Shown piece by piece: positions 1 to 64,000 of a stretch of DNA of 64,000 nucleotides. Under the pieces are notes generated by a model. The model did not search any database. It was given only the letters and a program-made list of their open reading frames with translations, and was not told the DNA's origin. The DNA is taken from the NCBI GenBank assembly GCA_008080735.1, contig SHMW01000002.1, forward strand, positions 54,285 through 118,284, read 5' to 3'. Positions within the stretch are counted from its first letter, which is position 1, and each line of letters starts with the position of its first letter. Source of the DNA: Promethearchaeota archaeon. GTDB taxonomy: Archaea > Asgardarchaeota > Lokiarchaeia > Sigyniarchaeales > SOKP01. The translations under genes were made by a program, and so were the position numbers.

Positions 1-264
1 TTCCTACATTTCCTTTTCTTCTCTTTCTTCTGAAAATTGAATATCACTTTTAGCTTTTAAAAGTATATCATTTTTGAATAATCATTCGTATAATATATTA
101 TAATACATTAAATTGGATTTAATCACTAAATAATAAAAATAGTTCTCTATTCGCTTACTAAAGATTTTACAATTATAGGAGAATAAAATTCATCAGAACA
201 AGATAAATAAGGAAATTCTTTTAATAATTAAATGAAATTAATATAAATATCAAGGGGCTTCTTT

Positions 265-609
265 TTGGAAAATATTCATCTGAAACAATTTGGCATCAAT
301 GGACGAGAAAAGGGCAAATTCATTATCGTTCTTTGTTCTAAATGGTGTAGATCTTGCAAATTACTTGCTAAGAAATTAAATGCTTTTATGGATGAGTGGA
401 AGATTGGATTTAAAGAAATAGATATTAGCGAAAATGGGCAGTTGGCTGCGAAATTAAATATTACCGCAATTCCTGCATTGATCTTTTTTGAAGATGGTAT
501 TTTATTGAATAAAGATATAGAAATGTACGGAGAACTAATAGTACGGAATGGTGTGATGATAGGTTCCTTTAACGACAACATCTTAGGAGAAATTATTAAT
601 CGAATATAA
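265..609 (+). CDS. Thioredoxin-fold protein
   Basis: Small cytosolic thioredoxin-like protein of 114 residues. A beta strand leads into the redox motif WCRSC (C28 and C31), and the cis-proline loop is TAIP at residues 67-70, followed by the strand ALIFFEDG; together these define the thioredoxin fold. The active-site dipeptide RS differs from the classical GP, so substrate and redox potential cannot be predicted. The only usable start is TTG. It lies 16 bases before a TrmO-like gene on the same strand, so the two may be co-transcribed. A general disulfide reductase or a partner-specific redox protein are both possible. Confidence 0.8.
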   Translation: MENIHLKQFGINGREKGKFIIVLCSKWCRSCKLLAKKLNAFMDEWKIGFKEIDISENGQLAAKLNITAIPALIFFEDGILLNKDIEMYGELIVRNGVMIGSFNDNILGEIINRI

Positions 610-625
610 ATAAGAATCTTCTATT

Positions 626-1117
626 ATGCCGATATGTACAAAATGCAACAACGAATCTAAACGTTCTAGAATGGAAGAGATCGATGATAAACTTATCTGC
701 TATTCCTGCCTTTACCAAGATTCTAAACCATTTGAGTTATATCCAATTGGATACATACAAAATGAATTAGAAAGAGGGCAAGGTTTTGGTGTGAAGGGAA
801 ATAAATCAAATCTTTCCAAAATCCATCTATTTAATTCTCAAAAACCTTATCTTCATAATTTAGATGAGGAGAAATATATTTTAGTTGTATATTATCTTCA
901 TAAGCCAAGAAAAATTAGATCTGTTTTTCGTCGAGGATTAGATGGAAAAAAAGTCGGAATTTTTGCCTCAAGAACTCCTGATCGCCCCTCTCATATAGGG
1001 ATTTCAAACGTGAAACTTATTAAGGTAGAAGATACCACATTATACGTAAAAAATTTGGATGCTATTGATGGCACACCCGTATTGGATATAAAATTAGGGG
1101 AGAACTCAAGATGGTAA
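626..1117 (+). CDS. TrmO/TsaA-like protein with N-terminal zinc ribbon
   Basis: Residues 1-30 carry two CxxC pairs (C4/C7 and C25/C28) typical of a zinc ribbon. Residues 36-160 resemble the TrmO (TsaA, UPF0066) beta-barrel, whose known members methylate N6-threonylcarbamoyladenosine at tRNA position 37 using SAM. The family signature is recognisable but degenerate: FASRTPDRPSHIG (113-125), where the usual form is FATRxPxRPNPIG, and DGTPVLDIK (148-156). A more canonical copy is encoded at 52919-53470. This copy may therefore have a different substrate. Start ATG; probably co-transcribed with the upstream thioredoxin-like gene. Confidence 0.72.
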   Translation: MPICTKCNNESKRSRMEEIDDKLICYSCLYQDSKPFELYPIGYIQNELERGQGFGVKGNKSNLSKIHLFNSQKPYLHNLDEEKYILVVYYLHKPRKIRSVFRRGLDGKKVGIFASRTPDRPSHIGISNVKLIKVEDTTLYVKNLDAIDGTPVLDIKLGENSRW

Positions 1118-1262
1118 CATCTTTGCTATAGATTTATCTTTCGCTTAATGATTAACCTATAGAATGAGAAATTAATAATTTTATAATAACCTATTTTATT
1201 AGGAATAGTATTTTTTAACTGCTAAAATCTAATATAGAATAATAAAATATCGAAAAGATAAT

Positions 1263-2699
1263 ATGTCGTTTATCAAAAAAGAAATTAAAAAAAATACTTT
1301 TGGCGTTATTGTGGGTAATCGAGATGTATTTCCCACGAAACTAGCAAAAGAAGGGCGCGAAGAGATTATTCAAGTGCTTGATGAGTTAAACTTTAATTAT
1401 GTTATCTTAACTGAAAATGACACGGAATTTGGGGTAGTAGAAACTTATATGGACGCTAAAAAATGTGCTAAACTTTTTCAGGATAATAAGGATATAATAG
1501 ATGGGATCTTAATTGTTCTACCTAATTTTGGCGATGAGAAGGGCGTAGCCGATACGATAAAATTATCGGGATTGAATGTCCCCGTGCTTGTGCAAGCGTC
1601 TTCCGATGAGATCGGTAAGATGGGAAGAGCTCATAGAAGAGATGCATTTTGCGGAAAGATATCAGTATGTGGGGTATTACACCAATACGGAATCCCATAT
1701 ACCCTTACGGAACAGCATACATGCCCCATAAAATCGGAATTATTCAAGAGTGAACTTAGAAAGTTTGACAAAATTTGCAAAGTAGTAAAATCAATGAAAA
1801 ATGCTCGCTTTGGACAAATTGGAACACGACCGAATGCGTTCGATACTGTAAGATATAGTGAGAAATTATTACAATACTATGGGATAACAATAGAACCAAT
1901 TGATCTTTCCGAGATTTTTGGTAGAATTGATAAATTGGAACAAGAGGATCCTCGAATAAATAAGAAAATTGAATATATAAAATCCTATACCTCAACCGAC
2001 GTATTTCCGGAAGATGGGCTTCTGAAATTGGCAAAACTTGCTGTAATCGTGGAGGAATGGGTCGAGGAAAAAGAGCTTGATGGGTTTGCCTTTCAATGTT
2101 GGCCTTCAATCCAGGATAACTTCGGAGTCGTACCTTGCGCAGTTATGAGCATCTTTAGTGAAGGTTTAATCCCTGCAGCATGTGAAGTAGATATTGCAGG
2201 ATTAGTAGGTATGTATATATTGGAAGCTGCAACGGAAACTCCTTCTGCCATTCTAGATTGGAATAATAATTATGGTGAGAATCCTAATAAAATGGTCTTA
2301 TTCCATTGCAGTAATCTCCCAAAATCTTTCTTTAAGGATACGGAAATGACTATTCATCCCATTATTTCGGACCAAAAGGGAGGAGAGGTAAGTTTTGGAG
2401 CAATTCAAGGGCGAATCAAATCAGAACCATGTACCTTACTAAGAATAGAAACCGATGATCTTTCTGGACAGATTAAGGGAATAATTGCGGAAGGTAATTA
2501 TACAGAAGATCAGCTGGATACATTTGGAGGTTTTGGCGTAATAGAGATCCCAGAGCTCCAGAACCTCTTGAAAAAGGTTTGTAAAGGTGGTTTTGCTCAT
2601 CACGTCGCAGCAAGCTTAAATAAAGCCGGAGATATTATCTCCGAAGCTTTGACAACATATTTAGGGTGGAATATTGAATTTCATAATAAAAATCTCTAA
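1263..2699 (+). CDS. L-fucose/L-arabinose isomerase-family protein
   Basis: 478-residue sugar isomerase-like protein with the three-domain FucI/AraA architecture. Recognisable segments are FGVIVGNRD near the N-terminus, DGILIVLPNFGDE in the first Rossmann-like domain, the central FAFQCWPSIQDNFGVVPCAVMS with CEVDIAGLVGMY after it, and the C-terminal FAHHVAASLNKAGDIISEALTTYLG. Known relatives isomerise aldoses to ketoses with a divalent metal. The subfamily is deeply divergent in archaea, so the substrate (fucose, arabinose, sulfoquinovose and others) is undecided. It stands alone, about 12 kb from the KDG kinase and sugar-acid genes, and converges on the methyltransferase gene with one base between the two stop codons. 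Confidence 0.75.
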   Translation: MSFIKKEIKKNTFGVIVGNRDVFPTKLAKEGREEIIQVLDELNFNYVILTENDTEFGVVETYMDAKKCAKLFQDNKDIIDGILIVLPNFGDEKGVADTIKLSGLNVPVLVQASSDEIGKMGRAHRRDAFCGKISVCGVLHQYGIPYTLTEQHTCPIKSELFKSELRKFDKICKVVKSMKNARFGQIGTRPNAFDTVRYSEKLLQYYGITIEPIDLSEIFGRIDKLEQEDPRINKKIEYIKSYTSTDVFPEDGLLKLAKLAVIVEEWVEEKELDGFAFQCWPSIQDNFGVVPCAVMSIFSEGLIPAACEVDIAGLVGMYILEAATETPSAILDWNNNYGENPNKMVLFHCSNLPKSFFKDTEMTIHPIISDQKGGEVSFGAIQGRIKSEPCTLLRIETDDLSGQIKGIIAEGNYTEDQLDTFGGFGVIEIPELQNLLKKVCKGGFAHHVAASLNKAGDIISEALTTYLGWNIEFHNKNL

Positions 2700-2700
2700 A

Positions 2701-3795
2701 TTATTTTTTCCTTTTTATTATTAACTCTTTCTGAAAAAAACCCGATTGCAATATCTCTTGTCTTTTTTCAGTTATATCTGTAATAATTTCAAATGGATAG
2801 AGATTATTTACATTTTTCTTGTGAAGATAGTTCAATAATCGCTTTCTGGTTAAGTATATTGCGTATTTAGAATTATCCACTCCAATCCATCTTCTTTTTA
2901 ATTTCTCCGCAGCATAGAGCGTAGTGCCAGAACCACAATAAAAATCTGCTACTAAATCACCCTTGTGAGTTCCTATTTTAATTATCCTTTCCAATAATCT
3001 ATGATGTTTCTGAGTAGGATATCCTGTCCATTGTTTAGATGCGGGTTGCATACAGGGAATCCTCCATACATCATCCATTTTTTTATCATTAACGATACGA
3101 TAAATTAATTTTCCATTCTCATCTTTTGCATTCTTTAACGTTCCATTTACCATAACTCTTTTCAATTGCTTAATAGGTTTTTTTCTGGGGATTCGCAATT
3201 CATTAAAAGCATACTCATCAGACATAGAATAGACAAAAATAGTATCATGCGCTCGTGGCAGGTTATATTTTCCAGCAGAATATTTGTTATAGTAATACCA
3301 TACAATTGAATTCACAAAATTATTGATTCCGAATAAATCATCTAATATTGCTCGAATATAGTGGTTTGCGTGCCAATCAACATGGACAAAGATTAATCCT
3401 TGTGGAGATAAAAGTTTCTTAAAAAGATAAAATTGCTGATAGATTGTGTTTAGATATACATCTAAGCCACCTTGCCATTTATCATGATATGCGAGTGTTT
3501 CAAATTCCTTATCTCCCTCATATATTTGGATTTCATAATTAGTTCCAGAAAAAAACGGAGGATCCAAATAAAGTAAATCTATTTGCCCCTTGAACTTTGG
3601 TAATAAATTTAGCGCGACTTGGAGGTTATCACCCCAAAAAAGTTTATTTATCCAATCTTTATTCTTCCCATTAACTATCAAATCATATTTTAGTTTTGAA
3701 TTGAGTTCCACACGTTCAAAAGAAGTAAGGTTATTCTGGATATAGTCAATACTTTCTTCTAATTGTTCTTTACCATTCCAAATTAAATCTACCAT
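2701..3795 (-). CDS. Beta-class DNA methyltransferase (N6-adenine/N4-cytosine type)
   Basis: 364-residue SAM-dependent DNA methyltransferase. Catalytic motif IV is LDPPF (residues 77-81) near the N-terminus, and the SAM-binding motif I is DFYCGSGTT (284-292) near the C-terminus, followed by WIGVD. This order (IV before I) defines the beta class. DPPF favours N6-adenine over N4-cytosine methylation. The target-recognition segment is probably about 180-260. No restriction endonuclease or specificity gene is adjacent, so it is an orphan methylase, perhaps regulatory, or the remnant of an R-M system. Confidence 0.85.
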   Translation of the reverse strand: MVDLIWNGKEQLEESIDYIQNNLTSFERVELNSKLKYDLIVNGKNKDWINKLFWGDNLQVALNLLPKFKGQIDLLYLDPPFFSGTNYEIQIYEGDKEFETLAYHDKWQGGLDVYLNTIYQQFYLFKKLLSPQGLIFVHVDWHANHYIRAILDDLFGINNFVNSIVWYYYNKYSAGKYNLPRAHDTIFVYSMSDEYAFNELRIPRKKPIKQLKRVMVNGTLKNAKDENGKLIYRIVNDKKMDDVWRIPCMQPASKQWTGYPTQKHHRLLERIIKIGTHKGDLVADFYCGSGTTLYAAEKLKRRWIGVDNSKYAIYLTRKRLLNYLHKKNVNNLYPFEIITDITEKRQEILQSGFFQKELIIKRKK

Positions 3796-3820
3796 TTCTA
3801 TTTTAATATAAATAGTTTAA

Positions 3821-5080
3821 TTATAAAAAAGGAAGTGAAAATATGTATATTGTAAGAATGGTTGAGGACACAAGCAAAAATATTGTGATTGATTGATAAA
3901 AAATTAAATGAATAGCATATTTTTTCTTATTCTTCTTTGTATCTAATACTTGGAGAGAATAAAATATCTTGTTTAAAATCGCAGCAGTCAGTCCAATGGC
4001 TAGTAATATGAGTGCTTGGCCACTGTTTATCAACCCACTTAGGAAGGCTGTGGTCACAAATAGCGATGATGCTCCCCCCGATAAGAGGCCAATGAGGAAG
4101 GAGATAAAGGAGTATGCTATAAAATTTTGAAGTATAAAGTAATCTAAGATAAAGGTAACTAAGAGTGCCAGAGCATATGTCCCGGTAAATATCAACGCAC
4201 TTTTTACTGACAATGGATTCTCAATTTTTCTAAATTTTAACTTAGTTTTCTTATTTTTCAATATTAGGAAAGACCCAAACAGCCCCACTGTCGCTGTTAG
4301 TAGAATAGGTAAAAACGCATATTGTAATAACTCCACAGCACCCAATAACAATATTAAAATCATACGCCCTAACATCGTTTGAATGACTAACCATATTGAA
4401 GCGGATGAGGCTCCAATTTCCGCCAACTGCATTGTAGTAGCTTCACTATGGGCAAACCCTCCTAAAAGAGAAATATAGTATAGATTATGCTCCGCTGAAT
4501 ACCTCAATAAGAAATAGCTGAAATATTTAATTGCCAATATGGTAATGAAAATAATGATTACAGACCTAAGATTGATATTAACAATTACAATATCTTCGGG
4601 TATAAGAATTAATAGCAAAACGACTATCGCGATGAATTGAACTGTTCCAGTCCATTCTATTCTTTGCAATTCTTTTATTTTATAAAATTGTTTTTTGGTT
4701 GAAAGGATAATTAGAAAAATTACTGAAATTGCTATTGATAAAACGAAATTATAATATGATAAAATCCCGACCACCATTGCTAAAATCATGGATAATGTTG
4801 TAGTATAGCCTGGATCTTCCTCGTGAAAAAGACGATACACACTTCCTATTAACAAAAAGAGGATCATACCTCCAATAGTAATGCTCAAAATCCACATTCC
4901 TATGTTTTCCAAATAATTTTCATAGAGAATTATTAAAGTCGTGGCAATTATAGAATAGAAGATATGATCTCGAGCACCATATTGAGCACTTTGACGAGTT
5001 CTTTCGATTCCCACGACAAATCCACAAAAAAAAGAAACGATAATTTTTACGAATAAGTTATAAAATTCTACTTGAGTCAT
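3821..5080 (-). CDS. MgtC/SapB and DUF4010 membrane protein
   Basis: Polytopic membrane protein of 419 residues with roughly 11-12 hydrophobic segments. The first ~130 residues match the MgtC/SapB type (FFCGFVVGIERTRQ, then GARDHIFYSIIATT). The second half matches DUF4010, with the small-residue motifs LLGGFAHSEATTMQLAE and GLLSGGASSLFVTTAFLSG. The combined architecture is widespread in bacteria and archaea; its transport or regulatory activity is not established. The stop is 25 bases beyond the start of the downstream methyltransferase gene on the same strand, so the two may be co-transcribed. Confidence 0.8.
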   Translation of the reverse strand: MTQVEFYNLFVKIIVSFFCGFVVGIERTRQSAQYGARDHIFYSIIATTLIILYENYLENIGMWILSITIGGMILFLLIGSVYRLFHEEDPGYTTTLSMILAMVVGILSYYNFVLSIAISVIFLIILSTKKQFYKIKELQRIEWTGTVQFIAIVVLLLILIPEDIVIVNINLRSVIIIFITILAIKYFSYFLLRYSAEHNLYYISLLGGFAHSEATTMQLAEIGASSASIWLVIQTMLGRMILILLLGAVELLQYAFLPILLTATVGLFGSFLILKNKKTKLKFRKIENPLSVKSALIFTGTYALALLVTFILDYFILQNFIAYSFISFLIGLLSGGASSLFVTTAFLSGLINSGQALILLAIGLTAAILNKIFYSLQVLDTKKNKKKYAIHLIFYQSITIFLLVSSTILTIYIFSLPFL

Positions 5081-5286
5081 AATTCACAACTATATATCCT
5101 TCTATATGCTATATATTTTATATATCTCTCTAGTAGTTTATGAAAATAACGCTTAAATCCTCTTAAATTTATTGATAATTGAAAATTGATTTAAATTTAA
5201 AAAATTGTTTTCTATAATTATTAAAATTTTATCACTATGATTAGAATTCATTTCATTAAATTTATTGCATTAATGAGTTGACTTAA

Positions 5287-6087
5287 ATGATGAATATTAC
5301 TATAGGGTGTGCTGGCTGGAGTTATAAAGACTGGATAGGGACATTCTATCCAAAGAATCTAAACGTCTCTGAACACTTAACATTTTATTCCAAATATTAT
5401 GACCATGTAGAAATTAACGCAACATTCTATAATTTGCCTTCTCAAGAGATGGTGATAAATTGGTCTAATCGAGTTTCAGATGATTTTCGATTTTCAGTTA
5501 AAGTATGGAAAGAAATTACCCATGAATCAGACCAAGATAATCTTGATTATATAATCGACCAATTTTTTACACAATTAGAACCACTTAATGATAAGATAAG
5601 TCATTATCTTCTCCAATTCCCACCTTGGTTTAAATTTTCTGAAAAGCATTTGGAGTATTTAAAAAAGATTATTAATAGACTACCTAAAACCAATAAATAC
5701 GTTATCGAACTGAGGGATAATGCGTGGTTTGAAGAAACCATAATCAACCAATTTGTATTTAAACCTAATATCATACTTGCGACATCTTATCTTGAAGATC
5801 TTGTACCTTATTATCAACCAAACCAAACTTCATATTATATTCGCTTAATTGGAGACCGAAAATTACAGACTTTTAAAGTGGTTCAAAGAGAAAAGAAAAA
5901 TGAAATAGATCAAGTACTTAGAAAAATAAAGCAACTCGAAAATGAGAAAACCATAAAAGAGATTTTTATTATTGTGAATAATCATTATACTGGATTTGCT
6001 CCTGAGACTGCAAATGAATTAAAAAAGCAGCTTGGTCAACCATTTCATCAATTTTCAACACAAAAAACATTAACTGACTTCTTATAA
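5287..6087 (+). CDS. DUF72 (YecE-like) TIM-barrel protein
   Basis: 266-residue member of the DUF72 family, recognised from the N-terminal IGCAGWSYKDWIGTFYP, the following EINATFYNLPS, and FSVKVWKEITH. The fold is a TIM barrel with conserved acidic and aromatic residues in a pocket; the biochemical role is unknown. Length is normal for the family. A double ATG (5287/5290) makes the exact start uncertain by one codon. It is a monocistronic gene with AT-rich flanks. Confidence 0.85.
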   Translation: MMNITIGCAGWSYKDWIGTFYPKNLNVSEHLTFYSKYYDHVEINATFYNLPSQEMVINWSNRVSDDFRFSVKVWKEITHESDQDNLDYIIDQFFTQLEPLNDKISHYLLQFPPWFKFSEKHLEYLKKIINRLPKTNKYVIELRDNAWFEETIINQFVFKPNIILATSYLEDLVPYYQPNQTSYYIRLIGDRKLQTFKVVQREKKNEIDQVLRKIKQLENEKTIKEIFIIVNNHYTGFAPETANELKKQLGQPFHQFSTQKTLTDFL

Positions 6088-6187
6088 ATAAAGTTATATA
6101 AATTAGAAAATCGAGACTGATTATGCCCTTAATAATTAGATTTTTATTCTATTACATAAACTCACATATCATAATAGACGTAAACTG

Positions 6188-6733
6188 GTGAACCTTATGA
6201 GTGATAAATGCGAAAATAATGTCGACAAAGATCTATTTTTAGATAAAATTGAGAAGCTCTCTTTAGAAATTGAAAAATTAACGTCAGAAGTCTATCAAAT
6301 GAAGCATAAGTTAGATAAAAGCAATAAAATTAATCGTTCATTTGGCTTAAAATCACTGGAAAGTTCTGAACCTCTAAATTTTGCTAAGGAAGTATTCGGA
6401 ATCGGAAGCCCGACAAAACGATATCTCCTATCAATAAGAGCTATTACAGAGATGTGGAAAAACCGCAAAAATGACTTTCTCATTACAATACGGCAGCAAG
6501 AAAAAGAAACTCATAAAGATCTTAAAGCATTAGGCATCCGTATTCCTATTGATGATATCAAACAAATTAGAACTTTATCTAGAGAGATCCTTTCTTTGTT
6601 ATATATCGCATGTGAACTGAAGGGAGTAGAGATTAACGAAATCTTGCGTGATATTTTGTTAGAAATTAATGAAGAAGGACTGGAAATGGTACGCGAGATA
6701 AAAAATAAAATGGTGTTAAAGAGCCATCCTTAA
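6188..6733 (+). CDS. Hypothetical protein with N-terminal coiled coil
   Basis: Family not recognised. Residues about 14-50 form a heptad-like coiled coil (DKIEKLSLEIEKLTSEV and onward); the rest is predicted mostly helical and charged. No metal motif or membrane segment. The open frame starts at GTG 6188, but an in-frame ATG at 6197 is an equally good start. It is followed 46 bases later by the acyl-CoA synthetase-like gene on the same strand. Confidence 0.55.
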   Translation: MNLMSDKCENNVDKDLFLDKIEKLSLEIEKLTSEVYQMKHKLDKSNKINRSFGLKSLESSEPLNFAKEVFGIGSPTKRYLLSIRAITEMWKNRKNDFLITIRQQEKETHKDLKALGIRIPIDDIKQIRTLSREILSLLYIACELKGVEINEILRDILLEINEEGLEMVREIKNKMVLKSHP

Positions 6734-6779
6734 ATATGAAAGAAACAATAAAAAGTTTGAAGTCCTTTAATTTTATAAT

Positions 6780-8171
6780 ATGGAAAGGTTCTTTTATCCC
6801 AACTCAATTGTAATCTTTGGTGCGAGTAAGAACGAAAAGAAAGGGGGAAATCACGTTCTTCGAAACATATTAAACTTTACCAGAGAAAATGTGTTTATAA
6901 TCCATCCTCGGCATCAAGAAATCTACGGAATTAAGTGTTATAGAGAAATTTCTAACCTTACACAAGAGGAGATTGATTTAGCAATAATAATCCTTCCCGT
7001 AGAATATGTGTTAGATACTTTAGAAGAGTGCTTACAGTTTGGAGTAAAATCCATTATTCTAGAATCGGGCTCTCTTTATATAAAAGATGAAAGTGACAAA
7101 AACTTAGAGAAACGAATTCAAGAAATCAAATCTAAAATTGGAGGGCATTATAGGAGCAGAATTATGGGACCAAATTCGATCGGGATATATTCTGCTAAAA
7201 AGGATGATAGTGGGCTTATTACTTCTCTCATTTATTTTGATAAGTTGCCAAAACTCAAAGAAAGAAATTTGGCCGTTGTTTCGCAGACAGGATTAACCCT
7301 TTCCGGGTTATTACAATCATATAATTATATTCAGGAATTAGGCATCTCTAAGATTGCGTCTATTGGTAATAAATTTGATGTGAATGAATCGGATATTCTT
7401 GATTTCTTAGAAAATGATGATGATACCGACGCAATTGGACTATATTTGGAAGATATTAAAGACGGTAATAGATTTAAAGAGCAATGCCGTCGTATTGTAA
7501 AAAAGAAGCCAATTATTTTACTTAAATCAGGAAAAACCGAAAAAGGGAAAAAAGCAATTATATCTCATACAAAATCACTTGCGGGCAATTATAAGGTCAT
7601 CGAAGCATTATGTAAGCAACTTGGCATCATTGAAGTGGATGATTTTGAAGAGATGTTTAACGTAGCTAAATGTTTGTTAAATCAACCGATTCCGAAGAAC
7701 AACCGAATTGGAATAATATCTATCTCTGGGGCTGGGACTGTCTTATCCTCGGATTTAAGCGAAAAATATGATCTGAGGCTAGTGGAGATGAATGAGACCC
7801 AAATTGAGGAATTACACCAAATTTTTCCAAAGTTTGCATGGCACGATATTTATAATCCATTAGATATTTGGTCAGCTGTGGAAAAGGTCGGGCCAGATAC
7901 TGCATATAAGTTCAGCGGGGATATTTTCCTTAAAGAAAATAATATTGACATCCTAATTTATTTTCTCACTGGAATCGAAGAGACTGAATTTGACTGGGAC
8001 ATCCTTCACGAATTCAATCAAAAATATCCCAACACTGCTATTTATATGGGATTCTTTGGAGGAGATAAAAAATTATTGCTCAAATGGAGAGAGGTTTTAG
8101 AAGACAAGTTAAATATCCCAACATTTGAATCTATCACTACCTTATTCCGAACAATATCCAAAATAATGTGA
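6780..8171 (+). CDS. ADP-forming acyl-CoA synthetase, alpha-type subunit
   Basis: 463 residues with the three-domain layout of ACD alpha subunits and succinyl-CoA ligase-like proteins. An N-terminal CoA-binding Rossmann domain begins SIVIFGASKNEKKGG; GPNSIG (130-135) and SQTGLTLSG (169-177) mark the ligase flavodoxin-like part. The phosphohistidine is expected at H263 in IISHTKSLAG, equivalent to the catalytic His of archaeal acetyl-CoA synthetases (ADP-forming). The ATP-grasp beta subunit is absent from this protein and from its neighbourhood, so it must partner a distant beta subunit or have another acyl-CoA-related role. Such enzymes make ATP from acyl-CoA. Confidence 0.8.
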   Translation: MERFFYPNSIVIFGASKNEKKGGNHVLRNILNFTRENVFIIHPRHQEIYGIKCYREISNLTQEEIDLAIIILPVEYVLDTLEECLQFGVKSIILESGSLYIKDESDKNLEKRIQEIKSKIGGHYRSRIMGPNSIGIYSAKKDDSGLITSLIYFDKLPKLKERNLAVVSQTGLTLSGLLQSYNYIQELGISKIASIGNKFDVNESDILDFLENDDDTDAIGLYLEDIKDGNRFKEQCRRIVKKKPIILLKSGKTEKGKKAIISHTKSLAGNYKVIEALCKQLGIIEVDDFEEMFNVAKCLLNQPIPKNNRIGIISISGAGTVLSSDLSEKYDLRLVEMNETQIEELHQIFPKFAWHDIYNPLDIWSAVEKVGPDTAYKFSGDIFLKENNIDILIYFLTGIEETEFDWDILHEFNQKYPNTAIYMGFFGGDKKLLLKWREVLEDKLNIPTFESITTLFRTISKIM

Positions 8172-8220
8172 TTAAAATAGAAAGATAAAAAAAGCAAATA
8201 ATTAGGAATAATTAGGCTTA

Positions 8221-8430
8221 TTAGGCTTGCATAGAAGCTGTTTTTTCATCTGGTTCTGCAACCGCATTCGCATATTCTCCCTTAATCTCCTCTAACTCGA
8301 GAGTCACAATTGTATGTCCTTGATGATTTTCCTCGAAATTATTTACTTTCACTTTGTTTTCTCGATTCCCAGGGTGAATAGGAACATATTGCTTGCACTT
8401 AATACATGCACGAGTACGAATAAATATCAC
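8221..8430 (-). CDS. Small CxxC protein, conserved-looking
   Basis: 69-residue protein starting at GTG. A CIKCK pair (about residues 9-13) is followed by YVPIHPGNRENKVKVNNFEENHQGH, which has the look of a compact metal-binding fold with CxxC plus histidines, then an acidic tail. I have seen this general pattern in small uncharacterised archaeal proteins but cannot name a family. It lies between two plus-strand genes and is transcribed alone. Confidence 0.55.
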   Translation of the reverse strand: MIFIRTRACIKCKQYVPIHPGNRENKVKVNNFEENHQGHTIVTLELEEIKGEYANAVAEPDEKTASMQA

Positions 8431-8476
8431 CTAAATCCGTTTTACATTATAGTAAAAATAAGAATATATTAAACTA

Positions 8477-8962
8477 ATGCTTAAAAATTATAAATTCGAT
8501 GAAATCATTCTATTTCTTGATGAAACAAATTTTACCTCCTTTAAAAATCGAGATTTGGACTATATTATGATGGGTACTTATTTGCTTATTATTGAAATAG
8601 CCAGACAATTTGTTGAAAATATTGGAGCAAAAGGAGCTATAACATTTTCTCCCGGATATTATATATATCTTGGGTCTGCGATGGGTAGAATAGGTTCATC
8701 CACGATTCTTAATAGGGTCAAACGGCATCTAAGAACTGCCAATGAAAAAAAAGTACATTGGCATATAGATTATTTATTGACAAACAAAAATACGCAAATA
8801 GTATCGATTCTGCTCTGTCCAAGTAGAATAAGATTAGAATGCGACATTGCATCTGAATTAGAAAAGAAAGCTGATGGATTGGTTGATGGATTTGGATCTT
8901 CTGATTGTAATTGCACAACTCACTTGTTTTATTACAGAAAATATCCCTCACATTTATTTTAA
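8477..8962 (+). CDS. DUF123 GIY-YIG-like nuclease-fold protein
   Basis: The core from about residue 32 (MGTYLLIIEI, then GYYIYLGSAMG, then RVKRHLR, then HWHIDYLL and DGFGSSDCNCTTHLFYY) matches the DUF123 group of GIY-YIG-fold proteins, sometimes found fused to endonuclease III. A DNA-repair role is suspected for the family. The first ~30 residues have no match to the usual start, and methionines 31/32 (8567 or 8570) are more typical initiation sites. No adjacent repair gene. Confidence 0.75.
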   Translation: MLKNYKFDEIILFLDETNFTSFKNRDLDYIMMGTYLLIIEIARQFVENIGAKGAITFSPGYYIYLGSAMGRIGSSTILNRVKRHLRTANEKKVHWHIDYLLTNKNTQIVSILLCPSRIRLECDIASELEKKADGLVDGFGSSDCNCTTHLFYYRKYPSHLF

Positions 8963-9002
8963 TTTAGAATTATAATCAATCCGATGAGGGAAATAATTAT
9001 AA

Positions 9003-9398
9003 TTAATTCTGGGATAATACCGTATTTATTATGATTCCAATTTCACCCCAATTATCCATATTCTCATTTTCTTTCTTCCTTTTCTGTATCGTTCTCATTA
9101 TTGCCCAATCCCAAAGATCTATCGCATTTGCTGATATAGCCCCAAGCCAATAAGGAATCAAAAAATATATCGCCGAACCTATGGATGCAACAAGGATGAT
9201 GATATGCCATGTCACCCAAAAAGTATCTTCTTTATGTGGCTCTGGGGTGTGATAGGTTATTTTTGCCAATGAATCTATGAGGAAATGAGAAAAGAACGAT
9301 ATAAAGACAGTTAGGATATAATTCCAAGGAAATGGAGCATATTTAAAGCATATTATTTGGAGGACCACACCTGTGAGAATATGAGTGATAGCTTCCAT
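9003..9398 (-). CDS. Small membrane protein, possible YdjM/DUF457-like hydrolase
   Basis: 131 residues with three or four hydrophobic segments. The start MEAITHILTGVVLQ followed by SHFLIDSLAKITYHTPEP, with membrane-edge histidines and an aspartate, resembles the membrane-bound metal-dependent hydrolase-like family (DUF457/YdjM), though the match is weak. Ends in a charged, probably cytosolic tail. Function unknown. Confidence 0.5.
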   Translation of the reverse strand: MEAITHILTGVVLQIICFKYAPFPWNYILTVFISFFSHFLIDSLAKITYHTPEPHKEDTFWVTWHIIILVASIGSAIYFLIPYWLGAISANAIDLWDWAIMRTIQKRKKENENMDNWGEIGIIINTVLSQN

Positions 9399-9543
9399 GT
9401 GTAATTAAATTAGTAGTATTTTTGAATAATAAATCGCAAATGTTTATTCTATCTGTAGAAAAGTCTTAAAAGTATTTAAACATGAAAGATGAAATGTTAT
9501 TAATAAATAAGAAATAAAAATTAAAAAGAAGAGTGAAAAAAAT

Positions 9544-10482
9544 ATGGGAATGTTAGATGGAAAATCCGCTATTATAACCGGTGCTGGGAGAGGATTGGGT
9601 AAAGAAGAAGCTTTAGCGATGGCTCGAGAAGGTTGCAATATCTTGATTAATGATTTAGGTGCATCTTTCGATGGTACCGGTAAAGAAACGAAAATTGCGG
9701 ATGAAGTTGCAGAAGAGATTCGAAACCTCGGTGTGAAAGCGGCTGCGAACTATGATTCCGTTACTGATTTTGATGCGGCTAAGGGGATGATAGATCAAGC
9801 TGTCTCTGAATTAGGTGGACTTGATATTATTGTAAATAATGCGGGAATTCTCAGAGATAGGATGTTATTTAACATGGCTGAGGAAGAATTTGACGCAGTT
9901 ATTGCGGTCCACTTAAAAGGCACTTTCAATATGATGCGCCATGCGGCAGCATTTTTTAGGACCGAAATTAAAGAAGGACGAATGAAAAAGAAGTCTGGGC
10001 GGATCATTAATACTGCCTCTGATGCGGGTCTGTTGGGTAACATGGGGCAATCAAATTATGGTGCTGCGAAGGCGGGTATTGCAGCAATGACGAATATCGC
10101 ATCAATGGAATTAAAAAAATATGCTACTGTGAATTGCATTGTACCTATGGCTAGAACTCGTCTTACAACCGATGCTACCCCCAAAATGATTGGTGTTATG
10201 AAAAGGAAAGCCGAATCTGGTATGGATGTATTTCATCCCTCAAATGTCGCTCCATTAGTAGTTTATTTGGCATCAAAGAAAGCCAGAAGAATCTCGGGAG
10301 AAGTCTTTAGAATTGCTGGGGACAAACTATGGGTTTTCGATGGGTGGCGTACTGTCGGCAGAGTTGACAATAATGGAGAGTCATTTACTCCTCAAAAAAT
10401 CGCAGATGTTATGCCTGGATTAATGGAAAAAAGACCAGAAAAACCAAGTATCTTGAATACAGCGGAAGAAGTTCTTGAATAA
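9544..10482 (+). CDS. SDR: (3R)-hydroxyacyl-CoA dehydrogenase-like (MFE-2 type)
   Basis: 312-residue short-chain dehydrogenase. Cofactor motif TGAGRGLG at 12-19, followed by NDLGASFDGTGKETK, and NNAGILRDRM; these features are typical of the dehydrogenase domain of peroxisomal multifunctional enzyme 2 (HSD17B4). Catalytic Tyr and Lys lie in SNYGAAKAG. The protein is longer than a minimal SDR because of a C-terminal extension also seen in that subgroup. Predicted to oxidise 3-hydroxyacyl-CoA to 3-ketoacyl-CoA with NAD(P). No hydratase or thiolase is adjacent. Confidence 0.8.
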   Translation: MGMLDGKSAIITGAGRGLGKEEALAMAREGCNILINDLGASFDGTGKETKIADEVAEEIRNLGVKAAANYDSVTDFDAAKGMIDQAVSELGGLDIIVNNAGILRDRMLFNMAEEEFDAVIAVHLKGTFNMMRHAAAFFRTEIKEGRMKKKSGRIINTASDAGLLGNMGQSNYGAAKAGIAAMTNIASMELKKYATVNCIVPMARTRLTTDATPKMIGVMKRKAESGMDVFHPSNVAPLVVYLASKKARRISGEVFRIAGDKLWVFDGWRTVGRVDNNGESFTPQKIADVMPGLMEKRPEKPSILNTAEEVLE

Positions 10483-10579
10483 AAGAATTTATAAATTTTC
10501 TTTATTTCTTTTCTTTTTCAATATCTCTCATTCTTTTAAATATCAGAATAATTGGTTTGCTTATAATTTTTTAAGGATT

Positions 10580-10915
10580 TCATATTACATCCGCTTCCGA
10601 AAACAACCCAAGAATGGCAGCTACTAATACAATGATCCCTCCAGCAAAACTCCCGAAAATAATTAAAAGTATCGAAAAAACGAGTAAAATCACCCAATTG
10701 AATGGAATTGGATCATCTGGCTTTAAAGCACTTAATAAAACCAAAACAGCCATAATAATTGCTACTATTCGACTAATTAATCTATAATCGAAATTAAACG
10801 CTTTAATATTAGAGAGTCCGATGGCAGCTTCAAAAATGGCGATGATCCCACCGATTATAGCTAATATATACATAATTTTGTTTACTTCGGTTTGGGTTAC
10901 CATATTATTCAACAC
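10580..10915 (-). CDS. Small four-TM membrane protein
   Basis: 111 residues, almost wholly hydrophobic, with four probable membrane helices separated by very short loops (NIKAFNFDYR and KPDDPIPFN). No recognisable family. Followed by the corA gene on the same strand upstream, 80 bases away. Start ATG. Confidence 0.5.
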   Translation of the reverse strand: MLNNMVTQTEVNKIMYILAIIGGIIAIFEAAIGLSNIKAFNFDYRLISRIVAIIMAVLVLLSALKPDDPIPFNWVILLVFSILLIIFGSFAGGIIVLVAAILGLFSEADVI

Positions 10916-10994
10916 GCTTGTTGATAGTATGTATTTAAAAATAATACTCTTTTAAAAACATTACAATTTTTTTGTTTATTTTAACTATAACTCT

Positions 10995-12140
10995 TTAAAT
11001 CCACGATCTTTTTCTAAAATATATGATCATCAGAAGCGCGGTGGATATCATAATACTGATCAAGAGCGGATAGGCAATTGGAGAGGCTAATTCTGGCATA
11101 TAAATGAAGTTCATTCCATAAAATCCCGCAAGAAAAGACAATGGTATGAAAATCGTGGAGATTATCGTTAATACTTTCATAATGTCGTTCATTTTATTGC
11201 TCACACTGGATAAATATAAATCTAGCATACCTGTGATAATTTCCCGATAATTTTGGATAGAATCATTAATACGATAAATGTGGTCATAGAGATCTCTAAG
11301 GTAAATTTGGAGATAATCATTTACAAGCTCTGAGTCTTCTCTCTGAAAACTATTGATCACATCTCTCATCGGCCAAATCGCTTTTTGGAGATCTATCACA
11401 CTTCGTTTAACTTGATAAATTGTTTGTAATACCTCCTTTTCAGGTTTTTCCACTAAGTTATCTTCAATTTCTTCAATATAAGTCTCCAATAATTCTTGTG
11501 TAAGAAAATAATGGTCGATAATTATATCTACCAAGGCATAAGCAAGATAATCTGTTCCTAACGAGCGCACCCTACCTTTTGGAGTTGTGATACGTTCTAA
11601 GATCGGCTTGAATAGATCTGTGTTATGTTCCTCCACAGAAATTATGAAGTTAGGACCTATTATAATGGAAATTTGTTCAAAAATGAATTCATCACCATCA
11701 TCATCCCATTGTATCATATCAAGAACAATAAAAAGGTAATCTTTATAATCCTCATATTTAGGTCGTTGATTTGTATTTACAATATCTTCAAGCACAAGGG
11801 GATGGATTTCCATTAAATTCCCTAGCTTTTCAATTTTTTCCAAATCTCTCAAACCAGAAATCTTTATCCATCTTATCTTGGGTTTTACAATTTCTTTCAG
11901 ATTTGCTTCGATAGTGTTTAGTTCTTCAATTTGATAATTTTCTTTCTCATAATCAATTCTCTGTATAGATGTGGGCTCTAATTCTTTTTTAATTGAATGT
12001 TTTAAAGTGCCGGGTGGCTCTCCAATCTTCAAATGTTTTTTGCTTTTAGTGAACTTTTTATACATCTTCTTCGACATTTTTCTCACCAAAGGTACTCTAA
12101 CTTTTTCTTTGGTAGGTATTAAAGATTGAGGAGAACTCAC
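10995..12140 (-). CDS. corA: CorA-family Mg2+/Co2+ channel
   Basis: 381-residue CorA protein. A large cytosolic N-terminal domain contains the family-typical HPLVLEDIVNTNQRPKYEDY segment, followed by the long helical stalk. Two C-terminal membrane helices follow, the first ending in the signature GMNF at residues 341-344 (FYGMNF). Known CorA proteins are homopentameric divalent-cation channels of the cytoplasmic membrane. The N-terminus has a basic ~60-residue extension. Divergent from the mscS gene, sharing a 94-base promoter region. Confidence 0.93.
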   Translation of the reverse strand: MSSPQSLIPTKEKVRVPLVRKMSKKMYKKFTKSKKHLKIGEPPGTLKHSIKKELEPTSIQRIDYEKENYQIEELNTIEANLKEIVKPKIRWIKISGLRDLEKIEKLGNLMEIHPLVLEDIVNTNQRPKYEDYKDYLFIVLDMIQWDDDGDEFIFEQISIIIGPNFIISVEEHNTDLFKPILERITTPKGRVRSLGTDYLAYALVDIIIDHYFLTQELLETYIEEIEDNLVEKPEKEVLQTIYQVKRSVIDLQKAIWPMRDVINSFQREDSELVNDYLQIYLRDLYDHIYRINDSIQNYREIITGMLDLYLSSVSNKMNDIMKVLTIISTIFIPLSFLAGFYGMNFIYMPELASPIAYPLLISIMISTALLMIIYFRKRSWI

Positions 12141-12200
12141 TATTAAAATTTAGCTCTAACATTTATAGATAAGAATACGGTGATTTATTATTTTTAAAAC

Positions 12201-12237
12201 AAACTTTTATAACCGAGAATAACAAAAATTACATATG
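12201..12237 (+). promoter_or_regulatory. Putative TATA box of mscS, near-leaderless transcript
   Basis: CTTTTATAA (12204-12212) is centred about 26 bases upstream of the mscS ATG at 12235. The archaeal TATA element usually sits about 26 bases before the transcription start, so the message would begin at or next to the ATG. There is no Shine-Dalgarno sequence in between. Inferred from spacing only. Confidence 0.4.
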
Positions 12238-13017
12238 CAAAAAAAATATCAAATAGTTCTAGCGATACTTTTAACCTTTCTGGGTATTCTTGCGCTTTTT
12301 TTCGGAGATCCAGTATGGCAATTTCTTGGTTTAGAACCTATATTGGTAAATTCAATTATACTTAACATTTTCGTATACGTGGGACGAACGATACTTATTA
12401 GATTAGTGAATTTCATCCTAAAAGCAAGATTAATTCGCTTTCTGATAAATATTGGTATTAATATCATTTGGATCGTCTTCATTTTCGAATTACTATTTAT
12501 CATTCCCGCCCTCCAAACTTTTGCTGTCGCGATTACATCGTTCATCGTCGTTGCTGTCTCTCTAACCTTTAGAGATCGCATTAATAATATCGCCTCGGGT
12601 ATATTAATCCTTGCTTCAGAGAGTTTTGATGTGGGTGATATGATTGAAACCAATGGAATCCAAGGAGTTGTGTTGAGTATTGATTTAAATTATACCAAAA
12701 TACGAGAATTAAACGGCATAATCACTTATATACCGAATAGCAATGTATTTAACGCAGCGACCAAGAAATTTACTCATAGAAAACTAAAGGAAATTGCCGA
12801 AAAAGAGACTGCTGAAAAGGGGGTTCATCTACGAGAATATGTAGATAAATTCGGTAAAATTATTTCGAGGGAAGAAAAAATTACTAGATATGTTAAAACG
12901 GTTAGGATTCTTTCAAGTCTAACGCCAGATGAATTGAGAGAAGTTCTGAATGATGTATTTGAAAGGTATAAGGAAGTTTTTGGAATCAAACCATTCTATT
13001 ACATAAACTATACTTGA
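12235..13017 (+). CDS. MscS-family mechanosensitive channel, N-terminal part
   Basis: 260 residues. Four hydrophobic segments; the last, pore-lining one (AVAITSFIVVAVSLTFRDRINNIASGILIL) leads to the beta domain (DVGDMIETNGIQGVV ... ITYIPNSNVFN). After it comes the start of the alpha/beta C-terminal domain, which stops abruptly at a TGA. The missing lobe of that domain is encoded in the next frame at 13014. Known MscS proteins are heptameric channels relieving osmotic downshock. Divergent from corA. Confidence 0.85.
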   Translation: MQKKYQIVLAILLTFLGILALFFGDPVWQFLGLEPILVNSIILNIFVYVGRTILIRLVNFILKARLIRFLINIGINIIWIVFIFELLFIIPALQTFAVAITSFIVVAVSLTFRDRINNIASGILILASESFDVGDMIETNGIQGVVLSIDLNYTKIRELNGIITYIPNSNVFNAATKKFTHRKLKEIAEKETAEKGVHLREYVDKFGKIISREEKITRYVKTVRILSSLTPDELREVLNDVFERYKEVFGIKPFYYINYT

Positions 13018-13211
13018 AAAAAGTCGAGGAAGTATGCAAGTCATACAAGAGAAAATTTAGTTTCAAACCCACATATCACATAGATGGATTCGAACACTTT
13101 ATCATAGTCAGATTTAGAATTTTAACGGATTCTTCTGAAAAGGTTTTTAATCATCAACCAATTTTTGCCAACGATATCTATAAAATCATCCAAAACGCTT
13201 GGCAAATGTAG
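13014..13211 (+). CDS. C-terminal lobe of MscS in shifted frame
   Basis: 65 codons starting at a TTG that overlaps the TGA of the preceding frame by four bases (TTGA). The segment FEHFIIVRFRILTDSSEKVF ... DIYKIIQNAW fits the final beta-alpha part of the MscS C-terminal domain. One extra T before the stop would fuse both frames. So this is either a frameshift (real or a sequencing error) or a translationally coupled separate subunit; the first seems more likely. Confidence 0.55.
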   Translation: MKKVEEVCKSYKRKFSFKPTYHIDGFEHFIIVRFRILTDSSEKVFNHQPIFANDIYKIIQNAWQM

Positions 13212-13280
13212 CTAATCTTTTATAATTATCTTTTCTTTTTTTCTTCATTACATTTCAAAGATATATTCAGTTTAGAGATT

Positions 13281-15194
13281 ATGAGTTTAAAAATTGATAA
13301 CGAATGGTTTATTGACAATAAAGGGCGAAAAGTCTTGCTCAGAGGAGTAAATCTCGGTGGAAGCTCAAAAGTCCCGACGATACCAAATGGCGCTACCCAT
13401 ATTCCCACAGATTTTTCAAATCATCAAAATGTCTCTTTTATAAATCGTCCTTTTCCTTTGGATGAAGCAGAAGAGCATTTTTCGAGATTGAAACATTGGG
13501 GTTTTAATTGCCTTAGATTCTTGATCACATGGGAAGCTATTGAGCACGAGGGTCCCAATCAATATGATCGAGAATATATTAAATATCTTATAGAAGTATT
13601 AGAGATTGCCAAGAAATTTGATTTCTATATTTTTATTGATCCCCATCAAGATGTATGGAGTAGGATGACTGGCGGTGATGGAGCACCAGGATGGATTTTC
13701 AAAAAACTTGGACTTGATATCACTAAATTGGATGAGTCAGAAGCCGCATTTACTATGCAAAAAAGATATGATCCAAGTGTTCCTTCCTCATATCCTCCAA
13801 TGTGTTGGTCTAGCAACGCCGTACGTTTTGCCAACGGTACAATGTGGACATTATTTTTTGGAGGGAATGATTTTGCACTTTCAGTAAAAATAGATGGAAA
13901 AAATGCTCAAGATTATTTGCAAGAGCACTATATCAATTCGATTTTACAAATCGTAAAGGAACTTAATCATAATTCCCATATTATTGGCTATGACAGTTTA
14001 AATGAACCAGAGAAAGGTTGGATCGGAAAGAGAGTAGATGGGTCAGGGGAAGAGACAATTTCTGATTATAGAGGACACGTTTTTACTCCCTTTGAAGCGA
14101 TGATAACCGCAGCGGGATTTTCGCGAGAAATTGGCTTCAATGAAGTAAAAGGAGTTGGAATTAAAGAAACGAGACGAGATATTCTAAATAAGGATAATAC
14201 TAGTTGCTGGTTAAACGATGAATATGATATCTGGAGAAATGAAGGGGTTTGGAAAATAGATGAAGTGGGGGATCCACAAATAATAGATAATTCCCATTTC
14301 AGAAATGTCAACGGGAAAAAAATTGAATTCCATAGGGATTATTTATCTCCATTTATTCGTAAGTTTGCGGATAAGGTAAGAGAAATTGATTCAGATGCGA
14401 TTATCTTTTTTGAAGGACATCCGGGTTCTACTATGTCGAAATCACTTCCAAAATTTAAACTCCCAAATAATGTGGTTCATGCGGGTCATTGGTATGATGC
14501 CGCAACACTAGTGACTAAGAGACCATTTTTACGAGCAAATTATGATATTACTAGAGATAAATTGGTTATTGGAAAGCAAAATGTGCAGAAAATGTTTACC
14601 CATCAACTCAAGCTAATTAAAGAGTTTGCAAAGGGAGAATATCCCACTCTTATCGGGGAATTTGGGCTACATTACGATATTAAAAACAAGAAAGCCTATA
14701 AAAAGGTCAGAAAAAAACCCATTAAAGCTTGGAAAACCCATGTCAAAGCGTTAGACATGTATTATAATGCATTGGATGCGAATCTAATTCACGCAACTCA
14801 ATGGAATTATACTGCCGATAATAATAACAGATGGGGAGATAAATGGAACTTAGAGGATCTTTCAATATTCAGCAGAGATCAACAATTCAATCCCGATGAT
14901 ATTAATAGCGGTGGTAGAGCTATTCGGGGGTTTTGCCGCCCTCATTTGCTCCGATGTGCGGGTGAACCTCTTAAAATGACATTTAACAAGAAAAAAGGAG
15001 AATTTCATTTTCAATTTCAAGCAATTCCCTTGATTAAAGCTCCCTCTTTATTTTATATTCCTAAAATTCAATATCCGGATGGGTATTCAATTCATTCAAA
15101 CATAGAAGATATTAGACATGAAATAGATGGTCAAACCCTCAAAGTATGGGTTGAAGGTGATGCTATTATTGAACTTTTAATTCGTAAGAAATAG
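13281..15194 (+). CDS. GH5_12-like beta-glucosidase (steryl/ceramide glucosidase type)
   Basis: 637-residue glycoside hydrolase family 5 protein. LLRGVNLGGSSKVP, then CLRFLITWEAIEHEGP, the distinctive DPHQDVWSRMTGGDGAPGW (120-138), the acid/base YDSLNEPEKGWIG (E242), HAGHWYD, and the nucleophile TLIGEFGLHYD (E460). The PHQDVWSR..GG.GAPGW segment is characteristic of subfamily GH5_12, whose characterised fungal members (EGCrP1/2, Sgl1) remove glucose from glucosylceramide or sterylglucosides. There is no signal peptide or membrane anchor, so it should be cytosolic. A C-terminal beta-rich domain starts at about residue 560. Followed 58 bases later by KDG kinase. The substrate in an archaeon is unknown. 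Confidence 0.82.
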   Translation: MSLKIDNEWFIDNKGRKVLLRGVNLGGSSKVPTIPNGATHIPTDFSNHQNVSFINRPFPLDEAEEHFSRLKHWGFNCLRFLITWEAIEHEGPNQYDREYIKYLIEVLEIAKKFDFYIFIDPHQDVWSRMTGGDGAPGWIFKKLGLDITKLDESEAAFTMQKRYDPSVPSSYPPMCWSSNAVRFANGTMWTLFFGGNDFALSVKIDGKNAQDYLQEHYINSILQIVKELNHNSHIIGYDSLNEPEKGWIGKRVDGSGEETISDYRGHVFTPFEAMITAAGFSREIGFNEVKGVGIKETRRDILNKDNTSCWLNDEYDIWRNEGVWKIDEVGDPQIIDNSHFRNVNGKKIEFHRDYLSPFIRKFADKVREIDSDAIIFFEGHPGSTMSKSLPKFKLPNNVVHAGHWYDAATLVTKRPFLRANYDITRDKLVIGKQNVQKMFTHQLKLIKEFAKGEYPTLIGEFGLHYDIKNKKAYKKVRKKPIKAWKTHVKALDMYYNALDANLIHATQWNYTADNNNRWGDKWNLEDLSIFSRDQQFNPDDINSGGRAIRGFCRPHLLRCAGEPLKMTFNKKKGEFHFQFQAIPLIKAPSLFYIPKIQYPDGYSIHSNIEDIRHEIDGQTLKVWVEGDAIIELLIRKK

Positions 15195-15252
15195 TTATTT
15201 TCAGATCACAATAATTTTTTAGTCTCTAATTGCTATAAGAATTTGAATAGAA

Positions 15253-16290
15253 ATGAATGAGAAAATTCTCACTTTTGGAGAAATAATGCTAAGATTATCT
15301 CCACCAAACTTTCAACGATTTATTCAGGCGAGATCATTTGATGCGATTTATGGAGGCGGTGAAGCAAATGTGGCTGTTTCTTTGGCTAATTATGGTCTTC
15401 CGGTTGATTATGTGACAAAATTACCGAATAATCCATTAGGAGACGCCTGTCTTAATTATATGAGACAATATGGCGTAAACACTGACAAAATTGTGAGAGG
15501 CGGGGATCGGTTAGGTATATACTTTCTGGAAAAAGGAGCCTCCATTCGTTCGAGTAATGTTATATATGATAGAGCAAATTCCTCAATCGCTACGGCAGAT
15601 ATTGACGATTTTGACTGGGATAAACTTTTCCGAGATGTGCGATGGTTTCATTGGACTGGAATAACTCCTGCCATCTCCCAGAACCTCGCAGATATTTGTT
15701 TGAATGCGGTAAAAGTGGCACAGGAAAATCATATCACAGTCTCATGTGACTTAAATTATCGGAGTAAATTATGGAAGTATGGAAAATCGTGCACCGAAAT
15801 TATGTCTGAGCTGGTGAAATATTGTGATATTGCAGTTGGAAATGAGGAAGACTTTGAAAAAGTATTTAATATTGCCCCTCCTAATGTAGATATCTCCTTG
15901 GGGAAGGTTGCTGCTCATAATTATAAAGATGTTGTTGAAGAATTTAAGAAACGCTATCCTAATATTCAAAAAATAGGTATTACTCTAAGGGGCTCTATAT
16001 CAGCCACACATAATACTTGGTCGGGGCTCCTTTATGATGGGGATAAGATGTATACAGCGCCAGAGTATGACATTGATTATATTGTAGACAGAGTTGGAGG
16101 AGGAGATTCCTTTAATGCGGGTTTAATCTATGGACTTCTAATGTATAAGGATGATTTACAGAAGGCCTTAAATTTTGCAGTTGGCGCTTCATGCTTAAAA
16201 CATAGCATTGAAGGTGATTTCAATTTGGTCTCGAAAGAGGAAGTCATTAAATTGATTGGGGGTAATGCCTCCGGTCGAATTTCAAGATAA
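15253..16290 (+). CDS. kdgK: PfkB-family sugar kinase, probable 2-keto-3-deoxygluconate kinase
   Basis: 345-residue ribokinase-fold enzyme. N-terminal substrate motif FDAIYGGGEANVAVSLANYG, central CDLNYRSKLWK, and the C-terminal anion hole and catalytic Asp VGGGDSFNAGLIYG. The LTFGEIMLRLSPP beginning and the final GRISR are typical of KDG kinases. It phosphorylates 2-keto-3-deoxy-gluconate to KDPG in Entner-Doudoroff-type routes. The neighbours (glycosidase, SDRs, Gfo/Idh oxidoreductases) support sugar-acid catabolism; no KDPG aldolase is present in the window. Confidence 0.82.
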   Translation: MNEKILTFGEIMLRLSPPNFQRFIQARSFDAIYGGGEANVAVSLANYGLPVDYVTKLPNNPLGDACLNYMRQYGVNTDKIVRGGDRLGIYFLEKGASIRSSNVIYDRANSSIATADIDDFDWDKLFRDVRWFHWTGITPAISQNLADICLNAVKVAQENHITVSCDLNYRSKLWKYGKSCTEIMSELVKYCDIAVGNEEDFEKVFNIAPPNVDISLGKVAAHNYKDVVEEFKKRYPNIQKIGITLRGSISATHNTWSGLLYDGDKMYTAPEYDIDYIVDRVGGGDSFNAGLIYGLLMYKDDLQKALNFAVGASCLKHSIEGDFNLVSKEEVIKLIGGNASGRISR

Positions 16291-16371
16291 AGGAAACTTA
16301 AGATTCTCTTAAGGAAGCAACAAAACTTCTTATTTTCTTCTATTTTTTATAATTTATCATATTTATTAGTT

Positions 16372-17181
16372 GTGAATATAATTATGAATGATTATAATAA
16401 AATGGTTTTAACTGCGACAACTGCGAATTCATGGATATATCCAGAATGCAAAAATTGGGCAGAAAATGTTGATGATTTAATTGATGACGTTGTTCATTGC
16501 TATGAAGCAGGAGCAACGATCGCTCATATACATTTACCAAGAGGAAAAGAAATTAACACTGTAGAACGGATTCGTGAACGGTGCGATATTCTAATTCAAG
16601 CGGGCATGTCAAGTGATAGTATCCCTGAAAGAAAAGGTGATTTCGAAGCCAAACCGGATATGATGTCAATAATCTTGAATCATCATGATGAACATTTTAC
16701 TCAAGTCAGTGTGAATAAACTTCATCCATTAAATGAGTTAGAGGAATATTGTAAAAAATGTTTGAATCATAAAATCAAACCTGAATGGGAAGTATGGCAC
16801 ATGGGGTCATATTGGAACCTTAATTGTTTAATTGAAAAAGGATTGGTGGAGCAACCCCATATATTAACACTTTTTTTTAATTGGCCAGGTGGAACATGGT
16901 CACCTCCGACCGCGGATGAATATTTGCATAGAATCAATTATATGCCAAATGGATGTGAACATACAATTAGTGTAATGGGGGATGAGCAAACTAAAATTGC
17001 TACATTGGCAATATCTAAAGGTGGAAATGTACGTGTTGGCACTGAAGATTATCCCTACATCAAAAAAGGAGTTCCCGCAAAAAATAATGCTGAAATTGTC
17101 GCCAGGATGAAAAGAATCAGTGAAGAGATGGGAAGAGAAGTGGCAACTCCCTCAGAAGGCAGAAAGATATTAGGAATCTAA
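16372..17181 (+). CDS. BKACE-family beta-keto acid cleavage enzyme
   Basis: 269-residue TIM-barrel protein of the BKACE family (DUF849; 3-keto-5-aminohexanoate cleavage enzyme type). Zinc-binding HIH lies at H52 and H54 in ATIAHIHLPRG; the family GGNVRVGTED motif, whose Glu also binds zinc, lies near the C-terminus. Known members condense a beta-keto acid with acetyl-CoA and cleave it to a CoA ester and acetoacetate. The substrate group is unpredictable. It may be translated from the first GTG/ATG cluster, as internal starts at 16384 are also possible. It lies between KDG kinase and an SDR on the same strand. Confidence 0.82.
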   Translation: MNIIMNDYNKMVLTATTANSWIYPECKNWAENVDDLIDDVVHCYEAGATIAHIHLPRGKEINTVERIRERCDILIQAGMSSDSIPERKGDFEAKPDMMSIILNHHDEHFTQVSVNKLHPLNELEEYCKKCLNHKIKPEWEVWHMGSYWNLNCLIEKGLVEQPHILTLFFNWPGGTWSPPTADEYLHRINYMPNGCEHTISVMGDEQTKIATLAISKGGNVRVGTEDYPYIKKGVPAKNNAEIVARMKRISEEMGREVATPSEGRKILGI

Positions 17182-17217
17182 TTTAAAACAAATAAATTAA
17201 AAAGTATTGCATAAAAA

Positions 17218-17979
17218 GTGAGAATGAATATAATGGAAATTAAAAATAAAGTAGCTATTATTACAGGAGCAGGAGCTGGGATTGGAGAGGCTACTGCCCG
17301 ATTATTTGCCCAAAGAGGTGCCAATGTGGTATGTAATTCTTTATCAAGATCCGCGGAAATGATTAAAAATGAAATAAATAAGAGTGGGGGTGAGGCCATT
17401 TTCGTACAAGCAGATGTCTCAAAAGAAAATGAAGCAAAAAGGATCGTTGAAAAAACTCTTGAAACCTTTGGCAAATTGGATATTTTATTTAATAACGCTG
17501 GTATTGTGATTCCAGGACGAATTGATTCAATCTCAACAGACGATTGGGATAAAACTATGGCGGTAAACGTGAAAGGGGTATATTTGGTCTCAAAATATGC
17601 GATCCCTCATCTTATAAGTACAAAGGGAGTAATTGTGAATAATTCCTCCTCTGTTGCATTTAAAGGTGTTAAAGATAGAGTTGCCTATACCGCATCAAAA
17701 GGCGCAGTTCTTTCGATGACGCGTGCTATGGCTGCTGATTATATTGAGGATGGGATTCGAGTCAATGCCATATGCCCTGGAACTACTGAAACACCATCAT
17801 TGGTCAAACGATTGGAAAATTTTGAAGATCCAGAACAAGCAAAAAAGGATTTTATTGCGAGACAGAAAATGGGCCGCTTAGGAACGCCTGAGGAGATTGC
17901 TGAAGGAGTGTTATTTCTTGTTCAAAACGAATTCACAACAGGTACAAGCCTATCCATCGATGGTGGGATGACAATGTAA
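17218..17979 (+). CDS. Short-chain dehydrogenase/reductase
   Basis: 253-residue classical SDR. TGAGAGIG cofactor motif near residue 14, NNAG at about 90, catalytic Ser/Tyr/Lys (NNSSSVAF ... YTASKGA), and the C-terminal FTTGTSLSIDGGM common in glucose-1-dehydrogenase-like and sugar SDRs. Likely NAD(P)-dependent oxidation of a sugar or sugar acid, given the neighbours. Start at 17218 (GTG region) or the ATG at 17233 (MEIKNK), which matches the usual SDR start better. Confidence 0.82.
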   Translation: MRMNIMEIKNKVAIITGAGAGIGEATARLFAQRGANVVCNSLSRSAEMIKNEINKSGGEAIFVQADVSKENEAKRIVEKTLETFGKLDILFNNAGIVIPGRIDSISTDDWDKTMAVNVKGVYLVSKYAIPHLISTKGVIVNNSSSVAFKGVKDRVAYTASKGAVLSMTRAMAADYIEDGIRVNAICPGTTETPSLVKRLENFEDPEQAKKDFIARQKMGRLGTPEEIAEGVLFLVQNEFTTGTSLSIDGGMTM

Positions 17980-17999
17980 AACACCATAAGATACAAATG

Positions 18000-19148
18000 C
18001 TAAAAATCCAATTTTAATTCCGTATAATTTTTTTGGATTGCATCATCTAAATTCTGAAAGATAAGTTCTGTGTCGTTTTCATTGGCAAAATTTATTAGGT
18101 CTTCCATGTGAATCCTCTTTCCCTCTTTTGCTGCAAGATAGCTCAGTAAGACTCCAGAAACCGCATCCTTAGCATGCAGTGGGGTAAAATCAGGCTCTCG
18201 ATCTTCTAATATACATTCTGCAAAATGCATATCTTCATAAAATGCTGAAATCAAATAATATTGTGGAAAAGGTCCATGCTCAACATCTGGGGTAAAAAAC
18301 TTGCCTACTTCTTCAGCATTGGGATGGTTTGAATATATTTGAACAGGCTTTTCCCAAGAATGATCTTCAAATATGGTACCTTTCGTTCCATGTAATTCAA
18401 TTTTGTTAGTAAGTGGATGTAGAGTTGTAGATGATAAAGTAATTTCAACCATTGTTCCTCTTCTATATTTAACAAGTATTATCGCATTATCTTCACCCTT
18501 ATTATTGGGAGAATCATACGCCTTTCCAATCCAGCATGTAATAGAATCAACTGAATCATTTAATAGCCAATTAATTGTAGAAAATTTATGAACTCCTTGA
18601 TCCGCGACCACTCCTCCTCCACCTTCTTTGTAACAAAAGTGCCAACTCTCTGGATTTAAGAACTGCTTTGGGTCGCAATAGGCACCTTCATACGATCTAA
18701 TCAAAAAGATATCTCCTAAGAGTCCATCATCTATAAAATCTTTAATACATTGGTGGGCCGGAAGAAATCTATGGTTTTCAGCAATCATGAATTTTACCCC
18801 TGCAGCTTGCGTAGCTTGTATCATCGCATCGCATCCTTCCAATGTCCTTGCCATAGGTTTTTCACAGAGTACATGTTTTCCGGCGTTTGCAGCTTTCATG
18901 ACTATCTCTTCGTGTAAATAATGAGGAACAGAAACTAATACAGCATCGATATCACTTTCGAGGAGATCTTGAAGTTTCATATATGGCTGCAATTTATGGG
19001 CTCTGGAAAATCTCTTTAGCGTCCTGCTATTTATGTCATGTGCCGCCACAAATTCTAGCTTCTCTTGAACTTTTCTTTTAAAGGCTGTAATATGGAAAAT
19101 AGCAGCATCACCACAACCAATAATTCCAAAATTAATAGGATGTGCCAT
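18000..19148 (-). CDS. Gfo/Idh/MocA-family oxidoreductase
   Basis: 382 residues. N-terminal Rossmann domain with GIIGCGDAAIFH, then VSVPHYLHEE and the family hallmark CEKPMARTLEGCDAM; the catalytic-type AENHRFLPAHQ follows. Large C-terminal alpha/beta domain (GGGVVADQGVHKFSTINWLL). Predicted NAD(P)-dependent sugar or inositol-type dehydrogenase. A paralogue is encoded on the opposite strand at 21352-22476; 69 of 71 bases are identical over the part encoding the CDAMIQATQ..ENHRFLP segment. Confidence 0.85.
   Translation of the reverse strand: MAHPINFGIIGCGDAAIFHITAFKRKVQEKLEFVAAHDINSRTLKRFSRAHKLQPYMKLQDLLESDIDAVLVSVPHYLHEEIVMKAANAGKHVLCEKPMARTLEGCDAMIQATQAAGVKFMIAENHRFLPAHQCIKDFIDDGLLGDIFLIRSYEGAYCDPKQFLNPESWHFCYKEGGGGVVADQGVHKFSTINWLLNDSVDSITCWIGKAYDSPNNKGEDNAIILVKYRRGTMVEITLSSTTLHPLTNKIELHGTKGTIFEDHSWEKPVQIYSNHPNAEEVGKFFTPDVEHGPFPQYYLISAFYEDMHFAECILEDREPDFTPLHAKDAVSGVLLSYLAAKEGKRIHMEDLINFANENDTELIFQNLDDAIQKNYTELKLDF
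18760..18830 (-). repeat. 71-bp near-identical tract shared with 21661-21731 (inverted)
   Basis: On the minus strand this segment of the first Gfo/Idh gene matches the plus-strand segment 21661-21731 of the second at 69 of 71 positions, including third codon positions, whereas the flanking parts of the genes are clearly diverged. The two copies are inverted relative to each other and about 2.9 kb apart. Confidence 0.85.
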
Positions 19149-19221
19149 AAAATAAGAAATAGAATTTTGAAAATAAAAATATACCTAAAAAAAAAAGAAT
19201 TAACTAAAACACTTCCTGTTA

Positions 19222-20022
19222 TTAACGAGTGGTCCATCCGCCGTCCATGCGCAAATCTGCTCCGGTCATATAGGACGCATCATCAGTAGCTAAGAAGAGG
19301 ATTCCAGTGGCGATCTCTTCTGGTTCTGCCCATCTGCCTAAGACTCCTTCTTTTTCAAATTCCTTTTTAACAATTTCATAATCCACACCTCTGTCCCTTG
19401 CTTGTTTTGCCACATCGCTCTGAAGCATTGGCGTATCTGTGGCACCCGGCGAAACACTATTCACACGTACATTAAAAGGTGCCATATCAAGTGCTAATGC
19501 TTTTGTAAAACCTAATACCCCCGCCTTTGTAGAACAATAGTTTGCATGGTTAACTTGACCAATATGGGCTGCAACACTTGCCAGTGTAATAATGGAACCC
19601 TCACCTTGCTCTTTAAAATAGGGAATAGCAAATTTACATGTATAAAAGGTTCCTTTTAGGTTAACATCAATCAATAGATCGTAATCCTCATCGGGAAATT
19701 CATCGATCGGACCTACTCGCACCACACCAGCATTCACTATTAAAACATCAATTCTTCCGTGTTTTTCAATAGTAAATTCGATCATTTCTTTTACTTCTTT
19801 GGGATTTCTTACATCTACCGTAATATAAGAGATTTTTCTTTTCTGATCCCCCAATAGATTGTATGTTTCTTTCAGCCCTTCTTCATCTATATCTGAAATG
19901 ACTAAAATTGCCCCTTCCTCTGCAAATAACCTTGCCGTTGCTCTCCCTATTCCAGAAGCAGCTCCCGTTAATACACATATTTTATCTTTTACTCTCATAT
20001 TCTCACATTTATTTATAATCAT
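19222..20022 (-). CDS. Short-chain dehydrogenase/reductase
   Basis: 266-residue classical SDR: LTGAASGIG near residue 17, VNAGVVRVGPIDE, catalytic Tyr/Lys in NYCSTKAGV, PGATDTPML, and C-terminal YMTGADLRMDGG. Not a close paralogue of the SDR at 17218. The start could be the ATG at 19998 (MRVKDKI), which matches usual SDR starts better than the upstream one. Part of a minus-strand group with the M24 and Gfo/Idh genes, probably transcribed together. Confidence 0.82.
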   Translation of the reverse strand: MIINKCENMRVKDKICVLTGAASGIGRATARLFAEEGAILVISDIDEEGLKETYNLLGDQKRKISYITVDVRNPKEVKEMIEFTIEKHGRIDVLIVNAGVVRVGPIDEFPDEDYDLLIDVNLKGTFYTCKFAIPYFKEQGEGSIITLASVAAHIGQVNHANYCSTKAGVLGFTKALALDMAPFNVRVNSVSPGATDTPMLQSDVAKQARDRGVDYEIVKKEFEKEGVLGRWAEPEEIATGILFLATDDASYMTGADLRMDGGWTTR

Positions 20023-20064
20023 TCATCAAATTTGGTTAAAAAATAAGAATAAGAATTAGGTCCC

Positions 20065-21204
20065 CTATTTTACTACTGTAGGTTTATCTAGCGAAGACAA
20101 TCGTTCACATCCTATATCAGTTACTCTATAACAATCTTCTACTCCGACTAATCCTTGACCTCTCACATTTAACCATACCTCAATATCTAGTACCATATTT
20201 TTCTCAAAAGGAATATCCATTGACGAGACGGGGCCAAACATATGTGCTTCCTCACACTCTAAGCCAATATGATGTCCAGTAATTAAATAAAAACCTCTTT
20301 TTGTCAGATTTTTAAGATATTTTTGAGCATCTTCAGCAAGTACTTTTGGCATCACACCTGGTTTAATATTTTCCACACAAAAATCTTGAACTTGAATCAT
20401 ATATTCTAAGGCATCTTGAGCTTTTTTAGGTTCTTCTCCAATCACCACTCCCCTACTAACATCAGAAATATATCCTTCCCAAACCGCCCCAAAATCGAAT
20501 CTTACTATATCATTTGGAGTCACAGGTATTCCAAGTCCTGGTGCTTCTGGATCAGAGGGACCAATATTCATAGTCAAATGATCCCATCCCCATGCCCCTT
20601 CATCAACAATGGTTTTTCTCGCGATTTTTAATAATTCTGTATCCTTCACATCTAACTCCGTCGCATCGATACAAGCTTTGATGGCTTTTTCTGCAACCTC
20701 CGTGGATTTTTTAATCCTTCTGATCTCTTCCTCCGTTTTTATTAGTCTCATATCTAGAAATGCATCATCCGCATCTATTATCTTTGCATCTGGAAATTTG
20801 GACTTTAATGCTTCAGATTGATAACGAGGCATTAAGGATTCGACACCGAGAGTCTTATCTTCCAAATTCCATTCTTTAATCTTTTTTACCAAAGTTTTAA
20901 TGCACGCTTCAACACTTCCGATTCGAAAGACTTCGCTTGGATCTATCCAAGAAAACTCCTCCACACTATCATATAAAGACCATACTATCGCACTTTCTTC
21001 TCCATCTTTCTTTATCATAGAGAGAAATGGATATTGGTTCTTCAATACATATAAAATTGGATTGGGTGCAACATGAGTTACGGGCAATCCAGTCGTATAA
21101 AAAACATTGACGGGGCTGGATGCGATTAATAAGTCTAAGTTTCTTTTTTCTAGAACCTCCTTTGCCTTATCCTTTCTATAACCTATTGGTTCCATTTTTT
21201 TCAC
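20065..21204 (-). CDS. M24-family (pita-bread fold) Xaa-Pro peptidase/creatinase-like protein
   Basis: 379 residues. The N-terminal creatinase-like domain has LLIASSPVNVFYTTG. The C-terminal M24 domain holds metal ligands in RFDFGAVWEGYISDVSRG (two Asp), GHHIGLECEEAHMFG (His), LDIEVWLNVRG (Glu) and GVEDCYRVTD (Glu). Likely a dinuclear-metal aminopeptidase P or a C-N hydrolase of the creatinase type. Start GTG at 21204, with a further ATG at 21195. Its position among sugar oxidoreductases is unexplained; it may act on a modified sugar-amino compound. Confidence 0.8.
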   Translation of the reverse strand: MKKMEPIGYRKDKAKEVLEKRNLDLLIASSPVNVFYTTGLPVTHVAPNPILYVLKNQYPFLSMIKKDGEESAIVWSLYDSVEEFSWIDPSEVFRIGSVEACIKTLVKKIKEWNLEDKTLGVESLMPRYQSEALKSKFPDAKIIDADDAFLDMRLIKTEEEIRRIKKSTEVAEKAIKACIDATELDVKDTELLKIARKTIVDEGAWGWDHLTMNIGPSDPEAPGLGIPVTPNDIVRFDFGAVWEGYISDVSRGVVIGEEPKKAQDALEYMIQVQDFCVENIKPGVMPKVLAEDAQKYLKNLTKRGFYLITGHHIGLECEEAHMFGPVSSMDIPFEKNMVLDIEVWLNVRGQGLVGVEDCYRVTDIGCERLSSLDKPTVVK

Positions 21205-21351
21205 ATTGATTTTCTATACAATTTAATATAATTTATAAATTCGTACTTAATTGAATGTTATCTAAAATACAATTTATACTTTTAATTTTCTTTTCACATT
21301 GTTAATTCATGTTTAATAAGATTTATTTATGCTCAAAGGTAAAAATGAATT

Positions 21352-22476
21352 ATGGAATATGTTAAATACGGAATAGCGGGCATTGGAGGTGCGTGGATGT
21401 TTCACAGTGCTGGTGCCAGAAATAATAATAAGATCAAGTTTGTATCCGCTTATGATATAGATGAGCGCAAATTAAAGAGAGTTTCACGTATTTATGATAT
21501 GGAATATTATACAGATTATGATATGTTTTTAGAAAGTGATATAGACGCTGTGTTAATAATGGTTCCTCATTATCTACACGAACAACTTGTGGTCAAAGCT
21601 GCTGAAGCAGGAAAACATGTACTCTGTGAGAAACCAATGGCCAACACCCTTGAAGAATGCGATGCGATGATACAAGCTACGCAAGCTGCAGGGGTTAAAT
21701 TCATGATTGCTGAAAACCACAGATTTCTTCCCGCACATAAATATATTGCTCAAGCAGTTCAAGATGGGTTATTAGGGGATATTTTTTTAGTAAGAGCATA
21801 TGAAGGGGTAAATGAAATTCCCGGTCTCATGAATCCTGAGTTATGGAAAGGAGATCTAAAAAAAGCAGGCGGCGGGTCATTGATGGATATGGGAGTTCAT
21901 AAATTTGCCACCATCCAGTGGATCTTAGATGATAATGTTGAGTCTGCTTATAGCTGGTTAACAAAGCAATGCACTAATTTGGATGAAAAGGCAGAAGATA
22001 ATGCGATGATCTTTCTTAAATATAGAAAGGGGACTGTTGTTGATGTGGTTGTTAGTTTCACAGTGGTTTCCCCACCTACAAATTCACTAGAAATTTATGG
22101 GACGAAGGGTACGATTCTTGAAAATCATATGTTGGATGAACCCGTAAAAATTTACTCGAATCACGAACAAATGGGTGATAATAAAGGCAAATGGGTAATT
22201 CCAGAAATCGAGCATGCTCCTTTTCCGAAATATTATGAGATCTCCGCACGTATAGAAGATTCCTATTTTACCGAATGCATTTTAGAAGATAAAACACCAG
22301 AATTTACTCCTGAAGAAGCGAGAGAAGCAATCGCTACCGTACTATTAAGCTATTTATCTGCCCAAATGGGTTATCGAGTTTCTTATGATGAGCTGTTGAG
22401 AATCTACGAAGCGCAAGGTAGTCATGTAATTCTCAATGGAATTCTAAATAATATAGAGAATAATTGTCCAAAATAA
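21352..22476 (+). CDS. Gfo/Idh/MocA-family oxidoreductase
   Basis: 374-residue paralogue of the oxidoreductase at 18000-19148. Rossmann domain GIAGIGGAWMFH, VPHYLHEQ, CEKPMANTLEECDAM, then AENHRFLPAHK and the C-terminal GGSLMDMGVHKFATIQWIL. NAD(P)-dependent dehydrogenase fold; substrate unknown, probably a sugar or cyclitol. It is divergent from the M24 gene with 147 bases between them. Contains the near-identical tract shared with its paralogue. Confidence 0.85.
   Translation: MEYVKYGIAGIGGAWMFHSAGARNNNKIKFVSAYDIDERKLKRVSRIYDMEYYTDYDMFLESDIDAVLIMVPHYLHEQLVVKAAEAGKHVLCEKPMANTLEECDAMIQATQAAGVKFMIAENHRFLPAHKYIAQAVQDGLLGDIFLVRAYEGVNEIPGLMNPELWKGDLKKAGGGSLMDMGVHKFATIQWILDDNVESAYSWLTKQCTNLDEKAEDNAMIFLKYRKGTVVDVVVSFTVVSPPTNSLEIYGTKGTILENHMLDEPVKIYSNHEQMGDNKGKWVIPEIEHAPFPKYYEISARIEDSYFTECILEDKTPEFTPEEAREAIATVLLSYLSAQMGYRVSYDELLRIYEAQGSHVILNGILNNIENNCPK
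21661..21731 (+). repeat. 71-bp near-identical tract shared with 18760-18830 (inverted)
   Basis: Partner of the tract described at 18760-18830. Two mismatches in 71 positions; identity drops immediately downstream. Confidence 0.85.
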
Positions 22477-22559
22477 AATATTTTCATCATCTAATGATAC
22501 TCAAAATATTCAGCAATTTTTTCTTACCCACCTTGAAAAATAAAATTAAAAAAAAGCCT

Positions 22560-23522
22560 TTAGATGACTATATTTATCGGAAAATATAGTGCCACTGCCA
22601 ATAATGCAGCCATAGGGAAGGTCAATATCCATACTGCAACTATTTTCCATAAGCCTTTCTTCGTTGGTGCCCGTCTTGCTTTTGATAACCCTATAAGAGA
22701 GGCTACCAACATATGGGATCCTGAAAGTGGAATTCCTAAAAAGGTTCCAGCAAAAAGAATCACAGCAGTTGGAACCTCACTAGCGAATGCTGAGCTAGGA
22801 ACGAGTTCAGTTATATTCCCGACACTTTTTATTACTCTCCTTCCTAAAACTACGATTCCCAGAGAAAAACTCAAACCTACGATTATCAGAATTAAATCCA
22901 CATCAATCCCTAGTCCGACAACTATTCCCGCTGCATTTGAGACATCGTTCCCCGCTCTAGAAAACGCAGTAAGGCAAATAACTCCCAATAGAATATAAGA
23001 AAAAATCTTTTCTGTTCGTTCGAAATCTTTAAATCCGTTTAATTTGCTTATTATTGCTTTATTTATTAATTTGTAGACTACATACGTCGCTACAAAACCT
23101 ATAACCGGTGATAATAGCCACCAAAAGCTCATTTCCAATATCGTAAGCCAATTAACTCCACCAAAACCTCCTAAAATTAAACCAATCCCCATAATGCTCC
23201 CTATTGTTGAATGTGTAGTAGATATAGGAGCCCCCAACGCGGAAGATACAATAAGCCAAATGGATGTGGATATGAGGATTGTAAGCACTACGGCATAAGA
23301 TACTTCGATTGTTAGTAACTCTTTTCCAACTGTCTCACTAACGGCTCTCCCTAAGAAAAAGGCCCCTGCGATTGCTAAAATGGTTGCTAAAACCAGTAAT
23401 TCTTTCATCATTAGTGTCTTAGAGCCGTGAACTGTGGCGAAAGTCTCGTCATTTGCTCCAATCGCAAATGCTATGAAGATAGAAATTACGATAAATATCG
23501 GGATAATTGAAAAATCTGCCAT
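22560..23522 (-). CDS. pit: PiT-family inorganic phosphate transporter
   Basis: 320-residue polytopic membrane protein with the duplicated PiT signature: AIGANDETFATVHGSKTL in the N-terminal half and AGNDVSNAAGIVVG in the C-terminal half, plus GAPISTTHSTIGSIMG and PLSGSHMLVASLIG. Cation-phosphate symporter of the cytoplasmic membrane. It follows the DUF47 gene by 17 bases, the classical pairing. Confidence 0.92.
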   Translation of the reverse strand: MADFSIIPIFIVISIFIAFAIGANDETFATVHGSKTLMMKELLVLATILAIAGAFFLGRAVSETVGKELLTIEVSYAVVLTILISTSIWLIVSSALGAPISTTHSTIGSIMGIGLILGGFGGVNWLTILEMSFWWLLSPVIGFVATYVVYKLINKAIISKLNGFKDFERTEKIFSYILLGVICLTAFSRAGNDVSNAAGIVVGLGIDVDLILIIVGLSFSLGIVVLGRRVIKSVGNITELVPSSAFASEVPTAVILFAGTFLGIPLSGSHMLVASLIGLSKARRAPTKKGLWKIVAVWILTFPMAALLAVALYFPINIVI

Positions 23523-23539
23523 ATTAAGCTCATCTCCAA

Positions 23540-24199
23540 TTATCTCGTGGGATATTTTATGATTAAACCACGTAAATAGTCTGCAATATCTTCAATCCAT
23601 GCTATAACGTTATATACATTATTTACCAATTTAGAAGTTAGTAATACTCTGGTGGGTTCCTCTGTTTTTTTGTAAATTGTCTCCAGCAAACTATATCTTA
23701 ATTTTCGAGCTTCTCTTCTCATTTTTTCTATCTCAATTGTTTTTTCATAAGCCCCATCAAAATTGGTTTCCATTAACTCTAATGTGTCAATAAGCATTTT
23801 AATTAGCGAATAACATGTATTACATAGCTTTTTAAAATCTTCAGAAATGTCGTCATATAAGTCAAATGGATAAATTTTGAGAAAACGAGCAATAAATTCA
23901 ACTTTACCCAGAGCCTCATCTACCATTGTAATAATCTTGTACCTATCCTCAACGAGAAAAGGAAGGGCGCGTTTATCTTGAAATAAAACTTGAATATATT
24001 TTTCTTTGATTCGATCACATTTGCGTTCTGACTCAATAACTTCATCCAATCTAGTTTTATCGAGTTTATTGGTTATGAAATCCTTCATAATTTCATTTAG
24101 AACCGAAGCACCCTCTAAAAATTGGGCATTGTATTCCTTTGCTATTTGGTCTATACTTTTATGTGTGTCCTTACTTTTCATAATGAATTTCCTTTTCAT
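23540..24199 (-). CDS. DUF47/PhoU-like phosphate transport regulator
   Basis: 219 residues, all-helical, with the DUF47 features ESERKCDRIKEKYI and AWIEDIADYLRGLI, related in fold to PhoU. Encoded directly before the PiT gene, with which it is expected to act as accessory regulator. Two candidate starts, ATG 24199 and ATG 24181 (MKSKDTHKS); a TATA-like ATATATATTTCTATATAT runs close to the first one, so the message may have a very short leader. Confidence 0.87.
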   Translation of the reverse strand: MKRKFIMKSKDTHKSIDQIAKEYNAQFLEGASVLNEIMKDFITNKLDKTRLDEVIESERKCDRIKEKYIQVLFQDKRALPFLVEDRYKIITMVDEALGKVEFIARFLKIYPFDLYDDISEDFKKLCNTCYSLIKMLIDTLELMETNFDGAYEKTIEIEKMRREARKLRYSLLETIYKKTEEPTRVLLTSKLVNNVYNVIAWIEDIADYLRGLIIKYPTR

Positions 24200-24323
24200 A
24201 TATGATAAATATATAGAAATATATATCTGATTTTTAAAAAGATTTTGTTCTCAAATATAAAAAGATCCACTACGTTATATGAATTTTCATGGACTAAAAA
24301 AGAAAAAAAGAAGAGTAGAACTT

Positions 24324-25625
24324 TTATTGAGAGATCTCGGAGATCTCTTCCTTTATTTGCTCTTGGGCCAATTTAGGTAGCTTTTCTTTGGCAAAAATTA
24401 GTGGAATTATTGCTGGAATCATTATAAATGCAGCTACTACGAAAATCAAAAAATTTGGAACAAAAGAAGGTATTCCGTCGATTATTTTAAACGTACCATA
24501 TACTTCAGAGATTGATCCTCCTATCCACGAACCTATTACCATGGGAATTGTCGCAGCGAATAGGACATAATAACCGCTGAATTGCCCACGCTTTTTTGCG
24601 GGAAAGAGGTCTCTCATCCATGCATTCGCAGAAATATTCCATCCGGTCATAAATAATTGAGTAAACACTCCCGCAAAGATTAATATCCATAGGTTAGCAC
24701 TAATTATGAACAGAAATAATGATAAAGCATTAGCGATTACGCAAAAAATGGTTATCTTTTTTCTCCCGATTTTATCGATTAAAATTCCTATTGGATAAGC
24801 TAGAATTAGATTTATGATAAAACCTATGAAGACGACGAGTGCTGCAGTCATAAAATCTAATCCTAGAGAATATTCTAAGTATATAAGAATAAACGGAAAG
24901 AACACATTGAATGCTGTAGCCCATATGAGCATTCCTAAAAGAATTAGAAATACGTCCTTATTTTTTTTGATTATATCCACGTTATAAGTCTCTTTTATGT
25001 GCTGTTTTATAGTCAGTCCAGAGGATTTGAGATCTTTTGGGTCTTTGGAAAGATATGCGCCATATACACCCAATATCCCTACAACGGCGCCCATTATGTA
25101 GAAAAAATTATAAAATCCAATAGACTCAACAATTATTCCAGCCATTCCATACACGATGAGCGTTGAAAATAACATAGTTAATTGCAATACTCCCATTCCT
25201 TTACCTCGATTCTTCATTGTAGTGATATCAGTGATGTAAGCATTGAAGGCAGCATCAAATGCCGTGGAACCGAAATAGGTCATTATACAATCAAAAATAA
25301 TTGCAACCGCTACTGCGAGAAGAGGGAGAGTTATTAATCCTGCCACGGGGTAAATAGCCGTTGTTATTGCCCACAATATAAATCCATAAAACATGAAGAT
25401 TCTGCGTTTTCCTTTAATATCTGAAACTGCACCCATAATTATAGCGGTAAGTGCTGCCGTGATTGCTCATGCCCCCACCATAATTGAAATGAAAAGTGGT
25501 CTACCTGCAATTTCTTTGTACATGAAAACATTATAAAATTGATTTTCGATCGCCCAAGCTAAGTTGCCCGCAAGTCCTACTAGCAATATGATTATAGTAT
25601 TCCGTCTTGATAATTTTTCTTCCAT
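24324..25625 (-). pseudogene. MFS transporter interrupted by one in-frame TGA
   Basis: Major facilitator superfamily permease. The intact-looking frame starts at ATG 25625 (MEEKLSRRNTIIILL), runs 52 codons through the first membrane helix, meets TGA at 25469-25467, and then continues without further disruption (codons 54-433: GAVSDIKGKRR is the MFS loop 2-3 motif, and 11 more helices follow). TCA (Ser) to TGA is a one-base change and Ser would fit the small-residue context. Possibilities are a recent nonsense mutation, a sequencing error, readthrough, or re-initiation at 25436. Substrate unknown. Confidence 0.75.
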
Positions 25626-25759
25626 TTTTAAAAACTTGTTTTTATAATTAGATGTTAGATAAATTTAGGATATTACATATAATAAAGATTTAACATTAAA
25701 TAGAGAATAATTTACTAAGGACCCGATTAAGGATTTCATCTGAAAATTCCTAATGTATA

Positions 25760-26914
25760 TTATGGATGCCCAGAAGTTAAATAAGTTGGAAGGAATATTG
25801 GTTTTTTCAACTTCTGATAATCTAATTTAGTATCAAAATCATTTACCATAAGCACGCTTGCTTTAAGCTTTAGAAATCCTAAACGAATGAGACCACTATG
25901 TAGAACGTGGTTTTTCCTATCACCCGAAAATATTATAATCCCAAGTTTCCTTTTAATAGCCGCTTTCATTACCTTATCGAGTAAATAAGAATAGACTAAT
26001 ATTCTTAATGTTCGCGTAGGAATTCTCTCCAGATCTATATAGAGTTCATGAATTATTCCAATTTTTAGAATTAGATGAAATTGGGAGAAATAGAATTTTT
26101 CATAGGTTAAAGATGCACCTCCGATAATATGGGTATTTTTCTTGATAAATACATAGCTTGGGATTTCCCTCTCGTATGGGACATCTATTTTCGCCCATTT
26201 AAGTTTTTTAAGTGTATATTTAGAATTAAAATCATAATATTTAGGAATAATTGTGTTTATGGACTGCCGGTATTTTATATGTCCCTTGCCATGGCATATT
26301 TCGAAACCAATATCTTTGAAAAATGAGTTTAATTTAGTTGCTATTTTTATAATACTCCGTGGAAAAAGAGAAATTAACATAATCAGCGGAAAAAGTGGGA
26401 AAAATTGAGGTAACATTTGAATTAGCCTTGTGGGGGCGGGAAAATTAAAATAAACATTTAGAGGTCTCACATCCTGAAAACCAAATTTTAGATATATTTT
26501 ATTCCTTGCTATGCTATCGGACCCCGTAACCAGCATCGCTAGATCGCATCCTTTCTGTTTCATATATTTTACAGCCATCTTCATCAAACAAGTGGCAATT
26601 CCCTGTCTTGTATAGTCAGGATCACAAGATACATCATTAATATGCCCAACGAGATATTCCTTACCTTTACATCTCATCTTTTCTATTGGATTAACATAAA
26701 TCGCACCTACTATTCGCTTTTTTTCCATATCCTCTGCAATCTGTATCATCTCGGGTTCAAAACCGGGAGATTGAATATATCTCCATCTGATAGATCTTTT
26801 TGTCCGAATGAAACTCTTTCCGTTCATTTGGAAAGCTCTCATAAATAAAAGTGCTAACCCTGGTTCATCACCTCTCTTATAATTTCGATAATTTATAGTT
26901 TCCATGTATCTCAA
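25760..26914 (-). CDS. GNAT-family N-acetyltransferase
   Basis: 384 residues. The N-terminal 160 residues form a GNAT domain: NDVSCDPDYTRQGIATCLMKMAVKYM holds the acetyl-CoA pyrophosphate-binding motif A (RQGIAT), and SIARNKIYLKFGFQDV is motif B. The second half resembles the paired GNAT-like C-terminal domains of Eis-type enzymes. Acceptor unknown. Start is probably the second Met (METINYRNYKRGDE, 26905). Confidence 0.78.
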   Translation of the reverse strand: MRYMETINYRNYKRGDEPGLALLFMRAFQMNGKSFIRTKRSIRWRYIQSPGFEPEMIQIAEDMEKKRIVGAIYVNPIEKMRCKGKEYLVGHINDVSCDPDYTRQGIATCLMKMAVKYMKQKGCDLAMLVTGSDSIARNKIYLKFGFQDVRPLNVYFNFPAPTRLIQMLPQFFPLFPLIMLISLFPRSIIKIATKLNSFFKDIGFEICHGKGHIKYRQSINTIIPKYYDFNSKYTLKKLKWAKIDVPYEREIPSYVFIKKNTHIIGGASLTYEKFYFSQFHLILKIGIIHELYIDLERIPTRTLRILVYSYLLDKVMKAAIKRKLGIIIFSGDRKNHVLHSGLIRLGFLKLKASVLMVNDFDTKLDYQKLKKPIFLPTYLTSGHP

Positions 26915-26988
26915 ATCTTTAATATGATTGAAATATTAAAATTTTTATACTTAATACTATATTTAAAATATTATAGAATAAATAAAGC

Positions 26989-27351
26989 GTGAGTGGAATG
27001 AGTGATAATTTATCAGGAGTGCTTGAAAGTCTTAAAGCTATAAAAGGAGTTCATGGTGCGGCATTAATCGAAAAGTTTGGTCTTATTAAAGGGAGTGCGT
27101 TGCCTGGTTGGGTAGATCCCGAAGCAGTAGCCGCTATGGTGACGCTTATCCTAAAAGCCTCTCAGAGAGCTACGAAAGAATTGGAACAAGGGAAATTTAA
27201 TAACGCGATTATCGAAAGTGAAAATGGAAAGATTTTATTTACTGAAATCAAAGGGAATGTGCTATGTATTATAACCACGGTGGATGCTAAGCTAGGAATT
27301 ATTAATCTGAAGCTGGACGCGGCTTCAAAGACGATTGCGGCACAAATATAA
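26989..27351 (+). CDS. Roadblock/LC7-domain protein
   Basis: 120-residue protein of the Roadblock/LC7 fold: an N-terminal helix (LSGVLESLKAIKGVHGAALIEKFGLIKGS), the DPEAVAAMVTLILKAS helix, then paired strands (NAIIESENGKILFTEI, NVLCIITTV). Roadblock proteins act as dimeric regulators of MglA/Arf/Rag-type small GTPases and are numerous in Asgard archaea. An MglA-like GTPase gene is at 47440, so a functional pairing is possible but unproven. GTG start, or ATG at 26998. An A/T-rich TATA-like element is centred about 26963. Confidence 0.85.
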   Translation: MSGMSDNLSGVLESLKAIKGVHGAALIEKFGLIKGSALPGWVDPEAVAAMVTLILKASQRATKELEQGKFNNAIIESENGKILFTEIKGNVLCIITTVDAKLGIINLKLDAASKTIAAQI

Positions 27352-27416
27352 AACTTTTTTTATTTCTTAATTTTAATTCAAGGCATTTCAGTATTAGTCC
27401 GAATAATTACTTTCAT

Positions 27417-28883
27417 TTAATTTTCGAGGTAATCATCCATATTTCTGATGAGGAGTTCTCGTGTAATTTCTGGATCCGCTGTCCCTCGAGTTTTTGCCAT
27501 ACATTTACCGATCAAGGCTTCTAATGCCCGGGGGTTATCCTTATAGTCTTTAATAATTGCGGGATTCTCCTCCAAAACTTCTCTTACAATAGATTCAAGT
27601 TTTTTCTTATCAGCTAACCGTTTTTTTCCGCTTTCTTTGATAATATTCGCAAGCGATTTTCCTTTCATGAGCTTATCAACAAATGATTTTGCGATCTTTC
27701 CTGTGATTTCTCCGTCTTGAATTTTCTCAATAAGATTCGCCAATTCTTCTGGTTTTAATTCTGTCTCTAAGATATTTTTATTATGTTCATTAAGCCATCG
27801 TGAAATGTCTCCCATTAACCAGTTGCAATACATTTTATATTCCTCATCTCCAAAATTGGCTTTAAAATGAATGCCTTCTTCGTAGAAATCTGCGATATTC
27901 TTATCCAATACAAGTATTTCAGAATCGAATTCAGATAAATGATAATCCTTTTGGAAACGGTTCATTCGTACATTAGGCATTTCAGGGAGCTCTGCTTTAA
28001 CTTTATTTATAAAATCATCATCAAGGTTGATGGGAACTAAATCTTGTTCTGGAAAATACCGATAATCCTTTTCAAATTCTTTCGATCTCAGTCCAATAGT
28101 AACCCGTCTATCGTCATCCCAATGGCGCGTTTCTTGAATAGGTTCTTTTCCATGTTTTATAAGATTTTTCTGTCTTCGTATTTCCCACTTTAAGGCTCGC
28201 TCCACTTCCTTAAAACTGTTAATATTTTTGACCTCGCTACGTGGATACCCCTCAATAGAAATATTCGCATCTACACGTACCGAGCCTTCCAAATCTAAAT
28301 CAGCGATGCCAGTATATTGGATAACAGATTTTAAATTGTTCAGAAATTCTCTTGCTTCTCGTGGGGATCTTATAACTGGTTCAGTGACAATTTCTATCAG
28401 TGTTATTCCAGAACGGTTATAATCCACCAGCGTATATGGTGAGGAGGCAATGCTGCCTTTATGTACTAATCGTGCAGGATCCTCTTCAAGATGAATCCTA
28501 TTTAACGAAATTTCTTTCTTTTCGCTATTGGATCGAATAATTATATGTCCACGATCTCCAAAAGCTTTTCCGCCAGCTTTATTGTACTGGCTCACTTGAA
28601 ATCCTTTAGGGAGGTCGGGATAAAAATAATTCTTACGAAAAAACCAGAATTCTTTATTGATATCACACTCTAATGCAAGCGCCAATCGTGTGGCAAATTC
28701 TATCGCTTTTTTATTTATTACAGGAAGTGATCCTGGAAAGCCTAAACATATCGGACATACCAGTGTATTCGGTTCTTTTCCACGATAATCACTGCTACAG
28801 CTACAGAAAAGTTTTGTATTTAGATTAGTTAATTGGATATGAACTTCAAGTCCGATAACCACTCCATTCTTTTTACTCTTCAT
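27417..28883 (-). CDS. gatB: Asp/Glu-tRNA amidotransferase subunit B
   Basis: GatB family: GVVIGLEVHIQLTNLNTKLFCSC with paired Cys (zinc site), CPICLGFPGSLPV, HLEEDPARLVH, DYNRSGITLIEIVTEP and the tail helical YqeY-like domain. Together with GatA it converts Asp-tRNA(Asn) or Glu-tRNA(Gln) to the amide form. The ATG at 28883 is preferred over TTG 28907: a strong Shine-Dalgarno (GGAGGTG) lies inside the last gatA codons at the usual distance. The gatA stop ends one base before it, giving tight translational coupling. Confidence 0.93.
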   Translation of the reverse strand: MKSKKNGVVIGLEVHIQLTNLNTKLFCSCSSDYRGKEPNTLVCPICLGFPGSLPVINKKAIEFATRLALALECDINKEFWFFRKNYFYPDLPKGFQVSQYNKAGGKAFGDRGHIIIRSNSEKKEISLNRIHLEEDPARLVHKGSIASSPYTLVDYNRSGITLIEIVTEPVIRSPREAREFLNNLKSVIQYTGIADLDLEGSVRVDANISIEGYPRSEVKNINSFKEVERALKWEIRRQKNLIKHGKEPIQETRHWDDDRRVTIGLRSKEFEKDYRYFPEQDLVPINLDDDFINKVKAELPEMPNVRMNRFQKDYHLSEFDSEILVLDKNIADFYEEGIHFKANFGDEEYKMYCNWLMGDISRWLNEHNKNILETELKPEELANLIEKIQDGEITGKIAKSFVDKLMKGKSLANIIKESGKKRLADKKKLESIVREVLEENPAIIKDYKDNPRALEALIGKCMAKTRGTADPEITRELLIRNMDDYLEN

Positions 28884-28884
28884 A

Positions 28885-30369
28885 TTAGTTGCCACCTCCT
28901 TTAGCAAGTGAAGGCATTTTATGATAGATGTCTAATTTTTGCTCCAGTTTGTATCCAATATTTAGGATTTCCTTTTCATCGAAATAATTTCCAATAATCT
29001 GAAACCCGATGGGTAGATCATCGTTATCGAATCCACACGGAATGGATAGTGCTGGTAATCCAGCTAAATTAACAGGACAAGTCAATACATCCATTAAATA
29101 CATTTGTAATGGATCATCTACCAATTCCCCAATTTTAAAGGCGGTTGTAGGCATTGTGGGAGAAACAATTAGATCGCACGTTTCAAATGCTTTTTGAAAG
29201 TCTTGTCTGATTAGGCTCCGTACTTTTAAGGCTTTTATGTAAAACATATTGTAATATCCAGCAGATAATGAATAGGTTCCAAGAATTATTCTACGTCTTA
29301 CTTCTTCTCCAAATTTTTCCCCCCTCGTATGACTAAATGCTTCAAAAATATCTTTATCTGATATTTTAACCATTTTTCCATATCTTAGACCATCAAATCG
29401 GGCAAGATTGGAGCTCGCTTCGCTCATCGCAATGATATAATAAGTTGGAATTGAATACTTTAGATGAGGAAGAGAAATTTCTGTGATTTCCACTCCCATT
29501 TGTTCTAGTTCCTTAAATGAGCTCTGAACTTTACGTTTTACTTCTTGATCAATACCTTCACCAAAAAATTCTTTTGGAATACCTATTGTTTTTCCTTGGA
29601 TTGGCGTATCTAAATATTCTGTGTATTTGTCGATTTTTTGTTCAACTGTAGTTGAATCAAGATGGTCATAACCTGCTATTAATTCTAAAAGCAATGCAGC
29701 ATCCTTTACACATTGAGTGATTGGACCAATCACATCTAACGAATTAGCATATGCTATTAATCCATATCGAGAGACTCTCCCGTAAGTAGGTTTTAGTCCT
29801 ACAACACCGCAATATGATGCGGGACAGCGGATACTTCCCCCTGTATCACTTCCTAAGGCAAAGAGAGATTGTCCTGCTGCAATACAAGCACCTGACCCTC
29901 CGCTTGATCCTCCAGGAACGCGATCTAAGTCCCAAGGATTATAGGTAGGACCATAACAACTATTCTCTGTTGAGGATCCCATGGCAAATTCGTCCATGTT
30001 CGTCCTTCCGATACAAATTCCGTTTTCTTGCTCAAGCAGTTTTTTTGAAACCGTAGCATGATATGGTGGTCTATATCCTTTAAGAATTTCCGAACAACAT
30101 GTGGTCGGACTATTTTTCACACAAATTAAATCTTTAATTGCGATAGGAACACCATATAATCTTCCCAAATCCATCCCTTTCTTAAATTTTGAATCTAATT
30201 CTTTCGCTCTTTTAAATGCTTTTTTTTCTTCTAAATGGACAAAAGAATGTACCTTATCTTCAGTTTGATTTATTTGTTGAAATATTAATTCTGTAATCTC
30301 TGTTACAGTGAATTCTTCCGCTTTTATCTTCTCAATTAGTTCATACCCCATGTATTCACTGATATTCAT
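28885..30369 (-). CDS. gatA: Asp/Glu-tRNA amidotransferase subunit A
   Basis: Amidase-signature enzyme. Catalytic triad Lys83 (IKDLI), cis-Ser159 (PGGSSGGSG) and Ser183 nucleophile (DTGGSIR), numbered from the upstream TTG; all present. It liberates ammonia from glutamine for GatB. An in-frame TTG at 30381 precedes ATG 30369, which has GGGAG five bases upstream and is preferred. No gatC is visible in the 168 bases upstream or elsewhere in the window. Confidence 0.93.
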   Translation of the reverse strand: MNISEYMGYELIEKIKAEEFTVTEITELIFQQINQTEDKVHSFVHLEEKKAFKRAKELDSKFKKGMDLGRLYGVPIAIKDLICVKNSPTTCCSEILKGYRPPYHATVSKKLLEQENGICIGRTNMDEFAMGSSTENSCYGPTYNPWDLDRVPGGSSGGSGACIAAGQSLFALGSDTGGSIRCPASYCGVVGLKPTYGRVSRYGLIAYANSLDVIGPITQCVKDAALLLELIAGYDHLDSTTVEQKIDKYTEYLDTPIQGKTIGIPKEFFGEGIDQEVKRKVQSSFKELEQMGVEITEISLPHLKYSIPTYYIIAMSEASSNLARFDGLRYGKMVKISDKDIFEAFSHTRGEKFGEEVRRRIILGTYSLSAGYYNMFYIKALKVRSLIRQDFQKAFETCDLIVSPTMPTTAFKIGELVDDPLQMYLMDVLTCPVNLAGLPALSIPCGFDNDDLPIGFQIIGNYFDEKEILNIGYKLEQKLDIYHKMPSLAKGGGN

Positions 30370-30549
30370 TGATTCTCCCAAATTTTAGATGATTTAGACT
30401 GAATTGTGTATATTTACCTTACTATATTTAGTCTAGTATTTCTAAAAAGTTTGATTAAATTTCCCCTCTAAAAGCTTCGAAAGACTATTCTTAATCTTAA
30501 ATATTGAGATTACGATTTTTTTGGAAATAAAAAGGTCATATTGGATTAA

Positions 30550-31857
30550 TTAAGGTTCTTTTCTGTCCATCGTACGGGGAAAAGGAATAGCGTCTTTTAT
30601 ATTGTCCAAACCGCATATCCATGAAACTACTCTCTCAACACCTACTCCATAACCGGAGTGAGGAACACTTCCATATCTTCTTAGGTCAAAATACCACTCG
30701 TATTTACTAGGATCTTCCCCTTCTTTTTCTAATCTTTGTTTCATGTTTTTAATGGACAAACTCCTCTGGGATCCACCGATAATTTCGCAATATCCCTCAG
30801 GTGCTATCATATCGAAACATAATGCCTCTTCTGGATTTTCCTCACTGGGTGGTTTATAAAATCCCATAATCTCTGTAGGATAATGAGTAACCACGACTGG
30901 GACATTAAAATGCTCAGCCAATGTCTTTTCCTCATTCGTTCTCAAATCTTTCCCCCAGGGAACATTCATATCATAAGTATTGTTTAGAATTTCCAAAGCT
31001 TTAGCATATTTAATCGTGGGATATTTTGCATTAACATATTTTTCTAGTATTGAAATATCTCGTTCTAATATTTCTAAATCTTTCTTATTTTTATTTATAA
31101 CCTCAGATATAATAAATCGTATTTCATCTTTTGCAACTTCAATAATTTCATCAAGCTCCATCCATGCGGCTTCCATTTCAGCCATCCAAAATTCTGAGAG
31201 ATGTCTGGATGTACTTGATTTTTCTGCTCTAAATGTGGGACCCATATTGTAAATTTTCCCTAATGAGAATATTCCCGCTTCTGCGTATAATTGCCAAGAT
31301 TGACTTAAATAGACAAAATCCTCGAAATAATCCACTTTAAACAAAGTTGCGCCTCCCTCTGACATACTAGGTTGAAAAATAGGCGCATCGAATTCAAAAT
31401 ATCCCCGATTTCTAAAAAATTCGTGAATCGCTCCGACGATTGTATGTCTAATTTTCAGAATGGCTTTAATTTTTCGTGATCTTAACCATAAATGCCGATT
31501 TTCAAGAAGTAATTCAATAGATTGATATTCTGTTATCGGGAATGGATCAGCTATTTGGACAACCTTTAATTCCGTAACTCCTAATTCATAACCGGTAGGT
31601 GCTCTACTATCTTCTCGTAATTCTCCTCTTATTTTTATAGATGATTCAATGGTTAGATCTTGCGCTTTTTCGAACAATTTAGGTGTTTTATTTTTTTTAA
31701 TTACACACTGAATTATGTCCGACTCATCTCGGAGTACGATGAAGATGAATTTATTAGATTTTCGTTCCCGGTACACCCATCCCCTTAAATTAAATTGTGT
31801 TTCTTCTGGAAATCTTCTAATTGCCTCCTCTATTGTGATATATTTTGAATCTTTCAT
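30550..31857 (-). CDS. asnS: Asparaginyl-tRNA synthetase, archaeal type
   Basis: 435-residue class IIb aminoacyl-tRNA synthetase. N-terminal OB-fold (FNLRGWVYRERKSNKFIF), motif 1 region, EGGATLFKVDYF, YLSQSWQLYAEA, motif 2 FRAEKSSTSRHLSEFW, and motif 3 GVGVERVVSWICGL. EGGATLF, HLSEFW and GYCEIIGGSQR with the tail DAIPFPRT mark AsnRS rather than AspRS. It charges tRNA(Asn) with asparagine. Located directly upstream of gatA-gatB on the same strand. Archaea with AsnRS usually do not need GatCAB for Asn, so the pairing is notable. Confidence 0.88.
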   Translation of the reverse strand: MKDSKYITIEEAIRRFPEETQFNLRGWVYRERKSNKFIFIVLRDESDIIQCVIKKNKTPKLFEKAQDLTIESSIKIRGELREDSRAPTGYELGVTELKVVQIADPFPITEYQSIELLLENRHLWLRSRKIKAILKIRHTIVGAIHEFFRNRGYFEFDAPIFQPSMSEGGATLFKVDYFEDFVYLSQSWQLYAEAGIFSLGKIYNMGPTFRAEKSSTSRHLSEFWMAEMEAAWMELDEIIEVAKDEIRFIISEVINKNKKDLEILERDISILEKYVNAKYPTIKYAKALEILNNTYDMNVPWGKDLRTNEEKTLAEHFNVPVVVTHYPTEIMGFYKPPSEENPEEALCFDMIAPEGYCEIIGGSQRSLSIKNMKQRLEKEGEDPSKYEWYFDLRRYGSVPHSGYGVGVERVVSWICGLDNIKDAIPFPRTMDRKEP

Positions 31858-31969
31858 ATTTCGATTAAAAAAGTGTTAGACACTTTAAATAAATGTCTCT
31901 TTTGTTTATATTTATTGAAAATATCAAAATAATTGCTATAGTCCATTGATGGAGGAGATTAACCTTTTT

Positions 31970-32767
31970 TTACGAAATGTTTGGGTCGTTTTTTTCTTTT
32001 TTTAGAAGATATTTCGAGAAAATATTCATATAAAGGCACTGCTCTGCTGGTAATCCTGTAGTCATGTTAGGATTCTCTGTAAATTCAACATTTGCATTTC
32101 TTATGAACACTATGGGTGTTTGTTGGTCCGCCTCTCCGAGTAGAAACTGAGCAGCACTTACTAAATCATCTGCGACTGCTCTTAAAGTAATTTCTAATGG
32201 TCGTCCAAATAAGTCAGGTTTTCCGATGCAATCCTCGACGGGTTCAAAACCAGCAGTAGCTAATGCGATCCCTATAGTACCTTTTCGAAGTGGTTGTACT
32301 CGGGAATCTGCAATTATTACTCCCAAGTTTTTAAGATTGAATTTTTTCCTTATTTTTCTATAATATTCCCACACGACTTTTTTTTGATCTTTTGGAAATA
32401 GAACCACATTATCCTCTCCCGCGTTTGACTGGTCAATACCAGCATTAGCTATTAAAATATCATTGACTTGTGCCAAAATGACATGTCGCATTCCCCCCAA
32501 AATCATATCTGATTCTCGTAATATTAATTCAACTATCCTCTCATCCATATCATACTTTTCTGCTAGTTCAATTGCCCTTTTAGAGATTTTTTGTATATCC
32601 GAGAGGTTTATAACTCTTCCCTGAGCAGTAGCGATCACTTTTTCCGAGATTACAATTATATCCCCTTCTTGAACTTCTTTCTCCTCCTTTTTAAGTGTTT
32701 CAAAAAAGATTTCTAAAAGGAGATCGTTTTTCTTAATCACTGGCAGTTTCAAGGAAAAAAGATACAT
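31970..32767 (-). CDS. cofE: Coenzyme F420-0:L-glutamate ligase
   Basis: 265-residue CofE. Hallmarks: VISEKVIATAQGRVI, IANAGIDQSNAGEDN, SRVQPLRKGTIGIALATAGFEP and GKPDLFGRPLEIT. GTP-dependent addition of glutamates to F420-0 completes the deazaflavin cofactor. Its presence supports F420 synthesis in this archaeon. Divergently transcribed from a DHPS-like gene with about 50 bases between starts. Confidence 0.92.
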   Translation of the reverse strand: MYLFSLKLPVIKKNDLLLEIFFETLKKEEKEVQEGDIIVISEKVIATAQGRVINLSDIQKISKRAIELAEKYDMDERIVELILRESDMILGGMRHVILAQVNDILIANAGIDQSNAGEDNVVLFPKDQKKVVWEYYRKIRKKFNLKNLGVIIADSRVQPLRKGTIGIALATAGFEPVEDCIGKPDLFGRPLEITLRAVADDLVSAAQFLLGEADQQTPIVFIRNANVEFTENPNMTTGLPAEQCLYMNIFSKYLLKKEKNDPNIS

Positions 32768-32818
32768 AAGAAAAAGAGTTAATTTTAATTGAAATAGTTT
32801 TTTTTGTTCATTAAGTAT

Positions 32819-33682
32819 ATGAATAAAATTGAATCTGTACTCTTTGATAACTTTATAATTGGAGATAACTCCCCTACATTAATAATGGGAGTATTAAATT
32901 TAAGTCCAGAATCTTTTTATAAATCTTCAATCTATGAAACATTCGAAAGTATAAGAGAGGCTGCATTGAAGATGATCAGTTCTGGAGCACTTATTTTAGA
33001 CGTGGGCGCGCGATCTACAGCTCCTAAGTCTCCTGTTATTTCAGTAGACGAGGAAAGAAATCGTCTAGAACCCATTTTAGAAAAGTTATGTGAAATTCTC
33101 CCAGACAATCTTCTACTCTCAGTGGATACTCAATTCGCAAGGATTGCGCAAGCTGCTTATAGAATTGCTTCAAGATACAATAAGCGCATGATTTTGAATG
33201 ATGTAAGTGGTCTCACGACGGATCCAGACCTAATTAATTTTATTACGAAAAATAATATACCCCTAATTTTAATGGCATCTAAGGATAAACCGGGGGATCT
33301 CCTCACGATTGATGAAATCATTCAACAATTACGATCTAAAATTCAGCTACTCAATGATAGAGGTTATGATGAGAAGAAAATAATAATCGATCCTGGTATA
33401 GGACACTGGGTTAAAGATAAGACTTATCAATATGACTTAAAAATCATTGCAAATCTCGAGAAATTACGCACTTTACAAAAACCTATATTAATTGCACTAT
33501 CCAGAAAATCATTTATTGGAGAAGTATTAGAGATTCCCGATCCAGAGGATAGACTAATGGGATCCCTTTGTGCTACCGCAGTCTCCGTATTTAATGGTGC
33601 CCATATTGTAAGAACTCACGATGTCAATAAAAAGTTAAAAGACATAGTTAAAATGGCTGAAGCTATCAGAAGAAGTAGATAA
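32819..33682 (+). CDS. Dihydropteroate synthase-family protein
   Basis: TIM-barrel pterin-binding enzyme: MGVLNLSPESFYKSS (DHPS is GILNVTPDSF), LDVGARSTAP, SVDTQFARIAQ, NDVSG, IDPGIGHW and C-terminal RTHDV, all in the expected order. The catalytic segments are conserved, so it probably couples a pterin diphosphate with an arylamine, either in folate or in archaeal methanopterin-type synthesis. ATG 32819 is preferred over the in-frame TTG 32804. Divergent from cofE, so two cofactor genes share one intergenic region. Confidence 0.8.
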   Translation: MNKIESVLFDNFIIGDNSPTLIMGVLNLSPESFYKSSIYETFESIREAALKMISSGALILDVGARSTAPKSPVISVDEERNRLEPILEKLCEILPDNLLLSVDTQFARIAQAAYRIASRYNKRMILNDVSGLTTDPDLINFITKNNIPLILMASKDKPGDLLTIDEIIQQLRSKIQLLNDRGYDEKKIIIDPGIGHWVKDKTYQYDLKIIANLEKLRTLQKPILIALSRKSFIGEVLEIPDPEDRLMGSLCATAVSVFNGAHIVRTHDVNKKLKDIVKMAEAIRRSR

Positions 33683-33788
33683 TTCTTTCATATCCCTTTT
33701 TATTAAACACTTTTTTATCAGCACACCATTCCACCTAAATATTAAAATCAATAAAAATTTATGGAAGAAATTCTATATTTATATTGGA

Positions 33789-34535
33789 ATGAGCAAGATC
33801 GATATAGATGAGCTATTAAAAATACTCCCTAAACTCATCCGAGAAAATGATACAGTGAAAGGAGCAATTATCAGTGCGCTCTCTGGAGTGGTTGCCACAC
33901 ACGAAGATATTGTAGAATTGAATAAAGCGATGGACAAGCGATTCGAGGCAATGCAGAAGACGATGGACAAGCGATTCGAGGCGATGGACAAGCGATTCGA
34001 GGCAATGCAGAAGACGATGGACGAACGATTTGAGGCAATGCAGAAGACGATGGACAAGCGATTCGAGGCGATGGACAAGCGATTCGAGGCGATGGACAAG
34101 CGATTCGAGACGATCGAAGTGGACATTTCAGAATTAAAAAACATGGTTGGAAATATTCAACAAACACTTGGAAAACCCTTTGAGCAATTTGCTCGTAATG
34201 TTGTGGTTAGAATTCTTGATGGAGAGGGTATGGAAAATGTACAATTAGAAAGTAGGAAATTCAGAGATCCAGAACGGTTCGTTTCTGAAGGGATCGAAGA
34301 GGTGGAGATAGATGGATTCTCTCTCACTCCTCCTATAGTGGTTGAAATAACATCTATATTGAGAAGTACGGAAAAAGTACACAAATTTCTAAGAAAGAAG
34401 GAATTTTTAGAAAGAAAATATCAAAAAGACTTTCGAGGCTTCTTCATCGCAGCAAGCACAGAATTTCCGTCTGAAGAGATAGGTGAAATAACCGTTTTAC
34501 TGCGCAAGAAGAATTCCGAACTACTAAATTTATAA
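33789..34535 (+). CDS. Coiled-coil protein with PD-(D/E)xK-like C-terminal domain
   Basis: 248 residues. After a short helical head, residues 48-108 are built of repeated heptads MDKRFEA and MQKT, encoded by near-perfect DNA repeats. The C-terminal domain (about 115-248) resembles DUF3782-type nuclease-fold proteins, with EIDGFSLTPPIVVEIT: D175 and E186 sit at catalytic-type positions but the expected Lys two residues later is T188. It may be an inactive or altered nuclease with a long coiled-coil stalk. Stops three bases before the oppositely oriented wHTH gene ends. Confidence 0.6.
   Translation: MSKIDIDELLKILPKLIRENDTVKGAIISALSGVVATHEDIVELNKAMDKRFEAMQKTMDKRFEAMDKRFEAMQKTMDERFEAMQKTMDKRFEAMDKRFEAMDKRFETIEVDISELKNMVGNIQQTLGKPFEQFARNVVVRILDGEGMENVQLESRKFRDPERFVSEGIEEVEIDGFSLTPPIVVEITSILRSTEKVHKFLRKKEFLERKYQKDFRGFFIAASTEFPSEEIGEITVLLRKKNSELLNL
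33930..34112 (+). repeat. In-frame tandem repeats: seven 21-bp and three 12-bp units
   Basis: Units of 21 bases (encoding MDKRFEA with small variants) and 12 bases (MQKT) are arranged 21-12-21-21-12-21-12-21-21-21, total 183 bases, in frame with the host ORF. Several units are identical. Length changes by multiples of 21 or 12 would keep the coiled coil in frame, so copy number may vary between strains. Confidence 0.93.
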
Positions 34536-34537
34536 AA

Positions 34538-35110
34538 CTAGCTCTCTTCGATTAATTTATCTATTTTTTTTGTGAACCGCTTTGCCGGACCATATAATTT
34601 AATAGCCCATGTGAACCCTACTGCGGCGAATACAATTAGCATAAGATAGAATGGCCATAATCTGCTAAGATCCACTCCTTCTATGGCGAACATCACTGAA
34701 AACACGATAATATATAACACTATTGCTACAAGGAGAATAATTTTAATAAATATTCCCCCCACATAGCGGATATGCAAAAATGATTTATTCTCCCCTACTT
34801 GCGAAAGATATGCCTTCTTAAGCAAAGGCCTTTCATCTTGAGAAAGTATCCGATTGAAATCGTTTAGAAAGGATAAAACCCTTTTACCTAACTCGGTAAG
34901 GATATAGACTCCTTCGTCATCTTTGTCTATGAATCCACTTAAGAGTTTGAGATGATAATTGAGCTTACCGGACGAAATGGCAAAGTGATCTAATAAATCT
35001 GTATAAGTCATCTCACTCTTCTCAAGCAGTCGCAATACTTCACGGCGGATTTCGTGGTTTAAAGCGTTTAAGATCACATCTTCAGAGGGAATTGAGATTT
35101 TCTTCACCAT
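34538..35110 (-). CDS. Membrane-anchored winged-helix (ArsR-like) regulator
   Basis: 190 residues. The N-terminal domain (1-80) is a winged helix: ILNALNHEIRREVLRLLEKSEMTYTDLLDHFAISSGKLNYHLKLL. Two hydrophobic helices (about 117-140 and 147-165: IKIILLVAIVLYIIVFSVMF and WPFYLMLIVFAAVGFTW) follow, with a basic tail. Likely a one-component transcription regulator tethered to the membrane. An 82-residue two-TM protein is encoded 89 bases upstream on the same strand and may be a partner. Confidence 0.8.
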   Translation of the reverse strand: MVKKISIPSEDVILNALNHEIRREVLRLLEKSEMTYTDLLDHFAISSGKLNYHLKLLSGFIDKDDEGVYILTELGKRVLSFLNDFNRILSQDERPLLKKAYLSQVGENKSFLHIRYVGGIFIKIILLVAIVLYIIVFSVMFAIEGVDLSRLWPFYLMLIVFAAVGFTWAIKLYGPAKRFTKKIDKLIEES

Positions 35111-35198
35111 AGAGATAATTTTTCATAATAGGATGTTATGATAATAGACCAATATAAAAAAAAGGAGTTAATATAAAAAATTATTCTTTTCTAACGGA

Positions 35199-35447
35199 TT
35201 ATGCCATTTTAGGAATCTCATCTGATTCGTTTCTCCGCATTCGACTTAACATATACAAGGAGACTAAAAGAACCACGATCCCAACTCCTATGAGCATTCC
35301 CTCGAGGAATGCAACCATACTGATCTCAGGACCGAATTGATACAAGATAAGGGAAATACACAAAGAACAAAGTCCTATCGGGAAAAAGAATTTTTTAATT
35401 ATTATTTCTCTCTCATCTGTATTTTTTAATAAGACCATTTGTACCAC
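35199..35447 (-). CDS. Small two-TM membrane protein
   Basis: 82 residues with two hydrophobic segments (FFFPIGLCSLCISLILYQFG and VAFLEGMLIGVGIVVLLVSL), charged N- and C-termini. No family recognised. Lies upstream of the membrane-anchored regulator in the same direction. Its function might be sensing or membrane partnering, which is only inference from context. Confidence 0.5.
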   Translation of the reverse strand: MVQMVLLKNTDEREIIIKKFFFPIGLCSLCISLILYQFGPEISMVAFLEGMLIGVGIVVLLVSLYMLSRMRRNESDEIPKMA

Positions 35448-35670
35448 CTTAGTTCATTCTTTTTTTAATTTTTAGTTGCTCTTTATTATAGAGCTTCAAA
35501 AAAGGAGAGTTTGACCACCTATTTAACACTTTTTGAAAAAAAAATTTGTGGAGTTTGTCAAATAAAATTGACAATTAGCCTTGGGGTATTTCTTAACCTC
35601 TTTTTTGACTTTTTGTTTCCCATTTTAGAAATCAATTTAAATCATATAATATTTATTAGAGAAATTTGAG

Positions 35671-36576
35671 GTGATTTCAATTAAAAAAGGAATAATAGCT
35701 TTAATAATAATCGCAATTATTAGCACCGCTGGACTCATTCTCTATTTCTATCCTACTCAAACTCAAACTAATTCGATGATTATCAATCACAATCACGCGC
35801 ATCTAGAGGATTTAAGTGAAGTACCTCAAGAATGGATTGAAAAAGCTAAAAAAGAACTTAAAATTGTCTATTGGCACACTTCACATGGAAGTCAAATCAC
35901 GACGGGTATGAGTTCTTTGGATGCATTTATGGGCGATAAGGATGTATATGAATTCAATAGTGGAGGTTCTGAGGGTGCCCTACATTATTATGAGCCATCT
36001 ATAGACTACGCAGAGAGACATCTTACTGGGAACACAGATGGGTTTGATGATACGACAAGATCATTTTTGGATTCTAATCCTGAATATAATGTAGTGATGT
36101 GGAGTTGGTGTGCATTAGACAAAAATAATGATTCTATCTCCGAATATCTTACTAATATGAATCAACTTGAATCTGAATACCCAGAAGTTACTTTTGTTTA
36201 TATGACTGGTCATTTGGAAGGTACTGGCGAGGAGGGGGCATTGCATTATTATAATGAAATGATCCGAGATTATTGTATTGTAAATAATAAAGCATTATAC
36301 GATTTTGCCGATATCGAAAGCTATGATCCCGATGATAATTATTTCCTTGATAAATCAGCAAATGATAATTGTGATTATGATAGTGATGGGAATGGCTATC
36401 GAGATGCCAATTGGGCGGAAAATTGGCAAGAATCTCATAATGGCGTTGAAACGTATCCCGATGGCGGAGAGTGGTATGATTGCTCTCCCGCACATACCCA
36501 AGCAATCAACGGGAATATGAAAGCTTATGCTGCGTGGTATCTTTTTGCACGATTAGCGGGATGGGATGCTAAGTAA
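35671..36576 (+). CDS. Secreted/membrane-anchored SGNH-like hydrolase (putative)
   Basis: 301 residues. N-terminal hydrophobic signal-anchor (KKGIIALIIIAIISTAGLILYF). The mature domain starts IVYWHTSHGSQITTGM, where the Ser of SHGS may be the nucleophile; the C-terminal DCSPAHTQAINGNMKAYAAWYLFARLAGW carries a His after Asp, the usual SGNH/GDSL-like order. Acidic Asp-rich stretch (about 230-250) suggests calcium binding. The substrate, perhaps an esterified cell-surface glycan, is unknown. Start GTG immediately after a GAGGTG sequence. Confidence 0.6.
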   Translation: MISIKKGIIALIIIAIISTAGLILYFYPTQTQTNSMIINHNHAHLEDLSEVPQEWIEKAKKELKIVYWHTSHGSQITTGMSSLDAFMGDKDVYEFNSGGSEGALHYYEPSIDYAERHLTGNTDGFDDTTRSFLDSNPEYNVVMWSWCALDKNNDSISEYLTNMNQLESEYPEVTFVYMTGHLEGTGEEGALHYYNEMIRDYCIVNNKALYDFADIESYDPDDNYFLDKSANDNCDYDSDGNGYRDANWAENWQESHNGVETYPDGGEWYDCSPAHTQAINGNMKAYAAWYLFARLAGWDAK

Positions 36577-36594
36577 GAACTTTTTAATTAATTT

Positions 36595-36762
36595 TTATTT
36601 TCTTTTTAGGAAAGATTTCCTATATTCTTCTAATATTTCATTAATAGTTAGTTTTTCAGCGAGAAAATTTAAAATTACTGATATTAAAACTCTTGTTCCC
36701 TTTATATGAGTTTTTCCATGACAAACTTTTGGTTCAAATGAGATAAAATCTTTCCAATTCAT
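36595..36762 (-). CDS. DUF433-family (antitoxin-like) short protein
   Basis: 55-residue ORF starting at ATG 36762. The sequence WKDFISFEPKVCHGKTHIKG followed by TRVLISVILNFLAE and LTINEILEEY matches the DUF433 signature (CHGKxxIKGTR), a short helix-turn-helix-like family often acting as antitoxin to a PIN-like (DUF5615) partner. The usual C-terminal part after EEYP is replaced by RKSFLKRK and a stop, so it is shorter than normal (~75). No partner toxin adjoins, so a relic or an orphan is likely. Confidence 0.65.
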   Translation of the reverse strand: MNWKDFISFEPKVCHGKTHIKGTRVLISVILNFLAEKLTINEILEEYRKSFLKRK

Positions 36763-37065
36763 TTTTATAAATTTAAAATGTAGTATTCTTTCCTAACTAA
36801 CTAATATTACGTTTTTAAATATAAAGAAATTATCCATTGATATAAATGATATTCGCTAACTGTAAAATCAATTATAAGATCTTATTTAGACCATAAATAG
36901 CGACCAGTGTTTGAGATAAACGGTCAAAAGTTCGGATTACCTATATTACGAGAATTTTTACAAAGATATTATAACTTAACCCAGTTTTGTCTTAAGTAAT
37001 TTAAAAAAAATATATCCTTTTCTTTTTATAATGCATGGAGAATATACATAGAGGAGATAGAAGCT
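36763..37065. other. Intergenic stretch with no clear gene
   Basis: 303 bases between the DUF433 ORF and the 67-residue ORF. I see only a short coding-like plus-strand patch near 36910-36996 (about 29 codons, ending in TAA) that matches nothing I know, and AT-rich flanks. Confidence 0.4.
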
Positions 37066-37269
37066 ATGGAAGATGCTCTTGCTCTTATGGAGAGGTTATC
37101 TTCGAAAATTTTTAAATATAAATTTAATGAAAGAACTCAACGATTAATTGTAGAACTTTCCTCATCTATGTATGATGATCGTGATAAGAAGAAAAAAGAC
37201 CTTGAAAAATTCATGAAAAAGAAATATAGACCGATTCTTTTCAAAAAACACGGTAAATCACCTTTTTAG
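37066..37269 (+). CDS. Small basic hypothetical protein
   Basis: 67 residues, highly charged and lysine-rich (DKKKKDLEKFMKKKYRPILFKKHGKSPF). No family recognised. The GAGGAG motif eight bases or so before ATG 37066 supports real translation. Monocistronic, 465 bases before gyrB. Confidence 0.45.
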   Translation: MEDALALMERLSSKIFKYKFNERTQRLIVELSSSMYDDRDKKKKDLEKFMKKKYRPILFKKHGKSPF

Positions 37270-37733
37270 AGTTCATTTTGACAAGTTTGTAAACCAATTA
37301 TTTAAACTCAGTTTAGGTTGCCTTATAGATATATCTTTCTTAGGAAATCTTATTTTTTAATAAAAAATGCTATTAAAATTCTAATCTTTTTAGAATGTAG
37401 AAGAGAAAAAAACAACAGATATTTGTTTATTGATTTAATATGACTTTGCTAAAGTCAGCTCTCATTAAGTTTTAATCCACCTCTGGAAATCTTAGCCAAA
37501 ATTACTACAGAAAATACAATTTTTATCTTTCACTTCTGTTAATTGGTGTCTCTTATAATCGTTTTTTTGCTCAATTAGAATCTTTTTTTTGGATCATATT
37601 TAAATGTGCGAATCACTATATATTAATTAGGAAGCGCAATATTTGAGTTCAATTTATATACTCTTAGGATTATTCTTCACAAGGTTTTTTCACACCATTA
37701 ATATTAATTAACAATCATCAAATAAGATTTCTA
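37270..37733 (+). promoter_or_regulatory. Upstream region of gyrB with a perfect hairpin
   Basis: 464 bases without a recognised gene. At 37441-37457 the sequence TGACTTTGCTAAAGTCA is a perfect seven-base-pair hairpin with a three-base loop. The rest is AT-rich. It may hold the gyrB promoter and a regulator site, but no specific element is identifiable. Confidence 0.4.
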
Positions 37734-39755
37734 ATGACAGGAAATCCGTCTGATTTGGATACGGGTAAAGTAGAGAGGTCTAAATCTCAACAACTCGTGA
37801 ATGGAAGATACGATGCGGAAGATATTAAGGTTTTAAAGGGGCTTGAAGGAGTTCGGCGGAGGCCCGCTATGTATATTGGCGATACAGGAACTAAAGGATT
37901 GCATCATCTTATTTTTGAAGTTCTCGATAATTCTGTGGATGAAGCCATCGCAGGATTTGCCGATTACATTAAAGTCACCTTTTTTGAGGATGGGTCGGTT
38001 CAAATAAAGGATAACGGGCGGGGTATTCCAGTGGATAACCATAAGGAATACGATAAACCCGCTGTCGAAGTTATTATGGAACACTTGCATTCGGGGGGAA
38101 AATTCGATAATAAAAGCTATAAAATATCGGGAGGTCTTCACGGAGTAGGATTGTCCGTTGTGAATGCGTTAGCTGAATGGCTGGTTGTAGAAATTAATCG
38201 CGATGGTCATTGTTACACACAGAGATTTGCCAAGGGATATAAAGCTTCAGAGCCAGAAATAACGCCTTGCGACGAGGACCAGCACGGAACGCTTATCAGG
38301 TTTTTCCCAGATTCAGAAATTTTTACATTCGATAGCGAAGATGAAGAGACATTTAATTTTGATACCATTGCAAATCGGATGAGGGAATTAGCTTTTCTCA
38401 CTCCACAAGCGAAATTCGAGATATATAATCGTATAACGGAAGAACGGGAAGTTTTTCATTATGAGGGCGGATTAAAAGAGTTTATTAAGCACTTGAATCA
38501 AGATAAAAAATCCTTACATAATCAAATAATTCATATCCAAGATAATTACGAAGAAAAGGGAGATGTTGTAGAAATCGAAATAGCGATGCAATATACCCAA
38601 GGCTATCAGACAAATCTCCTTACATATTGCAATACCATTAACACCATTGAAGGAGGCACACACCTTACGGGTTTTAAGTCAGCATTAACAAGAACACTAA
38701 ATTCTTACGTAGAGGAATTTATGGCAAAAAAATATCAAAAACATTCTTTAAGTGGCAGCGACACAAGAGAGGGACTTTCCGCGGTCATTTCCATTAAACT
38801 TCCGGACCCCCAATTTGAAAGTCAAACGAAGATTAAATTAGGAAATCCCGAAGCCCGCCAAGCAGTAAGCCAAGTACTTTCCGATGAATTAATGAAATTT
38901 CTGGAGCAGAATCCGGACGTAGGTCAAAAGATTGTAAAAAAATCGATCGATGCAAAGAAAGCCCGTGAGGCCGCCAAGAAAGCAAGACAATTAATCAGAA
39001 GAAAGTCTGCATTAGATAATGCGCGCATGCCTGGAAAATTAGCAGATTGTTCTTCTAGTAATCCAGAAGAATGTGAGATTTTTATAGTAGAAGGAGATTC
39101 TGCTGGAGGTTCTGCCAAACAGGGCAGAGATCGAACATATCAAGCGATATTACCTATTCGAGGTAAGATCTTAAATGTTGAAAAGGCCCGTATTGATAGG
39201 ATCCTACGCAACAATGAAATTCAAGCCATCATCAAAGCTTTGGGAGTGGGTATCCAAGGGGTAAGTGAGGAAGATTTTGATATTGAAAAACTACGGTATC
39301 ACAAAGTAATTATCTTTTGCGATGCAGATGTTGACGGAGCACATATCGAGACACTCCTATTAACATTCTTTTTCCGATATATGCGACCGCTTATTGACAA
39401 TGGGTATTTATATGTCGCGGCTCCTCCCTTATATAAACTAAGCTATCGGAGTACGGAGCAGTATGTCTATACCGATAAGCAGCGAGATAAGGTAATGGAA
39501 GAGATTGTGGATAAGTATGATCTCGAGAATAGAAGTTCTATAAAAATAAAACGATACAAAGGGTTAGGGGAGATGTCTCCCGATGAGCTTTATCGCACTA
39601 CCATGAATAAAGAAACTCGGATCCTAAAACGGATTGTATACGAGGATCACTTGGAGACTGACCAAACCTTTACACGATTAATGGGTAAAGAAGTGACGCC
39701 CAGAAAGAAATTTATCATCAATAATTATGATGAAGTAAATATATTGGATATTTAA
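37734..39755 (+). CDS. gyrB: DNA gyrase subunit B
   Basis: 673 residues. GHKL ATPase domain (VLDNSVDEAIAGF, DNGRGIPV, GGLHGVGLSVVNALAEWL), transducer, and TOPRIM domain with EGDSAGGSAKQGRDR and the metal-binding FCDADVDGAHI; then the short C-terminal tail (RYKGLGEM). Bacterial-type gyrase introduces negative supercoils. Followed by gyrA 46 bases downstream in the same direction. Archaeal gyrases are known to derive from bacteria. Confidence 0.96.
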   Translation: MTGNPSDLDTGKVERSKSQQLVNGRYDAEDIKVLKGLEGVRRRPAMYIGDTGTKGLHHLIFEVLDNSVDEAIAGFADYIKVTFFEDGSVQIKDNGRGIPVDNHKEYDKPAVEVIMEHLHSGGKFDNKSYKISGGLHGVGLSVVNALAEWLVVEINRDGHCYTQRFAKGYKASEPEITPCDEDQHGTLIRFFPDSEIFTFDSEDEETFNFDTIANRMRELAFLTPQAKFEIYNRITEEREVFHYEGGLKEFIKHLNQDKKSLHNQIIHIQDNYEEKGDVVEIEIAMQYTQGYQTNLLTYCNTINTIEGGTHLTGFKSALTRTLNSYVEEFMAKKYQKHSLSGSDTREGLSAVISIKLPDPQFESQTKIKLGNPEARQAVSQVLSDELMKFLEQNPDVGQKIVKKSIDAKKAREAAKKARQLIRRKSALDNARMPGKLADCSSSNPEECEIFIVEGDSAGGSAKQGRDRTYQAILPIRGKILNVEKARIDRILRNNEIQAIIKALGVGIQGVSEEDFDIEKLRYHKVIIFCDADVDGAHIETLLLTFFFRYMRPLIDNGYLYVAAPPLYKLSYRSTEQYVYTDKQRDKVMEEIVDKYDLENRSSIKIKRYKGLGEMSPDELYRTTMNKETRILKRIVYEDHLETDQTFTRLMGKEVTPRKKFIINNYDEVNILDI

Positions 39756-39801
39756 TTTGCTATATTTAAATTCTAAATTCTATTATTAAGAGTGCGTATT
39801 T

Positions 39802-42228
39802 TTGACAACGGAAAATATAAAGGACATTCGACTTAAGGAAGAGATGGAAAACAGCTATATCGACTATGCTATGTCGGTTGTGGTTGGAAGGGCAATCCCA
39901 GATGTGAGAGACGGATTAAAACCTGTACATAGACGTATTATCTGGTCCATGACCGATAATAACCACTTTTACAACCGACCGCACGTAAAGTCTGCCAGAA
40001 TCGTCGGGGACACTTTAGGAAAATATCATCCTCACGGCGATGCGGCGGTGTATAATAGTTTAGTACGTATGGCCCAAGACTTTTCAATGCGGTATCCCTT
40101 GATGGATCCACAAGGAAATTTTGGTTCTATTGACGGAGACCCGCCGGCAGCAATGCGATATACGGAAACACGGTTATCTCGTATCGCAAATGAGATGGTG
40201 GAGGATATTGATCGAGACACGGTTGATTTTCAACCTAACTTTGATAATAGTTTAGAAGAACCCGAATATTTACCATCAAAACTTCCAAATGTATTAATAA
40301 ATGGTACAAAAGGAATTGCGGTGGGAATGTCCACTTCAATGGCACCCCATAACCTGATAGAGGTGTGCCAAGGAATTATCTCGACCATTGATAATCCCGA
40401 TATCTCAATCGAAGAACTAATGGAGATTATCAAGGGCCCCGATTTTCCCACAGGAGGGATAATTACTAATACCAACGGTATCTACAATGCGTACTCAACG
40501 GGAACTGGGCGAATCCCTATTAAAGGGAAAGTTGGATTAGAAGAAAAAGGGAATAAAAGAAGGCTAATCATTACTGAAATTCCTTATCTGCTCAATAAAT
40601 CCTCTCTTATCGAACAAATTGCGAATTTAATCAAAGAAGGAATCATTAAGGATGTGTCCGATATGAGAGACGAGTCTGATAGGAAAGGGATGCGTATAGT
40701 ATTAGATTTGACCCGTAAAGCCCAGCCAAAAATCATTGAAAATATTCTCTACAAACGTTCTCGCTTGTTTACGAGCTTTAGCATTATCAACTTGGTTTTG
40801 ATTAATGGTGGGAAGCAACCTAAGATCCTCACCTTAAAGGAAATGATTCAAGAATATATTAATCATCGATTAGATATCGTGTATCGGAGAAATCAGTATG
40901 AACTCAAGAAAGCAAAAAAACGACTTCATAAGGTCGAAGGGCTTATCATCGCGTTAAATGACATTGATAACGTTGTGAACATCATAAAAGGTGCTGCCGA
41001 CAGAAATGACGCCGAGCAAAAGCTAATGGACAAATACAAGCTCTCGGAGATACAAGTCAAAGCTATTTTAAGTATGCCTCTCTCACGTCTTACAAATTTA
41101 GAACAGCAAAAATTATTTGATGAAGAAAAAGAACTTAAGGCAAATATCAAAGAATTTGAAAATATTTTAGCAAGCAAGCAGCGAAGACTCGACATTATAA
41201 AAGAAGAACTCGCCGAAATAAGTAAAACGTATGGAGACGAAAGAAGAACACAGATTATCGAGCAAAGAGCAATAAAGGACATCTCTAAAATAGATTTAAT
41301 TAAAAAAGAGCCCACCATTGTCATTTTTACGAAAAATCATTACATTAAACGGATTTCTATTAAGGAGTATAGAACACAAAATCGAGGCGGGAGGGGGAAA
41401 AAAGGAATGGAAGTGGATGATGAAGATTTTATTAATGATTTATTTGTGTGTTCCACCCACGATACGATCCTTTTCTTTACCTCAAAAGGGCGCATCTACT
41501 CAATCAGATGTTTTGAAATTCCCCAACAAACCCGTACCGCAAAAGGAAAACCCGTCGTAAATATCATTAAATTACGAGATGATGAGGAGATCTCAGAGAT
41601 GATCCCGATTAATAACTTTAACACCGATGACAGGCTTATAATGGTTACCCGGAACGGGACGGTTAAAAAGATTAGATTAAAAATGTTTTCAAAGGTTCAG
41701 AGTACAGGTATTCGGGCACAACGGATTCGGAAGGATGATAAATTAGTGAGCGTGAAAAAGCTTTCTAATGAGCTGCAAGATATTTTTATCGCGACAAAAA
41801 AGGGATATGCGATACGATTTGATGAGTCTGAATTACGGGATTTGGGAAGAAATGCGATTGGTGTCCGAGGAGCTGATCTTCGGGAAGATGATGAAGTTGT
41901 GGATTCATTGCTTGTAACAGATGATGATATAGTGCTAACGATTACCGAAAAAGGAAATGGCCAACGGACTTATATCAAGGAATATCGGAAGACGGGTCGA
42001 GCTGCGAAAGGTGTGAAAAATATAAGCTTAAGCGAGGACGATCAAGTGATTGCGGTTCGGATTGCTAAGGTAAAAGATCTTATCGTGGGAACGGAGCAAG
42101 GTCAAGTGATCAGAGTACCCGTGGAATCAATTCGGATCACTCACAGGAAGGCGAAAGGAGTTCGAGTCATTAATCTCTATGAAGATGATTCGGTCTCAGC
42201 TATTGGTAAATGCGCGAAAAAAATTTAG
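39802..42228 (+). CDS. gyrA: DNA gyrase subunit A
   Basis: 808 residues, TTG start. N-terminal winged-helix core begins MSVVVGRAIPDVRDGLKPVHRRII; the active-site tyrosine is in AAMRYTETRL; C-terminal beta-pinwheel domain contains the GyrA box QNRGGRGKKGME, which distinguishes gyrase from topoisomerase IV. Forms A2B2 with the gyrB product. Confidence 0.96.
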   Translation: MTTENIKDIRLKEEMENSYIDYAMSVVVGRAIPDVRDGLKPVHRRIIWSMTDNNHFYNRPHVKSARIVGDTLGKYHPHGDAAVYNSLVRMAQDFSMRYPLMDPQGNFGSIDGDPPAAMRYTETRLSRIANEMVEDIDRDTVDFQPNFDNSLEEPEYLPSKLPNVLINGTKGIAVGMSTSMAPHNLIEVCQGIISTIDNPDISIEELMEIIKGPDFPTGGIITNTNGIYNAYSTGTGRIPIKGKVGLEEKGNKRRLIITEIPYLLNKSSLIEQIANLIKEGIIKDVSDMRDESDRKGMRIVLDLTRKAQPKIIENILYKRSRLFTSFSIINLVLINGGKQPKILTLKEMIQEYINHRLDIVYRRNQYELKKAKKRLHKVEGLIIALNDIDNVVNIIKGAADRNDAEQKLMDKYKLSEIQVKAILSMPLSRLTNLEQQKLFDEEKELKANIKEFENILASKQRRLDIIKEELAEISKTYGDERRTQIIEQRAIKDISKIDLIKKEPTIVIFTKNHYIKRISIKEYRTQNRGGRGKKGMEVDDEDFINDLFVCSTHDTILFFTSKGRIYSIRCFEIPQQTRTAKGKPVVNIIKLRDDEEISEMIPINNFNTDDRLIMVTRNGTVKKIRLKMFSKVQSTGIRAQRIRKDDKLVSVKKLSNELQDIFIATKKGYAIRFDESELRDLGRNAIGVRGADLREDDEVVDSLLVTDDDIVLTITEKGNGQRTYIKEYRKTGRAAKGVKNISLSEDDQVIAVRIAKVKDLIVGTEQGQVIRVPVESIRITHRKAKGVRVINLYEDDSVSAIGKCAKKI

Positions 42229-42389
42229 TTTTTAAAATTATTATTTCTCTTTTTCAAAAAACTCTTTTTATCAATTATTTATAACGTTTTTTACCATTTT
42301 TCTCACAGAAAGCTATGTCCTTTAGGGAATGGATGAATGCGTGTAAAAATCGCTAAACTCAAGCAGGTGTACCCTTTTTATCCTATTTC
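42229..42389. other. Gap between gyrA and the IS605 relic
   Basis: 161 bases starting with T-rich tracts after the gyrA stop (likely termination). Around 42310-42355 the sequence includes TCCTTTAGGGAATGG, similar to TCCTTTAGGGGCTGG at 42763-42777 near the right end of the relic; this might be the left-end counterpart, or the end of yet another element. Confidence 0.35.
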
Positions 42390-42770
42390 ATGTATTTATC
42401 TATAATGGAATATCGAAAAGACCCCCATAGAGTCTATTCCCTCATCTATGACCTAATCGTTATAGGAAAACGCCGTCATCCCGTGTGTATAAAAGAGACC
42501 AGGAGGAGTGAAGCTCTAAAAATTAGGGTTCTTGACTTATCACAGAATTTTGAGGGAAAGGTGGTGGAAATCGAATGTGGTACGCATCATCACCAGGATA
42601 AGAACACTTCTACTAATAGTAAGAAAGAGGGCTTACGCATCTTAGAGGAAAGAGGTATCACTGTCATTTCATGACCTACCATAGGGACTACGGGAAGTCA
42701 CGCTTGTGGAGATCGTATAAGACACCATTTAGATGCGTTCGGCAAGGAAGCAAGAATCACGCTCCTTTAG
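42390..42770 (+). pseudogene. Collapsed IS200/IS605 relic: tnpA head fused to tnpB tail
   Basis: An open frame of 94 codons whose first ~60 (MEYRKDPHRVYSLIYDLIVIG ... VEIECG) match the start of IS200-type TnpA (Y1 transposase), then switches at ECG|THHHQDKNTSTN to the C-terminal zinc-finger part of TnpB (usually CGTHHDRDKNASIN). After a TGA at 42672 the same frame continues as GTTGSHACGDRIRHHLDAFG to a TAG at 42768, as in intact TnpB tails. A deletion joined the two genes. The TnpA histidine pair and catalytic Tyr and all TnpB RuvC residues except the tail are lost. Confidence 0.75.
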
Positions 42771-42795
42771 GGGCTGGTAGTTCAATTCAATTCTT
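42753..42795 (+). other. Right-end hairpin and terminal sequence of the IS605 relic
   Basis: GCTCCTTTAGGGGC (42761-42774) can form a five-base-pair stem with a TTTA loop, just after the tnpB tail stop, followed by TGGTAGTTCAATTCAATT. IS200/IS605 elements carry such subterminal hairpins at their ends. Confidence 0.4.
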
Positions 42796-42922
42796 TCAAA
42801 TTCTGAATATAATCATCATTAGTTTTTTTAATCTGATCGAATTTTGAAAGATTTAAGTATCAGAAGAGTCTATTATAATCCAATTATAGAATATTTTTTT
42901 GTATAACCTCAAGTTTGAGAAA

Positions 42923-44155
42923 ATGTCTCCCCCGAGTGAATTAGTTAAAGCAATTTCGCAAGATGAGCAAATTATCTATTTTTCAGGACAACTAGAAAGT
43001 AAGCAAACTACACACAGTTATGTGAAACTGTCGTTAATTTTAGCTATTTTTCTGTTCATTACGTTCGAAATTACCTTCAATTTAACTTTCATTGACCAAT
43101 TTGATGAATGGTATGAATTGGTTTTTTTACTATTTCCGTTTCTCTTTTTTTTAATACCAATTGTATTGTATTTAAGCAGAGACAAAAATTACAAATATTT
43201 TGCAATAACTGATAATAATATTTATATTTTGGAGTATCAAAAATATCATAATCAATATGTTCCTAATGTGTATAAAATAACATTAAGCAGAATACGCGGA
43301 TTCTCATATCTCCCCTATAAGAAGGATAAGGACCTCGGAGGACTTCTACTCATAGAGGAGAACACTGAACGTCCTCCTAGGTATAAATCCGCAAAAAACA
43401 TTTATTCATTACCCAATATACCCCATTTCACCTCATTTCAAATTCTTTTCGAATCTTCTCTCTATGAATATGGGGAGATTGAAGAGAAGTGGAACAATCT
43501 AATTGCAAAGACCGGGCTGAAGGAGCCGATCGAAATTCATATCTCACAGACACGGTTAGATGAGATTAAATCACGCATTAAACGTTATATTATGTATTTG
43601 ATTGTTCTTCCAATAATATGCCTTCTTCCTCTATTCCTAAGATTTTTTCAAATTTCTCTTTTCAGCATCCTTGGGATAGGGTTAGAAATCATCATCTATA
43701 TCATATTAATGATTGTATCTGCATCAATTATAGGAATATATCTGTGGAATAGCTTTTATTATAAGGCAAGAGCCAAACCACAACACACTATATTAAGACT
43801 TGAGAAAAATAACATTTTTGTTGAACTTAATTCAGAGAAGTTAATCGAAAAAACAGATACTACATACATAGCTTATTCATCCTTAAGAGGAGTTTTATCG
43901 CTATTAAAATCTCAAAATATCTGGGAAGATTGGTACGATAGTATCGTGATTAAACCATCTTCCTCCTCAAAGAACAATTTTTTCTTTGGTCCAATAGAGA
44001 ATTTTTCATATAATTTCGAACTTACGCTTTATTATCTACTCCTCTCAAAAGCTCGGGAAGGAAGATTATTCGGAAAAAATAGAATTTTTGAATATAAAGC
44101 AGAGCAAGAAGAAATAATCGATTTTGAAGAGAAGATTCGTTTCCAAAAAAATTAA
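42923..44155 (+). CDS. Membrane protein with PH-like domain
   Basis: About 410 residues. Two N-terminal TM helices (~50-72 and 80-100 of the longer frame), then a beta-rich segment FAITDNNIYILEY ... YKITLSRIRGFSYL that resembles the bacterial PH (bPH) domain, a second TM pair (~230-280), and a second beta-rich domain. The two halves look like a duplication of TM-pair plus PH-like unit. No family name can be given safely. TTG at 42899 gives an 8-residue longer version. Confidence 0.55.
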   Translation: MSPPSELVKAISQDEQIIYFSGQLESKQTTHSYVKLSLILAIFLFITFEITFNLTFIDQFDEWYELVFLLFPFLFFLIPIVLYLSRDKNYKYFAITDNNIYILEYQKYHNQYVPNVYKITLSRIRGFSYLPYKKDKDLGGLLLIEENTERPPRYKSAKNIYSLPNIPHFTSFQILFESSLYEYGEIEEKWNNLIAKTGLKEPIEIHISQTRLDEIKSRIKRYIMYLIVLPIICLLPLFLRFFQISLFSILGIGLEIIIYIILMIVSASIIGIYLWNSFYYKARAKPQHTILRLEKNNIFVELNSEKLIEKTDTTYIAYSSLRGVLSLLKSQNIWEDWYDSIVIKPSSSSKNNFFFGPIENFSYNFELTLYYLLLSKAREGRLFGKNRIFEYKAEQEEIIDFEEKIRFQKN

Positions 44156-44278
44156 AAACGCCTTCAAATTTGGGCGATTAAAGAGGAGAATAATTGATTG
44201 GAAAAATTACACACAAAAGAAGACATATTAAAAAATCAGAATTCCTTTTAATAAAATATTGGAAAGAGATGATTATAT

Positions 44279-44806
44279 ATGAATGAGAATTCGAGGAGTT
44301 TAATTACTATTGGAGTTATTTCCGATACCCATATCCCCTCCCGCACTTCGGAAATCCCTCCACAAGTCATTGAAGAGTTTAGTAAGCGAAATATAGATTA
44401 TATCTTTCATCTGGGGGATTACACAGAACTGGACGTATATGAGCGGCTTAAAGAGAGGTTTGGTGAGGAAAAAGTTATTGGTATTTCCGGTAATATGGAT
44501 GGAAATGAGGTAAACAGTACTCTACCTACCAATCGAGAGTTGGAACTGATGGGTTATAAGATTTTTCTCACACACGGAACTGGCGGGCCGAATAGAATTA
44601 TCAAACGATTAAATCGAGACCATGATTTATCGAGCTATGATCTCGTGATCTTCGGGCATGTGCATAAACCAATCAATGAAAAACACGATGGAATCTTGTA
44701 CCTGAACCCAGGCACACCCACGGACAAACGTTTCGCGGATATCAATACCTTTGGGATTCTCACTCTTTCAAGGGAGGATATCGATTTTGAGATAATTGAA
44801 CTATAG
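44279..44806 (+). CDS. YfcE/MJ0936-type metallophosphoesterase
   Basis: 175 residues. Calcineurin-like metal motifs in order: GVISDTHI, FHLGDYTE, GISGNMDGNE, LTHGTGG, and FGHVHKP, followed by YLNPGTPTD. This is the small phosphodiesterase family with broad in-vitro activity. Intact. Immediately upstream of the accessory region with the duplicated GTPase fragment. Confidence 0.9.
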   Translation: MNENSRSLITIGVISDTHIPSRTSEIPPQVIEEFSKRNIDYIFHLGDYTELDVYERLKERFGEEKVIGISGNMDGNEVNSTLPTNRELELMGYKIFLTHGTGGPNRIIKRLNRDHDLSSYDLVIFGHVHKPINEKHDGILYLNPGTPTDKRFADINTFGILTLSREDIDFEIIEL

Positions 44807-45010
44807 ATTTTCCAATAAAGTGTTGCTAATTGCCTATTTTGGGGTTTAAGAGAGATATTCTTGAAATGAGCAGTAGCCATCAGATTCAATAAGGGCTTCC
44901 AATCTCGATTATATAGACCTTATTCTTCTTTCATGAAGTTGGATAGAAATTAAGATTGTTTTACAGTTTTAGAGAGCGAGAAAATAAGAAAAAGAGGTAA
45001 AAAAATTGTG

Positions 45011-45230
45011 AATTCTTCTTAGGTTTTATCCATGGATTGTCTCGAGAGCTTCTTATAATGATTGAGGACTGCTTGGCGCGCTGCGTATACAAACCCTCAC
45101 TTTACGTTCACACCGGTAATCGCTATCGTCTCATAAATCAGTGTATCTCCTAACTTTGCAGTGTCTAACACCTGTCGAATCTTGAATACATCGACAATAT
45201 CTTCCAAATCCCGTTTATTGGCTAACACCA
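45011..45230 (-). pseudogene. Duplicated 3' fragment of the small GTPase gene
   Basis: On the minus strand, 213 of 220 bases match 47432-47651, the last third of the intact GTPase gene (from LANKRDLED to the stop and just past it). The copy has a premature TGA where the intact gene has CGA (Arg in VNVKRGFVY), and no 5' part. Weaker similarity continues downstream to about 44939 (versus 47359). The 5' boundary at 45230 abuts a tnpB relic. Confidence 0.93.
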
Positions 45231-45911
45231 ATTTTGATTGGCAATTTTCTCACATAAACGGGCTAACCGAAGTCGTGCTTTCCGCGGTTTTTTGAGCCCT
45301 TTTTCTTACGAGAAACCCGTCGATGTAGCTTTTTAAGGGGTGCCTCTGAGGAGCGATAAAACCGAGGGTTCGAAAAGGTCTTTTCTTCCCCTACTAAGAA
45401 TTCAGACGCAGCCATATCAAAGGCGGCAATAGCATCGCGATGAACCTCTTTAAAGGGAGAGACTTCCAGCTCCTCCTCAATTAAAATAGACACGTAATAT
45501 TTTCCGCTCTTGGTTTTCGAAACGGTCACGTGGTTAATGGGCTCATAAAAGCTCCTATTATCCTTAAATCTTATCCAGGTCTTGATTTTTGGAAGCTTTA
45601 TTCGCTTCTTGCTAAAATCTATCTTAATGTTATTATTCATATTATAGGTGGTGTAGGTTTATGTATGCTTCTTTGATTTAAACCTCGGATATCCTACTTT
45701 CCGAGCTGCTTTTAAGCCTTTAAAAAAGTTCTGAAAGGCGTCTAATAGATGCCGGTGTCATCGATTGTAAGGCTTTACTATCGACATCTCTCATGAACTC
45801 AAATTCTTGCTTGTTCTCCTTTTCGGTTTTATATTTATGAGCTTTTAAGGCTTCAGAATCTTCTTTGAGCTGTTGATATACCCTGGTGCGTTCTGCTAAC
45901 AATTGATTCCA
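45231..45911 (-). pseudogene. TnpB (IS605 OrfB) pseudogene, multiply frameshifted
   Basis: Four successive minus-strand fragments in different frames spell one TnpB: WNQLLAERTRVYQQLKEDSE ... DVDSKALQ (45911-45720), HLLDAFQNFFKGLKAARKVG ... (45754-45659), INHVTVSKTKSGKYYVSILI ... FYRSSEAPLKKLHRRVSRKK (45640-45263), and KARLRLARLCEKIANQ (to 45231). It ends at the junction with the GTPase fragment; the RuvC-II/III and zinc-finger part is missing. TnpB is an RNA-guided nuclease of IS200/IS605 elements; this copy is dead. Confidence 0.85.
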
Positions 45912-45937
45912 TAAAAGAAGTTATTCACAGCTTCAGT

Positions 45938-46109
45938 TTATATCCGCCCCAAGTCAACATCTGACTCTTTTCTCGCATCTCTTCTGACGCATGAGCCATA
46001 AAGGATAATATAGATAAACTTATCCCTATAAAACTTTTAAATCTTTTTTTAACTCTAACAAGATATCCTTCATCTCAATAATCAGGTTATTTTGTTCAAA
46101 AGATTTCAT
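45938..46109 (-). pseudogene. MNT-type minimal nucleotidyltransferase relic
   Basis: Starts MKSFEQNNLIIEMKDILLEL at ATG 46109 and stops at TAG 46026. In the next frame follows KFIYIILYGSCVRRDARKES then DVDLG, the nucleotidyltransferase signature GSxxRxDxxxxSDVDL of MntA/MNT antitoxin-like proteins. The rest is missing, replaced by the tnpB relic. A paralogous N-terminus (MKSFELNEQIIKIKK) lies at 47256. Confidence 0.6.
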
Positions 46110-46232
46110 ATGTAATCATTTCCAATAAATATTATAAAAAATAGAATGCTTATCAAAATATCCTAATTTCAGAAAATATCTATTATAAAGAAATTTACGG
46201 AGATGATCTTCTTAGGATATAGGGAAACCCTT

Positions 46233-46538
46233 TTACTTCTTAAAAAAAGAATCCAAATAATCATATCCTTCTAGGAGATCGTCTTTATTAATTTTAGATT
46301 TAATCCCTAAATCCATAACTAAATCCATAAATTCTGATAATGGGATATTCGCAAGGTATGCCGCTTTCCCTATAGAGAACCTCCCTTCAGCATATCCTTT
46401 TATAGCTAAATAAATCGTACCATTAGTTAGCAGATTTCTAACAATTTCTGACTGTTCCTTACCCATTTCTGCAGCCATAAGATCAATTTGTCTCTCCAAA
46501 TTTTTATCTATTCGAACAGATATTACTTTACCCATCAT
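46233..46538 (-). CDS. RHH plus UPF0175-like antitoxin
   Basis: 101 residues. N-terminal ribbon-helix-helix (KVISVRIDKNLERQIDLMAA ... SEIVRNLLTNG), then the UPF0175-type helix-turn-helix AIKGYAEGRFSIGKAAYLANIPLSEFMDLV. A DNA-binding antitoxin expected to neutralise the PIN toxin encoded immediately upstream and repress the operon. Start could be one codon later (double Met). Confidence 0.82.
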   Translation of the reverse strand: MMGKVISVRIDKNLERQIDLMAAEMGKEQSEIVRNLLTNGTIYLAIKGYAEGRFSIGKAAYLANIPLSEFMDLVMDLGIKSKINKDDLLEGYDYLDSFFKK

Positions 46539-46545
46539 TCTCCCC

Positions 46546-47055
46546 TTAATTTTTAATTTTATTTTTAAAATATTCTAAATCTTCTTGTTTATACCATCCT
46601 AAGGTTTGTAAGTTATTTAGTTTTCGAAGAGTTTTATTTTTAGTTGTTATATTTTGTAAAAAGCAACGATGAATAAACAATAGCGTAGTGAAATATTTTA
46701 TATCCAGAACTTTATATGCTTTTAAGGCTCTATAATCATCTGTGGCTAAGAAGTGTGCATTTTTCTCTAAATATAATATAATCGCTTCCGCTTCCCCCTC
46801 ATGGATATTGAAATCGCCCATAATTTTATTTCTTTCTTCTATATTTTTAATATCTTCAACTCTTATTTGTTTATCTTTAATGAATTTTTCAATCCGATAA
46901 GCATCAATTTTTTTCAATATTTTACCTACTTCCACGACTTCATCAAAAACCGCTTTAGGTATCTCAATTTTATCAAATAGTTGAGTTAACAAATTTATCA
47001 TTTCTAATTTCGATACTAATATTAAAAATGAAGAATCACAAACTAAAAATGGCAT
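46546..47055 (-). CDS. PIN-domain toxin (DUF3368-like, VapC type)
   Basis: 169 residues. PIN RNase acidic residues: D7 in VCDSSFLIL, E in NIHEGEAEAIIL, and D in LATDDYRALKAY. DUF3368-type PIN proteins are toxins paired with UPF0175 antitoxins. The toxin gene precedes the antitoxin (seven bases between them), the reverse of the usual order. Presumably an RNA endonuclease; target unknown. The pair lies in the segment bounded by the two GTPase 3' ends. Confidence 0.82.
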   Translation of the reverse strand: MPFLVCDSSFLILVSKLEMINLLTQLFDKIEIPKAVFDEVVEVGKILKKIDAYRIEKFIKDKQIRVEDIKNIEERNKIMGDFNIHEGEAEAIILYLEKNAHFLATDDYRALKAYKVLDIKYFTTLLFIHRCFLQNITTKNKTLRKLNNLQTLGWYKQEDLEYFKNKIKN

Positions 47056-47175
47056 CTACTTAGCAATAAGATGTTTACGTAAATTTACTTATGTAAACAA
47101 GAAAATGTTAACAACAATATAATATGGATTTAAGACTTTAAGGATTTATATAAGTCCTCCTAAGTATATATCTTT

Positions 47176-47256
47176 CTATTCTCCCATCTTTGGTCTAATC
47201 TTTAAGATGATTTTCTTTATCTTAATAATCTGCTCGTTTAGCTCAAAAGATTTCAT
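47176..47256 (-). pseudogene. Short MKSFE ORF, paralogue of the MNT relic N-terminus
   Basis: 26-codon ORF MKSFELNEQIIKIKKIILKI ... ending at TAG. Its first codons are nearly identical to the MNT relic at 46109 (MKSFE), and the helical remainder is similar, but nothing coding follows. Probably the head of a second, deleted nucleotidyltransferase gene. The rest of the 47056-47439 interval shows no gene. Confidence 0.4.
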
Positions 47257-47431
47257 ATCCATTCATTTCAAATAGATACTCAAATATATTACTTTCTCTG
47301 ATAACTTCTTATTCTAATTAAAGGTGAGTATCTCTCTTTTTTTCTTTATTCTCAGAAATTGGAATAGAACTGAAGATTATTGTAAGATCTGAGAGTTTGA
47401 CAAAATAAGATAAAGAGGTAAAAAAATTGTG

Positions 47432-47651
47432 AATTCTTCTTAGGTTTTTTCCATGGATTGTCCTGAGAGCTTCTTATAATGATTGAGGACTGCTTGGCGC
47501 GCTGCGTATACAAACCCTCGCTTTACGTTCACACCGGTAATCGCTATCGTCTCATAAATCAGTGTATCTCCTAACTTTGCAGTGTCTAACACCTGTCGAA
47601 TCTTGGATACATCGACAATGTCTTCCAAATCCCGTTTGTTGGCTAACACCA
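47432..47651 (-). repeat. 3' GTPase repeat (intact-gene copy)
   Basis: Direct repeat partner of 45011-45230, 213 of 220 identical; same orientation, copies 2.2 kb apart. Between the copies lie tnpB and MNT relics, the toxin-antitoxin pair and a second MKSFE ORF. Confidence 0.93.
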
Positions 47652-48054
47652 CCATTGGAACCTCTGGAGGCTCGCCGGGCCCTTTTGGAAGTAATTTATT
47701 ACCATAAAATTTTAACAGTTCTTTTAGGGACCATATATTTTCCTCCCATTGATCAATCAAGCTGTCCCATACAAAGATAATCGCATCCGTACCTTTTAAA
47801 ACCGTTTGCCTTTGGAACTTGTGCCTTCTCTGGCCTGCTACAGTATATACTTGGAAAACTACGTTGGAAACTTTTGCAACGACCCGATCAAAAAAGAGCG
47901 TTCGTCCAGTTGGGTCTTGAATTTGCTGCATATCGCCCGAAGCTAAACCTTCTTTATTATACACCCATTCAAGAGCCGTAGTCTTCCCACCTAAGGAAGG
48001 TCCATAGAAGCAGATTTTAAATACTAAAGTTCCATCTCCTCGACGACTTGGCAT
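47440..48054 (-). CDS. MglA/Arf-like small GTPase
   Basis: 204 residues. P-loop GPSLGGKTT (18-26), switch II TVAGQ (71-75) in place of DxxGQ, as in MglA (TVPGQ), NKRD (139-142) for guanine specificity, and G5-like AITG (171-174). Basic N-terminal MPSRRGDG. MglA-family GTPases are polarity and motility switches in bacteria and abundant in Asgard archaea, commonly working with Roadblock proteins (one at 26989). No prenylation motif. Its 3' third is duplicated at 45011-45230. Confidence 0.9.
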   Translation of the reverse strand: MPSRRGDGTLVFKICFYGPSLGGKTTALEWVYNKEGLASGDMQQIQDPTGRTLFFDRVVAKVSNVVFQVYTVAGQRRHKFQRQTVLKGTDAIIFVWDSLIDQWEENIWSLKELLKFYGNKLLPKGPGEPPEVPMVVLANKRDLEDIVDVSKIRQVLDTAKLGDTLIYETIAITGVNVKRGFVYAARQAVLNHYKKLSGQSMEKT

Positions 48055-48278
48055 GTAATTTACTAACCTTGATTTAAATTAATTTAACTTTTTTTATATT
48101 AAGAAGATAATAGTTATTGAATATAAAAATATGTATTCCAAAAAATTTTATGATTTAGACTCAAATGGATGAAACCTAAAGGTAGAAAAATTTTGAATAT
48201 TTTGAGAATTGCAGCAAAAGCCGAGAAATCAACCAACACTAATTTTTTGAAAAAGAGAATTAAATGTTATGGATTATT
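48055..48278. other. Promoter side of the GTPase gene and unassigned sequence
   Basis: 224 bases upstream of the GTPase. The first ~60 (48055-48115) are AT-rich and probably hold its promoter. A plus-strand ORF of 38 codons (48169-48285, MKPKGRKILNILRIAAKAEK ...) is basic and open but matches nothing I know. Confidence 0.35.
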
Positions 48279-48392
48279 TCAATAATAGCTATTTTCAATG
48301 CTCTCCACCCACTCTTCTTGGTCTGAAGTGAGCTCGATATTGAATCCGATATGAATTTCGTGTAAATGTTTTAATTTGGTGATGGACGCGGG
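48279..48392 (-). pseudogene. LRR protein C-terminal fragment
   Basis: 38-codon minus-strand stretch PASITKLKHLHEIHIGFNIE ... VESIENSYY ending in TGA. PASITKLKHLHEI is a leucine-rich-repeat unit followed by a typical capping tail. The 5' end meets the IS630 relic at 48392. It may be the missing end of the LRR fragment at 52058-52558, but identity of the two is not proved. Confidence 0.6.
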
Positions 48393-49030
48393 TTAGACTT
48401 TTCAATGAAGAGGGCTTAGAAGGAGGAGGAGGAATGAAGAGGGCTTAGAAGGAATGGTTCCCAATACACCTCCTGGGCGACCATCTCGTCTTAGCGAGGA
48501 GCAAGAGGAACAATTACGTGAGGATATCTCCAAGCACCCCCGTGAATTAGGATATGAGTTTAGCAATTGGGAAGGGAAGAACGTTTCCCATCACATTGAA
48601 AAAGTCTTTGATATAGAGATAGGGGTTCGTCAGGTACAGAGAATCTTGCATAAACTCGGATTTTCGCTTCAACGACCCAAATATGTATTTCCTAAAGCAG
48701 ATCTGGATAAACAAAGAGAATTTAAAGAGAATTTTAAAAAAGTTTGGCTACTCTCGGAAAAGACGGCGTAGTTCTATTCCAAGATGAAGCTAGGGTCCAA
48801 TATTCGCCCACTATCACCAGAATGTGGGCATTGAAGGGACAAAAACCAGAAATCAACACATATGGTGGACGCTCCCGGCAGCACTTGATTAGGGCAGTTG
48901 ATCCTGGTTCAGGAAAAGTCCATGTAGTGTTCTCCAAAACGCTAAAAGCCGGACAATTTCAACATTTTTTAGAAGGTCTGCTTTTTAAATATAAGGATAA
49001 AGGAAATTGGAAAAATTCCTCTCAAGTGTA
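48393..49030 (+). pseudogene. IS630-family transposase relic
   Basis: VRLFNEEGLEG (from 48393) joins, after a 29-bp duplication, VPNTPPGRPSRLSEEQEEQL ... LHKLGFSLQRPKYVFPKADL (48454-48771). A frameshift near 48740 follows, then GKDGVVLFQDEARVQYSPTI with the first catalytic Asp of the DDE domain. The remaining Asp and Glu are absent and the N-terminal HTH head is cut away at the LRR junction. Inactive. IS630 elements insert at TA. Confidence 0.82.
48404..48453 (+). repeat. 21-bp direct repeat, 29-bp period, inside the IS630 relic
   Basis: The sequence at 48404-48424 recurs exactly at 48433-48453 with only 8 G/A bases between copies. The 29-bp tandem duplication is not a multiple of three and shifts the transposase frame. 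Confidence 0.88.
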
Positions 49031-49660
49031 AGAGACGATCCTCCGATTTACCCTCTTCATACACGGTAAGCGGTTAGCTATCTTATAGGCTATTAACTTA
49101 AATTATATAATTCGCGCCCACTCTCCCGATGCGATGGCGAGTTATCCTTTTTTGATTTACTCGTTCTTATTATCTGACGTTTTGGATAGTGTTTTATCTC
49201 GTGAGTTACCTTATGATTTTATCTTTATAAACATTTCTGTTCGACACCTTGATTTGGGTTTCGACATGGCTCATTATTTGGATTTTGTAGAGATTTGGTT
49301 CTCAATTGAGCTCCCGAATATTTTGCTAAATCACAAAATTCATGGTTTTAAACTAACAAATGCTCGAGCACAAATCCGCACACTCTTTATGAAAAGATAG
49401 AGTATCTTCCACTTACTTCCCATCCTTTTTTACCTATGTTCATATGAAAGGAGTAGCAAATCGCTTTCAATGGTAAAAAATAAAAGCTTTATAGTAAAAA
49501 ATAAAAATTAGAAACGCATATTGAAGAATGAAAAGTTCAGTATCAAAGTCACAATGAAAATTTAAGACTTCACAATTTTAGTTTAAAAATACTATGTGCT
49601 AATTTATAGTAACCGAAACAATTTAGTTACCAAGTAAAAAATTTTAAGGAGCAATATTAC
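49031..49660. other. 630-base stretch without a convincing gene
   Basis: Holds a plus-strand open frame of 88 codons (49134-49400) with hydrophobic composition but no start signal and no recognisable family; it may be a remnant of inserted DNA. 49400-49660 is AT-rich, and the last 60 bases contain the AAGGAG ribosome site of the next gene. Confidence 0.4.
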
Positions 49661-51418
49661 ATGAAGCGAACAATAAAAATCGCACTTATCGTGCTGGTTT
49701 GCGTGTGTGGGGTTATGCCCACGGGGATGATCGCGCCCGTGGCGGCACAGTCCCAAGACTCTGGGCTCGGCTTCGAGTTCAGTAGTGATATCGTGACTAA
49801 GACCTTTTCCATGTATAAAGAATATAATAATGAAACCTTTTCCTACAAATATAACGGGGTATCATTTCATGAGTTCACTTGGATTTACAACACCTATTGG
49901 GGAGAGGACGGCTATTTTCATGTTATAGAAATAACTGATGAAAGTGAGATAATACAATTTAATCACGAATATAACACCACAGTTTCCGGATATTTTCGAA
50001 CTGAGATGACACTCGATATGTATGAAGTCAAGATTACGTTCGGAGATTCTTACGAGATGAGGTTCTATGCCTTAAAGAACGGCTCGTTTTTTACCGAATA
50101 TTATCAAGATTATCGAGGAAATTCAATATATCGCTTTGATATTATTTATACCACTTATACCACAGTAGAGAAGATATATCTCAATGAAAATATGGAAACT
50201 CTTCTCAGCGAAGAGATAATCGACGTTGAAGAAGATGTTGGGTGGGGTGGTACTCCGGATGAGGATATACGTGTTCGTGATGATTTTAGGGTATTTTATT
50301 ATAACCAAACTGCATCGTTTGCGGCTCCGCTGGTAATGATAAACCAAATGTTTATCACACCGAATGGTCAAAAAGTCGCGTGGGGTGAGTTTATGTGGGA
50401 GATGATTGCCTTTAATGATAATAACAATGATGGGTATTATAGCGCCGATACGAATTTTTACGATGACCCGGAATTTGAGGAAAAAATCTTGCCATACATA
50501 CTCGATAGCTATGTCTATTATGATACTCCTGGAGACGAACCCATCAGAGAGATAGATCAATCCTTCCCGAATGATATGAGCGTCGCGGACGCATCATCAT
50601 TAATTAATTTTAAAAAGCCCACCCTTTCGAACGGCACTCTATCTTGGGGAGTTGATTATACACATTTTCCACTTATCGCGAACGGGACATTTGCCCTTAT
50701 TTTACCCGAAATTTCCTATGCAGATTCCTTGAAAGCCGATTATTCCTTCGATTTTGAATTTTTTCTCAATGAAGATGACACACAGTTGGATATCACCTCA
50801 GGATTTACGCTTACCAACTCATCTCAAACAGAATTTGCAATGCTGATGGATGGTATGAGTTTGTGTGTCCCGCAATATTCTTACTTGCTTTCATCAATGA
50901 AGATCGACCAACAATTTTCCGATGCGATAACACGAAAACAAGAGGTATTTGAATTCGAAGGGGAAAAAGGAATAGTATGCGAGATAGATATGAGCGGTCT
51001 CAAGGAACCCTACACCCTTTATAATCACTCGGATGAGAACAAGGCACTAATATATGATTGTGTGGGAGCAGGGGTGAGTAAGATCATCACCACCCCTATG
51101 CAAGGGGCAATAACCCCAGCAACTACTGATTATACACATTCATTCGAACACATGACGTTCTTACCCAACCTCGTATTTTCGGTAGGTGATCTGGTACAAG
51201 ATGATCCGCTTCTACGGGAAAGTTCGAACGCCAGTCGACTCCTCTCGATCGAGACAAAAAATTATCCAATCTGGTCGGGCAACTCGTTTTATCACGACCC
51301 ATCGCTCAAGGTCGACCTCGCCCCACAGCTCCCCTTGCTTGAGATCGGCATCGTACTCATCTGCGGAGTCATCGGGATAAGCGCGGTAGCCCTGCTCTAT
51401 CGTAAATTTAAAAAATAA
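49661..51418 (+). CDS. Large secreted protein with C-terminal membrane anchor
   Basis: 585 residues. Signal peptide (RTIKIALIVLVCVCGVMP ... VAAQS), a long acidic Tyr/Asn/Asp-rich beta-type ectodomain, and a C-terminal TM (LEIGIVLICGVIGISAVALL) with RKFKK stop-transfer. No Cys pairs of note. AAGGAG about nine bases before ATG supports the start. Exposed surface protein with unknown function, no family recognised. Ends of the gene are noticeably richer in G+C than the genome. Confidence 0.7.
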   Translation: MKRTIKIALIVLVCVCGVMPTGMIAPVAAQSQDSGLGFEFSSDIVTKTFSMYKEYNNETFSYKYNGVSFHEFTWIYNTYWGEDGYFHVIEITDESEIIQFNHEYNTTVSGYFRTEMTLDMYEVKITFGDSYEMRFYALKNGSFFTEYYQDYRGNSIYRFDIIYTTYTTVEKIYLNENMETLLSEEIIDVEEDVGWGGTPDEDIRVRDDFRVFYYNQTASFAAPLVMINQMFITPNGQKVAWGEFMWEMIAFNDNNNDGYYSADTNFYDDPEFEEKILPYILDSYVYYDTPGDEPIREIDQSFPNDMSVADASSLINFKKPTLSNGTLSWGVDYTHFPLIANGTFALILPEISYADSLKADYSFDFEFFLNEDDTQLDITSGFTLTNSSQTEFAMLMDGMSLCVPQYSYLLSSMKIDQQFSDAITRKQEVFEFEGEKGIVCEIDMSGLKEPYTLYNHSDENKALIYDCVGAGVSKIITTPMQGAITPATTDYTHSFEHMTFLPNLVFSVGDLVQDDPLLRESSNASRLLSIETKNYPIWSGNSFYHDPSLKVDLAPQLPLLEIGIVLICGVIGISAVALLYRKFKK

Positions 51419-51761
51419 CCCATCCTTATTTTTTTCTATTCTCTTTTTGGACTACTTTTCAAGCTATAATGCAAGATACAACGCCCAGATGGAGTCGTTT
51501 AAATGAATCAATTCGTGGATAATTTCAGAAAGAAGTTTGAATACCCAGAGATTTAAGAGTAGATCATAGATGAGAGATGAAAAGAAGGGATGGGAGGGTG
51601 GCTCCTATCGTCCGAGGGGGGCTTTTTTGAGGGGTGTGGGCTCATTTTTGAAATTCTAAAGTCAACCAGCTGAGACGATAGGAACCATAGGTTTTATGAT
51701 TAGTATTATGCTTTCTCATTGCCCCTTTATAAATAGCAATGATATGAAACACGCATTATGT
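51419..51761. other. 343-base G-rich intergenic with an inverted repeat
   Basis: Contains GGGATGGGAGGGTGG at 51587-51601 and a GGGGGG run at 51615, unusual for this AT-rich genome, plus the inverted repeat listed separately. The 5' end has T tracts after the stop of the secreted protein gene, a likely terminator. Confidence 0.45.
51599..51687. repeat. Inverted repeat, 13 of 14 base pairs
   Basis: TGGCTCCTATCGTC (51599-51612) pairs with GACGATAGGAACCA (51674-51687), one mismatch, around a 61-base G- and T-rich loop. It could be the ends of a small element or an RNA stem-loop. Confidence 0.6.
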
Positions 51762-52081
51762 CTATTGAGGCGGATCCTTTCCAATATAATTATATTGGAT
51801 ATATCCTCGTTCCATATAATTCAGAGTAATCTCCAGCGTTTTGTTAGGGTTTTTGCCAAGAGAAAAAAGAACGATGGGACTGTTTTTATCTTTACTTCGA
51901 ATAATAAAGATTTCCTTTTTCACTGAATTATCTGTCTGCTTTAAAATCCGTACCTTTTCAATAATATCTTCTTGTTCAAAAGGAGGTGTATCCTCGGTTT
52001 GGATACGGGGAGATGATCGAGAGGGGTTGTATCTGACAAATCTAATACAGTAAGCAATTAAAGATTCCCGATGGAATCCGG
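51762..52081 (-). pseudogene. Start-less coding remnant of about 100 codons
   Basis: On the minus strand a frame stays open from about 52079 to the TAG at 51764-51762 with coding-like composition: YNPSRSSPRIQTEDTPPFEQ, then KKEIFIIRSKDKNSPIVLFS, LGKNPNKTLEITLNYMERGY, QYNYIGKDPPQ. No start codon precedes it except a GTG about halfway. It overlaps the end of the LRR fragment, in a different frame. Family not recognised; it may be the displaced C-terminal part of that LRR gene or of another gene. Confidence 0.45.
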
Positions 52082-52558
52082 GAGCGATTCAAAGGGACAA
52101 TCTACTAAATATAGTTCCTTTAAGTTGGGAAGGTTGGCGATATTATCTGGAAGGGTGGTAAGATTATTATGGTTAAATTCTAAGATTCTTAGGTTTTGTA
52201 ATTCACCAATATTTTTTGGCAGCGAGAAAAGCCCATTCCCCTGTAGCTCGATTTCCTTTAGATTTTGGAGCATCCCAACGCTTTCAGGGAGTGTTTCGAG
52301 ATGAGCGTTTTGGACACAGAAAGACCGTAGATTTTTTAGATTTCCGATACTTTCTGGAAGTAAGTCCAACGGGATGTCCGAATCATAATCTGGATCCGCA
52401 AATAGGGCAAATTCTTCTAAATGTGTAAGCTTTCCTAAATTCTCCGGCAACACTTCTATTTTCCCGTCATAAAGATAGAGATCCGTCATTGGCTCATCAT
52501 TTTGCTCAGATTCCTCATTTATCTGTTTATTTTCTAGATATTTGGAGATCTCTTCCAA
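52058..52558 (-). pseudogene. Leucine-rich-repeat protein fragment
   Basis: 166 codons, TTG start. Five or six LRR units: LPENLGKLTHLEEFALF, LPESIGNLKNLRSFCVQ, LPESVGMLQNLKEIELQ, LPKNIGELQNLRILEFN, LPDNIANLPNLKELYLV, LPDSIGN, then a stop in the middle of a unit. The units are about 23 residues, of the bacterial/plant-type intracellular LRR. Truncated at the 3' side; small in-frame pieces upstream (52559-52765) look like its decayed head. Asgard archaea have many such proteins. Confidence 0.8.
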
Positions 52559-52918
52559 TAATCGGACAATTTTTTAATTGCGTTCTTTCACCGCTAGTTT
52601 ATCGAGAATTCCTTTCCACAGATCCATATTAAAATATACCATCTTTTCATGATTAAATGTGGGTAATGATTGTGTTCGAATCATGCTTTTAAATTGTAAA
52701 AGAATCTATTTTGTGGGATTTTGCCTTAATAATTCAAGAAAGAACTGTTCTTCTTCTGGACGCATTTTGAAATATCAGTTTTCACCATAATTTTAACTTA
52801 TACTAGGTCTCTTAGTTTTAATACGTTTCTTTTTCAATGTTTAGGAATAATTTAGTATAGAGGATTCATTATAAATCAAAAAAAACCGTGTATTGAAATG
52901 AGTTTACAAGATTCTTTT
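52559..52918 (-). other. Decayed head of the LRR gene and AT-rich gap
   Basis: Two short minus-strand ORFs, MRPEEEQFFLELLRQNPTK (52765-52706) and MIRTQSLPTFNHEKMVYFNM ... (52684-52574, 36 codons), look coding and lie in different frames just before the LRR fragment; together they look like the frameshifted N-terminus of one gene. 52770-52918 shows no gene. Confidence 0.4.
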
Positions 52919-53470
52919 TTAACTGAATTTTTTTCTCACATTCCCTGCTAACCATCCCGATTTGGTAGATTTGATGAAATCAAATTCATTCAAATACGGT
53001 TTGATATCCAGAACTGGGGTCTTGTCTAAAATATCTATATTCTTCACGAATATTAGGTTATTTTCTATTTTCTCCAATTTCAGTATTGAGAGTCCGATGG
53101 GATTAGGGCGGAAGGGTGTACGCGTGGCGAAAACTCCTTTCTTCTCATTATCCAAGAAAGGTTTTGATTGAAGGGGGACCGGCAATTTCACCAAATCAAA
53201 GAAGTAAATACAATAGATATGTGAGAAGCCATCTAAATCTTTCAAACCAGCTGAATATTTGTCAAAAATTTCAATTTTTCCCCTTATTTCAGACATCGAA
53301 AACTGAATTGGGATACCTTTTAAAGTTTTTAGTGGAGAATGAAAGATCCCAATGGGATTTAATGAAATCTCGTCAATAGGATTTCTTCCTTCAACCTTGT
53401 GAAGTTTTCTTGTAAGAATATCCATACCTTCCGTGTCTTCAGTATCTGCGCTTTTTTTTATTGGTGGCAA
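52919..53470 (-). CDS. trmO: TrmO: tRNA t6A37 methyltransferase
   Basis: 183 residues. Canonical TrmO (TsaA/UPF0066) barrel: PIGIFHSPLKTLKGIPIQ, DKYSAGLKDLDGFSHIYCIYFF, GVFATRTPFRPNPIGLSILKL and DKTPVLDIKPY. TTG start, with a later ATG at 53425 (MDILTRK) possible. SAM-dependent methylation of N6-threonylcarbamoyladenosine at position 37 of tRNAs reading ACY codons. A divergent relative is at 626-1117. Confidence 0.87.
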   Translation of the reverse strand: MPPIKKSADTEDTEGMDILTRKLHKVEGRNPIDEISLNPIGIFHSPLKTLKGIPIQFSMSEIRGKIEIFDKYSAGLKDLDGFSHIYCIYFFDLVKLPVPLQSKPFLDNEKKGVFATRTPFRPNPIGLSILKLEKIENNLIFVKNIDILDKTPVLDIKPYLNEFDFIKSTKSGWLAGNVRKKFS

Positions 53471-53641
53471 CTTAAGTCAAATTATATGGTGATATTTGAA
53501 AAAAAAGGTTTTTTTAATTTATGTCCTCTGTAAGAGTCGAGATGTGATAAACTTTTTTAATGGTCTATTTTAAGCTTAATGAACTTTTAATAAATATAGA
53601 ATTTACCAAGAAAGCTTAAAATAAAAATGAAATGATCTAAA

Positions 53642-54712
53642 TTGAACAATACCCAATATTTACGCCCGATTATTAAGCAATTCAAAAGATTAAAGAAAAT
53701 TCCATGGACTCACTTAACTAATCTTCCAACCCCGATCGAACGCCTTAATGGTCTTGAGAAAAAACTGAATTTTAACCATATCTGGATAAAGAGAGACGAT
53801 CTTACGAGCCCCCATTATGGGGGAAATAAATCTCGTAAGCTTGAGTATCTGTTGGCTGGAGCAGAACATGAAGGCAAAAAGATTATCAAAACGGTGGGGG
53901 GGATAGGCTCTAATCACGCCGTTGCCACGAGTATCTTTTGTAAGCTTTTAGGGATGAAATGTAAGCTTTTTTTAGTCCCGCAACCGAATTCGGAGCATTG
54001 TCGGACAAATCTGCTTTTAGATTATTATTATGGTGCCGAATTAAATTATTGTGAAGATCCTTCAGAATATCCAGAGGATATTGATATTCCTCGTGGAGGG
54101 ACAAGCCCGATCGGGAACTTAGGCTATGTAAACGCGGCATTGGAACTAAAGGAGCAAATAGATGAGGATATCTTACCTGAACCTGATATAATCTTTGTCA
54201 CCAAAGGCAGTTCTGGCACTCTAGCGGGATTATTACTCGGATTTGAGCTTTTAGGTCTCAAAACCATATTATACGGTGTTACGATTATTAACTCAAATAC
54301 AAAGGAAGATGTGATCACCCATGCGATGGATACTTGGGAGTTAATGAAGCATACTCATGACAATTTATGTGAAGTAGAACGTGAAAATTTGAAAAATCGC
54401 TTGGTGGTATTGGATAAATTTTATGGTGAGGGTTATGGATATACCACAGTGAAGGGAGAAAATGCTATTAGATTGATCAAAAAAACCGATGAGATACTCC
54501 TTGATTCTACTTATACAGGCAAAACGATGTCTGCTATGATTTCTTTTATTCGTTCGAATAAGAACGATCTTCTCGATAAACACATTCTATTTTGGAATAC
54601 GTTTAATTCGGTAAATGTCAATGAAAAAATAAAAAACCTAAATTATCGGGTTTTGCCCAAGGAGTTTCATAAATTTTTTAATGGGACAATCTCTATCGAA
54701 AACACTATCTAA
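53642..54712 (+). CDS. PLP enzyme, D-cysteine desulfhydrase/ACC deaminase-like
   Basis: 356 residues of fold-type II PLP. LPTPIERLNGLEKKL, RDDLTSPHYGGNKSRKLEYLL with the PLP Lys at 63, VGGIGSNHAVATSIFCKLLG, and FVTKGSSGTLAGLLLGFEL (phosphate loop). Family members remove NH3 (and H2S) from D-cysteine or ACC. TTG start. Slightly longer than the usual ~330 residues. Probable roles: D-amino-acid detoxification or sulfide release. Confidence 0.82.
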   Translation: MNNTQYLRPIIKQFKRLKKIPWTHLTNLPTPIERLNGLEKKLNFNHIWIKRDDLTSPHYGGNKSRKLEYLLAGAEHEGKKIIKTVGGIGSNHAVATSIFCKLLGMKCKLFLVPQPNSEHCRTNLLLDYYYGAELNYCEDPSEYPEDIDIPRGGTSPIGNLGYVNAALELKEQIDEDILPEPDIIFVTKGSSGTLAGLLLGFELLGLKTILYGVTIINSNTKEDVITHAMDTWELMKHTHDNLCEVERENLKNRLVVLDKFYGEGYGYTTVKGENAIRLIKKTDEILLDSTYTGKTMSAMISFIRSNKNDLLDKHILFWNTFNSVNVNEKIKNLNYRVLPKEFHKFFNGTISIENTI

Positions 54713-54767
54713 TCTATAATTTCCCCTTGTAATTTTCCCAATAGTTTAATGAATATTGTTATTTTTT

Positions 54768-54869
54768 TTATTGGAATGAATCTTTGAAGAATACCGAGAA
54801 ATTTTGGACGTGTGCATGCCCCATCCGTTCGATTTCACGTAAAATTGCTTCGGATAGTTTCTCTTCCAT
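54768..54869 (-). CDS. Short ORF, doubtful
   Basis: 33 codons MEEKLSEAILREIERMGHAH ... FFKDSFQ with an amphipathic head. No ribosome site or family. It sits in the 270-base gap between two converging genes and may be a relic. Confidence 0.2.
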   Translation of the reverse strand: MEEKLSEAILREIERMGHAHVQNFSVFFKDSFQ

Positions 54870-54982
54870 TTAAATAATTACTATCTTCTCTAGGACATTT
54901 TTTCTTAGGATCTCTGAATAGACCAATAGAAAATTCTCTATAATAGGTAAATTTAAGGGATATAATGTAATAATAAAAAAAA

Positions 54983-55708
54983 TTATTTAATAAGTAAATT
55001 TTCTAACCATTTCGGTAAGATAAATCCAAAATAGAAGCAGATTGATGAAAATATAAGTATAAACCGAATGATGGGAAGAGTTATAAAATCTAAGGGGATT
55101 TGCGAATCTGCTATTGATCCGATTGTAAAAAGAATAAAACTTGTCAAGAGAAATTTTCCCTTTAACTTTATAATTGCTTGATCAGACCTTATAGATTCTC
55201 GAGAAATAAGAATACCTACAAATAATATATAAAAAATTGTCAAAGTAAGACCGATTTGCAGAAAACCTCGATATTCCACATCTGTTATGCCTTGTAATAT
55301 ACCTAATTGTGTTTCCTGTAGATATTCATTTGAGGAAAATATAAATAACAGGGTTTCCCATACTATTGCGATTATTATTACAATAGCCATAAGAATTCGT
55401 TTTTTATTTTCGAATTTCAATTCTGTTAAAGCTGCTGTGAATAAAATATGAAATCCTGGAATTGCAATGTTTCCCAGTATTAAGTATTGAGTATCTGTAA
55501 GACCAGACCCACCAGTAATTAAAGCTTTTAAAAAGGAGACTGTAGAAGACCACCAAGGACACGCGATTAAAATAATCGCAAATCCCATATATAGAATTGT
55601 TTTTACTCTATATTGGAAATATCTTGAAATTATTATTATTCCTACGATTGTAGAAATAATAACAAAAACGAGACTTAGAGATCCATTTAATATACTATTA
55701 ATATCCAT
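54983..55708 (-). CDS. Seven-TM protein, member A of a local paralogue family
   Basis: 241 residues with seven predicted TM helices. Family features shared with 55828-56571 and 63188-63919: PWWSSTVSFL at the second helix, the loop ISRESIRSDQAIIKLKGKF between helices 5 and 6, and an Arg in helix 7 (PIIRFILIFSS). The overall plan resembles 7TM sensor domains or rhodopsin-like folds, but helix 7 has no retinal-binding Lys. No soluble domain is attached. Function unknown. Confidence 0.7.
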   Translation of the reverse strand: MDINSILNGSLSLVFVIISTIVGIIIISRYFQYRVKTILYMGFAIILIACPWWSSTVSFLKALITGGSGLTDTQYLILGNIAIPGFHILFTAALTELKFENKKRILMAIVIIIAIVWETLLFIFSSNEYLQETQLGILQGITDVEYRGFLQIGLTLTIFYILFVGILISRESIRSDQAIIKLKGKFLLTSFILFTIGSIADSQIPLDFITLPIIRFILIFSSICFYFGFILPKWLENLLIK

Positions 55709-55827
55709 AAAATATTCCCTAAAATAGATATTATAGGTGGAAAATGCATTAAAGGATAAATATCTTAGCTATTAATATTAACAACAAATTGAGATAAATC
55801 GGAAATTTCGACTAAAAAATAATTGGT

Positions 55828-56571
55828 TTAAGCCATCATTTTATCTCCTATTAATAATTTAGCTAGCCTATCGGACATTAAAAAACCCAAATAATATTCT
55901 ATCGCACTTGAGATCAATAAGATTCTAATTATTATTAAGATTATCGGATTTGTGAACCCTCCCGCATCGAATATTCCTCCAATCGCCAATGAAAACATTC
56001 CTGCTAAAATAAACTTCCCTTTAAGCTGGATTTTTGGGATATCTGATTTCATAGATTCTCGAGCAAATAATATACCTGTGATTAGAATAGTACCAATTGA
56101 AAACATAAGAAATGATAATCCATACCATTGATGCTCCGAATTGAAATTTCCTATAGTTGCTATTTGGTCGGGATCGCTAAACAAAAAATATATGAAAAAG
56201 ACTTCATATAATCCACAGATGATGATATATGGGGGAAATACTTTTTTAAACCAATTTGGATAAGCTAGTTTTAAAAATGAATACATCCAACATAATAGAG
56301 CAATAAAAATAAACGCATCGCCGAAGAATAAAAATTCAATCTGAGTAAATTCATAATTAAAGAGTAGATAGGCAAGAAAGGAAAAAGCGGAGCCCCACCA
56401 TGCAGAACTCAAGAAGATTAAGGCTAATCCTACTGTGATTAATTCCTTCATCTTAAGTTCAAAATATTTGGTAAGAATTCGAAGACCAATAATTATGGCT
56501 ATAAACACAAAAATCACACTTAAAATTCCATAAAGAATCTCATAGCCTTGTATTCCATTTTGGAGCATCAT
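55828..56571 (-). CDS. Seven-TM protein, member B
   Basis: 247 residues, seven TM helices. Matching motifs: SAWWGSAFSFL, FARESMKSDIPKIQLKGKF, and IIIRILLISSA with Arg in helix 7. Encoded upstream of member A in the same direction, 120 bases apart. Divergent from the winged-helix regulator at 56793, which may control it. Confidence 0.7.
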   Translation of the reverse strand: MMLQNGIQGYEILYGILSVIFVFIAIIIGLRILTKYFELKMKELITVGLALIFLSSAWWGSAFSFLAYLLFNYEFTQIEFLFFGDAFIFIALLCWMYSFLKLAYPNWFKKVFPPYIIICGLYEVFFIYFLFSDPDQIATIGNFNSEHQWYGLSFLMFSIGTILITGILFARESMKSDIPKIQLKGKFILAGMFSLAIGGIFDAGGFTNPIILIIIRILLISSAIEYYLGFLMSDRLAKLLIGDKMMA

Positions 56572-56792
56572 ACTAATTTATTGGTTTTTCATATAAAAAA
56601 GGTTATTGCTCATGTTTTTATTAAGATCTTATTATGATATTAATTTTATACTGCGCTGCTGGTTTATAGACCTTATTCTAAGATAATGAGGATTCACTTC
56701 AATTTTTTCGTTTTTAAAAATTAATTAAAAAGAAAGAATTATACGAAATAATTACTTGTTACCTTAAAGAACCAATAATATACCTCAATATT

Positions 56793-57518
56793 ATGACCTC
56801 TGATACTGAAGGCATAAAGAAGCAACTGACACAAAAAGTAGAGGTAATGAAGCTTTTGAATACGGTCACTCGTCTGAGGATAATCTTAATTTTATTGGTT
56901 TATGGAAAGCAGAGTCTGGCAGAATTAGAAGAAAAAATTGGACGAACTAAGGCCACCATTACTCATCATATTAAGAAATTTGAAGAATTAGGAATTATAA
57001 AGACTACGAGAAAAAATGCTCGGGGGTCAATTGATGCGAAAGTGTATCAATTAATTCCTGAGTTTTTAGATTTAATCCAATTAAGTCCCGAAGAGCTAAA
57101 TGTTATCGAGGAGGATGACCAGAAAGATATATTGCAATTCTTACTACTAAGGGATAAATGGATGTTTGAGATGATCAGAAACATCTTTCAATTAATAAAC
57201 CTATTCTATAAGGATTTGGAATTTGATTTTGTAAATCTGAATTTAAAAGATTTTGAGGATGTTAAAAAACAATATTTTGAAAACTTAGTTCAGTATGATA
57301 TCTTATTTCTTAATAAGGAACATAAGGACCAATATAGTGAGCTTTTAAAGTCCTTAAAGTCCAAATTGAACAAGAAAAGAGAAGAAGAAACAAATTACAT
57401 TGTAAATGATGCTCCATATCTGATATTCAACTCGATAATCCCCTTGGAAGATATTCTGAAATATGATCCCGAGACAAGAAAATTCATTCGTTTCTTCAGA
57501 GTTTTCGATAAAGAATAA
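56793..57518 (+). CDS. ArsR-like winged-helix regulator
   Basis: 241 residues. wHTH in the first 85 residues: LLNTVTRLRIILILLVYGKQ, LAELEEKIGRTKATITHHIK, KFEELGIIKTTRKNARG. Long helical C-terminal domain (about 100-240) of unknown ligand or dimer role. It lies between the divergent 7TM genes and the ADH-AOR series, so it probably regulates one or both. Confidence 0.82.
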   Translation: MTSDTEGIKKQLTQKVEVMKLLNTVTRLRIILILLVYGKQSLAELEEKIGRTKATITHHIKKFEELGIIKTTRKNARGSIDAKVYQLIPEFLDLIQLSPEELNVIEEDDQKDILQFLLLRDKWMFEMIRNIFQLINLFYKDLEFDFVNLNLKDFEDVKKQYFENLVQYDILFLNKEHKDQYSELLKSLKSKLNKKREEETNYIVNDAPYLIFNSIIPLEDILKYDPETRKFIRFFRVFDKE

Positions 57519-57597
57519 CTACTTCTATCTAATAATCAACTCTGAAAAGGATTTGATTCTATTCATTATAGGTTGATGATTTATTTTTGTTTTTTTT

Positions 57598-57682
57598 CGT
57601 TATATATAATGATATATATCGTTTAAAAACCTTATTAAACATTTGATTATTTAAATAGGGTATCAAATATCTTTATATAAGA
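57598..57682 (+). promoter_or_regulatory. Probable control region of the ADH-AOR series
   Basis: A 10-bp inverted repeat with one mismatch, CGTTATATAT/ATATATATCG (57598-57621, four-base spacer), then GTTTAA/TTAAAC (57621-57640), and a good TATA-like CTTTATATAA (57671-57680) about 75 bases before the ADH start. Possible operators for the neighbouring wHTH. Inferred. Confidence 0.4.
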
Positions 57683-57751
57683 TTTTTACTAATTATAATA
57701 ATATTGATTAACCAAATGGAATCACACGATAAATAAAAAAAAATGTTTTAA

Positions 57752-59161
57752 GTGAAAAATATGTCAAAAAGTAAGACAGATCAAGAATCAAAAATAGAAA
57801 AGACATCTTCAAAAGGGAAGAGGGAGATGACTTGGTATGAAGACCCGAATCTGAGGAACCTCTACGTCAAAAGCGCCTCTAACGCTATGAAGGGTTATCA
57901 CCTACCGATTACCACCCCAAAAACAGTTTTTACAGGTACTAACAGTTTAACAGACTTTACAATTCATTTAGGTGCGTTTTTAGATGAAGATGAGAAGAGG
58001 GTTCTCATTATTGTAGATAAAGATCTGCGAAAAATGGGAGAGCGAGTTGCGGACTTTATTAAAGAAAAGCGGGATATAGAGAGCCGAATTTTTGACGAAG
58101 TCCTCCCTGAAGTCCCCAAGTCGAAAATTAACAAAGCGATTGATATTTGTAAAGAATTTGATCCAAAAGTGTTTATTGCGGTTGGTGGTGGGTCTGCGAT
58201 TGATATGTCGAAATTGATTCTTCTTTATTATGAAAAACCGGAAATAAATGTAAACCAGATGATGCCTCCAAGCTATTTAGGGCTTAGAAAAAAGGTCTAC
58301 ATATTAGCAGCTATTCCTACAACCAGCGGTACGGGGGCAGAAGGCTCTTTTAACGCAATGATTTATGATGACACGCGAAAACCACCCGTGAAGGTTGCTG
58401 TTGCATTGTATGAATTTTGTCCTGATTTTGTGGTATTACATCCCGACTTTGTAAAAACAATGCCTAAATGGCTCACGATGGGTACGGGAATGGATGCTCT
58501 GGCTCACGCAACCGGAGCATATGTATTAATTGGCAGTTCACCCTTCACAGATTCTATGAATATTACAGGGATCGAATTGATTTTACAATATTTACCGAGA
58601 GCAGTAGCAAGAGGAGATGATATGGAAGCGCGCGAAAAAATGCAATTAGCAGCTTATCTTGCTGGCATTGGATTTATCAATACCAGCGCTGCGGGGGTAG
58701 AGCACGCGCTTGGACATTCCTTCGGGGCCGTTTTCCACGTCCATCACGGAATTACAGTCGGACTCTTCTTGGCACCCTCTGTTGCGTATCAAGCAAAAGT
58801 CACGGATAGATTTATTAAGCTTGCGGAAGTCTATGCCATAGAACTAAGCGATAAACCCCGGCATGATGTCATCACGGAGATTGCCCATATGTCCAGAGAG
58901 GAAGCATTGAGAACCTTTTTTAAAAACCTTTTCAAATTTATGAATATGGTCGGAGCTCCAAAATCCATTTCAGAGTTAGATATGCCACAAATAGATAAAG
59001 CGGATTATGAGGCAAACTTAGGATTATTAGCAGAACAAGCATTTAATGATACATGTGCGCTATATTCTAGTAGACCGTTTACCCTGGAAAATATACGCCG
59101 GATCTACGAAATTGCATGGGATAATGATATTGAAAAGTTAATTAAGTTATTTAAAACCTAA
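57752..59161 (+). CDS. Iron-containing (group III) alcohol dehydrogenase
   Basis: 469 residues. NAD(P)-binding GGGSAIDMSKLI and GTGAEGS with the T-S-G-T signature; metal ligands in GTGMDALAHATGAYV (Asp and His) and AAGVEHALGHSFGAVFHVHHG (His). The N-terminal ~30 residues are a lysine-rich lead-in. Oxidises alcohols or reduces aldehydes. GTG start, with ATG 57761 as alternative. The stop is followed immediately by the AOR gene, so the two should be co-translated. Confidence 0.88.
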   Translation: MKNMSKSKTDQESKIEKTSSKGKREMTWYEDPNLRNLYVKSASNAMKGYHLPITTPKTVFTGTNSLTDFTIHLGAFLDEDEKRVLIIVDKDLRKMGERVADFIKEKRDIESRIFDEVLPEVPKSKINKAIDICKEFDPKVFIAVGGGSAIDMSKLILLYYEKPEINVNQMMPPSYLGLRKKVYILAAIPTTSGTGAEGSFNAMIYDDTRKPPVKVAVALYEFCPDFVVLHPDFVKTMPKWLTMGTGMDALAHATGAYVLIGSSPFTDSMNITGIELILQYLPRAVARGDDMEAREKMQLAAYLAGIGFINTSAAGVEHALGHSFGAVFHVHHGITVGLFLAPSVAYQAKVTDRFIKLAEVYAIELSDKPRHDVITEIAHMSREEALRTFFKNLFKFMNMVGAPKSISELDMPQIDKADYEANLGLLAEQAFNDTCALYSSRPFTLENIRRIYEIAWDNDIEKLIKLFKT

Positions 59162-59176
59162 TTGGTGATTATGAAA

Positions 59177-61027
59177 ATGTATGGATATAATGGAAAAATA
59201 GCCTATATCAACTTGTCAGATGGTACGATTGATATACAAAATTTAGATGAGGAAATAGCTAAAAAATATATCGGAGGAGCCAGTCTATCGGCTAAATTGA
59301 CCTACGATCTTCTTTCTGCCAATGATTTTGAGACTTTGAAGAGCGACCCGTTTAGTGAGATTAATCCTCTTATTTTCTCTACTGGACCCTTGACGGCCTC
59401 TTTAGTTCCTTCTAGTAGTCGATATTGCGTCACAGCGATCTCTCCTTTAACTGGAATCTGGGGAGAGTCGACTTCAGGAGGATACTTTCCCACCGCATTG
59501 AGAAGGAGTGGGTATGATGCCATCATCATTACGGGTAGAGCAAAAACTCCTCAAATGATAGTGATAAGAGATGGAGAGATCTCTATATTAGACGCTCAGG
59601 ATATTTGGGGGGACGATACGAGGACTGCTATAGGAAAAATTCGTGCGGACCTAGAAGATGACAAAATACGCGTTGCGTGTATTGGAAAAGGCGGAGAGAA
59701 GAAAGTTAGATATGCATGTATCATCAATGATGAGGGCCGGGCAGCTGGACGTTGCGGAATAGGAGGAATTATGGGAGATAAGCACCTTAAAGCAATTGCT
59801 ATAAAAGGTTCAAATAAAATTGAATATGCTGATTTGGATAAAATGAGAAACACTATAAAGCCGATTAGAACGGTAATGGAACAGAATTTTGGCCTTAATT
59901 TTTTCAGCCATTATGGTACACTATGCTATATGGATATGGGGATGGTTTTGGGTGATGTTCCTCACAGATATTTCACTTCAACCGACTTTAGAGCCGAATA
60001 TCTCACTGGAAGAGCACTTAAAGAAAAATATCCCGTCTTGAACTATAATTGTGCGGGATGTACTGTAGCATGTGGGCGAACAACTATTGTCGAAAAGAAT
60101 GGAGAGAAACTCGAAATTGACGGACCTGAATATGAAACCACGGCTGCCTTCGGTCCTTTATGTGATGTACTTGACTGGGATCCGATTCTTGAATGTAACC
60201 ATCTATGTAACTTACAAAGCTTGGATACCATATCTGCAGGAGTCAGTATCGCATTCTTATTTTATTTAGGGGAAGAAGGACTCGTTAAGGAGAAAATCAC
60301 TCCTTTATTGAAAGATATGTCCTATGAGGATCTGAGATTTGGGAATGCTGAAATTATGGTAAAATTACTTAACCAAATTATTAACAGGGAAGGTATTGGA
60401 GACCTTCTTGCAGAAGGAGTGAAACGCATAGCTGAGGAACTTGGAGTGGATCCAGAATTAGCCGCACATGTAAAAGGATTGGAAGTCCCTATGCATGATC
60501 CACGAGCATATGCGATTCAAGCGTTAGCGTATGAAATATGCAATGTTGGAGCAAGTCATGAAAAACCAGATATTTTTAATATAGAGGGAGATACGGCTAC
60601 AATTCCACGTGTTAAAACAGGAGATCGATTTAGTCCAGAAGGAAAAGAAAAAGGTTTAGTTTTATACTGGAATTTGACGAACTTATATGATTCATCTGTT
60701 ATTTGTAATTTTTCCCACATCCAACAAAATCAGCTCGCAAGATTATTAGGCGCATCGACAGGATTTAAAGAAATAGCTAAGAAAAAAGGTGCATTAGAAG
60801 CAGGAGAGAGAGGAAATCAGTTAAAAAGATTAATCAATTGTAAACTTGGAATTACCAGGAAAGATGATAAACTTCCAAAAATCGTTACAAAAGTACTTCA
60901 TCATGGTGGTGCGATGAATGTGAAATTAGATCTCGAGGACAATCTTAAGAAGTTCTATAAATATGCGGGATGGGATTGGGAATCTGGATGCCCTACGGAA
61001 GAAAAAATTCAAGAAATGGAAATTTAA
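59177..61027 (+). CDS. aor: Aldehyde:ferredoxin oxidoreductase
   Basis: About 616 residues. Tungstopterin enzyme: MYGYNGKIAYINLSDG start, RCGIGGIMGDKHLKAIAIKG near 200 (pterin site), [4Fe-4S] ligands CAGCTVAC (297, 300, 304 in the longer frame) and Cys 515 (SSVICNFS). Catalyses aldehyde to acid with ferredoxin reduction. Start 59177 is favoured by GGTGAT at the usual distance; TTG 59162 is the longest form. The gene follows ADH with virtually no gap. Confidence 0.92.
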   Translation: MYGYNGKIAYINLSDGTIDIQNLDEEIAKKYIGGASLSAKLTYDLLSANDFETLKSDPFSEINPLIFSTGPLTASLVPSSSRYCVTAISPLTGIWGESTSGGYFPTALRRSGYDAIIITGRAKTPQMIVIRDGEISILDAQDIWGDDTRTAIGKIRADLEDDKIRVACIGKGGEKKVRYACIINDEGRAAGRCGIGGIMGDKHLKAIAIKGSNKIEYADLDKMRNTIKPIRTVMEQNFGLNFFSHYGTLCYMDMGMVLGDVPHRYFTSTDFRAEYLTGRALKEKYPVLNYNCAGCTVACGRTTIVEKNGEKLEIDGPEYETTAAFGPLCDVLDWDPILECNHLCNLQSLDTISAGVSIAFLFYLGEEGLVKEKITPLLKDMSYEDLRFGNAEIMVKLLNQIINREGIGDLLAEGVKRIAEELGVDPELAAHVKGLEVPMHDPRAYAIQALAYEICNVGASHEKPDIFNIEGDTATIPRVKTGDRFSPEGKEKGLVLYWNLTNLYDSSVICNFSHIQQNQLARLLGASTGFKEIAKKKGALEAGERGNQLKRLINCKLGITRKDDKLPKIVTKVLHHGGAMNVKLDLEDNLKKFYKYAGWDWESGCPTEEKIQEMEI

Positions 61028-61070
61028 TACAATCTTTTTTTTTTATATTATAGCTTATTTATAAAGATAA

Positions 61071-61826
61071 TTGATGAATATTATGACAAAATTGATTTAC
61101 TTGGGTTGCCTTTCCAAAAAACACTATGAAAAGACCTGTGCTAACGCGATAAGGGTGATCAATTATTTAGATGAGCAATATCAAGTGATTGATGATGCTC
61201 CTTGTTGCGGGTCCTTAACCTTTCATTACGGTAATAATGAGAAAACTAGAAACCACATAAAATATGTGAATTCTTGGTTTCAATATCATAATATAGATAA
61301 AATTCTGACCATTTGCGCTGGATGTTATCAATATCTTACCAGGTATTATCCCGTGATCCTTGGTTCTGAATTCAATATTAAAGTGGAACATATCATCCAA
61401 TTCATAGCTAGGCCTGATAATTTGAAAAAATTAGATTTGAAATACAATGGAAAAAAACTGAAAATTTCTTATCATGATGCCTGTCATTTAAAAAATGCCA
61501 TTCAACCCGTTATAGAGGAGCCAAGGACTATACTCAATTCAATTGACAAAATAACTTTACATGCAATGGAAAATGAAAAATTATATAGTATTTGTTGTGG
61601 CTCTGGCGGAGGCGTGTATTCTATATTCAAAGAAAACAGTGATTTTAATACCCAAACTATATTTGATCAAGCTAAACGAGCTAAAATCTTATTAACAGGG
61701 TGTCCATTCTGTTATACCGCATTTAAGCGAGTTGGGGCTGAGATTAATTATAAAAAAACAATAATGAAATTTGAAGATTTTATTGCTACAATAAAATTTG
61801 GAAACGGAGGGAAAACATTGGAATGA
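61071..61826 (+). CDS. CCG-domain Fe-S protein (HdrB/LutA-like)
   Basis: 251 residues with two CCG domains: C13, C45-C46, C82 and C85, then C138, C175-C176, C211 and C214, the CX31-39CCX35-36CXXC pattern that binds the noncubane [4Fe-4S] cluster in HdrB and is also found in LutA/GlpC. Forms a soluble electron-transfer subunit. The stop overlaps the next start by four bases (ATGA), so it is translationally coupled with the LutB-like gene. ATG 61083 (MTKLIYLG) is also possible. Confidence 0.85.
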   Translation: MMNIMTKLIYLGCLSKKHYEKTCANAIRVINYLDEQYQVIDDAPCCGSLTFHYGNNEKTRNHIKYVNSWFQYHNIDKILTICAGCYQYLTRYYPVILGSEFNIKVEHIIQFIARPDNLKKLDLKYNGKKLKISYHDACHLKNAIQPVIEEPRTILNSIDKITLHAMENEKLYSICCGSGGGVYSIFKENSDFNTQTIFDQAKRAKILLTGCPFCYTAFKRVGAEINYKKTIMKFEDFIATIKFGNGGKTLE

Positions 61827-63124
61827 GTATGGGAGAAGATTATTATCGTGAGTTGAAAGCCAAAATTGAAAAACTTCGAAATGAGGACTCCTTAGAACAT
61901 AAATTCCATGAATTTTGGAAGTTGGGATGTACCGCAAAATATAAAGCTTTCGAATTGAAATTTTTATACGAAAATTCAAGTAGAGAATTTGTTGAGAAAT
62001 ATAAGGAGCAGCTAATCAAAATTAGGGAAGAATGCATCGAAGATTTAGAAAAGAATGTCGAAAAATGTATGAAAGTGATGAAGAAAGCCAATAATATGAG
62101 GGTATATTATGCCAAAACTAATGAAGATGCACATCGATATTTCATGGAAGAATTAGGAGGCACACGAGTATTGTTTAAGTCTAAATCCAATGAAGCTAAA
62201 GATATTGGATTAATTGAATTTTTAGAGGAGGAGGGAATTGAACTCATTGAGACAGATATGGGTGATATTATCTTGGAATTAATGGAATATGACCACCCCA
62301 CATATCAATTAGGACCCGGAGCACATTTTAAGGAAGAAGAAATAGTTCAAAAAATAAAAGAAAAACATGGAGTAGAATTAGAACCAAATGCACAAGCAAT
62401 AGTAGATTATTATAGGGAAAATTTTAGGAAAGAATTGCTAAATAAAGTAAAAATTTCTTTAACTTCTGCCAATGCAATCTCTGCCGACGATGGAACGATT
62501 TTTCTGGGTGAAAATGAAGGAAATATAAGTCTTTTGACAAGGGCAGTGGATACGCATATAGTTGTATGCGGCATTACTAAAATTGTGCCCACGATAATAG
62601 ATGCTTTGATTATAACGAAAATACAAGAGCGGATAAATAATGTGTCTTTTAGATACATATCTCTTATTTCTGGCCCATCTAATACTTCTGATATCCAAGG
62701 GAAACAAGTACAAGGGATGTATGGTGCGAAAGAAGTTGTGGTCATTTTTGTTGATGATTGGAGGATAAGAGCAAAAGAAGAAGATATGCCATATAAAGAT
62801 TTTCTTAAATGTATTTCATGTAAGAGCTGTATATATCTATGTACCGCATTTCGTGCATTTGGTAATCTCTATGCGTCAAAATATGGGATCGGAGGTCCAA
62901 TGATCATCCGAGATTACATCCATAATGGAATTGAAGCAGCTGTGAAAGATGGCTTGTTTCTGTGTAGTGGTTGCGAAAATTGTACGAATTGGTGTCCCGC
63001 GGGAATAGATCTCGCTCAAATTATAAGAATGTTAAAAAAAGAAGCCACAGATAATAATTTATGTCCCCTTACTCTAAAAGAATACCAAGAAAAAATAATA
63101 AATGAAAAAAATCCTTTTCTTTAA
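61823..63124 (+). CDS. LutB-like LUD-domain protein with two [4Fe-4S] motifs
   Basis: 433 residues. LUD domain (about 100-330; TSANAISADDGTIFLGENEG), then two ferredoxin-type Cys motifs CISCKSCIYLC and CSGCENCTNWCPAG. LutB works with LutA and LutC in lactate oxidation; LutC is missing here. The CCG protein next door replaces LutA. The pair may link 2-hydroxy acid or aldehyde oxidation to an electron carrier. The final ~100 residues include the ferredoxin motifs and KEATDNNLCPLTLKEY. Confidence 0.87.
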   Translation: MSMGEDYYRELKAKIEKLRNEDSLEHKFHEFWKLGCTAKYKAFELKFLYENSSREFVEKYKEQLIKIREECIEDLEKNVEKCMKVMKKANNMRVYYAKTNEDAHRYFMEELGGTRVLFKSKSNEAKDIGLIEFLEEEGIELIETDMGDIILELMEYDHPTYQLGPGAHFKEEEIVQKIKEKHGVELEPNAQAIVDYYRENFRKELLNKVKISLTSANAISADDGTIFLGENEGNISLLTRAVDTHIVVCGITKIVPTIIDALIITKIQERINNVSFRYISLISGPSNTSDIQGKQVQGMYGAKEVVVIFVDDWRIRAKEEDMPYKDFLKCISCKSCIYLCTAFRAFGNLYASKYGIGGPMIIRDYIHNGIEAAVKDGLFLCSGCENCTNWCPAGIDLAQIIRMLKKEATDNNLCPLTLKEYQEKIINEKNPFL

Positions 63125-63187
63125 CCCTATATTTTCTTTCTAATTCAGCTATAATTACTATTTATTCCCAAATTTTTGGTTATTAAG

Positions 63188-63919
63188 TTATTCTAATTTG
63201 TTCCGTATCCATTTTGGTAATGCCAATCCCAGATAAAGAAAGAGGAATAAAGCCATAATGCAAATCCTAACGGGGATAAGAAGGTATTGATCTGTAATGA
63301 TACTATCTACAATAGCAAATATATAGAGTGAAAACCCAATTATTAAAAATCGTCCACGCCATTTAAGATCCCTTTGGTCTGATTCTAAGGCCCTTCTTCC
63401 AAGATGAATACCTGTAATTATTACAGCAATGCTAATAAGTATCGCAACAATAAGGATAAATCCCTGATAATAATGATCCAATTCAGTTTGATTTACTACT
63501 GGTAATAATTCTTTGACGGGAGTTCCAGTTGGTAAGAAAAGGGTATATATGATAAGTATATCAGATATTATTATAAAAATCCCCGTAATCACAATAATCT
63601 GATTTCTTCTTTTTTGATATACTAAATCAAGATAAATATATAACCAACTTAAAAACGCAATAGGATATAGTGTGGAACCAATTAAAATATAAGCAGCATC
63701 ATTTAGCACCAATTCTTGAGTAATTAACCAACTTAAATAATCAATTACTCCTGGTAACCAAGGGGTAATAGCAAGACTAAGTGTGATAAATACCAAATAT
63801 AAGGTTTTTTCTTTTGTTTGAAATGCGCGAATTAAGGTATGAGAAGCGAGCAAAATAACAAACACGACCGCAATCAACATAATTATCGCGTTTATTTGTA
63901 CGACTGGACTTAAACTCAT
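63188..63919 (-). CDS. Seven-TM protein, member C
   Basis: 243 residues, seven TM helices; relative of the proteins at 54983 and 55828. Matching motifs: TPWLPGVIDYLSWLI (helix 2), GRRALESDQRDLKWRGRF (loop), PVRICIMALFLF (Arg in helix 7). It converges on the AOR-series genes, ending 60 bases after the LutB-like stop. More divergent than A and B. Function unknown. Confidence 0.68.
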   Translation of the reverse strand: MSLSPVVQINAIIMLIAVVFVILLASHTLIRAFQTKEKTLYLVFITLSLAITPWLPGVIDYLSWLITQELVLNDAAYILIGSTLYPIAFLSWLYIYLDLVYQKRRNQIIVITGIFIIISDILIIYTLFLPTGTPVKELLPVVNQTELDHYYQGFILIVAILISIAVIITGIHLGRRALESDQRDLKWRGRFLIIGFSLYIFAIVDSIITDQYLLIPVRICIMALFLFLYLGLALPKWIRNKLE

Positions 63920-64000
63920 TTTTTATCTCTCTGCGCTATTTTTGAATTTTCTTTATAATTTTTTTCAAAATGTAATGGTATTTAATATTAGCATATTATC

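Follow-up and report, generated by a model that had tools for sequence, protein, structure and literature searches.

Two conserved redox gene pairs and a family of predicted GPCR-like 7TM proteins at a Lokiarchaeal locus

Asgard archaea carry many genes for aldehyde:ferredoxin oxidoreductases (AORs). At the locus described here, genes for an alcohol dehydrogenase (ADH), an AOR, a CCG protein and a LUD/Fer4 protein follow each other on one strand and are flanked by a winged-HTH regulator (wHTH) and three 7TM proteins, which raises the question of whether these enzymes form a single oxidation unit, and whether such a unit delivers its electrons to the membrane, as a first-pass annotation had proposed. 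The window, i.e., the whole stretch of 64,000 nucleotides that was analysed, comes from a draft Lokiarchaeal MAG (G000; 140 contigs, 93% complete, 7% contamination). The ADH–AOR pair and the LutAB-like pair joined to it offer testable substrate chains for Lokiarchaeal metabolism, and if the 7TM proteins are receptors, archaea closely related to eukaryotes would possess a set of sensors that has so far gone unrecognised.

ADH and AOR form an old gene pair

All eight open reading frames of the locus were confirmed at their annotated places, with Pfam matches to Fe-ADH, AFOR_N/C, two CCG domains, LUD_dom with Fer4, and HTH. The junctions were confirmed as well: ADH and AOR abut (0 bp), AOR and the CCG gene are separated by 43 bp, and the CCG and LUD genes overlap by 4 bp. 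For AOR, the called start codon is TTG; since in-frame ATGs follow 9 and 15 bp further on, the true ADH/AOR gap may be slightly longer.

ADH (57752-59161, + strand) encodes an iron-type alcohol dehydrogenase with NCBIfam and PDB matches, which carries the Fe-ADH and ADH_Fe_C domains (PF00465/PF25137) and the candidate metal-site motifs DALAH and HALGHSFGAVFHVHHG. Its best NCBIfam matches are the ADH domain of AdhE and lactaldehyde reductase, and it stays under every NCBIfam equivalog cut-off (251 versus 951 bits for AdhE, 204 versus 523 bits for lactaldehyde reductase). Judged by its domains and aligned residues, the product of AOR (59162-61027, + strand) is an aldehyde:ferredoxin oxidoreductase of the tungstopterin family: AFOR_N (PF02730, 231 bits) and AFOR_C (PF01314, 324 bits) span its whole length, it scores 332 bits to 1AOR, and its CxxCxxxC motif (C297/C300/C304), distal C515, GPEYE motif and C-terminal histidine align with that structure. 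We take the cysteines to be those of the [4Fe-4S] cluster, and the conserved glutamate and the histidine to lie near the active site.

ADH adjoins AOR in all 39 related loci (AOR identity of at least 42%), which belong to several genera and have shuffled flanks, and two loci from another class (L223, L224) show the same adjacency. ADH–AOR is an old and strongly conserved two-gene unit, and the alcohol/aldehyde redox unit that had been proposed for this locus is real in this respect. A comparable AOR-ADH pathway is known from Thermoanaerobacter, acetogens and Pelobacter, where an Fe-S/tungstopterin AOR works with an alcohol dehydrogenase to convert between acid, aldehyde and alcohol, and such pathways run in both directions (PMC10816221, PMC4275255). 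The Asgard genes differ in being a conserved adjacent pair, which is followed by CCG–LUD in one genome.

It is possible, and almost as probable as the series tentatively preferred below, that ADH–AOR is an ordinary aldehyde redox valve, serving in aldehyde clean-up from amino-acid fermentation, in ethanol oxidation or in acid-to-alcohol reduction, and that CCG–LUD, as a general module linked to ferredoxin and acting on a different substrate, came to lie beside it in this genome. Besides the bidirectionality of the known pathways, this agrees with the multiple, expressed AORs of Asgard archaea (PMC11291895), 13 of which are encoded in the window genome, and with the fact that nearly all relatives have ADH–AOR without CCG–LUD, so that CCG–LUD is not needed for ADH–AOR function. 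What speaks against it is the distribution of CCG–LUD itself, which is found repeatedly near AOR-family genes and twice, with separate origins, near this ADH–AOR.

CCG and LUD form a second pair

The CCG protein (61071-61826, + strand) has two CCG domains (PF02754) with CC/CxxC motifs at 45/82 and 175/211 and is LutA-like, while the LUD/Fer4 protein (61823-63124, + strand) combines a LUD domain with two [4Fe-4S] clusters (PF02589 and Fer4_8; CxxCxxCxxxC at 330 and 381) and resembles LutB and the N-terminal part of LdhH. In 21 of 22 loci the two genes lie side by side or overlap (a contig end cuts the remaining one), and they constitute a second, separate conserved pair. Their neighbours are KorA-type genes (2-oxoacid:ferredoxin oxidoreductase) in 11 of these loci and FAD-linked, GlcD-type 2-hydroxyacid dehydrogenase genes in three. 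AOR-family genes are present within 3.2 kb in 6/22 loci, in about four separate arrangements, which upholds the annotated tie between CCG/LUD and AOR; in G031 the pair and an AOR-family gene share a strand with a 53-bp gap.

In its adjacent and overlapping genes and in its LutA-like and LutB-like products, the pair is reminiscent of the LutABC/LldEFG system of L-lactate oxidation, and divergent LutA/LutB genes together with lactate assimilation have been reported in Lokiarchaeota (PMC8027215). However, the LUD/Fer4 protein scores below the LutB equivalog cut-off (TIGR00273, 207 bits), and the five genomes of the genus yielded only LutB-like LUD genes and no stand-alone LutC; lactate oxidation by LutAB alone is therefore no more than putative. 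The two proteins also match the two halves of LdhH, the large subunit of a quinone-linked L-lactate dehydrogenase, but here these halves are split over two genes and remain under the cut-off (800 bits).

The head-to-tail order ADH-AOR-CCG-LUD, on one strand and with gaps of at most 43 bp, was seen only in the window. In the congener G003, ADH–AOR and CCG–LUD lie 3.2 kb apart and are inverted, and in G002 the contig ends at AOR. The four genes, first described as one series, are contiguous in the window, and the series consists of two separately conserved modules. A grouping in which the CCG–LUD copies of the window and G003 derive from a vertical genus copy is rejected (p-AU 4e-13), which rules out vertical inheritance of the window pair from that copy. 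Nor do the two copies group together in a single clade (p-AU 0.001; long branches). Since they are non-vertical and not one clade, these trees suggest two separate placements of CCG–LUD near ADH–AOR.

The 7TM family

TM_a (54983-55708, - strand, 241 aa) and TM_b (55828-56571, - strand, 247 aa), the latter divergent to the wHTH gene, precede the enzyme genes, and TM_c (63188-63919, - strand, 243 aa) is convergent to LUD. The three were correctly recognised as paralogues (25-33% identity, E 2e-12 to 2e-21; TM_a and TM_b share 33%). TM_a, which has no Pfam match, occupies its own clade of the family tree, and TM_b and TM_c fall in two others, which rules out a recent local duplication. The family counts 34 copies in the window genome, scattered among unrelated contexts, and is present in every searched genome of the host's taxonomic family, with 2-42 copies per genome; a five-sequence subset used as query retrieved 13 related loci, all in Lokiarchaeota MAGs. 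It has no PDB sequence relative, and nothing on it was found in papers.

The AlphaFold2 model of TM_b (pLDDT 92.2, pTM 0.86) contains seven TM helices, a beta hairpin between TM4 and TM5 and a short helix after TM7, and the TM_c model (pLDDT 86.9) has the same fold. The alternating loop charges indicate an N-out/C-in topology. In Foldseek searches with two separate paralogues, the 50 best PDB matches were all GPCRs (query TM-scores 0.33-0.56, rmsd about 6-10 A, 9-16% identity, best E 9e-4). In their seven helices, predicted outward N-terminus, TM4-TM5 hairpin and terminal short helix the models look similar to GPCRs, with topology and Foldseek in agreement at these TM-scores; this is a resemblance of fold, not shown homology, and the family profile has no PDB match up to E 10 and no match to a GPCR-class Pfam family. 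Lokiarchaeal GPCR orthologues have been claimed from ortholog and domain matches (PMC11719702), a claim given no weight here. On these models, the proteins belong to an undescribed family, without a Pfam entry, whose confidently predicted fold is nearest to GPCRs.

In a weak, non-significant profile match (hhalign E 0.007, with a probability of only 5%), HisKA_7TM (PF16927), a prokaryotic sensor-type 7TM domain, shows a similar helix register and a basic TM5-TM6 loop, whereas the window proteins are stand-alone and lack a kinase. PF16927 is matched by one of 27 paralogues (E 4e-4) and nowhere in the window genome, and membership of the family in HisKA_7TM is not established.

The proposal that alcohol or aldehyde electrons pass from AOR via CCG–LUD to a 7TM membrane component draws on the gene order in the window and on the TM_c clade (support 100/94, including L062_5922), a member of which lies next to LUD in G000 as well as in G003. 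It has become highly improbable: the family lacks a conserved histidine or cysteine (best column 32%), on which ground a heme or Fe-S carrier was rejected, its fold is GPCR-like rather than that of a cytochrome or quinone reductase, its many copies occupy unrelated contexts, and none of 35 ADH–AOR loci outside the genus has a 7TM gene within 5 kb. Because of the missing His/Cys, the N-out topology and the GPCR-nearest confident fold, the 7TM proteins are more likely sensors, or possibly transporters, than electron carriers. That they are not receptors but let alcohols or acids through the membrane, as transporters or channels, is unlikely; the membrane-embedded charges E123, D202 and R216 are conserved and the metabolic neighbours of the copies are diverse, which would suit such a role, but no transporter was among the fold matches listed.

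A possible oxidation series and its regulator

Inside the genus, a 7TM gene is found within 5 kb of ADH–AOR at the window locus, at two loci in G002 and at one in G003 (not all independent), while a short G001 contig has none. Conservation of the 7TM genes beside the AOR series, on which the annotation had staked its reading, therefore holds within the genus and fails outside it. AORs in general show no 7TM excess (5/45 within 5 kb versus 7% expected, P 0.23), and a general association was rejected. The gene between TM_b and ADH (wHTH, 56793-57518, + strand) encodes an ArsR/MarR-type winged-HTH regulator of 241 aa (Pfam HTH_20, MarR and HTH_5 above cut-off), and of its nine homologues in the genus, four have a 7TM gene within 500 bp (expected about 1.6%, P 8e-6) and three have an AOR within 5 kb (P 1.5e-3). 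The 7TM family shows a significant link with the wHTH family, but none with AORs as a class. It is rather unlikely that the 7TM genes and wHTH are chance neighbours in a 7TM-rich genome and play no part in the redox genes; the lack of an excess near AORs and the different clades of the 7TM genes at these loci would fit such a view, but the wHTH-7TM linkage and the four genus loci argue against it.

The explanation that we tentatively prefer is that the two soluble redox modules carry out successive steps of a linear oxidation series that has its own local regulator, with the 7TM proteins as candidate sensors. Using NAD(P)H, ADH would interconvert an alcohol and its aldehyde, the alcohol being perhaps a 1,2-diol, for example propane-1,2-diol; AOR would turn this (hydroxy)aldehyde into a (hydroxy)acid, reducing ferredoxin; and the LutAB-like CCG–LUD would oxidise a 2-hydroxyacid, yielding a 2-oxoacid. 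Compounds of this last class are the substrates of 2-oxoacid:ferredoxin oxidoreductases, the usual neighbours of CCG–LUD elsewhere. The wHTH protein probably controls the locus, and the 7TM proteins may be tied to it as sensors in the membrane, or possibly as transporters. A bolder version, in which Lokiarchaeia hold a large lineage-expanded family of stand-alone GPCR-like 7TM receptors, some of them wHTH-paired, and receptor, regulator and enzymes at this locus make up one unit for sensing and oxidising alcohols/aldehydes, is improbable.

As for cis-regulatory signals, a sigma-70-type promoter scan, the model of which does not apply to archaea, gave no excess (51 versus 45), and two upstream regions had no common motif beyond chance. 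A candidate operator palindrome, CGTTATATAT-AATG-ATATATATCG (57598-57621, no strand), lies upstream of ADH; it was not found at the G002 and G003 loci, and within the window it is the sole copy at up to three mismatches.

Genes of the locus and the ADH–AOR pair

The eight open reading frames at 54983-63919, together with their junctions, are as the first-pass annotation described them. Pfam places the iron-type alcohol dehydrogenase (ADH) in Fe-ADH/ADH_Fe_C, the aldehyde:ferredoxin oxidoreductase (AOR) in AFOR_N/AFOR_C, the LutA-like protein in CCG, the LutB-like protein in LUD_dom plus Fer4 domains, and the regulator (wHTH) among winged HTH domains of the HTH_20/MarR/HTH_5 kind; for the three seven-helix (7TM) membrane proteins of the window it returned no family. 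The closest NCBIfam models, all matched below their curated cut-offs, are the AdhE ADH domain and lactaldehyde reductase for ADH, the C-parts of TfrB and LdhH for the CCG protein, and LutB (TIGR00273) and the LdhH N-part for the LUD protein. AOR has Pyrococcus furiosus AOR (1AOR) as its top match and aligns with it at CxxCxxxC (297-304), the distal Cys 515, the GPEYE segment and the C-terminal His. CxxCxxCxxxC occurs twice in full in the LUD protein, and the CCG protein has two sets of CC...CxxC; the roles of these AOR, LUD and CCG residues we take from general knowledge of the families.

The window (G000:C2:54285-118284) belongs to a draft genome (G000) that comprises 4.15 Mb in 140 contigs and is 93% complete and 7% contaminated. 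The named relatives to which the 7TM family led are 'Candidatus Lokiarchaeota archaeon' MAGs without exception, and comparisons are within the phylum of Lokiarchaeota MAGs, save where stated otherwise. Close AOR homologues occur in nearly all of 58 relatives searched. Among 40 neighbourhoods examined, ADH directly adjoins AOR in all 39 loci whose AOR is at least 42% identical, the single exception being a 36% paralogue in genome G004. The pair is kept in two loci of another class of the phylum (L223 and L224, in G057 and G132; AOR 44-45%), and the genes that flank it vary from genus to genus. Since several single genomes hold two versions (AOR about 60% and about 52%), the pair is both old and duplicated. 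AOR–ADH biochemistry is known from bacteria, where Thermoanaerobacter uses it to make alcohol from acid (PMC10816221) and Pelobacter to oxidise ethanol (PMC4275255). Asgard archaea are reported to express multiple AORs (PMC11291895), and none of the papers within reach of the literature search was found to describe the pair in Asgards.

The CCG–LUD pair and the proposed oxidation series

LUD homologues occur throughout the Lokiarchaeal family of G000 (51-65% identity). In a survey of 22 loci (20 retrieved contexts, the window and G003), CCG adjoins or overlaps LUD in 21, the other lying at a contig end. Half of the loci (11/22) have 2-oxoacid:ferredoxin oxidoreductase genes (POR_N, TPP_enzyme_C) beside the pair, some of them also with genes for an FrhB-like electron-transfer protein and a D-serine dehydratase-like protein, and three have FAD-linked 2-hydroxyacid dehydrogenase (GlcD-type) genes nearby. 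An AOR-family gene lies within 3.2 kb in 6/22, which amount to about four separate arrangements because several are in sister genomes; one of the six, in G031, has the order CCG–LUD–AOR on a single strand, with a 53-bp gap. No stand-alone LUD (LutC) gene was found in the genus genomes.

Conservation and linkage are seen in the genomes themselves; the simplest account of the locus is that its enzymes form a linear oxidation series under wHTH control, with the 7TM proteins as candidate sensors. With substrates and direction as we infer them, ADH would convert an alcohol or diol to the aldehyde, AOR would oxidise this to the acid with ferredoxin, and the LutAB-like CCG–LUD pair would take the acid to a 2-oxoacid. 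Such a role on 2-hydroxyacids fits the published divergent LutA/LutB genes and lactate use of Lokiarchaea (PMC8027215); LUD architecture has been reviewed (PMC3924224). A rival reading, nearly as likely as the linear series, is that ADH–AOR works by itself as an aldehyde valve and that the CCG–LUD pair beside it is unrelated.

In a concatenated CCG–LUD tree the window and G003 copies have long branches, and a second pair of G000 (L139, G000:C49:30601-31890) groups with other genus members. Grouping the window copy as the genus's ordinary copy was rejected (p-AU 4e-13), as was a single clade of the window and G003 copies (p-AU 0.001, to be read with long-branch caution). CCG–LUD thus seems, from this tree, to have arrived beside ADH–AOR twice.

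The 7TM family and the regulator

AlphaFold2 models from a 15-row alignment (TM_b, pLDDT 92.2, pTM 0.86; TM_c, pLDDT 86.9, pTM 0.78) are alike, with seven TM helices, a TM4/TM5 hairpin and a short helix after TM7. Sign-alternating mean loop charges across 76 members point to an N-out/C-in topology. Conserved membrane residues include W58, W95, E123, D202 and R216; the family has no conserved His or Cys (every column 32% or below), and the electron path to a 7TM acceptor suggested by the first-pass annotation is disfavoured. The best 50 PDB fold matches of each model were GPCRs, though both TM-scores and E-values were modest (best E 9e-4), and a viral library gave actinophage membrane proteins and viral GPCRs. 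Signs of a relation to HisKA_7TM (PF16927) are mixed: G000 has no PF16927 match, one of 27 paralogues matches at E 4e-4, and a profile–profile comparison gave E 0.007 with a probability of 5%. Because these scores are modest and the sequences show no relation to PDB chains, the models suggest a fold resemblance to GPCRs and homology is not claimed.

The family in G000 and its relatives (L001-L030, L152-L194) is lineage-expanded and lacks a Pfam entry. G000 has 34 matches, fragments among them, mostly with unique neighbour genes. Every genome of the Lokiarchaeal family holds 2-42 copies (58 relatives searched); copies outside it are few and weak, and 88/228 phylum genomes match. TM_a, TM_b and TM_c belong to three different clades.

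Four ADH–AOR loci (the window's, two of G002 and one of G003) have a 7TM gene within 5 kb, and in three other loci the distance is 5.4 kb; outside the genus there is none within 5 kb in 35 loci, where some neighbours could have been missed because several contigs are short. Within the genus, AOR is not enriched near 7TM genes (5/45 within 5 kb, P 0.23). Homologues of the window wHTH lie within 500 bp of a 7TM gene in 4/9 cases (P 8e-6) and within 5 kb of AOR in 3/9 (P 1.5e-3); all P values are binomial under uniform placement, with orthologous loci not fully independent. One 7TM clade (G000:C28, G002:C68, G002:C375) accompanies wHTH genes. In the linear series as read here, the wHTH would control the genes and the 7TM proteins would be candidate sensors.

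At L214 (G000:C36:18956-21692), where there is no 7TM gene, a wHTH paralogue precedes another AOR by 383 bp, both on one strand. The stretch G003:C86:2521-10560 holds, in this order, a wHTH homologue, a broken 7TM copy and, after about 4 kb, three 7TM genes in tandem. Between wHTH and ADH, at 57598-57621, is a near-perfect palindrome, CGTTATATAT-AATG-ATATATATCG, the sole copy in the window; a search of the G002 and G003 loci did not recover it.

Elsewhere in the window

Two overlapping reading frames at 48454-49031, a few kb from the locus, have HTH_33 and DDE_3 domains and are probably a broken IS630-type transposase. A small Arf/Ras-like GTPase gene lies at 47440-48054, gyrB and gyrA (DNA gyrase) are adjacent at 37734-42228 in this archaeal genome, and 33789-34535 encodes a protein with repeated MDKRFEAMQKT-like coiled-coil units.
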